From the NCBI RefSeq assembly GCF_000565195.1, contig NZ_CP006720.1:744001-808000 (forward strand): a stretch of DNA of 64,000 nucleotides. The letters are read 5' to 3'. A model generated the notes under the pieces. The model was given only the letters and a program-made list of their open reading frames with translations, was not told where the DNA came from and ran no database searches. The translations under genes and the position numbers were made by a program. The DNA comes from Spiroplasma mirum ATCC 29335 (lineage in GTDB: Bacteria > Bacillota_I > Bacilli_A > Mycoplasmatales > Mycoplasmataceae). This document shows, in pieces, positions 1 through 64,000 of this stretch (the first letter of the stretch is position 1; each line of letters begins with the position of its first letter).

Positions 1-3
1 AAA

Positions 4-41
4 GGTGGGGAAAATAACTTTTTTCTAATTATTTTCCCACC
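4..41 (-). terminator. Stem-loop terminator after the ABC ATPase remnant
   Basis: GGTGGGGAAAATAA is followed after an 11-nt loop by TTATTTTCCCACC, a long stem with one bulge. On the minus strand it lies directly downstream of the ABC ATPase pseudogene that ends at 56, and T residues follow it. It reads as that operon's factor-independent terminator. Confidence 0.6.
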
Positions 42-55
42 CTATTTAGTATTAC

Positions 56-692
56 CTATTCGCCAGGCTGGAATAACACAGAAGCTTTTCCAAAATCACG
101 GTTGACCGAAAAAAGCAACCGGTCATAGATTTCGGAAATATTAGTAATGTACGGTTGAATTTGGGTTAAAAAAATTCGTTTTTCCATTGAATTATAAGCA
201 ATTGTTTTAATATTATCATTTTGTTTTGGTAAGTGAATAATTAATGAATCAGGTGTTTTATTAATTATTTTATAATTATAACGCTCAGCAATGGCAGTTA
301 AATCACTTAGAAATGCTGGTTCCATTTTTAGCTTGGCGATATTTTAACCCTCGTAAAAAACTCATCTCTACTAAATATTGGTAAACATTTAAATGATTTG
401 AAAAATGAGCATTTTCCGAAATATAACCAATAATTTGTTTGGCGGGAGTGGAAGCAGATTTCATCCCGTGAATAAATAGTTTTCCTTCGGTTGGAATAAT
501 TGCCCCAATAATTGATTTAATAGTTGTTGTTTTCCCCGAACCATTAGATCCAATAAACCCGTGAATTTTCCCCTTGCTAACAGTTATCGCAATATTATCA
601 ACAGTTTTAAAATCTTTAAATTTTTTGGTAAAATGACGGATTTCAATTGCCAAATTAGGATCAGCCACGATTTTATTTGTTATTTGTAACAT
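56..692 (-). pseudogene. ABC transporter ATP-binding protein, internally deleted
   Basis: The N-terminal part keeps an ABC ATPase start with Walker A GSNGSGKTTT and a Q-loop-like region (IIGYISENAHF). After about 118 residues (FLRGLKYRQAKN) the frame breaks near 340. A second frame then gives a C-terminal tail of about 89 residues that ends at 56. The LSGGQ signature, Walker B and switch histidine are all absent, so the middle of the nucleotide-binding domain has been deleted and the protein cannot be a working ATPase. It lies directly downstream of a permease remnant, so the pair was once an ABC-2 type transporter operon. Substrate unknown. Confidence 0.8.
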
Positions 693-726
693 CTTTTTTC
701 ATATTAGACAAAATCCTTTTTACATA

Positions 727-2757
727 CTCTTCAAATTACTAATCCCAATACTCCTAAGGAAATGAAAACATAAGCCGCATACATTCCCCCTAAACTATGA
801 ATTGTTTGGGCTTGGTTAAAATGACCAGCAATGTAGTATAAAGTATAATCAATGGCATTATTTTGATAATTCACTTCTTTAACAGTTGGGGGTAATATAG
901 TTATTTAAGGGTAAAAACATTCCTGACAATGATGAATTTTCAACCGGACGATCATTTCCAGTTCACATAATTACTCATTGTTATCAAATATTTAAATATC
1001 CCATTAATTTATATTTTACAATTGCCCCATCAATATCACTTTTTGTAGCAGTTCAATAATCCGGCGAACTATCCAAATCGTTTTGATCACCATTATAAAT
1101 AGTTGTTAATGTATAATTAAATAATAAATTAGCAAATTTATAAACTGTTGAATATAACCCATTAACTAAATAGGCTCCCGCTTGTTGATAACTATAGCTA
1201 TCATAATTTTCTTGTACTAAATTTTTAATATCATCAATTAAAGCACTTTCCCCCAGAGAGGAAAGTGAAATCGCGCTTGTTAGCGCATTGATTAATAATT
1301 GGCACTTTAACTAGTTCCATAATTACTACTATTCGTAGTTCCATATACCATGCTAGATACTGTTGCTAGTGAATTATTTAAGAATTTACTATCATAGGTT
1401 GCTTTTAAGAAATGATAAATTTTTTTGTCTCGGACTGTTGGTAATAAATCAGGGTTAATAGCATTTGGACTCGCCGAAGTTATTTTCCCTTTTACTTCTG
1501 TATCATTTTTAATCATAATTGTGGGAGATCCGCTAGCTGTTTTTAACGCTGCTTGGTAAAACTGATTAATTAAATTAAGACCTTTATTCAGATTATTATT
1601 AATTTTAACTGTTTTACTAATATTATTGACAATGTTAAAATCAGCACCATCAAGAATAATTCCCCCGTTGTGATCATTAAATTGCCCAAATTTAACTAAG
1701 TCAGAATACTTGTTTCCTTGGCTAATAAATCACATATAAAAATTATTTCAGTTATCATACCTCGTTGCGGTTGCCAAATATTCTGTTAGCGCATTATTTA
1801 GTTGCGTTGCAAAAGTTGTTGCGTTAAGATTAGGTGCTAAACTATATATTTGGTTATTATAAATCCCCCGTAAGCTATCATTAAAACTCAAGCGAACATT
1901 TGGTGTATCATCCGTTGCTCATAATGGTCATCCGGTTGGGTTTGTTAGCGCCGTTACTAATTGCTTACTTGGATATGTGCTTTTGCTACAATTATCTTAA
2001 AATTTTTCCCCAGGTTACTTGTATTATTTAAATACATATTACATACGAGAATTATTAGAAGCATTATAAATCATCGGAATAATTGCTCCAATAATTGATA
2101 AAAACCCAATCACAAATAAAATTCCTATGACCCCTTTTGAATTTAGGCATAGCGATAATAGAATAGCAATGGTAGATAATAATAATAATAATTGGACAAT
2201 AAAACTCGTTAAGATCACATAGACAAAGCGCCCCAGCGCATAATTACCAAAGGAATAAACCCAATCCCCACAAGCGCCATACTAATTAAAATGGGGAACA
2301 GTAAAATAAGCACGGGATATAATAAACAAGTTAATTGTAAAGCCAATTATTTTTCAAAAATCATTTTTACCCGCGAAATGGGAATCGAAGCAAAGATTAA
2401 TAAGGTTCCATCATCTATTTCATCACGAATAATTTGGGTTGATTTAAAAGCAATATACATTGCGCAAAAAGTGAAGTAAATAATATAAAAAATTCACGAA
2501 TATAACACATAATTTTCTGAAATTGTGACTGTTCAATCACGAGCATCACGAATAATATTAGCGGCAATCGAAACTACCATAATTAAATGTAGTAAAAATA
2601 TTAAAATAAACATTACATAAGTTGAGGATGATTTTAACATTTTGATCAGCGTATAGCGAAACATTTTTAAATTAAAAATGTCTTGTAGTTTTTCCTTAGT
2701 TTTTTCAGAGTTTCAAGGTTGCTTAACAGTTTGTGAACTGTTAGGGTTATTAGTCAT
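727..2757 (-). pseudogene. ABC-2 type permease, frameshifted
   Basis: The ATG at 2757 follows a good ribosome binding site (GGAGGAG). The first 150 or so residues read as an ABC-2 permease, with a short cytoplasmic leader, a membrane helix after LKSSSTYVMFILIFLLHLI, then a second helix and a DEIDDGTLLIFASIPISR stretch typical of ABC-2 permeases. The frame breaks near 2230 and again near 1990, 1310 and 880. Between these breaks long stretches of soluble extracytoplasmic sequence remain readable (for example GQFNDHNGGIILDGADF). Original size was probably about 650 residues. It forms a unit with the ATPase remnant downstream; both are dead. Confidence 0.75.
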
Positions 2758-2825
2758 ATAACTCCTCCGTTTCTAAACTAATTATTTAATTATAAATTAA
2801 AACCAAGCAATTACCAAAAATATTT

Positions 2826-2860
2826 TAAAAAGAAAAACAATGAGTAGTTACTCATTGTTT
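2826..2860 (-). terminator. Terminator of the membrane protein gene
   Basis: AAACAATGAGTA, GT, TACTCATTGTTT is a perfect 12-bp stem with a 2-nt centre (2835-2860) that includes the stop codon of the gene ending at 2848. On the minus strand it is followed by TTTCTTTTT. Confidence 0.7.
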
Positions 2861-3705
2861 TCATTAATTACCACTGCTGGTTTGGTTAATCGGTCTAGTT
2901 TAATAAACTTATGCATGTAAGTTAGAATTACCCCAATAATTGGTCCCGAAATAAACGTCATAAAGATTGTTCCAAATCCTAAGTAATTACTAAAAAAAGC
3001 AAGTTTTAAATCTCATGGTCACGAGCAGGCGAGAATTAAAATGATTCCGACCAAGGCTAAGCATAAATCAGCAATTATCCGCGCTAATTTATAATTCATT
3101 TTGGTTAACCGATGGAGCTCCATTGATAATGCATTATATGGTCCAAATAACATGTTGGCATATACTGCAAACGCAATCCCAAAGCAATAAATTATAAACG
3201 CGGCCATAAAAATTAAGGTGCGTTCTAAAATTCCCATATGACTAATGCGATCACCAACCGTTCCGCCTAAAAATAAGAGGTTTAACTGAACAAAATAAGC
3301 TCATACAAATAAAGGAATTAAATCTAAAACCATATAGACATTTCCTTCCATAATTACTTTATTATCTTTAGTATGGCGATATTTAATAATAACATTGATA
3401 ATGCGCATAATTGTCGCTACCCCAAACATACAAACATAAAAAATCATTAGAAAATATGAATAATGCCTTAGCTCATCGGGACCTAAGGCTCCTTTATTCT
3501 CACCAGTTTTTGTAATATTAATTAGCACACTTAAAAAAGCAAAGTTTGTAATATCAACTTGTGAAGCACCAACTCTGGTATTCATATAAAGGGCAATCCC
3601 TAGTCCAAATAAGTAAACTCCAACAATATAGATTATAAACCGGATTAAAATAGTTCGTCAGTTGTTTTTTCAGTTTATTATTTCTCTTTTAAAATATAGT
3701 TGCAT
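2848..3705 (-). CDS. Multi-pass membrane protein, YczE/YitT-like
   Basis: An intact reading frame of 285 residues when TGA is read as Trp. The ATG at 3705 is the only usable start: the frame upstream closes at once, and an AGGAGG lies 15 nt upstream. About five hydrophobic segments are visible, with a glycine-rich cytoplasmic-turn pattern (YMNTRVGASQVDITNF near residue 40, and VYANMLFGPYNALSMELHR in the second half) that recurs twice. This suggests an internally duplicated transporter-like fold, as in the YczE/YyaS/YitT membrane protein group. The function of that group is not established and the family assignment is tentative. It is a single gene with its own terminator. Confidence 0.6.
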
Positions 3706-3774
3706 AATTTAACAATGCTACCTCCTTAAAATATAAATATTTCTGCAATAAGAATATGACAAGATTATCTTAAT

Positions 3775-5145
3775 CTATTTATCATACAATTTCAAACTTC
3801 TTTGCTTAGCTTTTTGTTTTTTTATTTTTTTAATTGAGGCTTTAATATGTTCACCGCGCGTTTTTCGTTTTAATTCAGCAATTTCTGCTTTCCGTTTTTT
3901 CTTATACCCAGGTTTCACTTTTTTCTGATTATTTTTTGTTGGATATTTGTTAATAATTTTATTAATTTCATGGTTTGGCTCTGATGTCGATTTTTTTGCC
4001 ATCGGAGTTAAATTAGCAACCACCAAGTCATTCCCCCGTCATTTCATCACTTGGAATTCAATTCCCTTACTTTTTAATTGTTTAACTAAGTTTAAATTTT
4101 TAGTATCATATAAAACATAACTATACCCATGGTAATTAGCTCGACCAGTTCGCCCACTGCGGTGAATATAATATTCTAAATCTGTTGGTAAATCAATTGA
4201 AATCACATGACTAACCCCATCAAGATCAATTCCACGGGCAGCAATATCACTGGCAATAATATATTTAAATTCCAAATTCTTAATACGCTTAATTGTTTGC
4301 ATGCGAGTACGGGGCGCTAAGCCAGCATGGAGCTGCGTTACTTGGTAATTATTTTTTAATAATAAATCATAGTATTGTTCAATCATTTCTTTTTTATTAA
4401 CAAAGATAATACATAAGTACGGGTTAAGCGTAGCTAATAATTTTAATAAAACACTTGATCGTTCTTGGTGTTTAGTGGGAATTAAAATATGTTCAATGTT
4501 CTGGTTAGTTGCCAAGTTATCGTTAATTTCAATTAAATGAGGATTAGTTAAATATTTTAGTAAAAAAGGACGAAGACCAGGAGCAATTGTGGCGGAAAAA
4601 ACTGAAATTTTCACATCCGGACTAACTTTACTTAAGACAAAATCAACATCTTCAATAAATCCTAAATCAAAAATCATGTCACATTCATCAATAATAAAAG
4701 TTTTTAACTTCCCAAAATTAAGAGCTTGGTGATTAAACAAATCTTTTAACCTTGTCGGTGTTGCCACGATAATTTGGGGTTGGTGCTTAGTCAGCTGATC
4801 AATTTGACGGTTAATATCCTCGCCCCCAATATAATAACCAGTTCTTAACGCAGGATTATATGTTTTAAAAAAACGAATGTTTTCATAAATTTGTTTTGCT
4901 AACTCTCGCGTCGGCGCAACAATCACGCTTTGAAGAGCAGAACTATTATAATCTAAATTATTTAAAATTGGTAAAATAAAGGTATGTGTTTTCCCCGTTC
5001 CGGTGTGTGATTTACAAATAACATTTTGGTATTTTAATAAATACGGAATTACTTGTTGTTGCACAGGAGTGGGACTATCAAACCCTAAATCTGTAATTCC
5101 GGTCATCAGAAATTTTTTTAAACCAAAATCAATAAAATTATTCAT
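3775..5145 (-). CDS. DEAD-box ATP-dependent RNA helicase
   Basis: RNA-dependent ATPase that unwinds short duplexes, likely acting in ribosome assembly or mRNA turnover. All motifs are present in order: a Q motif (GFDSPTPVQQQ), Walker A SHTGTGKT, PTRELAKQ, TPTRL, a DECD form of the DEAD box (IIDECDMIFD), SAT, and HRSGRTGRA in the second RecA domain. Reading TGA as Trp joins the helicase core to a lysine/arginine-rich tail of about 85 residues, which would otherwise look like a separate small gene. Total 456 residues from ATG 5145. A GTG at 5154 is an in-frame alternative, but the GAAAGTGAG ribosome site is better spaced for 5145. Confidence 0.9.
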
Positions 5146-5272
5146 TGTTATCACTCACTTTCAAACCTATGCTATTATAACATATTTTATTTTAAAGTTT
5201 TTACTATAAATATGTAATATTTAATGGATTGAACAATAAAAAAGATATTTAAATAAATTAAATATTATTCTT

Positions 5273-5993
5273 TTATACCTGTGGTTTTAAATTTTTAACA
5301 TTTGGTTGTTTTTGATAACGTTCTTGATGGAGTTCTTTTTGGTGATCAAACTCTTTTTGAGCAGCACTAACATTTTTATCTCAGTAATCAATTGTTCGTT
5401 GTAAATCAGTTTGGGGAGCAACACCGTGTTTAATTTCGGTTTTAATTTTTTTGATTGCTTTTTTACTTTTTTTAGTATTTTTTTTTAAGAGCTTTCTGTG
5501 CGTCAATATATTCAATTGAATAAGTACGAGTCATTGCTTTAACCATTCTAACAGTAACATATGAAGATAATAAAATTAAGACCGGTACCGCTACTAACAG
5601 TGCAACCATAATCCCTCCGGTTACTTCGGCAAAATTAGTTCCATTTGCTAATTTATAATCTTCTGGTCATTGGATAACACCGCTGGCTTCACTATGTCCC
5701 TGTGCTCAAGTTTTTAAATCAAACCATTGGTTATTTACTTCAATATTAGAAGTATATCCTCAAATAAATGACCCTGATGAGGCTAAACTCATTACTTTTC
5801 CTAATCCTAATTTACCAATTAGTTGGTAACCATTACCACTAAATTCTTTAATATCATTAATATTAGTGGGAATATCCTTACCATCCCAATAGTATCCTTC
5901 ATAATGTTTTCCAAGAACCGCCAAGATCCCAATTAAGATGATGACCGTGGTTATTCACATCAAACTAATACTTCATTTTCCAAATGATTTCAT
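5273..5993 (-). pseudogene. Two-helix membrane protein, frameshifted in an A9 run
   Basis: From ATG 5993 the frame reads an N-terminal membrane helix (ISLMWITTVIILIGILAVLG), an extracellular domain of about 110 residues rich in Gly, Asn and Trp, a second helix (GGIMVALLVAVPVLILLSS) and then a cytoplasmic part. It stops after YIDAQKALKKKY. Removing one A from the run of nine A residues at 5487-5495 restores a further 75 or so residues of charged, coiled-coil-like tail to the TAA at 5273. The span is 3n+1 nt, as expected for one extra base. I do not recognise the family. It may be a true pseudogene, a slippage-dependent gene or a sequencing error. Confidence 0.6.
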
Positions 5994-6034
5994 ATATTTT
6001 TCCCCTCTTTTCATATAACAACTCTATTATAGAC

Positions 6035-6105
6035 CTATTTCTTAAAAACCTTACTAATATATTTACTAAAATTAGAAATATATTAGTAAGGTTTTTAAGA
6101 AATAG
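6035..6105. repeat. Perfect 29-bp inverted repeat with 13-nt loop
   Basis: CTATTTCTTAAAAACCTTAC... at 6035-6063 is the exact reverse complement of 6077-6105. It lies between the start of the gene at 5993 and a second stem-loop at 6105-6132. There is no U-run on either side, so it is not a plain terminator. Confidence 0.85.
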
Positions 6106-6132
6106 CAATGACTAACAAAAATTAGTTATTGC
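6105..6132 (-). terminator. Stem-loop downstream of the 108-residue gene
   Basis: GCAATGACTAA and TTAGTTATTGC form an 11-bp stem with one G:T pair around a short A-rich loop. It sits 25 nt after the stop codon of the minus-strand gene ending at 6158. The following U-tract is weak. Confidence 0.45.
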
Positions 6133-6157
6133 TATTGTTATTCCTTAATTTTAATAA

Positions 6158-6484
6158 TTACTTACTTTTTTTATTTTTACTCGCACTTTTTTGTGCTTTT
6201 GATACTGGTTTATCTTTTCCATGTTGTTTTTTAGTTGCGGTGGCTGCATTTTTTTCCATTAATGTTTTGACATTCGTCATTACTGCACCCGCGCTACCGT
6301 CTTTTCCTCGATAGTCTTTTGCTGTTTTAATATAAAAATCGCCCATTGAACGAACAATTGCCCGTTTCATTGCCGGAGTTGATAATCCAATTGATTGCTG
6401 TCTAATTTCATTTCATTTTGTCTCAATCTCTCTTTGACGTTGAACTTTTAATTTTGTAGACCTGTTATCTCCATTTGACGCCAT
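6158..6484 (-). CDS. Small basic uncharacterised protein
   Basis: An intact 108-residue frame with one TGA-encoded Trp (ETKWNEIRQQS). ATG 6484 is preceded by AAAGGAGA with 9-nt spacing. The protein is strongly basic and soluble, with a Lys/Ala/Ser-rich C-terminal tail (KAQKSASKNKKSK) and no membrane segment. That composition would fit a nucleic-acid-binding or ribosome-associated protein, but there is no motif to support a function. It appears monocistronic between two hairpins and a dead lipoprotein gene. Confidence 0.6.
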
Positions 6485-6582
6485 GTAGTTTTAGTCTCCT
6501 TTCATGCGTAAATACATATAATATTATTATACCTTTTTTTGCTTAATAACCAAAAATAATTTGCAAGATAATAAAAATTATC

Positions 6583-7767
6583 TTACTCTTGATAGATTGG
6601 TGGTAAGGTTATTTTAAAAATACTACTTTGGCACTGATCATTAAGTTTATCAGTTCCATATATTTTAAACTAGAAATCTCTAGGCACTGGGAAGTGCTAA
6701 ATCAAATGTTTCACTCCCAAAGTTAGTTCCTTTTTCGTCATTATAAATTTCATAATCATATTGGGTTGGAAAACCTCACTGCTGAACTGCTAATTTTCCC
6801 ATTACCCGGAAAAGAATTTTTTTCAAATCTTGGTAATTAACTTTTGTCAAATTATTGATTTCTATATAATCCGCAATTTTTATCTTATTTTCTGGATCAT
6901 TGGGATTATATAAAAAATTAGTAAAATAAGATTTATTTGCCGGAACAACCGTTAAATCTAAGTATCAATAAAGTGGTGATGGTGTCCATCTGTTGTATAA
7001 CTTCCATAACGAAAACTAATAGTAATTTTATAAAGACCAGGAGTTTTAAAAAGTTCATTAGTAATATTTTGATCATTAATTTGTATTCGAATCAGCGAAA
7101 ATTTACTACTATTATAAGTAAAAACTGGGAAAACACTTTCATTACTTAAATTATATTTCACATAATTTGTTTTTAAAAATACCTCTTCTAACTGCTGAAC
7201 ACTAAAGTTATTTTGTTCAACCACTAATTTAGCATTCCGTGAAAATGGTTGTAACCCCCGATAAATGGCAGCGTCCATCGGATTAATAATAGGAATGTTG
7301 AATTTAATTGGGTTACTAAATTTATCATGGTACTGAAAACTAGCAAATAAATGAGTATATTCCGGCGGTTAAAAAAATAAACTCTGTGGCTATTTGATTA
7401 TTATATTTTAAATTAATCTCTGGGTTAATTTTAAATTCATATAATCAAATTCTTCGCCATTTCGATAAATAAGTTTGTCAAGTTTATCTCCAAACACATT
7501 TAAAATGGTGTAAATGATATTAGTTAATGATTCACCGACATAAAAACCACCCAAAGGTCCAATATACACCAAGCCAAATTAATGGTGATTAAGCACATTA
7601 ATGACAAAATCATATTCTTTCTCATTTTCAACTGGATCTGGATTAGGCTTTGGTTTGGGAGTTGGTCAAGATGAATTAGGGGATGAAGTTGTTGAACAAC
7701 TAACAGCAAGACCAGCGGCACCAAAGATCATAACTAAAGTACTTAAAATACTTATTATTTTTTTCAT
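6583..7767 (-). pseudogene. Lipoprotein gene, multiply broken
   Basis: ATG 7767 starts a classic mollicute lipoprotein signal peptide (MKKIISILSTLVMIFGAAGL) ending in a lipobox, LAVSC, followed by a Ser/Thr/Pro-rich linker. The frame ends at a TAA near 7577 and continues in other frames with further breaks near 7400, 7270, 6950 and 6680. Readable blocks include GFYVGESLTNIIYTILNVFGD and SNESVFPVFTYNSSKFSLIR. The last block ends LPPIYQE at 6583, beside a small AAGATAAT/ATTATCTT stem-loop (6566-6585). No specific family was recognised; the gene is dead. Confidence 0.7.
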
Positions 7768-7942
7768 ATTGTTTCCCTCCCCTAGTTTTAATGTTTAAGT
7801 TATTATATCATAGAAAAAAATTAAAAAGAAAGCTTCCGAGGAGGTAGGTAGTTGTTTCCTATTCAAATTAAGCTTGTTAAATAAAAAGCATTAAAATTAA
7901 ACAAAAATTTTAATACTTCTTAAAATGGAATAATAACTATGA

Positions 7943-8647
7943 TTATTTACGGTGTTGACCATAATAGACAGTTTTCCCATGTTTGCGATAATAATGTTTA
8001 TCAAGGAGTTCTTGACTAATTTTATTGATATTCTGGTTCAGCCCATAAACCTTTATAAGCCATTTGAGCTACAATCTCTAAAACCTTCGCCATTTTGACA
8101 GATACTAACGGACTATTGCCAAAAGTAAAGGGGCCATGTTTATTACATAAAATTGCAGGCATTTTCTGGGGACCCAAATTATGGGCCCTAAATATTTTAG
8201 CAATAATAACCCCTGTTTCATATTCATAATTTGTTTTAATTTCGTTCATTTTTAAATGGGGAATGTAAGGGATTGGCTCATAAAAATTATCGGCATGGGT
8301 TGTTCCGAGCAGTGAAATATCTAATCCAGCTTGTGCTCAGGATGTCGCATAAACTGAATGGGTATGAGTAATTCCTCCTAAATCTGGATATTTATTGTAA
8401 AGATATAAATGGATTGGGGGGTACCAGTGGAAGGATTTAACTTACCTTCAATACTATTTCCTTTTAAATCAAGAATCACCAAATTATCAATTGTTAACTC
8501 TTCATATTTAACTCCTGATGGTTATTAAACCATCAGGCCCTTGTCCCGGTCAATGTCACTAACATTCCCTCAGATAAAAGTAAATAAATTATATTCAACT
8601 AACTTTAAATTTGAGATTAAAACTTTTTGTTTTAATTCTTCTAACAT
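7943..8647 (-). pseudogene. ulaF: L-ribulose-5-phosphate 4-epimerase, broken
   Basis: The class II aldolase/AraD-type protein UlaF interconverts L-ribulose-5-P and D-xylulose-5-P as the last step of anaerobic ascorbate breakdown. Recognisable blocks are LISNLKLVEYNLFTFIWGNV, THTHSVYATSWAQAG (two zinc-ligand histidines), CNKHGPFTFG (histidine) and the tail LLDKHYYRKHGKTVYYGQ, which matches UlaF well. It is broken by paired stops after GLMV near 8526, a frameshift in a GGTACCCCCC region near 8420 and another near 8022. The start codon overlaps the ulaE stop (TAATG). Last gene of the ula remnant. Confidence 0.85.
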
Positions 8648-9509
8648 TATCCTCACCCTGCTTTTCGAAACTGTTTATTAATAAAGCTAACCGCTGTTTG
8701 TAATTCCTGCACTGGCTCGTTATTATCTTCATACCATGCTTTAATCATAAATGAACCTTAGTAATTAACTGTTCGGAGATATTGTAAAATTTTTACAAAA
8801 TATACACATCCCGTCCCAAATGGCACCTTTTTAAATTTATCAGGATGATGAGAACTAACCACGATAGTATCTTTTAAATGAAAACCAACAATTTCGTTAA
8901 TTCCGATTGCAATTTCCTTTGTAACTTCCTCACCAACTCAATCAGTTAAATTACCAACATCCGGATAGACACTTAACCACGGACTAGGACATTCTTTTTT
9001 AATTGTTAAATATTTAGTAATTGATGAAATAAAAGTATCATCCATTGTTTCAATTGCTATCATTACCCCATAACAATTAGCAAGTTTTAAACCTGCTTTC
9101 AAATTAGTAAAAAATCATTTTCGTGTTTCGTTATCTTTTATTTCATAATAAACATCATAACCTGCTAATTGAATAATCCGAACTTTTAACTTAACAGCTA
9201 AAATAATACATTTTTTAATAATGCTAAAGCAGTTGTGCGAATTGTTTCGTTATAACTACCCAAAGGATATTTCCGGTGCCCAGAAAAACAAATTGAGCGA
9301 ATTTTAATTTGATATTCACTTTGCAACTTATTTAAATTATTAATTTCTTGATCACCCCAATCCAAGTCCGCTAGACGTTCTGGTGATTCATTAATGGATA
9401 ATTCGATAAAGTCAAAATTAAATTGCTTGGCAATCTTAAATTTTTCTGACCAGTTTCCTTTGGGTAACGCTTTTTCATAAATCTCCACTTGGTTACTAAT
9501 GTTAAACAT
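8647..9509 (-). pseudogene. ulaE: L-ribulose-5-phosphate 3-epimerase (xylulose isomerase family), broken
   Basis: UlaE converts L-xylulose-5-P to L-ribulose-5-P in ascorbate catabolism. The N-terminus reads VEIYEKALPKGNWSEKFKIA, then FDFIELSINESPERLADLDW and ICFSGHRKYPLGS, all typical of the UlaE/SgaU TIM barrel. A frameshift follows KNVLF near 9200. The continuation (IRIIQLAGYDVYYEIKDNET, then AIETMDDTFIS, YPDVGNLTDW, GFHLKDT) keeps the metal-binding positions. A TAA replaces a codon near 8757. ATG 9509 sits 4 nt after the ulaD stop, so translational coupling was likely before decay. Confidence 0.85.
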
Positions 9510-9512
9510 TGT

Positions 9513-10164
9513 TTAGTTTTCTCATTTCGCTTGTAATAATTTTTGAAATGTAATGGCTGCTTGGTGTGGGTCGTTGTGATCACGAATAGCGCGACCAGCA
9601 ATAATAATATAAATTGGATATTTACTAAAAAGATCTAAATCATTAGCTTCGATGCCACCCGTGATGGTAACTTTAAAACCAAGATTAATTAGCTGTTCAA
9701 TTTTTTGAATCTTCCGTCGTTCATTTGGCACCCGCAGCTTGAACATCGCGAGCACGATGATAAACTACCTTTTCAACACCAAGGGCTTTTCATTTTTTAG
9801 CTTGTTCAAAGGTTCACACGCCAGTTAATTCAATTTGCATTTCTTTGTGATATTCTTTACTAATTTCTACAACACCGGCAATCGTCGCAAGATCAGCACA
9901 ACAAATAACCGTAATAATATCCGCCCCGGCGGCTAGTAACATTCACCCCAGAATTTTGCCAGCATCATCAATTTTACCATCCGCTAAAATAATTTTATTC
10001 GGATAATGTTTTTTAATGGTTTTGATAGCATTAATTTCTTCAGCACATAATAAAATTGTCCCAATTTCAATAATATCAACGTCCAAACCAACAAGGGCTA
10101 AGTTATCAAGAGCTTCTTGTAGTGTTAAAGTATACAATGCAATTTGTAAAAGTGGTTTTTTCAT
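9513..10164 (-). pseudogene. ulaD: 3-keto-L-gulonate-6-phosphate decarboxylase, single frameshift
   Basis: UlaD decarboxylates 3-keto-L-gulonate-6-P to L-xylulose-5-P. The frame from ATG 10164 carries LQIALYTLTLQEALDN, DIIEIGTILL, KIILADGKIDDAGKIL (KxxD motif region), DIITVICCAD, IELTGVWTFEQA and VVYHRARDVQAAGAKW. A one-base insertion in an A-rich tract near 9705 shifts the frame. The rest (INLGFKVTITGGIEANDL, IIIAGRAIRD) is well preserved to the TAA at 9513. The span is 3x217+1 nt, so this gene is only one indel from intact. The AGGAGG ribosome site is merged with the ulaC stop. Confidence 0.85.
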
Positions 10165-10176
10165 TTCAGTATCCTC

Positions 10177-10576
10177 CTATTTAACATATTTCATATAATC
10201 AATTTTTTTAATAATAGTCATCACTTCGGTTGGGAAATTAGCTTGAATAATTTGATCAATTACCGCCGGGTTTTCAAAAATTGCGAAATTTGTGGTAATG
10301 CTAAACTTAAATGAGTTTCGGCATCAACCGCACAAAGCCAATTAATAAACTAACTGGTTGGTTATCAGCAAATAGCACTGGTTCTGTTAAGGAAACTAAG
10401 CTAAAAGCATTTTTTAAAACCCCTTCTTTGGGGCGCGTATGGGGCATCGCTAATTTTGGTGCAATAATATAATAGGGTTTAAAAACAATTTTAACCGCTG
10501 CTTCTCAAGTCGCGGCGGTATGATGAAGCAAAATTGAATTATTAGTTAAGAGTGATTCTAAAAAATCCAGTTGCAT
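10177..10576 (-). pseudogene. ulaC: Ascorbate-specific PTS EIIA component, deleted and frameshifted
   Basis: EIIA phosphocarrier of the ascorbate PTS. ATG 10576 begins MQLDFLESLLTNNSILLHHT, matching the start of UlaC. About 28 residues are missing between EAAVKI and [16 protein letters not shown], compared with the roughly 154-residue family. The phosphorylated histidine in LAMPHTRP survives. Two later frameshifts (near 10330 and 10275) separate [12 protein letters not shown] and DQIIQANFPTEVMTIIKKI. Upstream ulaA/ulaB genes, expected in a ula operon, are absent, and the reading frame is directly joined to an unrelated ATPase remnant. Confidence 0.8.
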
Positions 10577-11873
10577 TCCCCTATATATTATATAATTCTT
10601 GTGATTTTCATTAGATTCATCAGGTATTAAAAAAGGAGAATGTGTAGTAATAATAACAGTTATATTTTTATTTTTTACACTTTTTCAAAATATAATTAAT
10701 AATTTTCATTTGCAATAAAGGATGAACATTTTTATCAATTTCATCTGCCAACAAATTAAAAGTTTTATTAGGTTCTTTTTCACTTAAATTTAATAAAAAA
10801 TTAAATTTATATAAAAATCAAACTAGTGCTTTATATCCATCAGAATTTAATTTAATTTCAACATTTTCATTATTTTTATATTTAAGTTTATGAACAACTT
10901 GAAGTTTAAAAATTAAACCATCAAAATTAAAATGAGAGTAAGCATAAATATCAAAATTACTAAAAAGATTTTTAACTATGTCATTAGTCTGATTTGCCAT
11001 TTGTATTTTTATTAACTCTTTTCTATTAAATGCAGTTGGATTTTCAGTTTGCGTAAATAAACTAGCTAATTCTCTTCCAAATTTTACTAATTCTGGTGAG
11101 AGAAATAAAAGCATTTTAAATGTAGAGTCATAATTGGGATCAGTCGCGAATCATTTAATGAAGATAAATCATATCTCATATTTATGTTATTTTCTATTGC
11201 AGAATTATTAATCATAGATACAACTGACTTATGATTAAAGATTTCTTCAATAAATTTTATATTTTTAAAAATTTCAGCAATTTCTAATCTATTTAAAAGT
11301 GCATTTATCTTACTAATTTTCTCTATATTTTCATCGGTTACATCAAATAATAAGTATTTTTTATTATCCCTATCATTTATTTTATATGTATATTTTGCAT
11401 TAATAGAGGATTTTTTTTAAAAATAAGAGGTTATATTATAAATTAATTTTCCTAAAAATATAATATTGCCATTACTATCTTTCTTTTTAAAACCATTATG
11501 TGTGTCTAAATCTTTACTTATTAATTTTTTAGTATCTGTAAAAAGATCTGGAAATTTTCAATTGGAAAATTAATTTTTTTGCAAATATTTTTAATCTCTT
11601 TAATTTCTTCTTCTGCATAAGTCTTCCTCATAAGTAAATATAAGATTTCGGATCTTTTTACTAGTTTCATCTATATCATCGCAATATTCAGTTAATTGAG
11701 GAATATCACTTTCATCAAATGGAGTAGAATTACTAAAAAATTCAATAGCTTTTAAAATATTAGTTTTTCTAGAGCCATTTTCACCAATTAAAGTAACAAC
11801 TGTTCCTTTTTAAACTCTATTTCTAACTGGTCAAAACTATAGTTTTATAATTTTTAATTTTATATTTTATCAT
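10577..11873 (-). pseudogene. AAA-type (SMC/OLD-like) ATPase, broken
   Basis: The N-terminus, once two frameshifts near 11835 and 11810 are bridged, reads SFDQLEIEFKKGTVVTLIGENGS, the start of an AAA_21/OLD-like ATPase. The Walker A is GENGSRKT rather than GxxGxGKT, so the P-loop itself is mutated. Further on come SPELVKFGRELASLF, a Walker-B-like FNLLADEIDKNVHP and ITTHSPFLIP (switch region). Such ATPases occur in defence systems (for example with TOPRIM nucleases) and as solitary genes. No partner gene is visible here. The end runs in frame into ulaC, marking a deletion junction. Confidence 0.7.
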
Positions 11874-12536
11874 ATTTTATTATCTTATTATATTTTTTAT
11901 TTAATTTACATGAATTATAAATATTTTTAAAAAAATATTTAAACAGTCTTTTTGACTATTGTTTTTAACATCTAATTTATTTGATTATTATAAATATAAT
12001 AAAACACTATCATAAAAATTATTATAATTTGCTTCCCACATTTAATAATTTTTTAAAAAAAAATATTAAAAAGAATTAATGATATTAATTATCATTAATA
12101 TATAATTGGTCAAAAACAATATCTTATAATTAAATAATTATGGTAATGTCTTTTTAAGGGATTAATATAAAATAATATAAAAATAAATCAAAAATAAAAT
12201 TTTTATTATCGTTTATTTAAAACGTATTTTATTTTTTGATAATTTAAATTATAATATGCTTTCTGTTTTTTATTAAATTACCTAAAACAATACTATTAAA
12301 TCTAAACTTAAAATTAATAAAATTTTCTAAAAAAATAAATAATTTTACTAATTTTTAACTAATTAAAAAATAATCTTTATCTAATTTTTTGTCTATTTTT
12401 TTGTTTAAAAATAATAAAACTTTTAATTCTTAAAATGTGTTATATTTTAATTGAAAAAATTATATATTCTGTTACTTTTAAATCCAAAAATTAAGAATAT
12501 TAGCTACGGGAACGGATTCATAAGGAGGAATAAATA
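11874..12536. other. AT-rich intergenic stretch without a gene
   Basis: About 660 bases of extremely AT-rich sequence with no supportable frame on either strand, even with TGA as Trp. It contains a perfect 10-bp stem-loop (ATTAATGATA, TTAAT, TATCATTAAT at 12075-12099). It also has a 20-bp sequence at 12354-12373 that recurs exactly at 13278-13297. The last 100 bases must hold the promoter of the plus-strand lipoprotein-like pseudogene; TTGAAA with a downstream TATATT near 12451-12467 is a weak candidate. Confidence 0.6.
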
Positions 12537-13282
12537 ATGAAAAAAAATTATTAACATTATTATGTCCACTAGTAACTGCTACTAGTAATATCAATGGTTT
12601 TGAACTTATGAAGAACAATGATTATTAACATGTAACAAAAGTAACAAATTATCAACCAGTTAAATTAGATAAAATATTTAAATATGTATTTACCCGAACG
12701 ATCACTTAAAAGTTCAGAAATTATTAATGTTCAAACTAAATAAGTAACGCCAATTGCATATGTTGGGGGCTATGTAACGATGGCAAATGATAATTGGGGT
12801 GCTCTTACTGCCTTGAATAATATTCATGAGTTGTTAAAAATAAATGATAATAACATTAGTTTAACTCCAATTACACAAATCAAAATTGATTCCTTATCAA
12901 AATATACAACAAATAAAATTTTAGTAACAACAAGCGATAGTAAAATCTATGAACTTGGCCAAAATGGTGTTTTGACTAACCTTCCTTACCTTGAAAATAC
13001 TCCTCAATACTGGGATCAAGATAAAGTCCTTTTATTTAATCCGAGTTCATTACTAACGCCAAGCGGACAAGTAATAAAAATTAATTATACTTTTACAACC
13101 TATACTATATAATATATAATGATTAATTAACTTTTACAACTAACGATCAAAAATTATATTTATTATCTGCCGATGGTAAGATTATTGATTTAAAAATCCC
13201 TGGCATTGGGTTAGGAAAAATTGACAATACTTTAATATTTTACAATTTTAAAGACCATGATACTTATTATTTAAATATTTAA
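12537..13282 (+). pseudogene. Secreted repeat (beta-propeller-like) protein, broken
   Basis: TAAGGAGGAATAAATA precedes ATG 12537. The run of eight A residues after ATG shifts the frame; with seven, it reads MKKLLTLLCPLVTAT, a mollicute export signal. Further stops follow near 12628 and 12710. A frame from about 12780 reads ILVTTSDSKIYELGQNGVLT and later TTNDQKLYLLSADGKIIDL, two copies of a roughly 40-residue pattern resembling a beta-propeller blade. A stop near 13112 and one shift separate them. No cysteine lipobox is clear. Spiroplasmas carry many such surface proteins; function unknown. Confidence 0.6.
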
Positions 13283-13325
13283 CTAATTAAAAAATAAATA
13301 ACTAGTGAGAATTTATTTTTTTAGG

Positions 13326-13770
13326 TTATTGTAAGGTAATACTATCTAAACAATAATCGGTATCAAAAATTCCAATTAAAATATTAACTCCCTTCGTTCC
13401 CTTGGCATTAATACTTTAATTTTGATAAGCATTTAAATAAGCAATCATTACTAAACGTTGGTAGGTTGTTATATTGGGCTGGATCGCAGGTGCATGGGGA
13501 AAAACTTACTAATAATATTTGAATAGTTATTAGCAATTTCAAAAGGTGGTTTAATATTAAAAAACTGGTGGTATTCATTTCACATTGTCCCCCATGTTTG
13601 ATGATTAATAAATAAGCGAACAGTTATTCCATAGTAATTAGGTGTAAGATAGTTTTTCACATCCGTTGCTAGGGTCAAAGCATGAAAACATTTTGCTCAT
13701 TATTAGTGATTAAATTTCCTAGCGGTGTTGTTAAACCAATTACTCCACATAAAACTAACAAGTGTTTCAT
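13326..13770 (-). pseudogene. Small secreted protein, broken
   Basis: AAAGGTGGGAACCCA precedes ATG 13770, which starts a hydrophobic leader (MKHLLVLCGVIGLTTPLG). The body is readable only in pieces: TLATDVKNYLTPNYYGITV, WGTMWNEYHQFFNIKPPFEI, and the end GVNILIGIFDTDYCLDSITL at 13326. At least three frameshifts (near 13690, 13500 and 13430) separate them. No family recognised. Confidence 0.55.
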
Positions 13771-13892
13771 TGGGTTCCCACCTTTTAATAAAATTATTAT
13801 TTTATTATTCTCTTGGTTTAATTATATCGCTGTCAAAATTAACTTCTTTTATTAATCTTAAAAATTAAAATTGTTCAAAATTATTAATAATC

Positions 13893-14741
13893 TTAACGCT
13901 TCGTTCCCATTAAAAAAGCAAAGTAGGAACTAACACTAAATAGCCCGAGAAAAATTAGGGTTCCAAAAATTGGTTGGTAAATTGATAAAAATGATAAATT
14001 CCGATCAATTGCAGGGACAATTAGAAAAAAACCATAACTATTAATTTCACTTTGGGTATAAAACATATACACAATTCAGGTTAGATACTTTTGCGGAATA
14101 AAATAACCAAGCACAATCGTAGCTTTACTTGTTGCATATCCTAAGTCAATAAAAAAATCACCAAAAAAAAGAAAGAGCACTAAAATTAAGATATTAATTG
14201 ACTGCACTAAGTAAATATTTTTTAACGCTCCCGAAACTAATAAGGATAGGAAGAACACCACTAGAATATTTAAAATAATTCCAAAAACAACACCCATTCA
14301 CTGGTCAACCGTGTGCATTTGAAATAATCAAGTTTGCACAATATGAGGATGACGAAAGGAATCTAAGAAAAATAAATAACCAATGACTAATAATATCGCC
14401 AGAAAGTTAGTTGTGAACAAAACAATCAATAAAGCACTAATAAATTGGAACCGACTAATTCCAAAATTTTTTAGTTGTTTAATAAAAACGGAATCTCGTC
14501 ATTCACAGATAATATACGATACTAAAAATAATAAAAATAAACTAGGTAATAACGTAAAAGCCGTAATTAGAATATAACGACTATTTTTTAAAATATTTTG
14601 GTACCATAAAAAATAAACCAGGGTCATTAAAACAATCGGGGCAATTAACATATAAATATAAGTTCTGGTTGTTTTTAAAACAGACTTAAAAATATATTTA
14701 ATACAGCGGTGAAACATTAGGTGTTGTGTTTTTATTTTCAT
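13893..14741 (-). CDS. ABC-2 type permease of the GH85 operon (distal)
   Basis: An intact 282-residue frame with about six hydrophobic helices, typical of an ABC-2 integral membrane subunit. The N-terminal region (MKIKTQHLMFHRCIKYIFKS) is basic and cytoplasmic, and a conserved WRDSVFIKQLKNFGISRFQF segment resembles the coupling helix between helices 2 and 3. Overall layout matches the other permease in the operon (17454-18326). ATG 14741 lies 9 nt after the GH85 stop with GGAGGAGC in between, so it is cotranscribed with the glycosidase. Together with the single ATPase it probably forms a heterodimeric transporter. Direction and substrate are not known. Confidence 0.75.
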
Positions 14742-14750
14742 AAGCTCCTC

Positions 14751-17447
14751 CTAAACATTAACAGTTACACTATACCCTGGTTGAGGTAAATTATTTTGTA
14801 AAACTGGTTTAATCATTAAGGTAATCTGGTGATTAGTACTTTGTAAGTCTTTCACAAAATAATAATTTTGCGTAGTTTCTCCAATCCGATACCACTTACC
14901 TTCATAAAGATAATAAATTGCATAATAGTCTAAATTAGTTGCTTTGGTACTTTCTCATCCAAAACGAATATTATATAACTCCATATTATTAACCATTCGG
15001 TTAATAACATATTCTGCCGTCGGATTCTTAATTTCCAAGGGAGCATTATGATTGTTATTATTAGTTGTTGGTGTTGTGATTGTAAACTGCCCAACATTAA
15101 ACTTAAACTTATTGGTTTGTGGTTTAATTTGCAATCCAATTTTAGCAATCCGATTGGCAGAGCTAACATTACTTAACTTATTCAAATTTAAATCAATTTT
15201 CACTCATCCCCCGGGTAATTTTTCACTATGATCTGGGGTAATACTTTGACTAGTAGGAATCATTGATTGTTGGTCAGTAGTAGTCACCCAAAAGTTTACT
15301 GTCGCATTACTATTATTATCTGACCCATCATAATAAATAAAACTAACTTGGTGGTTATTACTAATTAAATTAGTTCCCAAAATATCCCAGTCGTATACTT
15401 TGCTGTTATCTCACTGGGCTGGTAAAACTTCACCATTTTTATTGAAGCCACTACCAATAGCAATAGAATTACCCTTTTGGTAGATTGTATCATAATCATA
15501 AAAACCACTTAACGCATTAATATTTAATGGTTTATCTCGCTGAGATTCATCATAAATTTTTCATTGGTAAGTTGGTAAAATATCGGTTAGTCTCTTATTA
15601 GTTCAGGGATAATTATTAGCAACAATCGGTTGGCCATTTTGATCACGTTCCACAAACTGGACACCACTCCCGGTTGAAAAATTGGTTTGTTTGTTTAAAA
15701 CTTGGTCTTCATCAAATAAAGTTGTTTGTTCTTTGACTAAACTACCAATCCCATAACTAGATGAATTATAACCTCCATGGCCTTGATAATCATAAATTTT
15801 TTGTTCTACAAATGGATCAACCTTTCCCTTATTAGAAGCTTTAATTCGGGGATCAGAAATAAACGCTGCTCGTTGGTAAGAACCACTAGGATTTAATCCT
15901 TGATAATCATTTAAAAATCGATTCGATTGTAAACCTTCATCATTACTACTAATAAAAGTGTTGGTTCCTGAAAATTGAATTGTATTAAATAAGTTAGTAA
16001 CTTGAGTAGCAAATAAATATGCGCGGATGGGATTATTAACGCCGTTGGCCTTCGCTCAATTGTAAGCATCCGTTCCAAAAGTTCCAGCGCCAGCATCTAA
16101 ATAAGTTGAAAAACTAGTATATACATCTTTATTATAAGAAGGTTTTCCTCCACGTAACTGTTCTTGGTAAGCTAGCTGACGAAAATCATAAGACCCAAAA
16201 TACTTTGGATTAGCGCCTTCATCAATTATTGTGTGCAAATCACTAGGATGATAATTAGGATTATCTTTTAAGAAATCAACTGTTTTATCCGGAATCTCTC
16301 CAAAATTTAATTGAATTTCAGTGGGAGTAATTTCCCCGTTTGGTTTTTGATAACCACTTGTTGTCATTTTAATTGTTTCTTGGTCATCGTAACCATGACT
16401 TCCTTTCGAAACAGTAGCATCATTACGATAATAAATTACTTTTAATTTTTTAATATTCGGATCGGTCGCAGTACCAACTTTATAATTAAATTCCTTAATA
16501 ATTTCATACATCGTATTATAATCCAAAATTGAACCATTCGGAGCAGCCCCATTTGCTTCATTATTAATAAACCAACCATCAAACCCATTATATTTGGCTA
16601 AGTTAATTAAAATATCAACAATTTTATAACTACCATCACTATTCTGAGCCAAAAAATCTTTCAACATTTCTTTTGTTAATCCGTGATAGCCATCTAAAAA
16701 AACATTTCCAAAAATAGGCGTTCCGTTAACATGGGCCGCATCAATTACATCGGCAGGCGGTGGAACAATTGGTCCTTCAAACCATGATCCCGACCAGTTA
16801 ACATATTCATTAATATATTGTCAATTCAAATTAGTATTTTCAAAAGGATTTTTAGTTCCCACAATTGTGTTATCAAAAGTACGGTGTTTACGCGATGAAA
16901 AACCTAATTGGTTATACTTAATATTTTCATTTTGTTCTGAGGAATTATAAGTCGCGACATATTTTCGGGGTTGCAAAGGAACAACACTGCGATTATATTT
17001 GGCATCATAGTCAGTTGCAGGGTTTCATTCTAAAATTGAATTAAGACGTAAATATTTTTGGGCTAAAGAAGTAACCCCAAAATCTTGGGCATAGTTACCA
17101 TTTGGCATAAATCCTTTATTAAGAGGCACGCCAGTTACTGCTTGTTTTTTAATATTTTGGTTTCACTGAAAACCGGTACTAAATTTGGAATAATCAAGAT
17201 ATCGCCCCTCATGAGCAGGAGTAATATTACCAAGTGGTACTTGGTGGGGAGAATTAGCTAGCATATTATGTTGGTCAGTATTATTAAAAGCAATCCCTTC
17301 CCCATACTGATCACTAGCCCAGTCAAAGTTTGGAAGACTGCTTAGATATTGGTTCCCACTGACACTACCAATTGAACATGATGTTAATAACATTGATGGT
17401 AAGGTAATTATTGTTGCTAAACTTAAATAAATTCATAATTTTCGCAT
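14751..17447 (-). CDS. GH85 endo-beta-N-acetylglucosaminidase lipoprotein
   Basis: Intact 898-residue secreted lipoprotein. Residues 1-24 are a signal peptide with lipobox LLTSC (Cys24), so it should be anchored outside the membrane. The catalytic barrel shows YVNWSGSWFEGPIVPPPADV, NGTPIFGNVFLDGYHG and YNGFDGWFINNEANG. The last matches the GH85 active site, with Asn295 and Glu297 in the NxE arrangement used for substrate-assisted hydrolysis of the chitobiose core of N-glycans. The C-terminal 350 or so residues look like beta-sandwich carbohydrate-binding domains and a fibronectin-like end (NMELYNIRFGWESTKATNLD). Third-to-fourth gene of an ABC-2 operon: 6 nt after a permease, 9 nt before another. 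Likely role: releasing sugars or N-glycans from host glycoproteins. Confidence 0.88.
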
Positions 17448-17453
17448 CTGATC

Positions 17454-18326
17454 TTATCCTTTCATTCCCCAGGTAAAATATTTGGGGGTTAAATAACTAA
17501 AAATACCAATAAGAACAACAATACCAAGGAAGGGTTCTCACACTTGGTTAAAAGCAATAAATGAGACTTGATTAAAATCTTGAATAATTTGGCTAATTCC
17601 AAGCGAGTCTAAAAATTGATAGGAAGTAAATAACATGTTAAATCAAATAAAATATTTAGTTGGACATAGATAGCCAAGAATAATAAATGGTCACATTTTA
17701 TTAGTAATTGTTGGCTGTAAAATAACATCTGAAAAGATTAATAAAAATAAAGTGACAATAGTTAGGGTTGCAAATGACCAATTCCGGTTTGAAATTGCCG
17801 TAGCCATTCACACATATAATAAGGTTAAGAAAAAAGTTAACATTATCATCCCCATGATATAAAGTAACCAAATAAATGGTCTAATATTAGAAAGCAATGG
17901 TAAGTGGAAATTAAAAATTGGAACTAGCGAATAAATATTATATAAAATAATATTGATTAAAACTGAGATACTAGTTAAAGCAAGGTTTAATAGAAAGACT
18001 ACTATAATAATATGATATTGATGTAAATTAATTAACTTAATTTTTTTCAAAAACTGTTTTTGTCGTCACTCCACTAAATATAACCCTAAGTAAAAACTAG
18101 CAATAAAAACTGAAATTGATAAGAAGTTAATTAAAATGGGTGGTAGAATGACAAAAAAACTATAGGTATTTCATAACCACGAACATAGAATTGACAATAA
18201 TCCAGAAAAAATAAAAACAAAAATGTAGGTACGCGGATTAGTAAAAATTACTTTAAAGAGTAAACTGGCTGTTTTATTAAGTTTCAAAAATGTTGGTTTA
18301 CAATGGTCAATAAAATTACTCTTCAT
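17454..18326 (-). CDS. ABC-2 type permease of the GH85 operon (proximal)
   Basis: An intact 290-residue frame with six or so hydrophobic helices. ATG 18326 overlaps the ATPase stop by 11 nt, so translation is probably coupled. A basic N-terminal segment leads into helix 1 (TNPRTYIFVFIFSGLLSIL). The segment LVEWRQKQFLKKIKLINLHQ resembles the WRD/KQLKNFGI region of the distal permease, suggesting that the two arose by duplication. The C-terminus (GMKG) ends 6 nt before the GH85 start and its last codons contain the AAAGGA ribosome site for that gene. Confidence 0.75.
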
Positions 18327-19023
18327 AGCCAACCTCTTTTTCAAAATATTTAATTAACATTTTCCGCAATGTCCCAAATTCTTGTAAAATAGTGTCGATA
18401 TTTTGGTTTAGATAAACAAGTCCATCTTTTAAAATTATTACCCGGTCACACAGCATCTCAACTTCTTCCGGAGTATGCGAAACAATTAATAAATTAATCT
18501 TCTTTAATTGCTTTCATTCTTTGAAAAAATTGACAAGCTTAATTTGCATCTTTAAATCTAATCCGGTAATTAATTCATCTAACACTAAAATTTCTGGATC
18601 ATTTAAAATTGATAAAAAACAATTAAACCGTTGCCGTTGTCCACCTGATAACGAAGCAATGTCTTTTTTTAAAATATTTTTTAATTCAAAAGCATCAATT
18701 AGCTGTTGTCCTTCCACAGTGGTTAAATAACCCTTCCCCTTATAAAATTTAATTAAATCCATCGGCGTTGTTCCCGCTGGTCAATAACCATCTTGAAATT
18801 GGATCCCGATTTTTTTATGAACTTTCTCATTATTATGGTCAATAAAATAAACATGGCCATTATTTGGTTTTAAAACCCCTGAAATAATTTCAACAAGGGT
18901 CGTTTTTCCACTCCCATTTGATCCTAAAATTGCGACTGATTCTGAATCAGCAATTTTTAAATTAATATTTTTTAAGACTTCTTTTTTGCCATAACTTTTA
19001 CTAATATTCTCTAAAATAATCAT
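18316..19023 (-). CDS. ABC transporter ATP-binding protein of the GH85 operon
   Basis: An intact 235-residue nucleotide-binding subunit. Walker A GSNGSGKT is at 34-41, the Q-loop at GIQFQDGYWP, the signature LSGGQ at 125-129, Walker B EILVLDE ends at about 150 and the switch histidine is in IVSHTPEE. It is short and lacks extra domains, as in the CcmA/DrrA-like ATPases that pair with ABC-2 permeases. It sits between a signal-anchored protein gene and the permease whose start it overlaps. It should energise the two permeases of this operon. Confidence 0.9.
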
Positions 19024-19050
19024 CTAGTTGTCGCTCCTATTAACATCTTA

Positions 19051-19800
19051 CTAGTTCAAAAATAATTCATAATATATGGTATTAATTAGTTTATTCATAA
19101 CGGGATCTAACTTTAATAACGGCTTTACCTTTGCCGCCGCTTCATCAGGACCTTCACTTCAGATTGGATTGCCATCACTATCTTTTTTGACTAACGAACC
19201 AAAAGTATAGAAATCAATATTAATTGGTTTTTCAACAGTCCGTCCTAAATCAGGGACCCATATTTTTGCTCATTGATAATAAATCCCCGCGGTGAAATAC
19301 TTCATTACTCATAAACTTAAATATTCATTTGGATTAATAGTATTATTCGTCGGATCATTAATTTTGTTAATGGATAATTCAATATAATATGAACGCAAAC
19401 TTAGCGCACTAAAGACTTGCATATCATACGACAAAATAATTTTATTTTTAATATACTTATTAATAACATCATTTGGAATCCCAATTTCATCATAACCTGG
19501 TTGCCCAGCATGTTCAGCAGCCGTTGGTTTATACTTTTGGTATTCATTATTATAGAAAGCATAAAAATTATTTAAAATCTTATTATTAACTGCTACAATC
19601 TTTTGTTGAGTATCATAATATAAAAACTCTCAAATTTGAAGTTGATCTTTATTTTTTGCTGGTCATCCCCGGTTGGGGTTAACAATTTGGTTTAAATCAT
19701 TAGTAGTATTAAAATTATCATTAACAAAAAAATTAATAATACTAGCCAATGGTAAAACTAAAAATGAACCAAAAAATAAAGCTCAAATTGATCTTTTCAT
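19051..19800 (-). CDS. Signal-anchored extracytoplasmic protein of the GH85 operon
   Basis: An intact 249-residue protein, first in the operon. AAAGGAGAAAAAAAC precedes ATG 19800. An N-terminal hydrophobic segment (ALFFGSFLVLPLASIINFFV) follows Lys-Arg and there is no lipobox cysteine, so it is probably an uncleaved membrane anchor or a secreted protein. The rest is hydrophilic, Asn/Lys/Tyr-rich and mostly helical in appearance. No family recognised. Its position 28 nt upstream of the ATPase suggests an extracellular partner of the transporter or of the glycosidase. Confidence 0.65.
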
Positions 19801-19860
19801 GTTTTTTTCTCCTTTTGTTTAAATTAGAAAAACGCTGTCCATTTTTGCTAATTAACTAAT

Positions 19861-19894
19861 ATTATATAGACTAAAAAAAAAAAAAAAGTGTTAA
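19861..19894 (-). promoter_or_regulatory. Promoter candidate of the GH85 operon with T15 spacer
   Basis: On the minus strand TATAAT (19861-19866) lies about 60 nt upstream of the first gene. It is separated from TTAACA by AGTCTA, fifteen T residues (19873-19887) and C. The spacing of 22 nt is longer than the usual 17, and its length depends on the homopolymer. No better -35 box is visible. Confidence 0.45.
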
Positions 19895-19927
19895 GTGCAA
19901 AAAAATATTTTTTTTAACACTTTTTTT
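19881..19927. terminator. Bidirectional-looking terminator, shared with promoter tract
   Basis: AAAAAAAGTGTTAA (19881-19894) pairs with TTAACACTTTTTTT (19914-19927), a 14-bp stem with a 19-nt loop. The minus-strand U-run is the T15 tract of the promoter candidate. It should end transcripts from the gene at 19944-20525. Confidence 0.7.
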
Positions 19928-19943
19928 GTAAAAAATAGTAAAT

Positions 19944-20525
19944 TTAATTATTAGCTAATATTAACCATCCGGCAATTAGATTAATTAAGAAAAAAGTAAA
20001 CATACCAAAAGTATCACTAACATAGTCCTAACTGATAATTTTAAGTTTTAAATTTTCAATCATTGGTAAACACCATGTTAAGCTTAAACTAACAGTAACC
20101 AGGGTAATAATTGGTGTTGTCACGATCATTCAAGTGCAAGCTTTTTTAAAGTTTTGTTGTTTCTTATTATAGTTACTACTAGCGGGATTAACTTGTCTCC
20201 TTAAAATTATTACTCCCGAAAATACTAATCATAATAAAGCAATAATTCTCGTTAAAACCTTTAACCATCTGGGTAAGGTTGTGGTAATTCCCAACATTAA
20301 ACTAGGGAAAATTAATAATAACAAGCATAAGATTGCCAAGATTAACAAAATAATCCCGGTGGCAATAACCTGCGAAGTGTTTCCAAAATTATTATTAAAA
20401 TTAATCAATAACAAAATTCCAAAAATTAAGGATACCAAAAAACTAGCGATCACGAAAATTAAATTCCATCATAAACCGGCTTGTAAAACTGAGTTGTATG
20501 TTATAAATATTTTTTGTGGTTTCAT
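19944..20525 (-). pseudogene. Small membrane protein with premature TAG
   Basis: ATG 20525 opens a frame with four to five hydrophobic segments (for example VIASFLVSLIFGILLLINF and ATGIILLILAILCLLLLIFP). It stops at an in-frame TAG (20028-20030) after 165 residues. Reading through gives DYVSDTFGMFTFFLINLIAG, a further membrane helix, to TAA at 19944. A 165-residue truncated product might still be made. Family unknown. Confidence 0.6.
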
Positions 20526-20621
20526 AAAAAAAGATCTTCAGTATAATAATTTAATATTACTTCAAAGTGATAATAACAAAAAGTAAGAAAAAAAGTCAAG
20601 ATAAATTTAATAATCTTACTT

Positions 20622-23360
20622 TTAATTAAATTTAATTTGACTAACATCAATTGTACTTGTTGAATATTTATGAAAAAAGGAAGCACCTCCGCCAATAACA
20701 TACGATTTAACTTGTACGTAAATAAAATTACCGGCTTTTCAAAATTTAATGTAAATATCAGCTCCTACACAGCCAGTTTTGATAAGGGACAGTATAGAAT
20801 CCAGCAAACTTTTGATAATTTTGACTACCATCCTTGGGAATTACACGATCAACAGCTAAGGAACCAAAGGAAGTTAATGTTTGATCATAACTAAAACTAT
20901 CCGCGTGAATTTTACCAACCATTTTGGTAACACTAATAGTTCGATATTGAAGAATAAAGTCATCTCAATTATCAGCATATTTAGTTCAATCAATCATTGC
21001 AAAGAATGATGATTCATTGCTATACTGTGCGACAATACCCCATTCGTCTATTTTTACTTGATGCTGGTAGAATTCCACTGAGAACATTAACGATTAAAGA
21101 ATTTTTGGGAATCATTACCATTAATTTAATATTAGCACTGTTGAAATAATTAATTATATTAGTACCATCAATTTTAATATTAATTAAAATACCTTGCCCA
21201 GTAGTGAGTACCCTGTCAAGTGTCAAAACAATAATTCCCTTTACATGCACATCATTTTTTAAAACCGAATTAATGTTAGGATCCGTGCTGATCGCTTTGA
21301 CTAATTCATCTTGACTAGTACTTTTAATGGTAAAGGTTCCATCCTGCGAATAATTACCGCTAAAATAACTTATTAAATCAATTGTGGTTGCTTTAATTAA
21401 TAAAGTTAATGTTGTTTTCCCTTTATAATTAGCAGCATTATTTGCGTCAATAATAATATTAATTTTATGGAGTTGATTATCATTAATTAGTTTTGATTCT
21501 GTTGTTATTGAAACTCCTGGTAAGGTTATATTTTTTAATTGGGGATTTAAGGCAACCACATTTTTTAAAGCATCGAATAATTCTCTCGTGTTAACATCTG
21601 GTTCTATCACAACAGACAAACTTGTTAAATCTTGGTTTCAATTGGTAATATCTGTTTTGGGATAGACCATTAAAACTAAAATGTTGGCAGTTCCCATATA
21701 ATCTTGTGATCCGTTAGCGTTAACTGTAATTGCAATATCATGGGCTACTAAATCATCTTGGGGAAGTTTCAAAGTTGTGCTAACAATTACCCGCAGATCA
21801 TTAATGGCACTTAGAATGACCGGATTAGTTTGTTTAATTTGTTTTAACGCTTTAATTAGGGGTGATAAATTAACACTAGTACTAATAATGTTTCCATAAG
21901 TCGTATAGTTTTCCCTATCATTAGTAATATCAGTTTTACTTGTTTTGGCCATTAACTTAATTGTCGCAATCCCGGTATAATCTAAAGTTTGATAAGCATT
22001 TAAAGTAATATCAAGCTCGTGGGGAACACCATTATTTGGCAATTTAGAATAGGATACAATTAATAAGTTGCTTTCTTTTAAAACATTTAAAGTTGTTTGG
22101 TTAATTCCCTGTACTTTTTGCAATGCATTGCATAAACTTGTGGGGTTAGGATTTTGTTCGCTAACTGCGGGGTAAGAAGTTAAATCTTAACTTAAACTAC
22201 TAATGTTCATTTTCCCAGTTTGTGCTTGTAACGTAATTGTTAACTGACCACTATATGCCAAAGTATTTGTGGCATCAATTGTTACCTTTAATAAATGACT
22301 ATGTCCATCATCGGGTAACGGTGATTTAGTGGTTAAAATAATATTTGGATCCTGGGCCGAAGCAATTAAATGTTTATCCATACCTACTACCGAAGTTATT
22401 AAATAAGTCAGACTATTAAAACTAGTATCTCGAATCGTAACTGGTGATGATGTTGTATAATCATTTTTTAAATGAGAAATATCAAATTTATCGGAAATTA
22501 AATTTAGTTGACAATTAATTTGCCCTTTAAAATTATTAGTATTATTAGCATCCAAGGTAAAACTAATGCGGTGGGCAAACCCATTAGGAATTACTGTACC
22601 TTTAATATTAAGAATTTGAATTCATTTGTCAAGAAGCGCACTTGCTAAATTAGAATTTAAGTTTGGTAATAATTTAAGAGAATTTAATAAACTAGTAGTA
22701 TCAATATTAGCAATGTGCAGAGGATTATTATGGCTAAAATCACCACTTAACTGGAAAACGTCAAACTTAGTAGCTTTAATATTCATCGTGATTGTAGTAG
22801 TTCCCTTAAAAATTTCAGAATGATTGGCATTAATATTAATTTTCATTAAGTGATATCCCCCATCATATTGGAGCGGATCACTAGTTGTTAAAATTGTGGT
22901 ATTATCATTAATTGCACTTTGTGCAAATCAGCATTTAAATAATTTAAATGCTGATTTGCAGATAATAATTCTTTTAATAAGGTATTTTGAATGGTGACTG
23001 TTGATTTATAATAATCACCACCATCTTGGGAAATATTAATCTGGTGGTCAACTGGGGAACCAGAAGGTTTTAAACTAGTAAAAGTTTGCCAACCGCCAAT
23101 TGCTAAGCCTATTAGTAAAATAATTATTAACACAAAACTAATTTTAAATCATAAATTTGATTTTAAAAATAACACAAAAAAACTTTTCGACACTTAAAAA
23201 TAATTATTAGGGGGTTAAAATTAGTTTCATCCAGGTCTAGATTAATGTTAATTTTATAAACATTAAAATTATTTAGAATAATAATATTTTCTTGTCCAGT
23301 CTTTTTTAGATAACTTAAAATTTTTTTACAACAAATATTGCATATAATATCTTTTTTCAT
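20622..23360 (-). pseudogene. Large modular surface protein with about 100-residue repeats, broken
   Basis: AAGGAAACACCAACA precedes ATG 23360. A cytoplasmic N-terminus contains CNICCKK (a CxxC pair). It is followed, after a frameshift near 23165, by a membrane helix (FVLIIILLIGLAIGGW) and a long extracellular part. That part consists of seven or eight diverged repeats of about 100 residues, each with DANxxxxYxG, alternating beta-strand hydrophobics, KxxxxDI and ending near LPxDGxxH. The core from 22846 to 21020 is a single frame with one TAA near 22190. Other breaks are at 22913, 21050, 20780 and 20760. The C-terminal domain ends with YVIGGGASFFHKYSTSTIDV. Architecture suggests an adhesin or wall-substitute surface protein; no family was recognised. 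Confidence 0.7.
22922..22960. repeat. 39-bp near-perfect palindrome inside the repeat protein
   Basis: TGCAAATCAGCATTTAAAT is followed by A and then ATTTAAATGCTGATTTGCA, its reverse complement. Only the central base is unpaired. It lies in the first repeat module, next to a frameshift. Confidence 0.85.
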
Positions 23361-23392
23361 TGTTGGTGTTTCCTTCAAACTTGTTTTCCATA

Positions 23393-23431
23393 AAAAGTAC
23401 CTAACAAATTAATCTTTTGTTAGGTACTTTT
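23393..23431 (-). terminator. Terminator downstream of the Pr6Pr-like gene
   Basis: AAAAGTACCTAACAAA and TTTGTTAGGTACTTTT form a perfect 16-bp stem around a 7-nt loop. On the minus strand it is followed by TTTTTA. It separates the gene ending at 23532 from the broken surface protein gene. Confidence 0.85.
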
Positions 23432-23531
23432 CATACTATATTAACAAGTTCATTATAACGAAAAATTAATTAACAGTTAATTATTATAATTATTATTTTT
23501 TGAACATTTAAAATGTCAAATATCGTTACAA

Positions 23532-24716
23532 TTAATCATCGAATTTAATTTTTTCGAAATCAACTTTAGTTTTCTTTTTTGTTTGGTATAAATCTAAATC
23601 AGCTTGCGAATATTTTGGATTATTAAAACAAATAAACGCAATGGCAATATCAAAAATTGGACCCAGAATTCAAATTCAGTTAAAACAAATTAAAGCAACC
23701 GATAAGAATCCGACAATAATGCGCGCTCAATAGAAATTAGCAAAACTAAAGATACTAAACACAATAGTAATTGTACTAAAAACAATAATAATAATACTAA
23801 AGGCCAGCACAATGCTATTATTATAAGGATAGTTTAAAACTTTTGATCACACATCTCGTAAGGTATAATATAAGACTGAAAAAATAATATTAAAACAAGC
23901 AACCACAATGGCTAAAATTAAGGCAATTTTCCCCTTATAATCAAGTTTTTGATATTTTTTAATATCAATAATTATTTTAATTTCTTTAACTTTTTCAGGG
24001 TGATGTTCTTTAATTTGCTTTTTAAAATAAAATAAATTATTAACCCAAATAAAAAAGTATTGAAATGATGTACATAAAACTAAGACTAAGACACTTCCGG
24101 TGGCTAGCATTACCACCCCATTGGTTGCATAAAAATCTAAGAAGAAATATGGAAATAAAGTGTTTTCTGGTTTATGATCTAAATGACGAATATATCCCCG
24201 CACTAACACATAAATTAAATATAAAAAAGGATATAAACAAATTATTCAGTAGTTTCCTTTATGATGATTACTAAACTTATAAAAAGCATCCCCAGCGGTC
24301 ATACAGAAACTTAAAATCATCGCTACCGGAATAACAGTGTGTAAAATAAAGGTTGAAATTCATTCATAAGCTGACATCCCCCGTACAATATCACCCTGGG
24401 TAAATAAGCCTAACCAAAAAACTAACATTGTCATCGTAATGTATACGGTAACCATTAACCGAATAATAAAATCAGGTTTCGTATTTTTAAACTTTTTATG
24501 AAATAAATAAAACACAAAATACCCAAAAACCAAATAATTTGATTGGGTTGTAAAATAAGCATAATAATGGCTCAAGCGTTCTCCATAAGAATTTAAGTGG
24601 TCAGCACCAGCAGTGTTTAACACTAAAATAAAATCAAGAACTAAAAAAATAAAAATTAAGATAACTCCTATAATCCGATAGATTAGTAGCATTTTATCAG
24701 TAAATAATTTTTTCAT
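23532..24716 (-). CDS. Multi-pass membrane protein, Pr6Pr-like
   Basis: An intact 394-residue frame with nine or ten hydrophobic segments. The region from LSHYYAYFTTQSNYLVFGYF through RLMVTVYITMTMLVFWL, and later FPYFFLDFYATNGVVMLATG, resembles the FAR-17a/AIG1-like (Pr6Pr) membrane proteins common in spiroplasmas. The conserved pattern is a Thr-rich second helix plus histidine-containing loops. Eukaryotic AIG1/ADTRP members are Thr/His hydrolases of fatty-acid esters; whether the bacterial ones share this is unknown. The C-terminal tail is charged (KKKTKVDFEKIKFDD). Monocistronic, transcribed away from the gene at 25031. Confidence 0.6.
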
Positions 24717-25030
24717 TAAAAATTTCCTTTACATTATTAATTTTAACCATTGTAACTCATTTAATTGCTATTATTATAACATAGAAAATAACATCACCTT
24801 TAACATTCAATAAATTTATGATAAAAATTAGTAATTTATGTTAGTTTTAGGATACAATGTAGATAGATAATGATAAAGATAAGATTAGGCGCTCAATACT
24901 CAAATCAATGCTTATTCATAATATATAAATGAACAACGACTCTTTCTAGTATTTTTTATCAAAAGTTTTATCCATCTATTCATTATTGAAGTTTTGAATG
25001 TGAACCACCACCCAAAGGAGTAATAAAACC
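24717..25030. other. Divergent intergenic region
   Basis: About 314 bases between divergent genes. GATACAATG at 24851-24859 is a -10-like box on the plus strand. It would give a leader of about 165 nt before the gene at 25031. No obvious riboswitch, T-box or tRNA could be read in that leader. Confidence 0.4.
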
Positions 25031-25339
25031 ATGGAACAAAAAAATAATTCTTGAGTAACAATTACTGTTTTGCCCCATCATAAATATGTTTATGAAGATG
25101 ACCGCTTAATTTTATTTAGAATTCCCGAACCAAGTAACCAGTATTTAAGAGTTTTAATTGAGAAAAAAGATGTTTTTTTCTCACCAGTAAGTCATCATTA
25201 TGAAATTAAAATTAATAAACATTATAACTATTTAATTTGAAAATGAAATAATCTTTCCCAAAAAAATGACCGTTATGCGATATGAAAAGGTGAAGAATTA
25301 TTATATTTTTGTAAAGAACAATCGGAATCTAACTCTTAA
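25031..25339 (+). CDS. Small uncharacterised soluble protein
   Basis: An intact 102-residue frame with four TGA-encoded Trp codons, which supports real coding in this code. AAAGGAG sits 9 nt before ATG 25031. The protein is rich in aromatic and basic residues (LPHHKYVYEDDRLILFRIP, HHYEIKINKHYNYLIWKW) with a predicted all-beta character. There is no signal or membrane segment. It ends in an A/T stem-loop (CTTAAAAAAG with TTTTTTTTTAAG, 25334-25361) ahead of ispH, so it is probably monocistronic. Function unknown. Confidence 0.65.
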
Positions 25340-25477
25340 AAAAGATTTGTTTTTTTTTAAGACAATTTACAAAAAATTTACTTTTTAAATAATTTTCCCT
25401 TGAAAAATAACATAAAAAAGTTTAAATTATAATTTTTTATATTATGATTAATTTATATATTAAGTAGGTGAAAAACA

Positions 25478-26359
25478 GTGAATGTCATTAAAGTAACACC
25501 CCGGGGATATTGCTTTGGGGTTATTAAATCAATTAAAATGGCGAAGGATGCCATTAAGAATTATCCCGGACAGCAAATTTATATGCTTGGGTTTTTAGTT
25601 CATAATCATCATGTTGTTAATGAAATTACTAGCTTAGGAATTATTCCTATTAATGATTTTAAACAAGATCGCTTAGAAATTCTGCAAACTCTGCCAAATA
25701 ATTCCGTAGTGGTGCTAAGTGCTCATGGGAGCCATGAAAAAATTAAGGATGTCGCACTAGCCAAAAATATTACCCTGGTTGATACCGAATGTGAATGAGT
25801 AACGGCAACCAAAGATCTAATTAAAGAATACCTTGTTAAAGATTATGAAATAATTTTTATTGGAAAAGATTATCACCCAGAAACCAATGCAATAATGTCA
25901 ATTGACCCGCGAATTCATTTGGTAACCACCCTTGCCAATGTTGATAAGATAATTGATAAACTTGACCCGCGCAAACCAATCTTAGTTACTAATCAAACCA
26001 CCCTTGCCAATGTTGATATTGAAGAAATTGTTAACAAGTTAAAAAATATCTTTGGGAATCGTATTCTTTTTAAAAATGATTTATGTAATGCTACCTTAGA
26101 GCGCCAAAATGCTGTCTTAAACTTGAATCCCTATGAAGTTCAATTATTATTGGTCGTTGGGGATGAACGGAGTAATAATACTAATAAATTAGTGGAAATG
26201 GGTGAAAATATTAATATTAAGTCTTATCGCATTAATGACAAAAATGATATTAACCCAGCATGGTTAACTAGTGTTACCACCGTAGCCGTCACCGCAGGTG
26301 CTTCGACTCCTAGCTTACTGCAATTAGAAGTTATTAAATATTTAGAAAATTTACCATAA
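25478..26359 (+). CDS. ispH: 4-hydroxy-3-methylbut-2-enyl diphosphate reductase
   Basis: Iron-sulfur enzyme producing IPP and DMAPP in the last step of the MEP pathway. 293 residues, the usual length. The three cluster cysteines are visible: Cys12 in PRGYCFGV, Cys105 in VDTECEW and Cys203 in NDLCNAT. The substrate-binding His42 (LVHNHHVV), TNQTTL and the AGASTPS motif near the end are also present. The start is GTG 25478, 7 nt after AGTAGGTG; no ATG gives the conserved GYCFG region. dxr at 42 kb supplies an earlier step of the same pathway. The gene is convergent with the nif3-like gene and shares its terminator. Confidence 0.95.
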
Positions 26360-26393
26360 AAAAACATTATTAATAATAGTTAATAATGTTTTT
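26360..26393. terminator. Shared bidirectional terminator, ispH / nif3-like
   Basis: AAAAACATTATTAA and TTAATAATGTTTTT form a perfect 14-bp stem with a TAATAG loop. It lies immediately after the ispH stop and overlaps the end of the convergent nif3-like gene. Confidence 0.85.
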
Positions 26394-27137
26394 AATATGA
26401 AATGGAATAATATCAATTGTTTTTGGTAATATTCCCTTTAAATATTGACTAAAATGGTTAGTATAATAATCTTCCATATAATGATTAAAACAAGCAACAG
26501 GAATTTGTTGTTCATCAAATTTTAGCCATTCATTTCATTTAACTTCACCAGTAATAAACAAGTCAATCTTATCAGTTAAACCATGGATAATACTACCACC
26601 AGCACCGGTACAAATTGCAATTGTACTAATTTTTGTGGTTAAATCATTAATAATATGTTGAACAACCGGAATTTGAAAAATATTTTTTAGCTTGGTAATA
26701 ATGTCTTGGTAACTTAATGGCACTGGTAGTCTTCCTTGTTTAGCAACATTATCATGGGTTAGGTTAGTAATATTCTGACACCCAAGATTTTGGAGAATTA
26801 AACTATTCATCCCGGTTGATAATTGACTATCATAGTTAGTATGCGTTGCATAAACTACAATTTGGTGCTGATCTAACAACTGAAAAATTGTTTTTTTAAT
26901 AACATCTTGTTTTTCTTGTTTTAATTTATTAAAAACAAAAGGATGGTGGGTAATTATTAAGTTTACATTTTCCGCAATTGCTTTTTTAATAACGGTGGTT
27001 GTTAAATCTAAGGCTACTAAGATTTTATTAATTTGGGTTGTTGGTTTGCCATACTGATAACCAGTGGGATCTCATTTACAAGCTAGTTTCTTTAAAAAAT
27101 CCTTTTCAATTAGCTTAAAAATTTCTTTGGCTTGCAT
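26370..27137 (-). CDS. Nif3-like dinuclear metal centre protein
   Basis: 255 residues, with ILVALDLTTTVIKKA, the metal-binding LIITHHPFVF, YATHTNYD and, near the end, LFITGEVKWNEWLKF with VACFNHYMED. These are the conserved His, Asp and Glu positions of the Nif3/YqfO family. It belongs to the same operon as trmK, its ATG overlapping the trmK stop region, as in many Firmicutes where trmK-yqfO-like pairs follow rpoD. Exact biochemical role is not established in the family; GTP cyclohydrolase-like or hydrolase activity has been proposed. Confidence 0.85.
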
Positions 27138-27138
27138 C

Positions 27139-27801
27139 TTAAATCACCTTATTAATTAATTTAATTTTTTGTGTTAATTCTTTGGCTTTCGCTGATTTGT
27201 CAGGAACTTTTTCTAATAAACTTTGAAAATGGACCACTTTTAATAATCACTTTTCTTTAAAAATCGCACTTTTTTCTTTGCGCAAAATTGGTCCAAACAT
27301 GATATCTTTTTGGTTTTTAACTTTTTTTCCGGCTGATTTATTAATAACAAGAATTTCATAAATAAGATCATTTTCTTTCATAATTAATTCTTGCTCTAAA
27401 AAGTAACGCTGTGTTTTTACCCACTGGCGAATTAAATTGGCATCATCATTTGGACAAAGAATATAGCGATTAATATTATCAGCATCTTGTTCTAAAATTA
27501 TTAAAATTGTGTTACTTCCTAATCCCGAAATAATACAACTATCAATGGCAATCCCCTTAATCCCTGTTAGCCCATCTGCTAACACGGGAGTAATTACTTC
27601 ACCAATTTTATATTTAGCAATATTTTTTTTTGCTTGTTCAAGAGGTTGTTCAGCAATATCACAAGCATATGCTTTGGTAATTAAATTACCTCTTGCTAAA
27701 TAAATTGGAATTAACGCATGGTCAGTTCCAATATCACAAATAACATCATTATGATTAACTTGTTTAGCAATTAGCAATAAGCGTTCTGATAAAATTTCCA
27801 T
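27139..27801 (-). CDS. trmK: tRNA (adenine22-N1)-methyltransferase
   Basis: SAM-dependent methyltransferase that modifies A22 of tRNAs. 220 residues. The SAM-binding motif VICDIGTDHALIPIYLA lies near residue 20, ACDIAEQPLEQAKKN supplies motif II, and GLGSNTILIIL with ILCPNDDANLIRQW matches the TrmK catalytic region. The C-terminal 60 residues are a lysine-rich coiled coil, also typical. ATG 27801 lies 4 nt after the rpoD stop; the gene continues the glyQS-dnaG-rpoD transcript. Confidence 0.88.
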
Positions 27802-27805
27802 TGCG

Positions 27806-29164
27806 TTAACCCTTAAAGAAATCTTTCAAAACTTTTGCTTTTGAATTTGACTGATTAGGTTTAAACTTACGAATTGTTTTGGCTTCAATCTGACGAATCC
27901 GTTCACGGGTAACTTTAAACTCTTTTCCAACCTCTTCTAATGTTTTTGGCGAATCATATTTTGATAAGTGTTTATCAATAATTTTATTTTTACGACTTTG
28001 AACTTTTTCAATCGGAGTGTCATAGTGAATATCTAAACTTTTAACAGTTTGGACAAGTTCTGGGAATGATTCATCCTCACTTTCTTTTGCTAAGCGTAGG
28101 ACAGTTCGTAATTTTGTTGGTAAAATTCCAAAGCGCATACGAATCACCTTTTCTTCCCGCGCGGATAAAATTTCATGAAAAACTTCATCAATAACTTCGC
28201 GTAATGATTCTTTCTCAGCATATTCATCAGGCGTAAAAATATCTTTATTATCAACAAAGTCACCAAAATGAGTATCGTCTTCATCCCCAATTGGTTTTTC
28301 TAATGATACTGGTTTAATTGATAATCGTTTAATTTCCCGAACTTTTTCCCCTGTCATTCCTTGCCTCATACGGTCAGCAATTTCATCAAAAGTAGGTTCC
28401 CGTCCTAATTCTTGGGTTAATTGCCGTTCAATTCTTGTTAACTTGTTAATTGTTTCAACCATATGAACAGGAATTCTAATTGTTCGCCCCTGGTCGGCAA
28501 TGGCTCTAGTAATGGCTTGACGAATTCATCACGTTGCATAAGTTGAGAATTTAAATCCTCTCGTATAATCAAACTTATCAACTGCTTTCATTAATCCAAT
28601 ATTACCTTCTTCAATTAAATCCGAAAAATCTAAACCACGGTTTAAATGTTTCCGCGCCACTGATACCACAAGTTTTAAGTTAGAAGTAATTAATTTTTCG
28701 CGACCATATTTTTTTTCTTCAGGATCACTAGATTCTAACATTTTAGCATATTTAATTTCTTCATCCCGAGTTAAAATTTTACTTGTTCCTAACACATTAA
28801 AATAAGCTTTAATAATATCTTGAATTTTTGTTTCGTTAGAAATTCCCCCGACCTTATATTTAATGCGATCTTCCCGTGGCTTTTTTGCGGTTTTTTCATC
28901 GCTAATTGCAGCTGAGTTATCTTCTAAATCTTCAGTTAAATCTTCGGTGTCTAAATTTACATCACTAAATTCAACACCATTAGCCAATAATTCTTCAAAA
29001 TATTCATCAACATCATTATCTTCTAATTCAAAATGTTCATTAATTAACTCTAATACTTTTTCTTGTTCAATTTCATTGTTATTTTCTTCAAGAAATTTAT
29101 TAATATATTCCTTAAATTCTTCAAATGATTTCATGTTTTTAACTTCTTTTTTTGATAACATCAT
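27806..29164 (-). CDS. rpoD: RNA polymerase primary sigma factor
   Basis: 452 residues. Region 1 is short and acidic, then region 2 ([59 protein letters not shown]), region 3 ([10 protein letters not shown]) and region 4 ([16 protein letters not shown] helix-turn-helix). TGA encodes the first Trp of the WWIRQ core, which splits the gene under the standard code. Between RMRFGI and KTLEEVG there are about 59 residues where E. coli RpoD has about 8, an insertion inside region 4. Linked to dnaG as in most bacteria. It should recognise the TATAAT boxes seen upstream of several genes here. Confidence 0.97.
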
Positions 29165-29170
29165 AATTTT

Positions 29171-31024
29171 TTACCCCTTCTTAAATTTTAATCTTAAATT
29201 CATTTTGTCAATTTCAGTTGATATTACTTGTTGTTCTATAATATCAGTTGTTTTTTTTAATTTAGCCCTTAGCATTGCAATCTCTTTTTCCGTTGCAAAA
29301 TCATTTATTAAAATGGCATAGTCTTCTAATGCTTTTGTATTATATTCAGTTTTAAATGTTGAACTATTGAGGATCATTGTTAATTGATTAATTAACTTTT
29401 CCTCATTAATTTCATTACACAACATATTAATATTAACACTTTCTTGGCCCAAATGTCTATGGTAATAGTCAATAATATAATTAGCAATTAACCGATTATC
29501 ATTATCATTTAAAATGCTAATTTTTTTTTCATAAAAATCAGCAGCCTTCCGTGAATTTAATAATTGTAAAATCATTTGTTGTTCAGCTAATAAATACCGT
29601 TTTAATGTTTTAATTTTATAAGCCAACGCATTTTGAGTTGTTGTTTTTAGAACTGCTGATGTTTTCTTAATTTTTTGGGGATGTGTTAAATCTACTTGGT
29701 TTTGTTTAGGAACCTTTACTGGTTGGGAACTTATAAGATTATTAATTTCACTAATTAAAGTTTCTTTACCAATGTTAGTCACTTGGACTAAATTATTAAT
29801 ATATAATTCTTGCTCAATAGCATTATCGGTTGCTTTAATTAAGGGCCCCACAATATTAATAAATTCTTGAAGTTCATTACCATCGGTTAAATTAAAACGC
29901 GAATGGTAATAATTAATTGCAAAACTAACAGGATGGGTCGCTTTTGAAAGCATAGCACTAATTACATCTGCCTGGCCACTATTGACTAATTCATCGGGAT
30001 CCTGGTTCGTTTCATTATTAACAATTTTAACCTTAAAATTATTAGCTAATAATTTACCAGCGGCTTTTAAGCTCGCCTTCACCCCGGGAGTATCACCATC
30101 TAAAAAGATTAAACATTCATTGGTAATTTTCTTTAAGGCTTGCAGGTGATATGAACTTAAATTAGTTCCCATTAAAGCAACAGTATTTTTAATATCTATC
30201 TTGGTTAAACTAATAACATCCATATAACCTTCTAATAAAATCATGTGCCCTAACTTCCGGGCTTCTAGTTTTGCATTTTGAATGTTATACATTAATCGTT
30301 CTTTTTTAAAAACTTTTGTTTCGGGCGTATTCAAATATTTTACTTGGTGGTCAGTATCTGTTAAAACCCGTCCCGAAAAACCAATAAGATTACTTTCATC
30401 ATCTAAAATCGGAAACATTACCCGGTTATTAAAATAATCATAAACTTTCTCATTTTTGATCGAAACTAACCCGGCGGTTTCCATCTCATTAATATGATAA
30501 CCTTTTTGTAACAAGAATTGGTACAAACTATCAGGGGCGTTATCCGCATAACCAATCATAAATTCTTCAATTTGCTGATGGTCAATATGACGACTTGTTA
30601 AGTATTCCCGTGCGCTCTGACCTTTTTTAGTATTCAGATTATTAATAAAATAAGTTTTAACAACTTCATTCAAAGCAAAAATTTTTTTGTCAAGGTCATC
30701 ATAGCGTGATTTAACTTGATAGTTATCAAGCTCTGTTAAAGAAATTCCAGCACTTGCTGCTAATTCTTTTAAAACCTCAACAAAAGGAATATTTTTATAT
30801 TCTTGTAAAAAAGTAAAGATATTGCCCCCTGATGAACAAGCAAAGCAACGATAAATTTGCTTTTCGGGCGAAATGCTCATCGAAGGATGCGAGTCTTGGT
30901 GAAAAGGACATACTGCTCAGTAATTTCGTCCCCGTTTTTCTAGTTTTAAATATTGGGAAATAATTGTCACAATATCAACTTTTGAGCGAATTAAATCAAT
31001 TTTTTCGTTACTGACTAACGCCAT
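29171..31024 (-). CDS. dnaG: DNA primase
   Basis: Synthesises RNA primers at the replication fork. 617 residues. The CHC2-type zinc finger is present (CPFHQDSHPS, then IYRCFACSSGG), followed by the catalytic core and the TOPRIM motifs EGYMDVISL and IFLDGDTPGVKA. The C-terminal 200 or so residues are the poorly conserved helicase-binding domain. ATG 31024 is preceded by AAGGAGGGATGGCTT. It sits 16 nt after the glyQS stop and 6 nt before rpoD, giving the glyQS-dnaG-rpoD macromolecular-synthesis operon. Confidence 0.96.
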
Positions 31025-31040
31025 AAGCCATCCCTCCTTA

Positions 31041-32417
31041 TTAAAATGATTTATTTAATAACTTATCTAAATATGCTGATAATTTACTAATTTCAATTCT
31101 TGTTTGTTCTGTTGTATCACGATCACGGACTGTAACTTTCTGATCTTCTATGCTATCAAAGTCAAAAGTAACACAATATGGGGTTCCAATTGCATCCTGG
31201 CGACGATAACGTTTCCCGATATTTCCGGTTTCATCGTAAATACAATGATATTTTTGTAATAATTCTTCATATAATTGGTAAGCATAGTCATTTAATTGCT
31301 TACTTAACGGAATAACAGCAATTTGATATGGGGCCAAGTGCGGATTTAATTTTAACACCACACGGGTGTCATTATCATTAATAGTTTCCACACAATAAGC
31401 ATCATATAATAATGCTAACATTAAACGGCCAACTCCAACTGATGGTTCAATTACATAAGGAAATACCTTGGTATTAGTTTCTTGGTTTAAATATGATAAA
31501 TCTTGTTTTGAAAATTCACTATGACGTTTTAAATCAAAATCTGTTCGGTTGGCAATTCCTCATAATTCCCCTTGACCAAAAGGAAATTTATATTCAACAT
31601 CAACTGTTCGTTTTGCATAGTGGGCTAATTCTTTGGAATCATGTTCACGTAAAACATAGTTTTGCTGTTGCAAACCAATTTTTTGCAAAAATAATTTAAC
31701 TTGGTTTAGTCAATATTCAAACCAGTCGGTTTCATCCTGGGGGTCAAAGAAAAATTCTAATTCCATTTGTTCAAATTCACGAGTACGGAAAATAAAATTT
31801 CCGGGGGTAATTTCATTACGAAATGACTTCCCAATTTGACCAATCCCAAATGGTAATTTCTTACGTAAAGAACGTTGAATATTTTTAAAGTTAACAAAAA
31901 TCCCCTGCGCGGTTTCGGGACGTAAATAAACAATTGATTTTTCATCTTGTAAAACCCCCTGGTTGGTTTTAAACATTAATTCAAACTGACGAATTGGCGT
32001 AAAATCATGGGCATGACAAATGGGACATAAAATGTATTTTTCTTCAATAAAAGCAGATAATTCCTCATTACTTCATCCCCCAGGATTCACCTCAGGGTAA
32101 ACTTCTTCAATTAATTTGTCAGTGCGCATGCGTGCTTTACATTTTTTACAATCTAATAATGTATCAGAAAAATGCCCTAAATGCCCAGATGCTTTTCAGA
32201 CATTATTATTCATTAAAATTGCACTATCTAAGCCAACATTAAATTTTGATTTTGTAATAAAAAAATCTCACCATAGACTTTTTAAATTCCGTTCAACTTC
32301 AACTCCTAATGGCCCAAAATCTCAGGTGTTTGCTAAACCACCATAAATTTCACTGCCTTGAAAAACAAATCCTTGGGTTTTTAAATGATTAACAACTTCT
32401 TCTAAAGAATATTTCAT
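31041..32417 (-). CDS. glyQS: Glycyl-tRNA synthetase, homodimeric type
   Basis: Class II synthetase charging tRNA-Gly; 458 residues, as for the eukaryote-like single-chain enzyme. Motifs: [18 protein letters not shown] near the N-terminus, zinc-type cysteine pairs ([18 protein letters not shown]), motif 2 [36 protein letters not shown] and an anticodon-binding domain ([29 protein letters not shown]). First gene of the operon; a TATAAT lies about 50 nt upstream. Confidence 0.96.
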
Positions 32418-32464
32418 TAATTTTTCTTTTCCTCTCTGTTATATAAAGTATTACTCTAAAAATT

Positions 32465-32470
32465 ATTATA
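32465..32470 (-). promoter_or_regulatory. -10 box upstream of glyQS-dnaG-rpoD
   Basis: TATAAT on the minus strand in the AT-rich gap between recO and glyQS. No convincing -35 box is visible at 16-18 nt. Confidence 0.4.
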
Positions 32471-32539
32471 CTATGTTATTATTTAAAATAAATCGATTTT
32501 TTCTTCAATTCAAAAATACTATAAGAAAACAAGCCAATT

Positions 32540-33245
32540 TTATTTTGATAGTATTCACAAAGCATCCAAAAAAAGAAGGATAATTTCATTATTTATTTTG
32601 TACTTAACTAAGGTGTTAAAATTAATCTGTTCTAAAGTTTGTCATTGCATAATATCTTTAATTAATTCAACCCTAAAAACAGCTTCTCCAGGCTGTCAAC
32701 AGTTTTTACAAATTAATCCCTCTTCACTAAAACTAATAGTTTTAATATTTTTTTTACTAAAACAGCGAGCACAAGTTAATAACTTTCATTGAACACCAAA
32801 GAATCGCAAACTATAAAACATTAACATCACAACAGCAATTAAATTATCCTCTGCTGAAGTTAAATAATTTAATGTTTGTTTTAAAAGATAATAATATTGA
32901 GAATTACTGTCACGTGGTTCAAAACCCTGGTCGGTAATTTCACATACTAATACCCCCCTAATAAATAATCATTATAATTATTGGCTTAGGAATAAGCGGG
33001 ATGTTAATAAATTTCCAGTTTTTAACTTACTTAATTTATCATCATGATAAGTTAAGAATAATTCAAATTCTAATTCACAAAATAATTGTAAAGAATATTT
33101 ATATTTTGAACTATTTTTTTTACTCATGGTGCATAAAAGGAGGTCTTGCCATATGCTAATGAAAAAAATGGTAATAATTTGGTCAAAATCATGATAATAA
33201 CGCATATTAATGACAATGCCAACAGTTTGACCTAACCATTCGGAA
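32540..33245 (-). pseudogene. recO: DNA repair protein RecO, frameshifted
   Basis: RecO helps load RecA onto gapped DNA. Blocks include VGIVINMRYYHDFDQIITIF (OB-fold start), SLAYGKTSFYAPWVKKNS, LGGVLVCEITDQGFEP, LTCARCFSKKNI with SEEGLICKNCW (zinc-type Cys pairs) and the end FLDALWILSK at 32540. The frame is broken in a T7 run near 33170, near 33000 (TCCCGCTTATTCC) and in a G6 run near 32955. No ATG or GTG lies in the frame of the conserved N-terminus. It directly follows era, the normal mollicute order. Confidence 0.8.
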
Positions 33246-34142
33246 CTAATAACTTTCTTTGTTATACCCTAATTTGGCAATCATTGATGCTTTTTCACGC
33301 CATTTTTCCACCACTTTCACAAATAATTCTAAAAAGATCTTGGTATTTAAAATTTGTTCTAACTCTAAACGGGCTTTGGTTCCAATTTCTTTAATCATTT
33401 TACCTTGTTTACCAATAATAATCCCCTTTTGGGAAGTTCTTTCAACACAAATTGATGCCATAATTTTTAATAAATTATCTTGTTCTTCAAACTGATCAAT
33501 TAGGATAGCAACACTGTGGGGAATTTCTTCTTCGGTTAATAACAAAATCTTTTCACGAATAATTTCTCTTATTAAGAATTTTTCGGGCTGGTCCGTTAAA
33601 ACATCATCGGGATAATATTGAGGTCCTAGTTGTAAATTAGATTTAATTAAGGCTAATAATTGGGTAATGTTTTCATTTTGTAGACTAGAAATCGGAATTA
33701 CTTCATGAAATTTAGCTAACTTATTTCATTCTGTAATTTTAAGAACCAACTCATCTTTTTTAACCAAATCTGATTTAGTAATAACTAAAATTATTGGAAC
33801 ATTGCGTTCTTGAATTGCTTTTAAAATAAAGTGGTCATTATCACCAATTCTTTTATTGGCAGGAGTTAAAAATAAAATAACATCGGTGGATTTGGTTGAT
33901 GATAAAGCAACTTTATTCATAAATTTTCCCATTTCATGTTTTGCTTTATGAACCCCGGGGGTGTCCATAAAAACAATTTGACTTTCATTGTCATTATAAA
34001 TCCCTTGAATCCGGTTTCTTGTTGTTTGCGCTTTCGGGGTAACAATCGCAACTTTATTATGTAAGATGGTATTTAATAAAGTTGATTTTCCAACATTCGG
34101 ACGACCAACAATCGCTACAAAACCTGATTTAATTTCTTTCAT
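33246..34142 (-). CDS. era: GTPase Era
   Basis: GTPase that binds the 3' end of 16S rRNA during small-subunit maturation. 298 residues. G1 GRPNVGKST, G2 TPKAQTTRNRI, G3 DTPG, G4 TKSD, and a C-terminal KH domain with GIIIGKQGKMIKEIG. A -10-like TATAAT (34170-34175) lies about 28 nt upstream of ATG 34142. The stop is immediately followed by the broken recO frame. Confidence 0.96.
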
Positions 34143-34169
34143 TTTATCACTTCCAGTTTCTTTACATTA

Positions 34170-34175
34170 ATTATA
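34170..34175 (-). promoter_or_regulatory. -10 box upstream of era
   Basis: Minus-strand TATAAT in AGATATAATTAATG, 28 nt before the era start codon. The -35 region is not clear. Confidence 0.4.
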
Positions 34176-34301
34176 TCTTAGTTAACAATAATTTGAGGAT
34201 TTAATGGGACATCTTTTTTATAAAATTAATATTAAATAATCAATTATTATTGAAAAATCATATATAATACTTTCACAAAGAAAAAACGAGAGGAAAATTC
34301 G

Positions 34302-35087
34302 ATGAAAGTAAAAATTAAAATCTTACTACTTTTAACTATTAGTGCTTTAACAATATTTATCTAATTTTAAATATTTTAGTTAACACTCATAAAATATATA
34401 ATTACAAGGTAAACCGGATTAATATTAAGCAAAAAGTAGTAATGTTAACCTTTAATGATGGTCCCAAAGCAAGTGCTGAGAATGCAATTCTCGATATTTT
34501 AGAAAAAAAAGTTAGTGGAATGTTTTTTCAAATTGGGGGTAATATTGACCAGCGTCTTTATAATAAAGACCCCCAACATTGCTAATAAATATTTAGCCCT
34601 CCAACGAAGAATTTTAACGAGGCCAAGTTATTCGTGGATTGGCAGTCATACATATTTCCATCTTAATTATCTTAACCCCCAAAAAATAGCGGCCCAAGAG
34701 CTAAACCATACTCACAAGTTATTACAAAAAATTTATCAAAATATTTTAAAGATAACAATTACCCCCGACCTGGGCCCCACACGGTTTGCATATTTACAAT
34801 ATTTTAATGGACTGGATTATATCGGACAAAAAACTAACAATAAATATTTCATTCGGGGCTATTTAGGAACTGATTATAATGAAGAATGCGCCGGAAAAAA
34901 TAAAATCTTACATGAATATTTGTCCCATCTCCGTCCAGGTCAAATTTTTGTTTGCCATACTCGCAACTATGCAAAAATATTGATCCCAGAATTAATTCGA
35001 ATTTTAAAAAATAAGGGTTATCAATTTGCTTCCTTTAATCCGTATAGTCCGCATTACTACCAAAAATATGGAAAATTGGTAAACTAA
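34302..35087 (+). pseudogene. Polysaccharide deacetylase (NodB-type), frameshifted
   Basis: GAGAGGAAAA precedes ATG 34302, which opens a membrane anchor (MKVKIKILLLLTISALTIFI) ending at a TAA. Later frames carry the NodB fold: VVMLTFNDGPKASAENAILD (the TFDDGP motif with Asp to Asn at the first Asp), VSGMFFQIGG, SYSWIGSHTYFHLNYL (the HxxxH metal site), FAYLQYFNGLDYIG and PGQIFVCHTR. Breaks lie near 34363 and 34580. Family members deacetylate chitin, peptidoglycan or xylan. In a wall-less organism the substrate is unclear. The locus is dead. Confidence 0.75.
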
Positions 35088-35448
35088 TGATTATTTCAAA
35101 TTGAGAAATTTTATATACCACTTTAATATTTTTGATCTTTATTTTAATTACTAGTTTAAATAGTTATTTGCTTTATCTTTTAATTAAAAATAAGCAACTA
35201 AAAAATTCACTTTTGAAGTTTATTGTTTAGCATCTTGATGAGCGAAATTCTCATTTTGCCGGCTATCATCTTTAAAATAGTTTCCTTTACTATTTTTACT
35301 AGTTCTTAACAATTAGAAGTAACAACTACTAATTGATTAACTTTTTGTAGCTTAGTTATTAGTTTGTTATCTGTTCTAATAATTCCAAAGCAAAATGTTA
35401 AACGAAAGCAAACTAATAAGCATAAACTAAAAAGTACTTTCCAATAAT
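35087..35448 (+). pseudogene. Small membrane protein remnant
   Basis: ATG 35087 overlaps the deacetylase stop (TAATG), so it was translationally coupled. It begins SNWEILYTTLIFLIFILITS, one strong membrane helix, then KNKQLKNSLLKFIV and a TAG. The remaining sequence is readable only in several frames, with two more hydrophobic stretches. Unknown family; presumably a partner of the deacetylase. Confidence 0.45.
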
Positions 35449-35468
35449 TTTAGAAGTATTTTTTATTT

Positions 35469-38400
35469 TTAAAAATTAAATGTTATTTGATCATCCTCAG
35501 AGAGATGATTTAAGATACCTAATTCTTCAAAAGCTTGCATATGTGCTTTGGTAATATTAGTTCGTTTTTGTAAATCATTAATTGAAATAAATTGTTTAGT
35601 ATTCCGTGCCGAGACAATGCTTTCCCCGACTGCTTCACCCAAACCATCAATCGCCGCAAACGGTGGTAAAATTATTTTTTCACCATTTTCAACAATAACT
35701 TTGAAATTCTTTACATCACTAGTTTGTAAATCAATATTTTTCATTTTAATTCCGCGCGCATACATTTCTAACACAACTTCATAAACTGGAATTAAATCTT
35801 TTTCTTTTTGCGAAGGTTTATTAAGCATAGTAAAGTCTTTTAATTCTAAGCGATTTTGAATATCACGTAAAACATTTTTGATAGTAGCTTTCCCTTTTAA
35901 TATTGTTTTAATGTCAAACACATCAGTCCGGGTTGAAAAATATGTGGCATAATATTCAACTGGGTAATTAATTTTAAACCAGGCAATTCTTCATGCCATT
36001 AAAACATAAGCAGTGGCATGCGCTTTGGGGAACATATATTTAATTTTATTACATGAATCAATATATCATTGTTCAACATTATGTTCTTTCATTAGCGCAA
36101 CATGCTCAGGAGTTAACCCCCGCCCCTTGCGGACATCTTCCATAATTTTAAAAGCACTTTTGGCGGACAACCCTTTATAAATTAAGTTAACCATAATGTC
36201 ATCCCGACAGCCAATAACTTGGGAAATTGTAATATTATGGTTTTTAATTAAATCTTGGGCATTTCCAATTCACACATCAGTTCCGTGCGATAACCCCGAT
36301 ACTTGCACTAAATCGGCAAACGATGATGGTTTAGTGTCTAATAACATCTTACGAACAAAACCAGTCCCAAATTCTGGAATTCCAATCGCCCCCGTTTTTT
36401 CATTATTAATATCTTCAGGGGTAATTTTTAAACTATCTAAATTTTGAAAGAGACTTAACACCGCATGGTCATTTGTCGGAATTGTTTTAGGATCAACCCC
36501 AGTTAAGTCTTGTAACATTTTTAAAACAGTGGGGTCAACATGCCCTAAAATATCAAGTTTTAACACATTATCATGAATAGCATGGAAATCAAAGTGGGTA
36601 GTTAGTCAACTAGATGTCGTATCATCAGCTGGAAAGTTAACCGGCGTAAAAGCTTCTACTTGGTATTCGTTTGGAATAACAACAATTCCCCCAGGGTGTT
36701 GGCCGGTGGTTCTTTTAACCCCTTCACAAGCTTTAGTAATTCGTTCAATTTCACTTTTTCGTTTTAAATGCAGAATATTTTTAGCTTCAAAATAACCCCG
36801 AACATAACCAAACGCGGTTTTCTGGGCCACTGTAGAAATTGTTCCGGCACGATAAACACTGCGTTCCCCAAACATTTCTTTGGTAAAATCATGGGCCACT
36901 GGTTGGTATTCTCCGGAAAAGTTTAAATCAATATCAGGAACCTTGTCTGCTTCAAAACCAAGGAATGTTTCAAACGGAATATCATGACCTTCTCCGTACA
37001 TAATAATTTGACATTGGGGACATGGTTTATCAACTAAGTCATAACCACACCGCACACTTCCATCCGTAATAAATTCACTATAACGACAGTTTGCACAAAT
37101 ATAATGGGGCTGTAAGGGGTTAACTTCGGTAATCGCACTCATTGTAGCAACAAAACTACTTCCCACGCTTCCCCGTGATCCAACTAAATAACCATCGCGT
37201 AATGATTTATCAACTAGTTTATGAGCAATTCAATAAATAACACCAAACCCACGTTTAATAATTACGGTTAATTCACTTTCTAAGCGATCAGCAACAATTT
37301 TTGGCAACGGGTTACCATATTTTTTATAAGCATTTTTATAACATAATTCTTTTAATAACTGATCACTTCCCTCAATTGATGGAATGTATAACTTATCTTT
37401 AATAATTTGAACTTTTTCAATTTGATCAGCAATCTTATTAGTATTTTCAACCACAATTTCATATGCTAGTTTCTCATCATTTAAGAAATTAAATTCCGCA
37501 AGCATTTCATTGGTTGTTCGTAAAAATTGCTCAGGATACTCGCTAATCCGATTTTTATAGTCAAATAAGGGGTGCGGTTTTCCCCCAATTCCTTTTGAAT
37601 GAATATAAACTTCCCGGAATATTTTGTCTTCGGGGTTTAAATAGTGCACATCCCCTGTCGCAACCACTAGTTTATTTAATTTTTTAGCAATATGAATAAT
37701 ATTACTAATGACGGTTAATAATCGTTCTTGGGTTAAATCTCCTAGTTGTACTAAGTGTTTATAAACACTTGGTGGTTGGACTTCAATATAATCATAAAAG
37801 GCCATTGCTTCTTCTAATTCTTCATTCGATTTATTCCGTGCTAATTCAAAAATTTCCCCATTCACACAAGAAGAACCAATTAATAAATTTTCGCGGTGTT
37901 GATTAATGACACTTTTTAATAATTTTGGTGAAGAATAAAAGTAATCAGTATGTGATTTGGTAACTAAGGTAAACAAATCTAAAATTCCAGGCTGGTTTTT
38001 TGCTAAAATAGTTAAATGTTTAGCCCGCATTTTTTGATAAACTTGGTTATTATGAATTTTATTTAAGTCTTCATCAACTTCAACATTAAATTTGTTAATC
38101 ATTTTACGAAGTTGGTGCTCATAAATATCAACTAAGACAATAGCATCATAATCCGCGCGGTGCGCAACTTCCTCATTATAAATAACATTATACCGGCGGG
38201 CAATACTTCCTAACCTATAATTTTTTAGCCCGCTTTCTAAAGCCCGGGATAATTGCAAGGTATCAATTATTGTATTATTAATTTTTGGATGCCCTGCTTT
38301 TTGAATTCAAGACTGAATAAAACCAATATCAAACTCAGCATTATGGGCCACTAAAATTGCATCTTGAAAATAACCTAAAATCTTATCTACTGACTCTAAG

Positions 38401-39842
38401 AAAGTTGGTTTATCTTGTAACATATCATCGGTAATTCCGGTTAGTTCGGTCGTAAACGAAGATAATTTTATACTTGGTTTAAACAGGTGGTTAACGGTTT
38501 CTCGTTCACCACTAATCCCATCCATAATGACTGCACCAAATTCAATAATCTCATCGTATTCATTACTTAACCCCGTTGTTTCCAAGTCAAAAATAACATA
38601 TTTTGCTGTTCACAAATTATGCTGTTGCGGGTTTTTAACATACCAAACTACATCATCTAAAACATCCGCCTCTAACCCATAAATAACTTTCAGGTCCGGA
38701 TATTTCAAACTAGTGTTATAAACCTCGGGGAAAACTTGAATGTTTAAGTGATCAGTAATAGCAATTGCTTGGTGGTTTCATTTTGATAATAATTTAAACA
38801 AATCAGGAACATTCACAACCCCATCCATCGTACTCATTTTGGTATGGGTATGAAGCTCAACACGTTTAACCGGAGCGTTATCCAAGCGTGTAATTTCTTC
38901 TTTTTCAATCTTAATAATTTTTTTTGAAAAAATAACCTGCTCACTTGCATAAGTATCATAACGAATATCACCATAAACACTGATTCAATTATTAATATTA
39001 AGAGCTTCTAAATTTTCATCCGGATTTTCATCCCGAGTAAAATACTTAATTGAAATTGAATCACTGCCATCAGTAATTGTTAAAACATAAATAAATTTTT
39101 TGGTAGTTGTAGCGATACGATCCTTCGCAAAGATTTTCCCATGGATAATAACATTTGGTTCATCATGGTCAATGTCTTTAATATTATTATAAGTGGGAAC
39201 TTCTAAATTAACTTTGCCATAAAAATTTCGTGGTTTTGTTCAATTATTATTACTGTCTTTTTTAATGTCCGTCGGTAAAACTTGGGGTTGTTCGCTTAAC
39301 TGGCGATGAACATTTTCTCTAATTTTATCAATCTCTTCTTGGTTAATGGCTAAAATATCATTTTCAACCACTTCGACTTTGACAGTTAAAGTTAAATCTT
39401 TAAAACCATAGCGACGTAAATGGTTTTGGTAATATAAACAATGTTCATTAACTAATTTACGTTCACTTTCCGAAGTAACACGAACAATTAAATTATTATC
39501 ATCTAACTGAAAACTATCAGCACTTAGTTTATTAAAATAACTTTGTTTAACTTCCGATTTATGGGTACGAATATACTCAATATATTCAAAAATATTACTA
39601 ATATTATAATTTAAATTATTAATTTCTAACGCGATTTTAGTGGGTATTTTTTTATTGTGTCGTAATGTTGATTCCACATGTGCTAAAATATTAATTGGTA
39701 GTAACTCATTAACAGCAATAACAATCCAAAAAATACTATCAGTAGTACTATATTCACTTTTAACTACTTTGGCATCTTGAAAATAAGCATTATCAACTTC
39801 TAAATCATTAGCAATAAAGAGTTTAATTAATTGTTGATCCAT
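35469..39842 (-). CDS. polC: DNA polymerase III alpha subunit, Gram-positive PolC type
   Basis: Replicative polymerase with built-in proofreading; 1457 residues, the normal size. Order: N-terminal domain (1-220) and OB fold, PHP domain ([17 protein letters not shown]), 3'-5' exonuclease inserted in PHP (DLETTGL at about 420, HNAEFDIGF), zinc-binding module ([25 protein letters not shown]), palm ([16 protein letters not shown]) and fingers, then a C-terminal helix-hairpin-helix region ([16 protein letters not shown]). About a dozen TGA-encoded Trp codons fall in one continuous frame. ATG 39842 follows AAGGAGAGG. Cotranscribed with the upstream rseP-like gene. Confidence 0.97.
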
Positions 39843-39874
39843 CGTATTCCTCTCCTTGTTATTAAATTAAGATT

Positions 39875-41194
39875 TTAAAAAAAGACATCTTTAATGGTAA
39901 TTCCAATAAATAACCCAATAAATAATACTGCCCCCGCGACATTAATAACTATCTTTCATTTATATGGTAATTGTCAATTCCCAATTGGTTCTTCCTTAAT
40001 TGCTTTTATTTTATCACTATCATCGCGATATTTTAATAGTAAAATTCGTTGTCGAATCCGGAAGTAACCATTTCCTAATGATTTAATAATTGTTTCTAAA
40101 AATTTGAAACCGTCTAACGGTGGGATTGGAATTAAGTTTAAAACAAATAAGTTCGCAGATAAAATCGCCACATACATAAAGAATGGCTCTGGTCCTTGGG
40201 ATACAATTGTCGACATTGTTTTTGCAATTCCCACTGGCCCTGATAATTGCTGTCACTGACCAGTAAATAACAACCCAAATGATTTTAAAATAGTCACTGA
40301 TTCACTAAAGGTTTCTGTTCATCCAGCACCATAGGCTTGCGCTGCTGATTGATAGATACGATTAGGTGGGGCAATTCCCACCACATAAGTATTATTTCCT
40401 TGTTTTAGGGAAACAGCTTTTGTTAAATTACCACCTTCTGCTTGATATTTATAAACCTCATGATATTTATTAACTAATACATAATTAAGTAAAATTAAAT
40501 CATCATGTTTTTTATTATTATCATACTGGTTTTTTAAATAATCTAAAAAACTATAAACCGTTGTGTAATAATTAGGAATATTAGTAACGGTTCCAATATC
40601 AACCCGGGTAACATTGGGGCTATCTTTTCCGGTAGTTTTATATTCTTGAGCAGCTGCTATTAACTTAGTTTCATCTGGTCCTAGCCAATAATTTAAAATA
40701 ACCATTTCCTGACTAACTACAGGTTCTGCTTTACTTAATGCATTATACAATGGTTCATTAACATCATAGTGGGCGCCTCAATAAGTCATGTCATTGATTT
40801 TCATTCCGGTTGCGGCAAACATGGTTGTAAAAATAAAAACAGCAATGAAAAAATTCATTAATGCTCCAGCAACAATAAAAATTAAGCACTTTCACCGTGT
40901 AATATTTTCTATTTTACGGGCTTTAGGAACAACTTCATCTTCTCTTTCCTTAGGAGGATCAGTTAATTCACTGGCAATATAAACATAACCACCAAAGGGA
41001 AAAATTCGAATTGAATATTTAGTTTTTTTCTTACCCCATGAAATAATTTTAGGACCAAAACCAATTGCAAATTCATAAACATATGCTCCGGCTAATTTTG
41101 CCACAATAAAATGAGCAAATTCATGAATTGTTACTAAGATTAATAATATTAAGATTCCTAAAAACAATCCTAAAATAATCATTCCTGCTGACAT
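39875..41194 (-). CDS. rseP: Membrane-embedded zinc metalloprotease, RseP/site-2 type
   Basis: Intramembrane protease that cuts transmembrane segments of signal peptides or anti-sigma factors. 439 residues. HEFAH (24-28) in the first helix supplies two zinc ligands and the glutamate; NLIPIPPLDGFKF near residue 340 supplies the aspartate. Between them is a long extracytoplasmic domain of about 200 residues in the PDZ position, but without clear PDZ motifs. It lies between dxr and polC, the standard cdsA-dxr-rseP order of Firmicutes. Confidence 0.92.
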
Positions 41195-41230
41195 TTATTC
41201 ACCCATTTCCAATTTGTCTAAACGCTTCTG

Positions 41231-42376
41231 TTAATAAGATTTTTCAAAAAAATTATTAACTTCCCTTTTAATAATATCATTTAATTCTTTAATTTCTTGA
41301 TAATTTGTGAGATTTCGGGGTTGATGATGCTGCATAAAATATTCAACATACGGAACAATCTCGTAAAACCGAATTTTTTTAGCAATGAATAATGCTCGTA
41401 AAGCTTCATTTGCAGCATTCATGACAACCGCCAAGGAGTTTGGATGGGTTAGGCATTGGTAAGCTAATTTAATTGCTAACCACCGGTTAACATCCGCTGG
41501 TTGAAAAGTTAATGTTAAATTACTAAAATCAAGGGGTTGAAAAGTAACTTGACTCTTACGAATTGGATAATATAAAAAATAACTAATAACCTGTTCCATA
41601 TTAGGAACTGATAGTTGGGCAATAATCGAATAGTCATCATACTGTACGGCAGAATGAACAATTGATTGAGGATGAATTAAAACTTCAATGTTCTTGGTTT
41701 TAAATAAATGGTAAACTTCGAGAATTTCTAATGCTTTATTCATCATACTCGAAGAATCAATTGTAATATTGGCTCCCATTTTTCAAGTGGGATGAGAAAA
41801 GGCCGAGGTATCATCAATCGTTGCTAATTCCGCTAACGAAAGATGGGCAAACATTCCCCCAGAAGCAGTTAAGAGAATTTTATTAATGTGATTATTTGCT
41901 TCGAGACATTGAAAAATTGCACAGTGTTCCGAATCAACAGGGTACAGCGCACAATTATTGTTAGTAATTAATTGGTTAATCAAATACCCAGCTAAAACTA
42001 AGGATTCTTTATTAGCTAATAATAACTGACGGTTTTTAGTGTGCAAACTAGCTAATGTCGGGTATAACCCACCAAACCCAGAAATGGCATTCACCACCAG
42101 TGCTTGGGGATAACTTGCTAAGATTTGATCAAAACCAGTATCATTAGTCAAAAATTCAAGCTGCGGATATTGTTTTTGTAACTGGTTGATCTTTGTGGTT
42201 GGTAAAACTCAAACTTGTTTAATGCTTGGAAAACTCTTAATTATTGCTGTAAGGTTCTTGAAATTGTGGCCAACCCCAACAGCGACCAGGGAAAAATCCT
42301 GAGGGTTATTTTTTAAAATTTTTAGCGTTTGACTTCCAATATTTCCACTAGCACCAAAAAGAATAATTTCACGCAT
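41231..42376 (-). CDS. dxr: 1-deoxy-D-xylulose 5-phosphate reductoisomerase
   Basis: First committed enzyme of the MEP isoprenoid pathway. 381 residues, slightly short. NADPH-binding GASGNIGSQTLKIL, then LANKESLVLAG, the metal-site PVDSEHCAIFQCL, LTASGGMFA, FSHPTWKMGANITIDSSSMMNK and IHPQSIVHS. The ATG overlaps the cdsA stop codon (TAATG). With ispH elsewhere in the window it shows that the organism uses the MEP route rather than mevalonate. Confidence 0.96.
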
Positions 42377-43458
42377 TATTTCATTAAAATTGCACTAATA
42401 ATAAACATAACAACAAACACTAGTGAAAATGAATCAAGACGATCTAGCACACCCCCGTGCCCAGGTAGTAAATTACTAAAATCTTTAATATTATATTTTC
42501 GTTTAATTCATGAAAATGACAAATCACCTAATTGCGATAAAATTGATAAAATAATTGCTAATAACACATAGATAATATAGCGCATTGTATTTTTACTATT
42601 ATCATTCGAAAAGAAATCAAACACTCATTTGCCATCCGCTTGGTCAGTAAATTTAAACATTAAAATTGCATATGCAATCACAATCGCACTAGCCACTAGG
42701 ATCCCAGTGATCGCTCCCTCTCAAGTTTTATTAGGTGAAACATTTGGGGCTAACTTATATTTCCCATAACTAACACCTCCGACAAAAGCAAAAGTATCGG
42801 TTAAAATAATAATTAAAGCTAGTCATAAGACACTACTTCATCCAAAATTAGGATTTAGCATAAATTTTGTCATTGCTTTAAAAGCAAAAATCATATAAAT
42901 ACTAAAGGCAAAAGTAATAAACATTTTCCCAAAGGTAATATCTTTCCCCCTCAATATTAATACCATGTAAACTAGAAAAACAAACAAGTAAATCACAAAA
43001 ATTAATCAATTTTGTAATCATCCTCAATTAGCATAAGTATAAAAAGGAAAATTAATTGGCGCATACCCTTCGTTTACCCTTTCCACCGGTAAAATATATA
43101 AGAATATAATTAACAGGTAAGTAATAATTTGGGTATAAATTGGTCACTTATCACCTCCATTTAATTTTAAAATTTCATAGTTAACTAAACACAAAATTAA
43201 ACAATTTAAAATAATAAAAACAGAATTAGCAACATCAATATGGGTCATTGCTCGCCACTCGGTAGTAATTGCTCCGGTAAACATATATAACACTAAAAAA
43301 CATAATAGCACACCAAAAGTAATATAGCGTTGGCGATATTTTTTTTGAAACATTAAGTGTTTCTGGTTTGGTGCTGGTGTTTTATTGTCAACCGCTGGTT
43401 GATTATCACTTGCTGGTGGTTGATTATTATCTGGTGTTTTTGGTTTAATATTATTCAT
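42376..43458 (-). CDS. cdsA: Phosphatidate cytidylyltransferase
   Basis: Makes CDP-diacylglycerol from phosphatidate and CTP. 360 residues with a Pro/Asn-rich N-terminal extension ([18 protein letters not shown]), at least seven hydrophobic helices and the CDP-DAG synthase signature near the C-terminus (NVSPNKTWEGAI and [32 protein letters not shown]). ATG 43458 was chosen because GGGGGA lies 10 nt upstream; a TTG at 43476 would add six residues. It overlaps the end of uppS by 8 nt and the start of dxr by 1 nt. Confidence 0.95.
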
Positions 43459-44155
43459 TAAGCTTAATTCCCCCAAATCTTCTATCTCTATTATTATAAT
43501 CTATTATTGCTTCAATTAAAGCATTTCCGTCAAAATCTGGTCAATATTTTTTTGTAAAATAAAACTCAGCATAATAATTTTGGAGTAATAAAAAATTACT
43601 TAACCGTTGCTCGCCCCCAGTACGGATTAGTAAATCAACGGGGGGAAGATCTTTAGTATATAAATGGTTGAAAATAATTTTTTCAGTAATGGTATTAATG
43701 CTCGGATCGTTTTTAATGGCAGTAACCGCCTGAGTAATTTCTTCTAAGGAACCATAATCAAAGGCAAAGGTTAACACCAATCCCGTATTACTTTTACTGT
43801 CATTAATTGCTTTTAAAAAAGCGTTAGCTGTCGCGGCAGGAACTTTTGTTCGCCTTCCAATTCAATTTAATCTAATATTTTCATTGTGAAATTTTTTAAC
43901 TTGCTCATGATTTAATAACCGTTTGGGCATTGCCATTAAATAATTAACTTCCGCTAAATTTCGTTTTCAATTTTCAGTTGAAAAACAATAAATTGTTAAA
44001 TATTTAACCCCAATTTCATTGGCTTTTAATGCTACATCTTTAATCCGACGAGCGCCTTCTTCATGACCTTTAGTGCGGCTTAATCCCTGTAATGTGGCTC
44101 ACCGGCCATTACCATCAAGAATAATAGCAATATGTTGTGGAATCTTATTAATAAT
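43451..44155 (-). CDS. uppS: Isoprenyl (undecaprenyl) diphosphate synthase, unusual start
   Basis: cis-Prenyltransferase condensing IPP onto farnesyl diphosphate. The frame contains HIAIILDGNGRWA, GHEEGARRIKD, YLTIYCFSTENWKR, LTFAFDYGSLEEI, PVDLLIRTGGEQRLSNFLL and AEFYFTKKYWPDFD, so all active-site motifs are intact. There is no ATG, GTG or TTG in this frame before the conserved region, and an upstream TAA closes it. ATT 44155 (after AAGAGG) is the most plausible initiator, giving 234 residues. An ATG at 44160 with the best ribosome site is in the wrong frame. Confidence 0.88.
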
Positions 44156-44246
44156 ATCATTCCTCTTTTCTAAATTTTACTTATCAAAATTATACTATAT
44201 ATTTTCGGGGAACTTCGTACTTTTTCAAAAGAAAAACATTAAATAA

Positions 44247-44987
44247 TTATTTAATATTTAATAAATTATGCATTTGTTTTTGTTTTACTTTACTTTTTGA
44301 ATAGGTCACAATCCCAATTAATAAAGCGGCCAAGTCTAAACAAACATTAATTAAAATAAAATTATCCCAGTAACCAGTGTCATTATATTGATGAAAATGG
44401 TTAAACCACACTACTTTGCTAGTCATCATTACATGGTAGTCGCCACTAACAGTTGTGATCATACTAATTCATGGTAACCAACAAACTAGGGCAATTGTTA
44501 GCATACTAAGTCCCGAAGAAAAAGTTACTCGTTTGGTTAGGGGGTAGATAATTCATCATAACCCCACACAAATAATAAAATAAAACGGATTAATCATCAA
44601 TAAAAATCCTAAGAAGCAAGCAACTCCTTTGCCCCCTTTAAAACGGTGGTAAACCGGAAAACAATGGCCCAAAATTGTAAACATCGTTGGAACATAATAA
44701 CTCGTTTGACCCAGGTTAAAACTTATTCCGGGAATTGCAACACAACTAATTCCAAAAGTAATGAACATCACAATAATAGTTTTAATCCCATCAAGAAAAA
44801 CAACTAGTAATCCCCACTTTTTCCCTAAGGTAATTGTAACATTTGTGGCCCCTGGATTCCCCGTGTTAACTTTTTGAATATAAACCTTATGAAAATATTT
44901 TGCAATTAAAATACTAAAATTAATTGATCCTAATAAATAACCAATAATAATGGCAATTATTGTTCCTAAAATTCCATAAACATTCAT
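44247..44987 (-). CDS. plsY: Acyl-phosphate:glycerol-3-phosphate acyltransferase
   Basis: Membrane enzyme adding the first acyl chain in phospholipid synthesis. 246 residues with five or six helices. It shows the three PlsY loops: YLLGSINFSIL, NTGNPGATNVTITLGKKWG and HCFPVYHRFKGGKGVACFLG. The C-terminal 70 residues are extra compared with the roughly 200-residue family norm, with two further hydrophobic segments. It stands apart from uppS by 90 nt. Confidence 0.93.
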
Positions 44988-45085
44988 TGTACTTCCCTCT
45001 AATAAATTATTCTAGTATTAATTTTAATATTTTTTCAGTTAAAAGAAAAGAGCTTATTGTAAACTACCCGCGTAAAAATAAAGAA

Positions 45086-45103
45086 AAGTATATTGCTATA
45101 CTT
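45086..45103 (-). terminator. Terminator of pyrH-frr
   Basis: AAGTATA, TTGC, TATACTT forms a 7-bp stem that includes the frr stop codon. On the minus strand it is followed by TTCTTTATTTTT. Confidence 0.6.
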
Positions 45104-45644
45104 CCATTAATTCTTTTTCTTTAGTTTTCCCTTTTTCATCAATTATTTTAATATAATTATCAGTTAATTTTTGGATTTCTGCTTCATAGTATTTTTTATC
45201 ATCTTCTGATAAATCACTACTTTTTTTAATGTAGTCATTCGCATCACGGCGTTCATTACGAATTGTCACTTTGAAATGTTCAGCTTCTTTTCACATCTCT
45301 TTCACTAAAACTTTCCGACGATCTTCTGTTAACGGGGGGATGTTTAAGCGAACTAAGTCTCCTTCGGCAATTGGAGCTAACCCTAAATCTGATTTATTAA
45401 TGGCCCCGACGATCACACTAACTAATGACTTATCATATGGTTTAATAACTAATTGGCGAGCTTCAAGTACCATAATATTGGCAGTTTGTTGAATTGGGGT
45501 TAGGGTTCCGTAATAATCAATCATAATATGTGCTAACATGTTAGGATTAGCTCTTCCCGTTCTAATTTTAATTAATTCATTTTCAAAACTATTAATTACT
45601 TTATCCATTTTGGACTTGCTTGTTTCCACAATTTGGTTTGTCAT
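45096..45644 (-). CDS. frr: Ribosome recycling factor
   Basis: Splits post-termination ribosomes with EF-G. 182 residues. Characteristic blocks: ELIKIRTGRANPNML, DYYGTLTPIQQTANI, LNIPPLTEDRRKVLVKEM and IRNERRDANDYIKK. It lies 4 nt after pyrH, the conserved pyrH-frr pair. rpsB and tsf, often found upstream of these genes, are not here. Confidence 0.97.
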
Positions 45645-45648
45645 TTCT

Positions 45649-46371
45649 TTACTTTCCTCCTGTAACTAATGTTGAACGAGCACTACCATGTGCTGCTTTA
45701 TAAATATTATTTGGTTCATTAATATCAAAGACAACAATATCAAGTTGGTCTTCCATTGCTAAACTACTAGCGGTTAAATCCATTACCTTTAATTGTTTGT
45801 TTTGTAATTCATTTAAGCTAATATTTTCAAAACGAATGGCATCTTTATGCGTTTTTGGATCCTTATCGTAAATACCATCAACCCCATTTTTAGCCATTAA
45901 TAAAACATCGGCTTCAATTTCAATTGCTCTAATTGTGGCTGCTGTATCAGTTGTAAATTTGGGTTGGCCAGTTCCCCCCGCCATAATCACAATAAATCCT
46001 TTTTCTAATTGTGATTTTGCCTTTTTAAATAAATATGGGGAAGAAACTTCGGGAACTTGAATTTTGGACATAACAACAACTTGGTTACTGCCTTCGTATT
46101 TTAACACCGATTCTAATGCTAAGGCATTCATCACCGTTGCTAACATTCCCATATAATCTGCGCTAATCGGATCCATTTTAATTGTTTCAGCCCGATTACC
46201 ACGCCAAATATTACCCCCACCAACAACAATTGCAATTTCTAAGCCTTCTTTTTGCAAAGCAACAATTTGTTTAGCAATTTCATGTAGTTTTTGCGGATCA
46301 TATGGTTCTTGATGATCTCCTAAAGCTTCACCAGATAACTTTAATAAAACTCTTTTATATTTTAAATCCAT
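45649..46371 (-). CDS. pyrH: UMP kinase
   Basis: Phosphorylates UMP to UDP. 240 residues, amino-acid-kinase fold: VLLKLSGEALG, IVVGGGNIWRGN, DYMGMLATVMNALAL, VIMAGGTGQPKFTTDTAA (with PKFTTD) and LLMAKNGVDGIYDKDP. It is the promoter-proximal gene of pyrH-frr and lies downstream of the ffh terminator. Confidence 0.97.
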   Translation of the reverse strand: MDLKYKRVLLKLSGEALGDHQEPYDPQKLHEIAKQIVALQKEGLEIAIVVGGGNIWRGNRAETIKMDPISADYMGMLATVMNALALESVLKYEGSNQVVVMSKIQVPEVSSPYLFKKAKSQLEKGFIVIMAGGTGQPKFTTDTAATIRAIEIEADVLLMAKNGVDGIYDKDPKTHKDAIRFENISLNELQNKQLKVMDLTASSLAMEDQLDIVVFDINEPNNIYKAAHGSARSTLVTGGK

Positions 46372-46483
46372 AATCTTAATAAGTTCCTTTCCAAAAAATA
46401 TCTTGTTCTATAATATTATAATGATTTATTTTCAGAATAAAAGTTTTTGGTTAAAAATTGTTGGAAAATTAGCAATTTTTCCA

Positions 46484-46510
46484 TAAAAAAACTTTCTAAA
46501 TCCTTAGAAA
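46484..46510 (-). terminator. Terminator of ffh
   Basis: TTTCTAA, ATCC, TTAGAAA at 46493-46510 forms a 7-bp stem 6 nt after the ffh stop. On the minus strand it is followed by GTTTTTTT. Confidence 0.75.
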
Positions 46511-46515
46511 ATTTT

Positions 46516-47859
46516 TTAATTAAAACCACCAAAACCTTTTGTTGGCATGATGCGCCCGGATTTAATTTGTTTAGCCATTTCATCAACTTGTTTTTTAGTT
46601 TTTTCAAACTGGTTAATTAATTCATTATATTCTTTTTCACTACGTCCCGAACCTTTAATAATTCTTGTTTTTCGCGAGATATGTTTTAATAAACGTGGTT
46701 CTCTTCGTTCTTTAACTGTCATTGACGATAATAAAACTTCCGTAACTTTTAATTTGCGTTCAGCTTCCATAATTTTTTCTTCACTAATTTTTGGCATTCC
46801 CGGGATTAATTTCATAATCCCCCCCATTTTTCCCATTTTAGAAAGTTGGCGCATTTGGTTTAATAAATCTTGTAAATCAAATTGCCCCATCATCATTCGA
46901 TTCATGGTTTTCTTAATATCACGTTCATCTAAAACATCTTTAGCTTTTTCAAATAAGGTTTGGACATCTCCCATTCCTAAAATCCGATCAGCCATCCGGT
47001 CCGGGTAAAAGATTTGCAAATTACTCATTCCTTCGCCGGTTCCAATAAATTTAATTGGTAACTTTGTTAAGTGGGTAATTGATAAGGCTGCTCCCCCACG
47101 GGAATCACCATCTATTTTTGTAACAACAACTCCGGTTAGTTTTAACAAGTCGTCAAATTTTTCGGCAACATTAATAATATCTTGCCCAGTCATTCCATCA
47201 ACAACAATTAAAATTTCATCCGGACTAACTGCTTTTTTAATTTCTTTTAACTCTGTCATTAATTCCGCATCAATATGCAAACGACCTGCGGTATCTAATA
47301 AAATAACATCATTTTTATTAGTTTTCGCATATTCAATTGCTTGCTGAGCAGTTAACACAGGATTTTGTGTTCCTTTTTCAAAAATATCAATGTTTAAATT
47401 TTTCCCTAATGTTTTTAACTGATCAATGGCGGCAGGACGATAAATATCACAGGCTACTAATAATGGTTTTTTATGATATTTTTTTTCTAATAATTTTGAA
47501 ATTTTTCCGGTTGTTGTTGTTTTACCACTCCCTTGTAAACCAACTATCATAATAATGGTTGGTTTGGAAGTTAAGGAAATTTCTTTAGCAGTTTTCCCAA
47601 AAATATTAATTAACTCTTCATGCACAATTTTAATCATCATTTGGGAAGCATTTAAGCCTTCACTAATATATTCACCTTTAGCTTTTTGTTCAACATTTTT
47701 AATAAAATCTTTAACAACTTCATTATTAACATCCGCTTCTAATAATGCTAAACGAATTTCACGTAAAGTTTCTTTAACAGTTTCTTCTGTTAATGTTGAT
47801 TTTTTTAAGTTTTTTTCAATTGATTTCTTCAGTTTTCCAGCTAAAAAGTCACCAATCAT
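46516..47859 (-). CDS. ffh: Signal recognition particle protein Ffh
   Basis: Targets ribosomes making membrane proteins to FtsY. 447 residues. N domain, then the G domain with GLQGSGKTTTT, VACDIYRPAA, DTAGRL, TKIDGDSRGGAALS and FIGTGE. The methionine-rich M domain (MNRMMMGQFDLQDLLNQM, GSGRSEKEYNELI) ends in GFGGFN. ATG 47859 was chosen over an upstream in-frame ATG at 47913 because GAGGAGTTGAAAAC directly precedes it and the Ffh N-terminus begins there. A TATAAT at 47905-47910 supports this. Confidence 0.97.
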   Translation of the reverse strand: MIGDFLAGKLKKSIEKNLKKSTLTEETVKETLREIRLALLEADVNNEVVKDFIKNVEQKAKGEYISEGLNASQMMIKIVHEELINIFGKTAKEISLTSKPTIIMIVGLQGSGKTTTTGKISKLLEKKYHKKPLLVACDIYRPAAIDQLKTLGKNLNIDIFEKGTQNPVLTAQQAIEYAKTNKNDVILLDTAGRLHIDAELMTELKEIKKAVSPDEILIVVDGMTGQDIINVAEKFDDLLKLTGVVVTKIDGDSRGGAALSITHLTKLPIKFIGTGEGMSNLQIFYPDRMADRILGMGDVQTLFEKAKDVLDERDIKKTMNRMMMGQFDLQDLLNQMRQLSKMGKMGGIMKLIPGMPKISEEKIMEAERKLKVTEVLLSSMTVKERREPRLLKHISRKTRIIKGSGRSEKEYNELINQFEKTKKQVDEMAKQIKSGRIMPTKGFGGFN

Positions 47860-47904
47860 GTTTTCAACTCCTCTAGTATTTTTAATGTAATCAAACTCTT
47901 TATA

Positions 47905-47910
47905 ATTATA
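47905..47910 (-). promoter_or_regulatory. -10 box of ffh
   Basis: Minus-strand TATAAT within TATGTATAATTATAAAGAG, 46 nt upstream of the chosen ffh start. It would exclude translation from the upstream ATG at 47913. Confidence 0.45.
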
Positions 47911-47972
47911 CATAAAACAATGGAATTTAAAATATCTTTAAAAAGATTTTAAAAGTGGAGATAAGAATAAAA

Positions 47973-48004
47973 AATAATCTACCCAAAAATTTAATCAGAT
48001 TATT
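47973..48004 (-). terminator. Terminator of rny
   Basis: AATAATCT and AGATTATT pair across a 16-nt loop downstream of the rny stop. On the minus strand TTTTATTC follows. Confidence 0.6.
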
Positions 48005-48063
48005 TTTTTAATTTATTTATTCAAAATAAAAGAAAAAATTATTATTCAATTTAATAATTTTCT

Positions 48064-49593
48064 CTAAATTACGGTTTCAATAAAGCGTAATTCCCGAATT
48101 ACCGTAATAACAATATCACCGGGAACGATTTTATTATGACTAATTTTTTCGCGAATATCAAAGGCTATTTTTTGGGCCTGAATATCAGTTGTCCGTTCGG
48201 GATTAACAATTACCCGAATTTGGCGACCTGCTTGTAAGGCATAAGCTTTGGCCACCCCCCGGACTTCCATACACATTTGCTCCAACTCTTTCATCCGACT
48301 AATATAATTTTCAACATTATTATTGCGACCACCAGGGCGAGCAGCTGATAAAGTATCAGCAGCGGCTACTAATGGTGAGTACGGATTATCCATTGGAACT
48401 TCCCCATGGTGCGAATGAATAGCATTAATAACAATTCGACTTTCTTTATATTTAGTTGCTAACTGGACCCCTAAGGTTACATGGCTACCTTCATTTTCAA
48501 AATCAACTGCTTTCCCAATATCATGTAATAATCCTGCCCGAATCGCAATTTCCGGATCAAGTCCTAATTCACTTGCCATAATACCGGCTAACTTAGCAAC
48601 TTCAATCGAATGCATTAAAACATTTTGGCCATAACTAGTGCGGTATTTTAGCATTCCAATATAACGAATTAGTTCTAAATCAATATTATAAATTCCTAGT
48701 TCTAAAATGGTATCTTTTCCAGTTTGTAAAATTGTTGTATCAAGATCAGTTTTTTCTAAGCGAATTGCTTCTTCAATTTTATTCGGTTGAATTCGACCAT
48801 CCGTAATTAATCGTTCCAAAGCTTTTTTAGCAATTTCACGCCGAATGGGATTGAAAGAAGAAACCTGAATAATATTAGGAGTATCATCAATAATTAAATC
48901 AACACCCGCGGTTGTTTCAAAAGTTTTAATATTTCTTCCATTTTTTCCAATAATTCTTCCCTTCATATTATCATCAGCTAAATTAATAACCACGGTTGTT
49001 TTTTCAACAACCACATCCGCTGAATATCGTTCAATAGCCTGAGTAATAATATTAACAGCCGTTTCTTTTGCTTTTAACCGGACGTTTACTTCGGCATTTT
49101 TTAAAAATTCCCCAATTTGTTTTTGATATTTAACATTAATTTCTTTAAATAAAATATCTTTCGCTTGATCTTGCGAAAACCCTGCAATTTGTTCTAATTG
49201 CTGGATTGTATTATTGATTAAACCGTCATATTTAGCTAATAACTTTTGTAATTCCTCTCTTTTATAAAATAACTCCTGTTCTTTTTGCGTCAATACTTCT
49301 TCTCTTATAATAATATTTTTTTCACGTTCTTTAAAAAAATTTTCATTTTCTAAAATTTCTGCTCGTTTTTGTGCGACTTCTTCGCGAACATCTTGTCTAA
49401 TTTGAGCAGCTTCAACTTTTGCATCTGCTTTCGCCGCATTAATAATTTTTTTTGCAGTTAGTTCTGCTTCTTTAATTTTTTTCTCAGTATTTTTAATTAA
49501 TTTAAAATGTAGATACTTTTCAACTAAATATCCAATTAAATAAAATATTAAGGCACAAGCGCCTAATAATATTACTCATCCATAAACTGGCAT
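48064..49593 (-). CDS. rny: Ribonuclease Y
   Basis: Membrane-anchored endonuclease that initiates mRNA decay. 509 residues. N-terminal membrane helix (VYGWVILLGACALIFYLIGY), coiled coil to about residue 200, KH domain (GRIIGKNGRNIKTFE) and HD domain with LLHDIGKAVD, then HSHHGEVP. ATG 49593 follows GGAGCTATA. Flanked by its own terminator; monocistronic. Confidence 0.96.
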
Positions 49594-49726
49594 TATAGCT
49601 CCTTTCTTAATATTAATTAAGAAAAGAAATATTTTATTTTTAATAAGTGGAATAAGATAGTATTTAACTACCAATATATATTTTACTATTTTATTTAAAA
49701 AAGAAAAGGTAAAACAAAATAATAAA

Positions 49727-49745
49727 AAAGTGCACCAAGCACTTT
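49727..49745 (-). terminator. Terminator of the EamA-like gene
   Basis: AAAGTGC, ACCAA, GCACTTT, a 7-bp stem. On the minus strand it is followed by TTTTTTATTATTTTG, an ideal U-run. Confidence 0.8.
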
Positions 49746-49762
49746 GTAAAAATTAAGTAATT

Positions 49763-50976
49763 TTAATTATCAATTGTTTTGTTAGGATTTTTTGCAGGTT
49801 CTGGGGAAATGGTAATCGTTCGCTGTGCTGAACGCTTTAGTTTCCAACGGTTATAATAACTATTTAAATTTTCATTAAAGGTAATAATAACTAATCCTAG
49901 TAAAATGAAAACTGATCATACTCAATAATATCATTGTAATTTATCAACATTAATTTCACTAATAAAGGTATTTCCTAAGATTTGCAAAACTGGTGTTCAA
50001 ATTAACATTGTTAACTGGGTTGCTAAGGCATACGTTCCGTTTGATAATTTAACAGTTTCAAAGTACATTAAACGACCGGTTCCCATTACAATTCCTGACA
50101 CATACACTAAAATTGCTTGTCACCCATATAAATCAAAACTAGATTTAAACACTACTCATCCTTGGTAGCTTGGCTGGTTATCAATTGCGGAGGCAATTGG
50201 TAAGGCAATAATTAACATTGTTCAAAAACTAATAAATGATTTTACCAATACCACTTCATAGTTAGATAGTTGAATTTTATTACTATGGAGAAAATAATCA
50301 CTAATAGTTCCTTCAAAAGCATAACACAACGCTGCGATAAATGATAATAAAACTCCGGCAATTAATTTTCAATTAATTTGTTCTTTAATGAAAAAGTAGT
50401 TAAACAACATTCCAAAGGTAAATAATGTTGTTATTAAAATCCCCACCAACCCAAAACGGTTAATTTTTTCTTTTAAAACAACCCGGCTAATAATCATACA
50501 ATAAATTGGAGCGGTGTTTAAAATAAAGTTTCCAAGGGTTCCATCATTTAAAAATAACGCCGAAATCATCAATAGTGCCATTGAAATTGGTCCAGCTAGT
50601 AAACCAACGCCCGCCATAATTCATACTCGTAAATGTTTTAATTTTAAAATTAACTTTTTAATGGAAGTGTATAACCCAACCCCGCACATATAACCAAAAG
50701 GAAGAATTAAGGTATAAGTTAAATTTTTAAATTTATGATTATTATGCGCCAGGTTTTTTCATTCTAAAAATCCAGTTGCTAATGCTACTAACAGAAAGGA
50801 CATTAGTTCTTGAATCGTTGCTAAAAATATTGGGTAAGTAATTTTAGTTGAATTATCTCCCGCAAAAAAAGAACACAAATAAAGGTGTTAGTGAATAAAA
50901 AAATTGCCGAAGTAACACCAAAAATACTTGCTGCAAACATATGACTTTTTGATTGTTCTAAATTTTTAGTTTCCAT
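49763..50976 (-). pseudogene. EamA/DMT-type transporter, one-base frameshift
   Basis: Ten-helix drug/metabolite transporter-like protein of about 404 residues. ATG 50976 reads the first helix (SIFGVTSAIFLFTNTFICVL), then hits a stop. Adding one T to the run of seven (plus-strand A7 at 50864-50870) restores DNSTKITYPIFLATIQELMS and the whole remainder, ending KNPNKTIDN. Long intact helices follow (for example GPISMALLMISALFLNDG and APIYCMIISRVVLKEKI). The span is 3n+2, matching one lost base. Substrate unknown. Confidence 0.7.
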
Positions 50977-51075
50977 AAATGCCCCTTTTAAATATCCTTT
51001 TTATTTTAAAATTATACCCTAATAATTTAAAAAAAATAAATGGTTTTAATTTTTCTGAATTATTATTTATTCCCT

Positions 51076-51109
51076 AATTAAAAAAACTGATTGCTCAGTT
51101 TTTTTAATT
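51076..51109 (-). terminator. Terminator of the ferritin gene
   Basis: AATTAAAAAAACTGA, TTGC, TCAGTTTTTTTAATT is a perfect 15-bp stem beginning within the ferritin stop codon. Confidence 0.85.
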
Positions 51110-51628
51110 ATGTGGACTAAATGGATCAATTACTGTTTTCGTATCTGGTTCTTCACGTTTTCCCATTTTACGATCTAGTTTATAATAATCACCATTTGAC
51201 ATGTTAATTCAATCTAAGATATCTTTAACTTCAGCTAGTTCTTCATAAAAATCAATGATAAATCAATCATAGAATTTATTAGTAACTAAATCACCTAGTT
51301 CGCGCGATCTTGCCGCAAAATGATTAGTAATTTCCGCAAAGTACTTACGATGATGAGCATATTCTTCCACAACTTCTTTAATTGATTTTAATTCTTTAAA
51401 GACAGGTTCTACTTTTGTCATTTCAAAAGTACCATCGCGATCCATTATAAAGTTCATAATACGACGTTGATGTAAAACTTCATCTTGCGCTTGAACTTGA
51501 TAATAGTGAGCAAACCCGGGATAACCTAAGCGCTCAGCGTTAGTACTTAAGTTATAACAAATAAATTGCATCTTCGCATGTTCATCTAAATATTCTTGCA
51601 GATCTTTTTGAATTTCTTTTGTCAACAT
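51104..51628 (-). CDS. ftnA: Ferritin
   Basis: Iron-storage/ferroxidase subunit of a 24-mer. 174 residues forming the four-helix bundle: LQEYLDEHAKMQFICYNLST, NAERLGYPGFAHYYQVQAQD with EVLHQRRIMNF (ferroxidase Glu and His), then VVEEYAHHRKYFAEITNHFA and WFIIDFYEELAEVKDIL. TGA encodes two of the Trp residues. Preceded by GAGAGGCC and by a promoter with a tandem 11-bp repeat. Likely induced by iron or oxidative stress. Confidence 0.93.
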
Positions 51629-51658
51629 TTTATCTGGCCTCTCTTTCTATCTGCCACA

Positions 51659-51682
51659 ATTATAGCACTTTTATAGCACTTT
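51659..51682 (-). promoter_or_regulatory. Ferritin promoter with tandem 11-bp repeat
   Basis: Minus-strand TATAAT (51659-51664) is about 30 nt before the ferritin start. It overlaps two exact copies of AAAGTGCTATA (51661-51671 and 51672-51682). The second copy falls in the spacer between -10 and -35. The arrangement could be an operator. Confidence 0.5.
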
Positions 51683-51727
51683 TATTTTATTTTTCTTAAA
51701 ATTTATTTATAATTTTTATAAATAATA

Positions 51728-52856
51728 TTAATATTCAATATTCATTTTTCAATTTTTATTATCTTCGATAAATAAATCTAATAATGGTTGGGGAATTTGT
51801 AATTCTGCTAAATCTAATAATTTGATGCTAGTACGAATTGCTAACTCATTGCCGCTTTCAACTTTGTGAACTCATTGGGGTTCTGCAATTAATTCCCGCC
51901 CAATTGCCACTAGTGAAATGTTACTATCAAGTACTTTTAAGGTATCATCCGGAGTTTTAACCCACCACCACCGCAATTAACAAAATTTTATCGTGAAATC
52001 TGTTGATAATTTTATTAATAACTAGCATTGGATTTTCTTTATTTCGCAAGCTTTTTCGCCATACTCAAGAATTCGAAATGTGAATATAATCTAACGGATA
52101 TTTAACTAAGTGATCCATTAAAGCGCAAGTGTCTTCTAAAGTAATGACGGGGTTTTCAATTTATTCGGGAAAAATCCGATACCCAACAATAAATGATTTG
52201 GTACTATGTTCTTTAACACCAGCTAACACCTTTTCAACAACTGCTAAAGGAAATTTCATCCGTTTTTTAAGAGCTCCCCTCATTCATGTTTCCGTTGGTT
52301 AGCATGGGGGTAAAAAAACTGTTGTAATAAATAGGTATTGGGCCCATGAATTTCGACCCCATCATAGCTAGCCAGCTTTAATGGCACGTAATGTCGCGGC
52401 GCCAAAATCTTTAATCGTATCTAAAATTTCTTCGGATGTCATGGCGTGGGGTGTAATTGCCCATTCTCCTAATGAAATAACAGCACTTGTGAATAATGGT
52501 TCTGGTAATAATAAGGTTTCGTGGTGACTTCCCCCGTGGTGAAGTTGCATAATGGCAACTCCTTGTTTCTCGTGAATTAAATCAGCTAATTTTTTTAAAT
52601 TAGAAATCTACTTATCATCATCAATCGCTGGTTGTCCAATAAAAGCTTTCCCATTCCGGTTAACATAAGTATATCCAGCGATTACCATTCCGACTTCCTT
52701 AATTTGCGTTTGGTAATAATTTAATTCATCTAAGGTATATTTTCCGTTTTCAAAACCAGAAAAAGTAGTCATTTGGGACATTACAATCCGATTTTTAATG
52801 GTAACCTGACTTGGAAACGTAAAGGGACTAAATAATTTTTCATATTTGCGATTCAT
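51728..52856 (-). pseudogene. NADH:flavin oxidoreductase (old yellow enzyme family), broken
   Basis: FMN-dependent ene-reductase-like TIM barrel of about 375 residues. ATG 52856 reads YEKLFSPFTFPSQVTIKNRI, VMSQMTTFSGFENGKYTLDE and a TAG near 52612. Later frames give AIMQLHHGGSHHETLLLPEP, AATLRAIKAGYDGVEIHGPN (with YDGVEIHG), AIGRELIAEPQWV. Frameshifts lie near 52370, 52290, 52160 and 51965. Confidence 0.8.
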
Positions 52857-52885
52857 AATTAATTTCTCCTTCGATTTATTAATAA

Positions 52886-54410
52886 TTATTCTAATGCTAC
52901 TTCACAACTAATTTCATCACTAAAAATACTTGATGGTTGGTTGCGGGTCATAATCTTAAACGTAAAACTGGTAATGTGATCATGGTGACTAAAAACTTTA
53001 AAATCAGTTAAACTAAAGTATTCCTCAAAACTTTTGTTTTCATATCCTAAATATGTCATTACTTTTGTTTTAATTAAGGTTTCTAATTCTTGTTGTTGGG
53101 AAATTTGATTATAGTTAATTTGGTATTGTAGATAATATTCTAATTTTCAGTTTGCCAAGTTAGTATAATCAACATATTCTTTTTCATATAAATGACCATT
53201 TTTCCGCAATTTAAGCGGAGCAAATCATTGGGCATAAGCCTCCATTAGTAAACCAAAAATGGCAATCATTCATAACATCGCATAATCTAATGGCCGGTTA
53301 TTCATAACAAATAAATCTGCCCCATTTTCACGCTGCGTTTCTAGAACAAAGCGAATTAAGTTTCAACCAAAGAAATATAAACCAGCTTGGACTCCCGAAC
53401 GGATAATTCAATAACCTTCCGGGTTATTTAAACGGGTTAGTTCTTTCGCATCATTTACCCACCATTTTTTTTAAGCGGTTAATGGTTGGAGAAGATGTTT
53501 CTTTGAATTTTTTTGGTTTAATTTGTTCTAATTGTTTTTGGGTAGGGTTATTATAGTAAAAAGCTTTATACCACACTTCTTTTCAAGTCATTTTATCAGG
53601 TTCTTCAATTTTACGGTTAAAGAAATGACGAACACTATATTTAAAATCAAACGGATATTTTTGAGGATCTTTTTTTCATGGTTTTGGTCCTAAAACTTTG
53701 CTAAAATTAGGAACCACAAAAGTTAAGATTACTCATAAAATAAAGTTTCAGAATGATTCATATAAAAAAATTGGGACTCTTCACTGAATGTTCCCAGTAC
53801 CAGGAATTAACTCAGGATGATCACCTACCCATTGGAAACAATTATCTCGAATAAAAGCTGGTAGTCATTTTAATGATTCATAAGAAACAGGATTTCCTAA
53901 TAATTCATGGTTAAAAAAGTTTCCTCATCTTCCTAATACCTGTCCTAACAAGATATTAGGCACAATACAGTCAATATATACTCACATTGAAACCCGTGAT
54001 TTTCGCGCAACAAAGGCAAAGACAATAATTCCGACAACAACCCCAAATAACACCCCACCATGAATACTCATTCCCGCTTTTCAAAACGCAAATAATGATC
54101 AAAAGGGTGCCCCCCCATCATAACCAATTAAGGGTTGACTAGGATCTTCGTTATATTTTCCAAAAAAACTAGCACCAAATAACGAAAAGGGAATAATAAT
54201 AAACACTGCTCAAATTAAGGGTTCAACAGGAACATTCTTGGTCTTCAAGCGAATATAACTAGCAAAAACCGCTAAAATCATCCCCGTGGTAATAAATACC
54301 GCGTACATATGGACTCAACCACTATATGTTGCAATAATATTATTATGGGGAGTATTGTTCGGATTAATTCACCCCGGTGAAGGTTCGGCTAATAACAACT
54401 GATTTAACAT
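52886..54410 (-). pseudogene. lgt: Prolipoprotein diacylglyceryl transferase, frameshift in an A8 run
   Basis: Lgt attaches diacylglycerol to the lipobox cysteine of lipoproteins. From ATG 54410 (AAGGATGACAAA) the frame reads GWVHMYAVFITTGMILAVFA, FGASFFGKYN, AGMSIHGGVLFGVVVGI, the signature [23 protein letters not shown] and VPIFLYESFWN. After INRLKK it goes out of frame at the A8 run (plus-strand T8 at 53465-53472). With seven A residues it continues WWVNDAKELTRLNNPEG, LYFFGWNLIRFVLETQ to the TAA at 52886, 507 residues. The span is 3x508+1. Because spiroplasmas need lipoproteins, this may be an error or a slippage-expressed gene rather than a dead one. Confidence 0.8.
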
Positions 54411-54571
54411 TTTGTCATCCTTTCTTAAGATATCTTTTCACACAATTTTAATTGTTTCTTTTATTATATATGATAAAGATTTTAAGTGCGGAGAAAAAAC
54501 AAAATATTTTGGTTTTTAAAATCTAGATTATGATAATATTTAAAAGGAGATTAATAATCTAGAGTGTTTAA

Positions 54572-55232
54572 ATGAAAAATGATGCTAAATACCCGGAGTT
54601 TTTTGATTTTGTATTTTCTGATTTTGAAGACGATAAATTAATAACTATTTGGGAAAAATGTCAAAGAGATAGTGTTTCAGATGATCCGAATAATATTTTG
54701 TCTATATTTTTTTACCCAAAGTGTTAAATTAATTCAAGACCAATTTCAACTAGCAATTAACATCACTAAAAAATGAATGATGAAGAAACTACAGCAATAA
54801 GACCAAAAATATGTGAACAATTAACTAAAAATATTACTACCATTCAATTTAATACAAATATTGCGATGTTAAAAATTATTAATAATATTTGGGGAAAAAT
54901 AAAATACTATAATTTTCAAAAAGTTCCTTCAAAGTTAAAATCATCAAAAGAAAAGAAAAAAATGATCTATGAAATTAATAATTTACTAATCGCTTATAGC
55001 AAACTTAGTGATGCTGAACAAGCGCAATTTTACCGAAGTAAATAATTTTATCCTTACCTACCAAGAGCAATTTAAAATAGCAGAAATATCTAAGGAAATT
55101 ACTAATCAATTTAAATTTTATCAAAATAACCTTGTGCAGCTTAATTATGAAAGTTCAATAATATATGATGAAAATTTACCAATTTATTTGTCATTATCAG
55201 TATTTAATTATAGCGAAGAATCAATTTGGTAA
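54572..55232 (+). pseudogene. Uncharacterised soluble protein, broken
   Basis: ATG 54572 starts MKNDAKYPEFFDFVFSDFED. The frame is broken in a T-rich run near 54708, near 54770 and again near 55015. The last block (FILTYQEQFKIAEISKEITN) ends ESIW at 55232. Helical, charged and cytoplasmic in character. No family recognised. Ends in a strong bidirectional terminator. Confidence 0.5.
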
Positions 55233-55234
55233 AT

Positions 55235-55265
55235 AAAAAATGAATTCATAGTGAATTCATTTTTT
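55235..55265. terminator. Bidirectional terminator
   Basis: AAAAAATGAATTCA, TAG, TGAATTCATTTTTT is a perfect 14-bp stem between convergent loci (54572-55232 plus, pflB minus), with T-runs on both strands. Confidence 0.85.
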
Positions 55266-55273
55266 ATTAACTG

Positions 55274-57365
55274 CTATTTTTTATGTTGATCATGGGGATT
55301 AATACTACTAATATTTAAATCACCATGAATAATTAAGTCTTGGCCTTTTCCTCTAACGCATTTGGAATAATTGTAAAGGTATTTAAAATACCATCCGCTG
55401 CATATTTGAATGGAATTTTAGCTACCTATGCTAATGAGTTTACCGGCTCCGGTTTTATCTCTTCCGTTCATTGGGTTGGCCCCTGGTGAGAATGGCACTC
55501 CGGCTTTTTTACCGTCAGGAGAATTATCAGTTGCTTTTCCATATACCACATTTGAAGTAATTGTTAGAACTGACATTGTTGGTTCGGAATTACGGTAGTG
55601 GTGTTGACAACGCACTTCGTTCATGAAAGTTTTGACAACTTCAATTGCAATATCATCGGCACGATCATCATTATTACCATAAGTTGGGAAGTGGCCTTCA
55701 ATTTGGTAGTCAGTTACCACCCCATCACTATCTTTTAATGGATAAACTTTGGCATGTTTAATTGCTGATAACGAGTCAGTTACTACTAATAATCCAGCAA
55801 TTCCAGTGGCAAAGAAGCGGTGGGGATTAGTATCCATAAAACACATTTGGCTTCTTTCATAGAAGTATTTGTCATGCATATAATGAATAATATTTAAGGC
55901 GTTCCAATATACGCCAGCTAATCATTTTGCCATTTGGACAAATTTTGCTCATACTTCTTCATAATTTAACGGTGTATTTTCATTTCCATTGCAAGGTTCA
56001 AAGTATAGTGACACTTGGTTTTTATGGATTTCATCAACCCCCGTTAATAGCATATAATAATGTTTTTACTAAATTAGAACGAGCTCCGAAGAATTGCATT
56101 TGTTTTCCAACACGCATTGGTGAAACACAACACGCAATTACATAGTCATCCCCGTGGGTTGCGCGCATTAAGTCATCATTTTCATATTGCATTGATGAAT
56201 ATAAAATTGAGTATTTAGCACAAAAAGCTTTAAATCCTTCTGGAAAATGTTGTAATCATAAGATTGTTAAGTTTGGTTCTGGAAAAGCTCCCATGTTTGC
56301 TAAAGTATGAATATAACGAAACGCTATTTTAGTAACTAATGTACGACCATCAATTCCCATTCCCCCAATTGATTCAGTGGCCCAAATTGGGTCCCTGAGA
56401 ATAAATTGATTATATTCTGGTGTCCGCATAAATTTAACAATTCTTAATTTCATAATTATGTGGTCAACTAATTCTTGAACATCAGTTTCTGTTAAAACTC
56501 CATTTTTTAAATCCCATTCAATTTAAACATTTAAGAAACCACTGGTTCTTCCGAAACTCATTGCTGCTCCGTTGTTTTCTTTAATCGCAGCTAAATATCC
56601 TAAATATGTTCATTGGAAAGCTTCTTTGACATTGGCCGCTTGTTTTGAAACATCAAATCCATATTAAACCGCCATTTTTTAATTTCTTTTAATTCTAAAA
56701 TTTGTTCTAATAATTCTTCTCATAAACAAATAACATCTTCCATCATTACTAATGAAGTATTACGTTTGTCTTCTTCTTTTTTGGCAATTAAATAATCTGC
56801 TCCATATAATGCTAAACGGCGATAGTCACCAATAATTCTTCCCCGTCCGTAAGCATCAGGAAGACTACTAATAATATGTGATTTACGACAAGCACGCATA
56901 TCTTCTGTATAAGCATCGAAAACTCCTTGGTTATTAGTTTTACTGTATTTTGTAAAAATTTCTATTACTCGGTCGGAAACTTTAAATCCATACGCTTCAT
57001 TAGCATAACAGTTTGGACCATTCGAACTCCCCCGTTAGCCTTCATTGCTCTTTTAAATGGTTTTTCAGTTTGCACTCCAACTACTTTTTCCAAGTCTTTG
57101 TCTAAGTAATCAGGTGCATGCGAAGTAATTGTTACTGGCAAATCTTTATCAGCATCCAATACCCCCATTTTCACGTTCTTGTTTTGTTAATTCCATAACT
57201 TTATCTCATAATTTTTTGGTAGCATCAGTTGGCCCTACTAAAAAAACTATCATCACCAGTATATGGAACATAGTTATTTTGAATAAATCCGCGAGTGTCT
57301 ACCTCATCTGCTCATTTACCAGCGGTACAATCATCTCACTCAGGAAATCATGTTTTTCTAATTAT
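55274..57365 (-). pseudogene. pflB: Pyruvate formate-lyase, frameshifted and lacking the glycyl-radical domain
   Basis: Radical enzyme splitting pyruvate into acetyl-CoA and formate, about 750 residues when whole. Recognisable from DTRGFIQNNYVPYTGDDSFL at the N-terminus through SHIISSLPDAYGRGRIIGDY, ESIGGMGIDGRTLVTKIAFR and [20 protein letters not shown], with both catalytic cysteines, to LTITSNVVYGKATDNSPDGK. The sequence ends near NALGKGQDLIIHG at 55274, so the last 60 or so residues with the RVSGYAV glycyl-radical loop are gone. Frameshifts or stops lie near 57230, 57170, 57010, 56660, 56525, 56050 and 55430. No ATG is found at the expected start; an ATA follows GAGGGGACAAA. A formate-transporter remnant lies upstream. 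Confidence 0.85.
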
Positions 57366-57388
57366 TTTGTCCCCTCTTTTCTCTACAT

Positions 57389-57418
57389 GTTATAAAACTA
57401 AAAGTAATGTTTTGACAA
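57389..57418 (-). promoter_or_regulatory. Promoter of pflB
   Basis: On the minus strand TTGTCA (57413-57418), an 18-bp spacer and TATAAC (57389-57394). It is a good vegetative promoter placed about 24 nt before the expected pflB start. Confidence 0.55.
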
Positions 57419-57636
57419 AATTATTTACTTTTGAAATTAAAAAAATAACGGTTGTTAAATATGTATTATTTCAAACAGAAAATAAATTTATCACATCAGA
57501 AATCCCACACTAAGTTAATAGTTTATATCTCTAACTATTAAGTAATCGCTTAATAACAAATAAGTTTTAAAAACCTATCTGTTTTTATTATACTTCTAAT
57601 AATTCTTTTTTCGCAATAGTTGCTAGCAAAAGATTG

Positions 57637-58849
57637 TTAAAAATTACCAAAAGAAAATTTTCCTTTTTGCAAGAAAAACTTCGCTGTTTTATTTTTAACT
57701 TCGTTTAAATCATTGGCGATGTGGCTCTTACTGTCAAGTTTCTGAATTGCTTGGTTAAATTTGGCATTGTCTAATACAAATTCGTGATTAATAATTTGGG
57801 CAAACCCAGTTTTTAATTGTAATAACTTAATTTGATCACTAAAGTATTTTTTTGTACTTTGACCACGGCGGCATTGATTTTTTTACGGGCAATAAAATAA
57901 CATAAAACCGGGATTAATAATCTACCCCCGATAAAATTACCAATAAAAGTGGTAATTAAATTGACTAGCACAAAATATCCAACCGAAGATGCTGGCAGGA
58001 CATGGGTGGCTGATAACTGATCACCAACCATAAAAATATTCATTCAAAAAATAAATGTATTGGCAACAACGTGTTGGAACCTTGCCAAACAAAAAGCAAA
58101 CAATGCTAAGAAAATTCCTAAAAATAAGGTGGCAGCATTTTTTGAAGAATAAGTTAAATATAAAGTGGCACCAACTAAAATATTACAGTAAATTCCAGAC
58201 ATTAAATTATTTAAAAAGGTTTGGCCAATTTGTTGACCGGTTGGGTTAACCCATCAGCAAGGACACTTCCCACAAATTCCATTTTGTGTTCAATCATTTG
58301 CATTGTTTCAGCGTGTGTCATGAATCACCATGGGTGTTTAGTGTCACTGCTTTGTTTTGTTACCAGTTAAGATGTGACCATATACCAGGGCAAAATAAAT
58401 CACAACAGCTGTTAATAAACTTTCTAAAAAGTTTCCTAAAAAACTAGCATTAAGTTGCGATAAAATTTTCACGGACTAGCAGCACCGATGCTAATATTAA
58501 TAAATCCGACACAATAGGAAGTATATAATCCGCCTTCTAAAAAGGTCACTAAAATTAGTACAATTGGAAAGGTAATCCCAAAAATTAATTGTTTAACTCC
58601 CATCGTATTAACACCCTACATCGAAAACAATGCTACAATGTAACCCAACGAAATAAACAATCTACATAAGATCCCGTTGATAATTGTATTCATAACATTA
58701 GCATTAATCTTTTTATTCGATGCTTCAAAAGCATTAATGATTGCTTGTTATAAATAAGAGTGATGTTCATCAAGAATACTTAGATCAACTGTTGACAACT
58801 TAGTTAGTTGTTGTTGATATTTTACAATGCGCGTAAGTTTCTTATCCAT
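57637..58849 (-). pseudogene. Formate/nitrite transporter family protein, broken
   Basis: FNT-family pentameric channel remnant, presumably for formate made by PflB. ATG 58849 reads LTRIVKYQQQLTKLSTVDLS and stops at a TAA near 58750. Later frames carry NTMGVKQLIFGITFPIVLIL, EGGLYTSYCVGFINI, MNIFMVGDQLSATHVLPASS and VNLITTFIGNFIGGRLLIPV, with the duplicated helix-break-helix of FNT proteins. The C-terminus ends FFLQKGKFSFGNF at 57637. At least five breaks. Confidence 0.75.
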
Positions 58850-58964
58850 TCAATAATTTTCCTCTCTGTATTACGCTAGTATGTACTTATCTAATTACAA
58901 ATAAAAGAATTTGTACCTCAGATAAATAAATAACGGTAATATTATACAATAAAAAATAAAAAAT

Positions 58965-59558
58965 TTACAAATTTAGTAATTTTGTAAAAAGTTCCCAGCA
59001 CTCTTCTAAACCTTGTTTTTTCTCACTCGAAGTCTTAATAAAATAATCCGCGGGATTAAAATTTAACATTGTTTTAATTTTTTGCTCAATTTTTTTAATA
59101 TCATTTTTTTTTAACTTATCTAACTTGGTCCCAATAATAACTATTGGGATTTGATAATGTTGTAAATATTCATACATTGTAATATCATTGCTTGTTGGAT
59201 TATGTCGTAAATCAACTAATAAACAAACAAAAACTAGGTTAGAACGCGATAATAAGTATTCTTCCATCATTTTACTAAAAACTAATTTTTGTTGGTTGTT
59301 AACTTTGGCAAACCCATAACCAGGAGCATCAACAATCCGAAACTGATTATTATTAATACTAAAAAAATTTAGCATTCTTGTTTTACCAGGAGTTTGGGAC
59401 ACCTTGGCCAGCTGGCGGCGATTAGTCAACATATTAATAAAACTTGATTTACCAACGTTACTTTTTCCTAAAAAGCAAATTTCTTTAACCTCATCATTAA
59501 TTCAGCCTTTTTTATCAACGGCTGAAGTAAGATAGGTTGCTGTTTTAACTTTAAACAT
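58965..59558 (-). CDS. engB: Ribosome biogenesis GTPase YihA/EngB
   Basis: Small GTPase needed for 50S assembly. 197 residues. G1 LGKSNVGKSSF, G2 with SQTPGKTRMLN, G3 DAPGYGFAKV, G4 GTKLDKL and G5 KTSSEKKQG. ATG 59558 lies 3 nt after the methyltransferase stop. Reading TGA as Trp joins the first 42 residues to the rest. Confidence 0.95.
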
Positions 59559-59560
59559 CC

Positions 59561-60352
59561 CTATTCTCCTTTCTGTTGTTTATTAATTTCATACATTAAA
59601 ATTGTTCCCGCCTGCGCAACATTTAACGAATCTAACTTCGCATTAATTTTAATTTTAACATTTAAATCACTATTATCTAGTATCATTGGTGATAACCCAC
59701 TACCCTCGTTGCCTAAACAAACAGCATATTTTTGGCCAGCAGCAAAAGAGGTTGTTTCCAAAAATGTCGAGTTATCACTAAGATTAGTACTAATAATTTG
59801 ATAGTGCTCTTTTTTTAACTGGCCCAAAAATTCAACTACAGGGTGAGAAATTACGTGAATATTTAAATAAAATAAAGATCCTTGACTAGCACGGATAACT
59901 TTATCATTAAATAAGTCAACGCCATTATGAACTAAAAAAATATTAGGAAAATTAAACCCGAGACTAGTTCGTAATAATGTTCCTAAATTCCCCGGATCTT
60001 GAATATTTTCCAAAATTAAAGCATTCTGGTGGTAATCAATTTTTTGTTGACTAAAATATTTGGCTAAGTTAATAACCCCCAAGATTTGTTGGCTCGTAAC
60101 ACTTGTTGATAGTTTACTAATAATTTGGTCGGTTACTATAATAATATTAACATTTTGATATTTGTTAACTAAATGTAAATTGTCCTTCGTTACTAAAATC
60201 TCCACTAATAAATTATTATCATAGGCACTACTAATTAAATGTAAACCTTCAATAAGGCCTAATTGTTTGGCGTGGCGAAATTTATTATGCTTTAATTTAC
60301 CTAATTCTTTAATATATTTATTTTGACTTGAATTAATTTCACGATAACCCAT
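59561..60352 (-). CDS. TrmH/SpoU-family RNA 2'-O-methyltransferase
   Basis: SAM-dependent rRNA or tRNA ribose methyltransferase. 263 residues. An N-terminal substrate-binding segment (INSSQNKYIKELGKLKHNKF) is followed by the SPOUT knot motifs: motif 1 ENIQDPGNLGTLLRT, motif 2 YAVCLGNEGSGLS and motif 3 LNVAQAGTILMYE. Which nucleotide it modifies cannot be told from the sequence. Immediately upstream of engB in the same transcript. Confidence 0.92.
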   Translation of the reverse strand: MGYREINSSQNKYIKELGKLKHNKFRHAKQLGLIEGLHLISSAYDNNLLVEILVTKDNLHLVNKYQNVNIIIVTDQIISKLSTSVTSQQILGVINLAKYFSQQKIDYHQNALILENIQDPGNLGTLLRTSLGFNFPNIFLVHNGVDLFNDKVIRASQGSLFYLNIHVISHPVVEFLGQLKKEHYQIISTNLSDNSTFLETTSFAAGQKYAVCLGNEGSGLSPMILDNSDLNVKIKINAKLDSLNVAQAGTILMYEINKQQKGE

Positions 60353-60370
60353 AATTTTCTCTTTTCTTTT

Positions 60371-61069
60371 TTAATCAACATATAAAAACCCAACAATATA
60401 GCGTTTTGTCGTTGGATTAGCCCAATCTTTTTTAGTTGCTTTTGTTTTCCGCATAATAGTCACCATTGAGCGGGGACGTTTCGGAGGATCTTGCATTTTA
60501 CCTAATAACACAGTCAAAGCTGTTTTATTACTTTCTTTATTATAGTCTTCAGTATCCTTTACCCCTTCTTGTTTTGCCATAATCCGCACCTTATTTTTTT
60601 TAAACCATTTTTGAAAATAGACATAATCATGGTATGACCAGTCTTTTTCTTCTCACCCTAAAATAATGCGGTCCTTTTTTTCATCTCATCCCACTAAATA
60701 ATCCCGAATCTGGGTATTAGCAGTTGGTCCTTGTTCCATCATTTTAAAAGTGCGCGCAATTGTTTGGTCAATTGTTTTAAACCCATAACCAACAAAAGCA
60801 TTCCCAACTCAATGGTGTTTATAAATTGGTTTTACGGGATCCATTGGTTCGGTAAAAGTAATTGCATATGACCAGTACTTATCATCTGATTTACTTTTAA
60901 ATAATTCATAACCAAATTTTTCATGCTTAATAACAACACAATCTTTTTTAATTAAAATTACTAGATCTTTAAACGCATCAATAAATTGTTGTTTTTCATC
61001 TTGGGTCAAATGGGCTTTTAACTTAGCTTCTTTCATATTAATAATACGCTGAGTATAATAGGAAACCAT
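60371..61069 (-). CDS. Uncharacterised conserved-looking protein
   Basis: An intact 232-residue frame once TGA is read as Trp; under the standard code it would appear as two short genes. AAAAAGGTGGTGC precedes ATG 61069. Soluble and Lys/Asp-rich, with many aromatic residues (WSYAITFTEPMDPVKP, HHWVGNAFVGYGFKTIDQTI, WEEKDWSYHDYVYFQKWF). No signal peptide, membrane helix or known motif. It is 18 nt upstream of the RNA methyltransferase gene, so probably cotranscribed. Function unknown. Confidence 0.7.
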
Positions 61070-61169
61070 TAATGCACCACCTTTTTGCTAACTATCCATT
61101 ATTCTATTATATTATATATTTTATATTTTATTAGGGTTTAAGTCAAAGTAAATCTTGAAAACCTTGATT

Positions 61170-62023
61170 TTAGGCTTCCGCGTTATTTTGATAAAAATCT
61201 TCCTCATATTTTTCTAAAATAAATAGTAAAAAATCAATATAAACAAAAATTAAGATGTATTTATTTTTTTTCAAAAAATTAAGGCTATTATGAATAACTA
61301 ACGAATCCGGAAAATGGGTAATCTGGTTGCGCACATAAATCACATCATGCCATAACTCTAGTCACAGTTCAAAATTACCTGGTTCTAACTTTTCAATGAA
61401 AAAATCCAATAAAAATTGCTGTTCTTTCTTTTGATAATTTTCATTCAAAAGTTCATTAACTTTTTTACTATATTTACTATAAATATCATTCTTATTATCA
61501 AAAAGTTCCTCATCATAATTTTTTAATTCCTTTTTCATTTGGTCCAAATACCCAATAATTTTATTTCAATCACAATAATAGGTTAAAAATAACTTTTTAA
61601 TACAGTTAACCAAGTTTGAATAATTAAAAGCAGTTTCTAAATAATTTAAATCAGCACTACTAATAATTTTTTTAAATAGGAGATCGTTTGGGTGATTTGA
61701 ATTTTTAAATTAGTTAAGATTTGTCGCTGAATTTTATGGTTATAATTAGAATTTGATGTTTTGGATGAATTACTATCAAGAAAAATAATCTTGTTATCAA
61801 CAATTTCTTGGGTTCATTGTAAAAATAAAATTAAATAATTATTAATCTTATTATCAGCTAATAATTCTAAGGTGATGATGCTATTTAAAAAGGGATCAAA
61901 AATTTTATCCATTAAAAATAAATAATCTTGTTTAACTTGATGATCCATAAAGATTTGATGAAACTTGGCTAATTGTTCCATTAAAATCTTTTGTTTGGTA
62001 GTTAGTGATAGCAAATTAATCAT
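61170..62023 (-). pseudogene. Helical uncharacterised protein, frameshift in an A7 run
   Basis: ATG 62023 reads INLLSLTTKQKILMEQLAKF, then a helical domain up to TISYLKK. There the run of A residues (plus-strand T7 at 61667-61673) shifts the frame. One extra A restores IISSADLNYLETAFNYSNLV and the remaining 170 residues to TAA 61170 (DFYQNNAEA). The span is 3n+2. The protein is all-helical and cytoplasmic; family unknown. AAGGAGG lies 13 nt upstream of the ATG. Confidence 0.6.
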
Positions 62024-62220
62024 TATTTTTTTAATTACCTCCTTAAAATAAAAAAAGAGAAAGCAAATGGCATCTCTCTGAGTTAAGTATAACATTGTTA
62101 AAATAAAAACAAACCATTTTCTTATTTTTTTATGCTAACTTTTAAAATTTCTGTCTTTGATAAGATTCTATATTAAGTAAAAATAATAATTAGTATATAA
62201 TAATTGAAATTTACAAATAA

Positions 62221-62247
62221 AAATAGTAATTAATTTAATTACTATTT
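62221..62247 (-). terminator. Stem-loop at the end of pepA
   Basis: AAATAGTAATTA, ATT, TAATTACTATTT, a perfect 12-bp A/T-only stem overlapping the pepA stop codon. Confidence 0.5.
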
Positions 62248-63410
62248 AAAAATTCTTTGTTTTAATGAATTCAATTAAACTTTCAACCATTACTTCGGTC
62301 CCCCGCCACCGTTACCAACTCCATATCCACGGTTAGTGGTCACGTCTTTAAAATTAGCAATTTCAGAAGTTAGATTATCATAATTTTCTAACTGAATTGG
62401 TAACCATCAAACTGGTTCTAAGGTATTCTCAGTAACCTTCGTAAAATTCTTCACCAATTTTTCATTGTTGCTAAACATTCCACTAATGTTAACTCCCACG
62501 GCATTTTTAACCGAACTAGTTAAAGTCGCAACATCATTAATTGTGGCTGGGTGGTAAGTTTGTTTGGCGTAACTAATTCCATCCGCTAACACAAGGTACC
62601 GTTCAGCATCCGTGTTATTAATTTCCACATATCAGCCTGCATGTGATTTGACAACACTTTCGGTTAACATTGCAATTACTAGTACATTGGCAGCCACTTC
62701 TTGCTCAGCTAATGCACTAATGACTGATAAAACAATTGCGGCCCCAGACATGTCAAATTTCATTCCTAACTGCCGACTGCTACTTTTTAAACAATAACCA
62801 CCACTATCAAAAGTTATTCCCTTCCCGACAAAAGCAGTTTGGTACTCACTAGTAGTTTTATCACCTTGGTACTCCACAACAATCATACAAGCGCAGTGGT
62901 TACTACCCTAGTTAACTGCTAATAATAAATTTAATCCCATTGTTGCTAATTCTTGATTTTCATAAATCTTCATTGTTAAATTCTTCGTATTTTTTAACCT
63001 GTCTTTTCAAAAATTAGCAAACAAAACCGGCGTCATTAAATTAGCAGGCATATCTTGTAAATACCAGTCTGTATTAACTCATTGCATAAGATGATGGGTA
63101 ATTATAATAATATCCTCTAAGTGCGGATAGGCTGAGTGGTAAATTAAAAGATCATAATTCATATTCGAAAGTTCTTTTTTAAATTGACATTTTTGCGCAT
63201 TAAAAACATATAAAATTGCTTTCAGACTTGTTTTTAATAACTCCGCACAATTAGTAAGTGTCGATGGGAAACTACTAATTCAATATGGCGTTGGTCTTCA
63301 TTACCAATATTCTGGAGGGTAATTTTCTGCTTACTTGTTTTCTTAATAATAAAGGTAATTGGTAAATGATCCGGGCTTTTTTGGTGAGTAGTTACTTAAA
63401 GTGTTATCAT
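62246..63410 (-). pseudogene. pepA: M17 leucyl aminopeptidase, broken
   Basis: Two-metal exopeptidase remnant. N-terminal pieces: MITL, a TAA, then LPITFIIKKTSKQKITLQNI. After several breaks (near 63270, 63130 and 62910) the catalytic half reads VGKGITFDSGGYCLK, KFDMSGAAIVLSVI and NNTDAERYLVLADG. The family consensus NTDAEGRLVLADG is altered to ERY at the active-site arginine position. INDVATLT is retained. Stop at 62246. Dead enzyme. Confidence 0.8.
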
Positions 63411-63563
63411 CCCATCGCTTCCGTTCTAATTCTCTAAAAGCAGTTTTAATTTGTAGTAATAATTCTTTTAAAAATACTTGTGAGCAACCAAAATTTAACC
63501 GAAAGAAAAAATCCCCATTTTGAACAAAATCTTTGCCATATGAAAGAATAATATTTTTCTTTA
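63411..63563 (-). pseudogene. C-terminal fragment of a MalY/PatB-type aminotransferase
   Basis: Minus-strand frame NIILSYGKDFVQNGDFFFRL followed by NFGCSQVFLKELLLQIKTAF. This matches the C-terminal end of PLP-dependent cystathionine beta-lyase/MalY proteins (YGxxGxGFxRLNxGCP...L). Nothing upstream of 63563 on this strand continues the protein, so it is a truncated relic abutting the pepA start. Confidence 0.6.
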
Positions 63564-63742
63564 AAAAAGTTCTTCAATTTGGTCAGTATCCAACTCAGTT
63601 CTTTAATGATGTTGAAAACAAAATTATTATTCATTATGATGAACAGCAAATCTGAAATAGTTATTCTATCACAGCCCAAACTTTAATTCAGTTTTTAGAT
63701 TTAGTCTATTATGAATTATTAAATAAAGTCATCAAAAAATAA
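63563..63742 (+). pseudogene. C-terminal fragment of an unknown plus-strand gene
   Basis: Plus-strand frame with one TGA Trp: KKVLQFGQYPTQFFNDVENK, then a helical tail ending LLNKVIKK and TAA at 63742. It has natural composition but no start. It begins exactly where the minus-strand MalY fragment ends, so a rearrangement cut it. Family unknown. Confidence 0.4.
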
Positions 63743-63761
63743 ATAGAAATAGGTGAAAAGA

Positions 63762-64000
63762 TTGAAATATAATTTTGATGAAATTGTCGATCGTAGCGGA
63801 ACATATGACCATGACCGCAAATGAAATATTGAATATTTAATGCAAACTTACCAGATTAACCCCCCCAAAAAAAATATTCCGCGTGGATTGGTGATACTGA
63901 TTTTAAATGTCCCGTCGAGGTTGTGGATGTTATTAAAAAACGAGTAGAGACTAATATTTATGGTTATAACTATGTCCCGGCCCAGTTTTATCAAAGTATT
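63762..64000 (+). pseudogene. MalY/PatB-type aminotransferase, N-terminal part, frameshifted, runs off the window
   Basis: PLP-dependent cystathionine beta-lyase-like protein. TTG 63762 after AGGTGAAAAGA begins KYNFDEIVDRSGTYDHDRKW, then MQTYQI. A C7A8 tract (63860-63874) shifts the frame. The continuation AWIGDTDFKCPVEVVDVIKK, RVETNIYGYNYVPAQFY is clear MalY/PatB sequence. A single-base indel in the tract would explain it. The rest lies beyond the window. Confidence 0.7.

Follow-up and report, generated by a model that had tools for sequence, protein, structure and literature searches.

On the minus strand of the window (the whole stretch of 64,000 nucleotides analyzed here, i.e., positions 744001-808000 of a single-contig genome of 1,132,608 bases, G+C ∼30%, translation code 4), the remains of one gene have been found at 23360-20622, where open stretches in three reading frames together correspond to a single long protein. 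As judged from its sequence, the gene is a pseudogene, and its product belongs to a Spiroplasma surface family that is not named in Pfam or NCBIfam, in which one predicted inner anchor is shared and carries interchangeable outer stalks and heads; the kind itself, modular stalk-and-head surface proteins, is known. The main value of the locus lies in this family and its shared anchor and less in the broken copy. Spiroplasma are wall-less symbionts and pathogens. In the excerpts of published work considered here, their contact with host cells has been attributed for the most part to spiralin and to adhesins like the ScARPs. In the portions of the open-licence PMC literature covering Spiroplasma adhesins (fibrillar ones included), spiralin/sarpin, genomes, Rib domains, paralogous families, and propellers, neither the module nor the shared anchor has been found described. 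Many unnamed genes would find a place in a further, larger surface family built on one inner anchor, which would also connect the published but unexplained beta-propeller proteins to spiralin and to the module family. Beyond that, the family offers defined, expressible domains for binding tests, and the locus is an example of copies being lost in one genome and retained in its sister.

Gene Plan and Intact Ortholog

The gene plan leads from a cytoplasmic CxxC domain through one membrane helix and seven contiguous modules of ∼92 residues to a C-terminal head (Table 1). A syntenic ortholog with matching neighbours on both sides has been located in the sister genome G004 (1,365,714 bases; L030:1545-4568, minus), where it runs uninterrupted for 1008 residues counted from the first methionine. 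Its cytoplasmic domain, with the CxxC and a later C, covers residues 1-∼100 and is followed by a variable linker, the helix (∼167-190), the modules (206-848), and the head (849-1008). The module HMM has been made from the seven modules of this intact protein and then mapped on the window fragments. A CxxC segment and a single membrane helix, which the sequence-only reading had placed ahead of the repeats, are both present in the fragments and in the ortholog.

Table 1. Features of the interrupted gene, in the order of translation
Feature	Position	Strand	Basis or remark
Three-cysteine cytoplasmic domain (CxxC ... C), N-terminal	23166..23360	-	ATG at 23360; aligns with ortholog residues 1-64
Single transmembrane helix	23080..23151	-	Ends in family motif IGGWQ; position derived from fragment-versus-ortholog match
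Module 1, first part	22918..23037	-	Frame 2; module HMM
Module 1, second part	22763..22921	-	Frame 1; module HMM
Module 2	22484..22759	-	Module HMM
Module 3	22208..22483	-	Module HMM
In-frame stop TAA	22187..22189	-	Immediately before module 4; ortholog has no stop there
Module 4	21932..22186	-	Module HMM
Module 5	21653..21931	-	Module HMM; the one used for AlphaFold2
Module 6	21383..21652	-	Module HMM
Module 7	21104..21373	-	Module HMM
C-terminal head, first part	20749..21051	-	Frame differs from module 7
C-terminal head, last part	20625..20777	-	Frame changed once more

The neighbouring genes at 19051-19800, 20028-20579, and 23532-24716 (minus) have neither a Pfam match at E ≤ 0.01 nor an NCBIfam match at E ≤ 0.1, and their order is the same in the sister genome. 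Further downstream of the pseudogene, 14751-17447 (minus) encodes a protein of 898 residues whose start is lipoprotein-like and which matches glycosyl hydrolase family 85 (PF03644, E 1.8e-26); this gene adjoins those of an ABC ATPase and a membrane protein.

Decay of the Window Copy

Relative to the ortholog, at least five lesions interrupt the window copy. Besides the in-frame stop of Table 1, ∼90 residues of the cytoplasmic linker are gone near 23190-23166 together with a frame change, a frameshift near 22920 lies within module 1, and after the modules the frame changes near 21090-21050, between module 7 and the head, and again near 20780. The copy had already been described as broken, with four modules sharing one long frame, and both statements have been confirmed. 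Changes of frame or a stop separate the N-terminal piece, the start of module 1, the stretch from the end of module 1 to module 3, modules 4 to 7, and the two parts of the head; modules 4 to 7 fall within the open frame 22186-21023, so that the statement on the four modules is exact. The break in module 1 is a two-base insertion next to a perfect palindrome and looks like a template-switch mutation. This palindrome spans ∼39 bases (22922-22960), and its counterpart in the ortholog is imperfect.

The five window pieces have given dN/dS values of 0.05 to 0.31 against the ortholog. These are close to the 0.11-0.31 of four other family pairs between the two genomes (two open and full-length, one taken over those modules that neither copy has lost to a break, and one short pair with two modules), and the decay therefore looks recent; by the same ratios, relatives that stay open are under purifying selection. 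The alternative that the breaks are sequencing errors and the gene is really intact appears highly improbable. It can draw on there being a single assembly and on the homopolymers of low-GC DNA, which can give false frameshifts, but it would also have to explain an in-frame stop, the ∼90-residue loss, and the two bases inserted next to the perfect palindrome, while the neighbours 24716-23532 and 20579-20028 have remained open. Decay of the window copy fits with the pseudogene counts given in the published passages considered, 383 for S. mirum and 53 for S. eriocheiris (PMC9666726), the former speaking likewise against sequencing errors.

Seven Diverged Modules and Their Range

Each module starts with DI[ST] and continues, in that order, with a helix region, LPxDGxxH, DANxxxxYxG, and a closing K..DI. 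Where seven or eight diverged repeats of about 100 residues had been proposed, diverged tandem repeats have been retained, but there are seven instead of eight, they measure ∼92 residues instead of 100, and they abut without linkers. In the self-alignment of the ortholog, every one of the 21 module pairs scores above all of its 200 shuffles (z 9.9 to 24.9), and in the paralogs of both genomes, among which intact relatives exist, the module HMM detects between 2 and 7 modules. No Pfam or NCBIfam model fits the module, in agreement with the earlier failure to match it to a named domain.

The alignment of 64 modules from the window, paralogs, and relatives has 104 columns, none of them invariant, with L25 and G80 nearly so. 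Module 5 of the window is 84% identical to module 5 of the ortholog and 75, 78, and 76% identical to module 5 of three paralogs, and its identity to the remaining 59 rows is at most 39%. As the paralogs keep the module order, the seven-module array must be old and must have been copied as a whole gene. With the module profile, the order-level search has returned 12 of 298 genomes (ten within the genus, which is represented by 14 genomes, and two marginal) and the class-level search 6 of 395 (five in the genus, one marginal). The matches beyond the genus (G146, G255, and G543) have been rejected as chance, their E-values being marginal (1.9e-4 to 7.3e-4, the anchor cases below included), and the frames at these places in G255 and G146 look like unrelated proteins.

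A smaller form has been found adjacent to ruvA in G002, G003, G005, G006, G010, G012, and G013 (in the last, the linkage rests on a piece of ruvA only), where the gene encodes the same anchor with two modules and no head. It comprises ∼450-475 residues where whole, is broken in G002, G003, and G006, and is absent beside ruvA in G000 and G004. Since these relatives are two-module and headless, the founding function need not be adhesion.

Predicted Fold of the Module

AlphaFold2, applied to module 5 with nine relatives, has yielded a confident best model (pLDDT 85.5, pTM 0.74) with five strands and two helices, the other four models ranging in pLDDT from 83.6 to 64.4. Foldseek against the PDB has found no match to this model at E ≤ 0.001, its best match being tandem Rib domains at E 0.1. 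In VIA-align the top five rows are all Rib-domain entries (Z 5.5, 5.4, 5.2, 5.1, and 4.8, over 68-74 residues), values to be read with the caution that a Z under 8 may reflect just a common arrangement; the next rows have Z 4.6 and below, and among the non-Rib structures, which include cadherins and S-layer SlpX and score lower, none stands clear. Sequence profiles searched against solved structures have given nothing credible (best E 0.032 for the module and 0.2 for spiralin). A two-module model has reached a pLDDT of 39.3 only, the seven modules being contiguous in sequence. From the single-module model we infer an Ig/Rib-like fold, a resemblance that would fit a stalk and is too weak for Rib membership.

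Neither Rib (PF08428) nor aRib (PF18938) belongs to the 19 families matched by any of the 64 modules at E ≤ 0.1. The PF08428 profile has no match in G000, and PF18938 has none above cut-off in the 14 genus genomes, with weak matches occurring in 11 of 14 control genomes too. A candidate aRib domain in the paralog L173 (E 0.001, below cut-off) has been rejected, as nothing genome-wide exceeds the cut-off and the controls contain similar noise.

Three-Cysteine Anchor Family

No Pfam or NCBIfam model fits the cytoplasmic domain, in which two cysteines are invariant and a third is nearly so in an alignment of 17 sequences. The order-level search with this anchor domain has found it in 15 of 298 genomes. 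Of these, 12 are among the 14 of the genus, two (E 5e-9 and 8e-8) belong to another genus of the family, and the last is a marginal case. The class-level search has found it in 8 of 395. Marginal anchor matches in G219 and G576 (E within the range given above) have been taken as chance. Per genome, at least 14 matches have been obtained in G007, at least 12 in G004, and at least 8 each in G000 and G009. The proteins from the other genus (L187 in G035 and L188 in G124) have ∼260 residues and share the anchor domain, with H at the third cysteine position and a small ectodomain of different type.

For a closer comparison, 61 open frames with the anchor domain have been assembled from loci picked around anchor matches, module matches, and ABC permeases. 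The first cysteine is present in 59 of them (2 gaps) and the second in 57 (one Y, one S, 2 gaps), and at the third position 54 frames have C, 5 have H, and one, a broken copy, has F, with 1 gap. Exchange between cysteine and histidine is usual for metal ligands, and the swap at the third position suggests a metal site in the cytoplasmic domain. The membrane helix is missing in 11 of the 61 frames, which are fragments or short. For the 50 helix-bearing frames, the mean net charge is +3.5 in the 15 residues before the helix and +0.1 in the 15 after it; from this positive-inside pattern we infer a type II topology, N-in and C-out, which supports the original description as a surface protein.

The outer parts of these 50 proteins vary. 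Twelve have modules of the window kind (A-type), 23 have a B-type module, 3 have spiralin modules, a single one has nothing but blades, and the remaining 11 are of other kinds; 14 of the 23 B-type members also have propeller-like blades, scored by regular expression, so that the blade count is rough. An hhalign comparison of B-type and A-type modules (E 0.0044, reached by 0 of 60 shuffles, over 30 columns) is suggestive of remote kinship. Among nine members scanned, three (L170, L173, and L184) have a Pfam match at E ≤ 0.01. The sequence-only reading has turned out to be incomplete: the repeats are modules as described, but represent one of several stalk types on the shared anchor, and the protein ends in a head domain distinct from them.

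Individual members illustrate the range. A single protein, L184:1494-3350 (minus), combines the three-cysteine anchor with spiralin domains and a beta-propeller; its propeller matches Reg_prop above cut-off (E 3e-11), and its spiralin domain reaches 27.9 bits for PF05215 against a cut-off of 25, and E 8.5e-26 for NCBIfam spiralin_LP, yet below that model's own cut-off. The propeller of L142 matches PF13570 at E 9e-11, below the curated cut-off. L173:528-3500 (minus) has 990 residues with ten B-type modules, several of them nearly identical, which indicates recent tandem growth.

Head Domain

Three seven-module proteins in G004 and one in G000 end C-terminally in a head of the window type; in one of the G004 proteins, the frame lacks part of the N-terminus. 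Between the head kinds of L034 and L032 the resemblance is clear (38%, E 1e-22). A free form, L141:5605-6102, is a small protein with a signal-peptide-like start that is 38% identical to L034/L032-type heads over 123 residues (E ∼1e-23). BLAST at 1e-3 has given no match between the window-type head of the ortholog L030 and other heads, and the alignment shows a common motif around YADxW. Pfam and NCBIfam have nothing above cut-off for the head, and no known adhesive domain has been found there. In other family members the place of the head is taken by a beta-propeller, or that of the stalk by true spiralin domains.

Proposed Function and Alternatives

We propose, with a probability of roughly 0.55, that the intact protein is a fibrillar-adhesin-like stalk and head of type II topology with a metal-site anchor and Ig/Rib-like modules. 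The cytoplasmic three-cysteine domain and the one membrane helix would anchor the protein, the seven compact tandem modules would form an extracellular stalk, and the C-terminal head of ∼110-160 residues would be held off the membrane, projected by the stalk for binding a host or environmental ligand. Of the parts of a fibrillar adhesin (stalk, adhesive head, and anchor), the anchor and tandem stalk-like domains are seen at the level of sequence. The suggestion of a new modular adhesin type made in the sequence-only reading has held in part, for an unnamed modular surface-type family; the adhesin role is kept as a probable interpretation.

The main rival, which we regard as rather unlikely, assigns the family to ABC-2 transporters, as a subunit with an accessory or sensory role whose cytoplasmic domain would contact the transporter or a regulator while its ectodomain senses or captures substrate. 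It owes this rank to nine loci in seven genomes (L034, L032, L036, L130, L131, L133, L137, L141, and L142) at which an anchor gene lies ∼2 kb or less from an ABC-2-type permease; strong conservation of the cytoplasmic cysteines agrees with it, as do an ABC ATPase (18319-19023, PF00005 E 4e-23) and a membrane protein ∼1.6 kb downstream of the window gene on the same strand. Against it, 11 of 17 permease-relative regions (L132, L134-L136, L138-L140, and L143-L146) have no anchor match, most of the 61 anchor frames come from loci not chosen for a permease, and a seven-module ectodomain is far larger than a sensor requires. At most of the paired loci the anchor genes or their remnants sit upstream of the permease, and at L141 and L142 downstream. 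Less probable still is a general surface coat or shield like spiralin, or a changeable antigen layer, with no specific ligand. True spiralin domains on the same anchor (L184), the many and often broken copies, and the partly near-identical B-type modules of L173, as in changeable surface layers, would suit such a coat; in the seven-module arrays, by contrast, the modules have diverged and stand in a conserved order from paralog to paralog, purifying selection acts on open copies, and the presence of distinct heads at the C-terminus points to a projected function.

We offer, as a tentative extension, a genus-wide system for protein display on the wall-less cell, in which one three-cysteine docking domain and helix would be reused up to a dozen or more times per genome. 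Stalks (A-type modules, B-type modules, or spiralin domains) and heads (beta-propellers or the window-type head) would be swapped on it, and the docking domain would tie the stalks to a common inner partner such as the cytoskeletal ribbon or an ABC transporter. In this view, atrophied Ig (Rib-like) folds of common descent would underlie the A-type, B-type, and spiralin modules alike.

Comparison with Known Surface Proteins

Spiralin (PF05215/NF038030), the Spiroplasma surface lipoprotein, resembles the window protein in its repeated modules of similar length and similar helix-strand-strand order, and paralogs with the same anchor hold true spiralin domains. In contrast to spiralin, the window protein has no lipoprotein start, the ortholog beginning with a cytoplasmic-type domain ahead of its membrane helix at ∼167-190. 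PF05215 has no match among four window pieces or the 64 modules, and NF038030 none among five window pieces. Homology of the module to spiralin has been considered and rejected: a first profile comparison gave Prob 6.3 and E 0.006 with 0 of 200 column shuffles reaching the score, but with a larger spiralin alignment the result is at chance level, 4 of 100 and 4 of 60 shuffles reaching it. Many near-identical PF05215 matches in ∼117-residue frames have also been seen at repeated places of G012:C1 (e.g., 6977-7198 and 24444-24665), as if on a mobile element. Another mollicute surface protein, the leg protein Gli349 of Mycoplasma mobile, has ∼18 repeats of ∼100 residues and may be comparable to the window protein in this respect.

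With SARP1/ScARP the window protein shares a block of seven or so repeats in a Spiroplasma surface protein. In the published excerpts considered, the repeat block has been shown to be adhesive in ScARP3d of Spiroplasma citri, the sarpin repeats of SARP1/ScARP have 38-42 residues, and the group is defined by an N-terminal signal peptide and a C-terminal membrane segment (PMC3485318); the window protein differs in its modules of ∼92 residues and in its N-terminal membrane helix. The PF13570 (PQQ-like) beta-propeller proteins of Spiroplasma are linked to the family insofar as PF13570 also matches anchor-family members, and they differ from the window protein, which has no propeller. They have been published as proteins of unknown function, in an account whose available portions make no mention of a shared cysteine anchor or of the modules (PMC12453411).

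Similar in several respects are the Rib (PF08428) and aRib (PF18938) domains of streptococcal and lactobacillar surface proteins. According to the excerpts considered, Rib is an Ig fold with strands lost, and Rib domains in tandem, set head to tail, make up a rod of relative rigidity (PMC6936399). The window modules differ in having no profile match, in their middling Z, and in being ∼10 residues longer, and the window protein is anchored by an N-terminal membrane helix, Spiroplasma having been described, in the portions available, as a wall-less genus (PMC12453411). The window modules agree with Rib and aRib in being tandem units of ∼80-95 residues and in their predicted fold, in which helices are combined with three strands at the C-terminal end.
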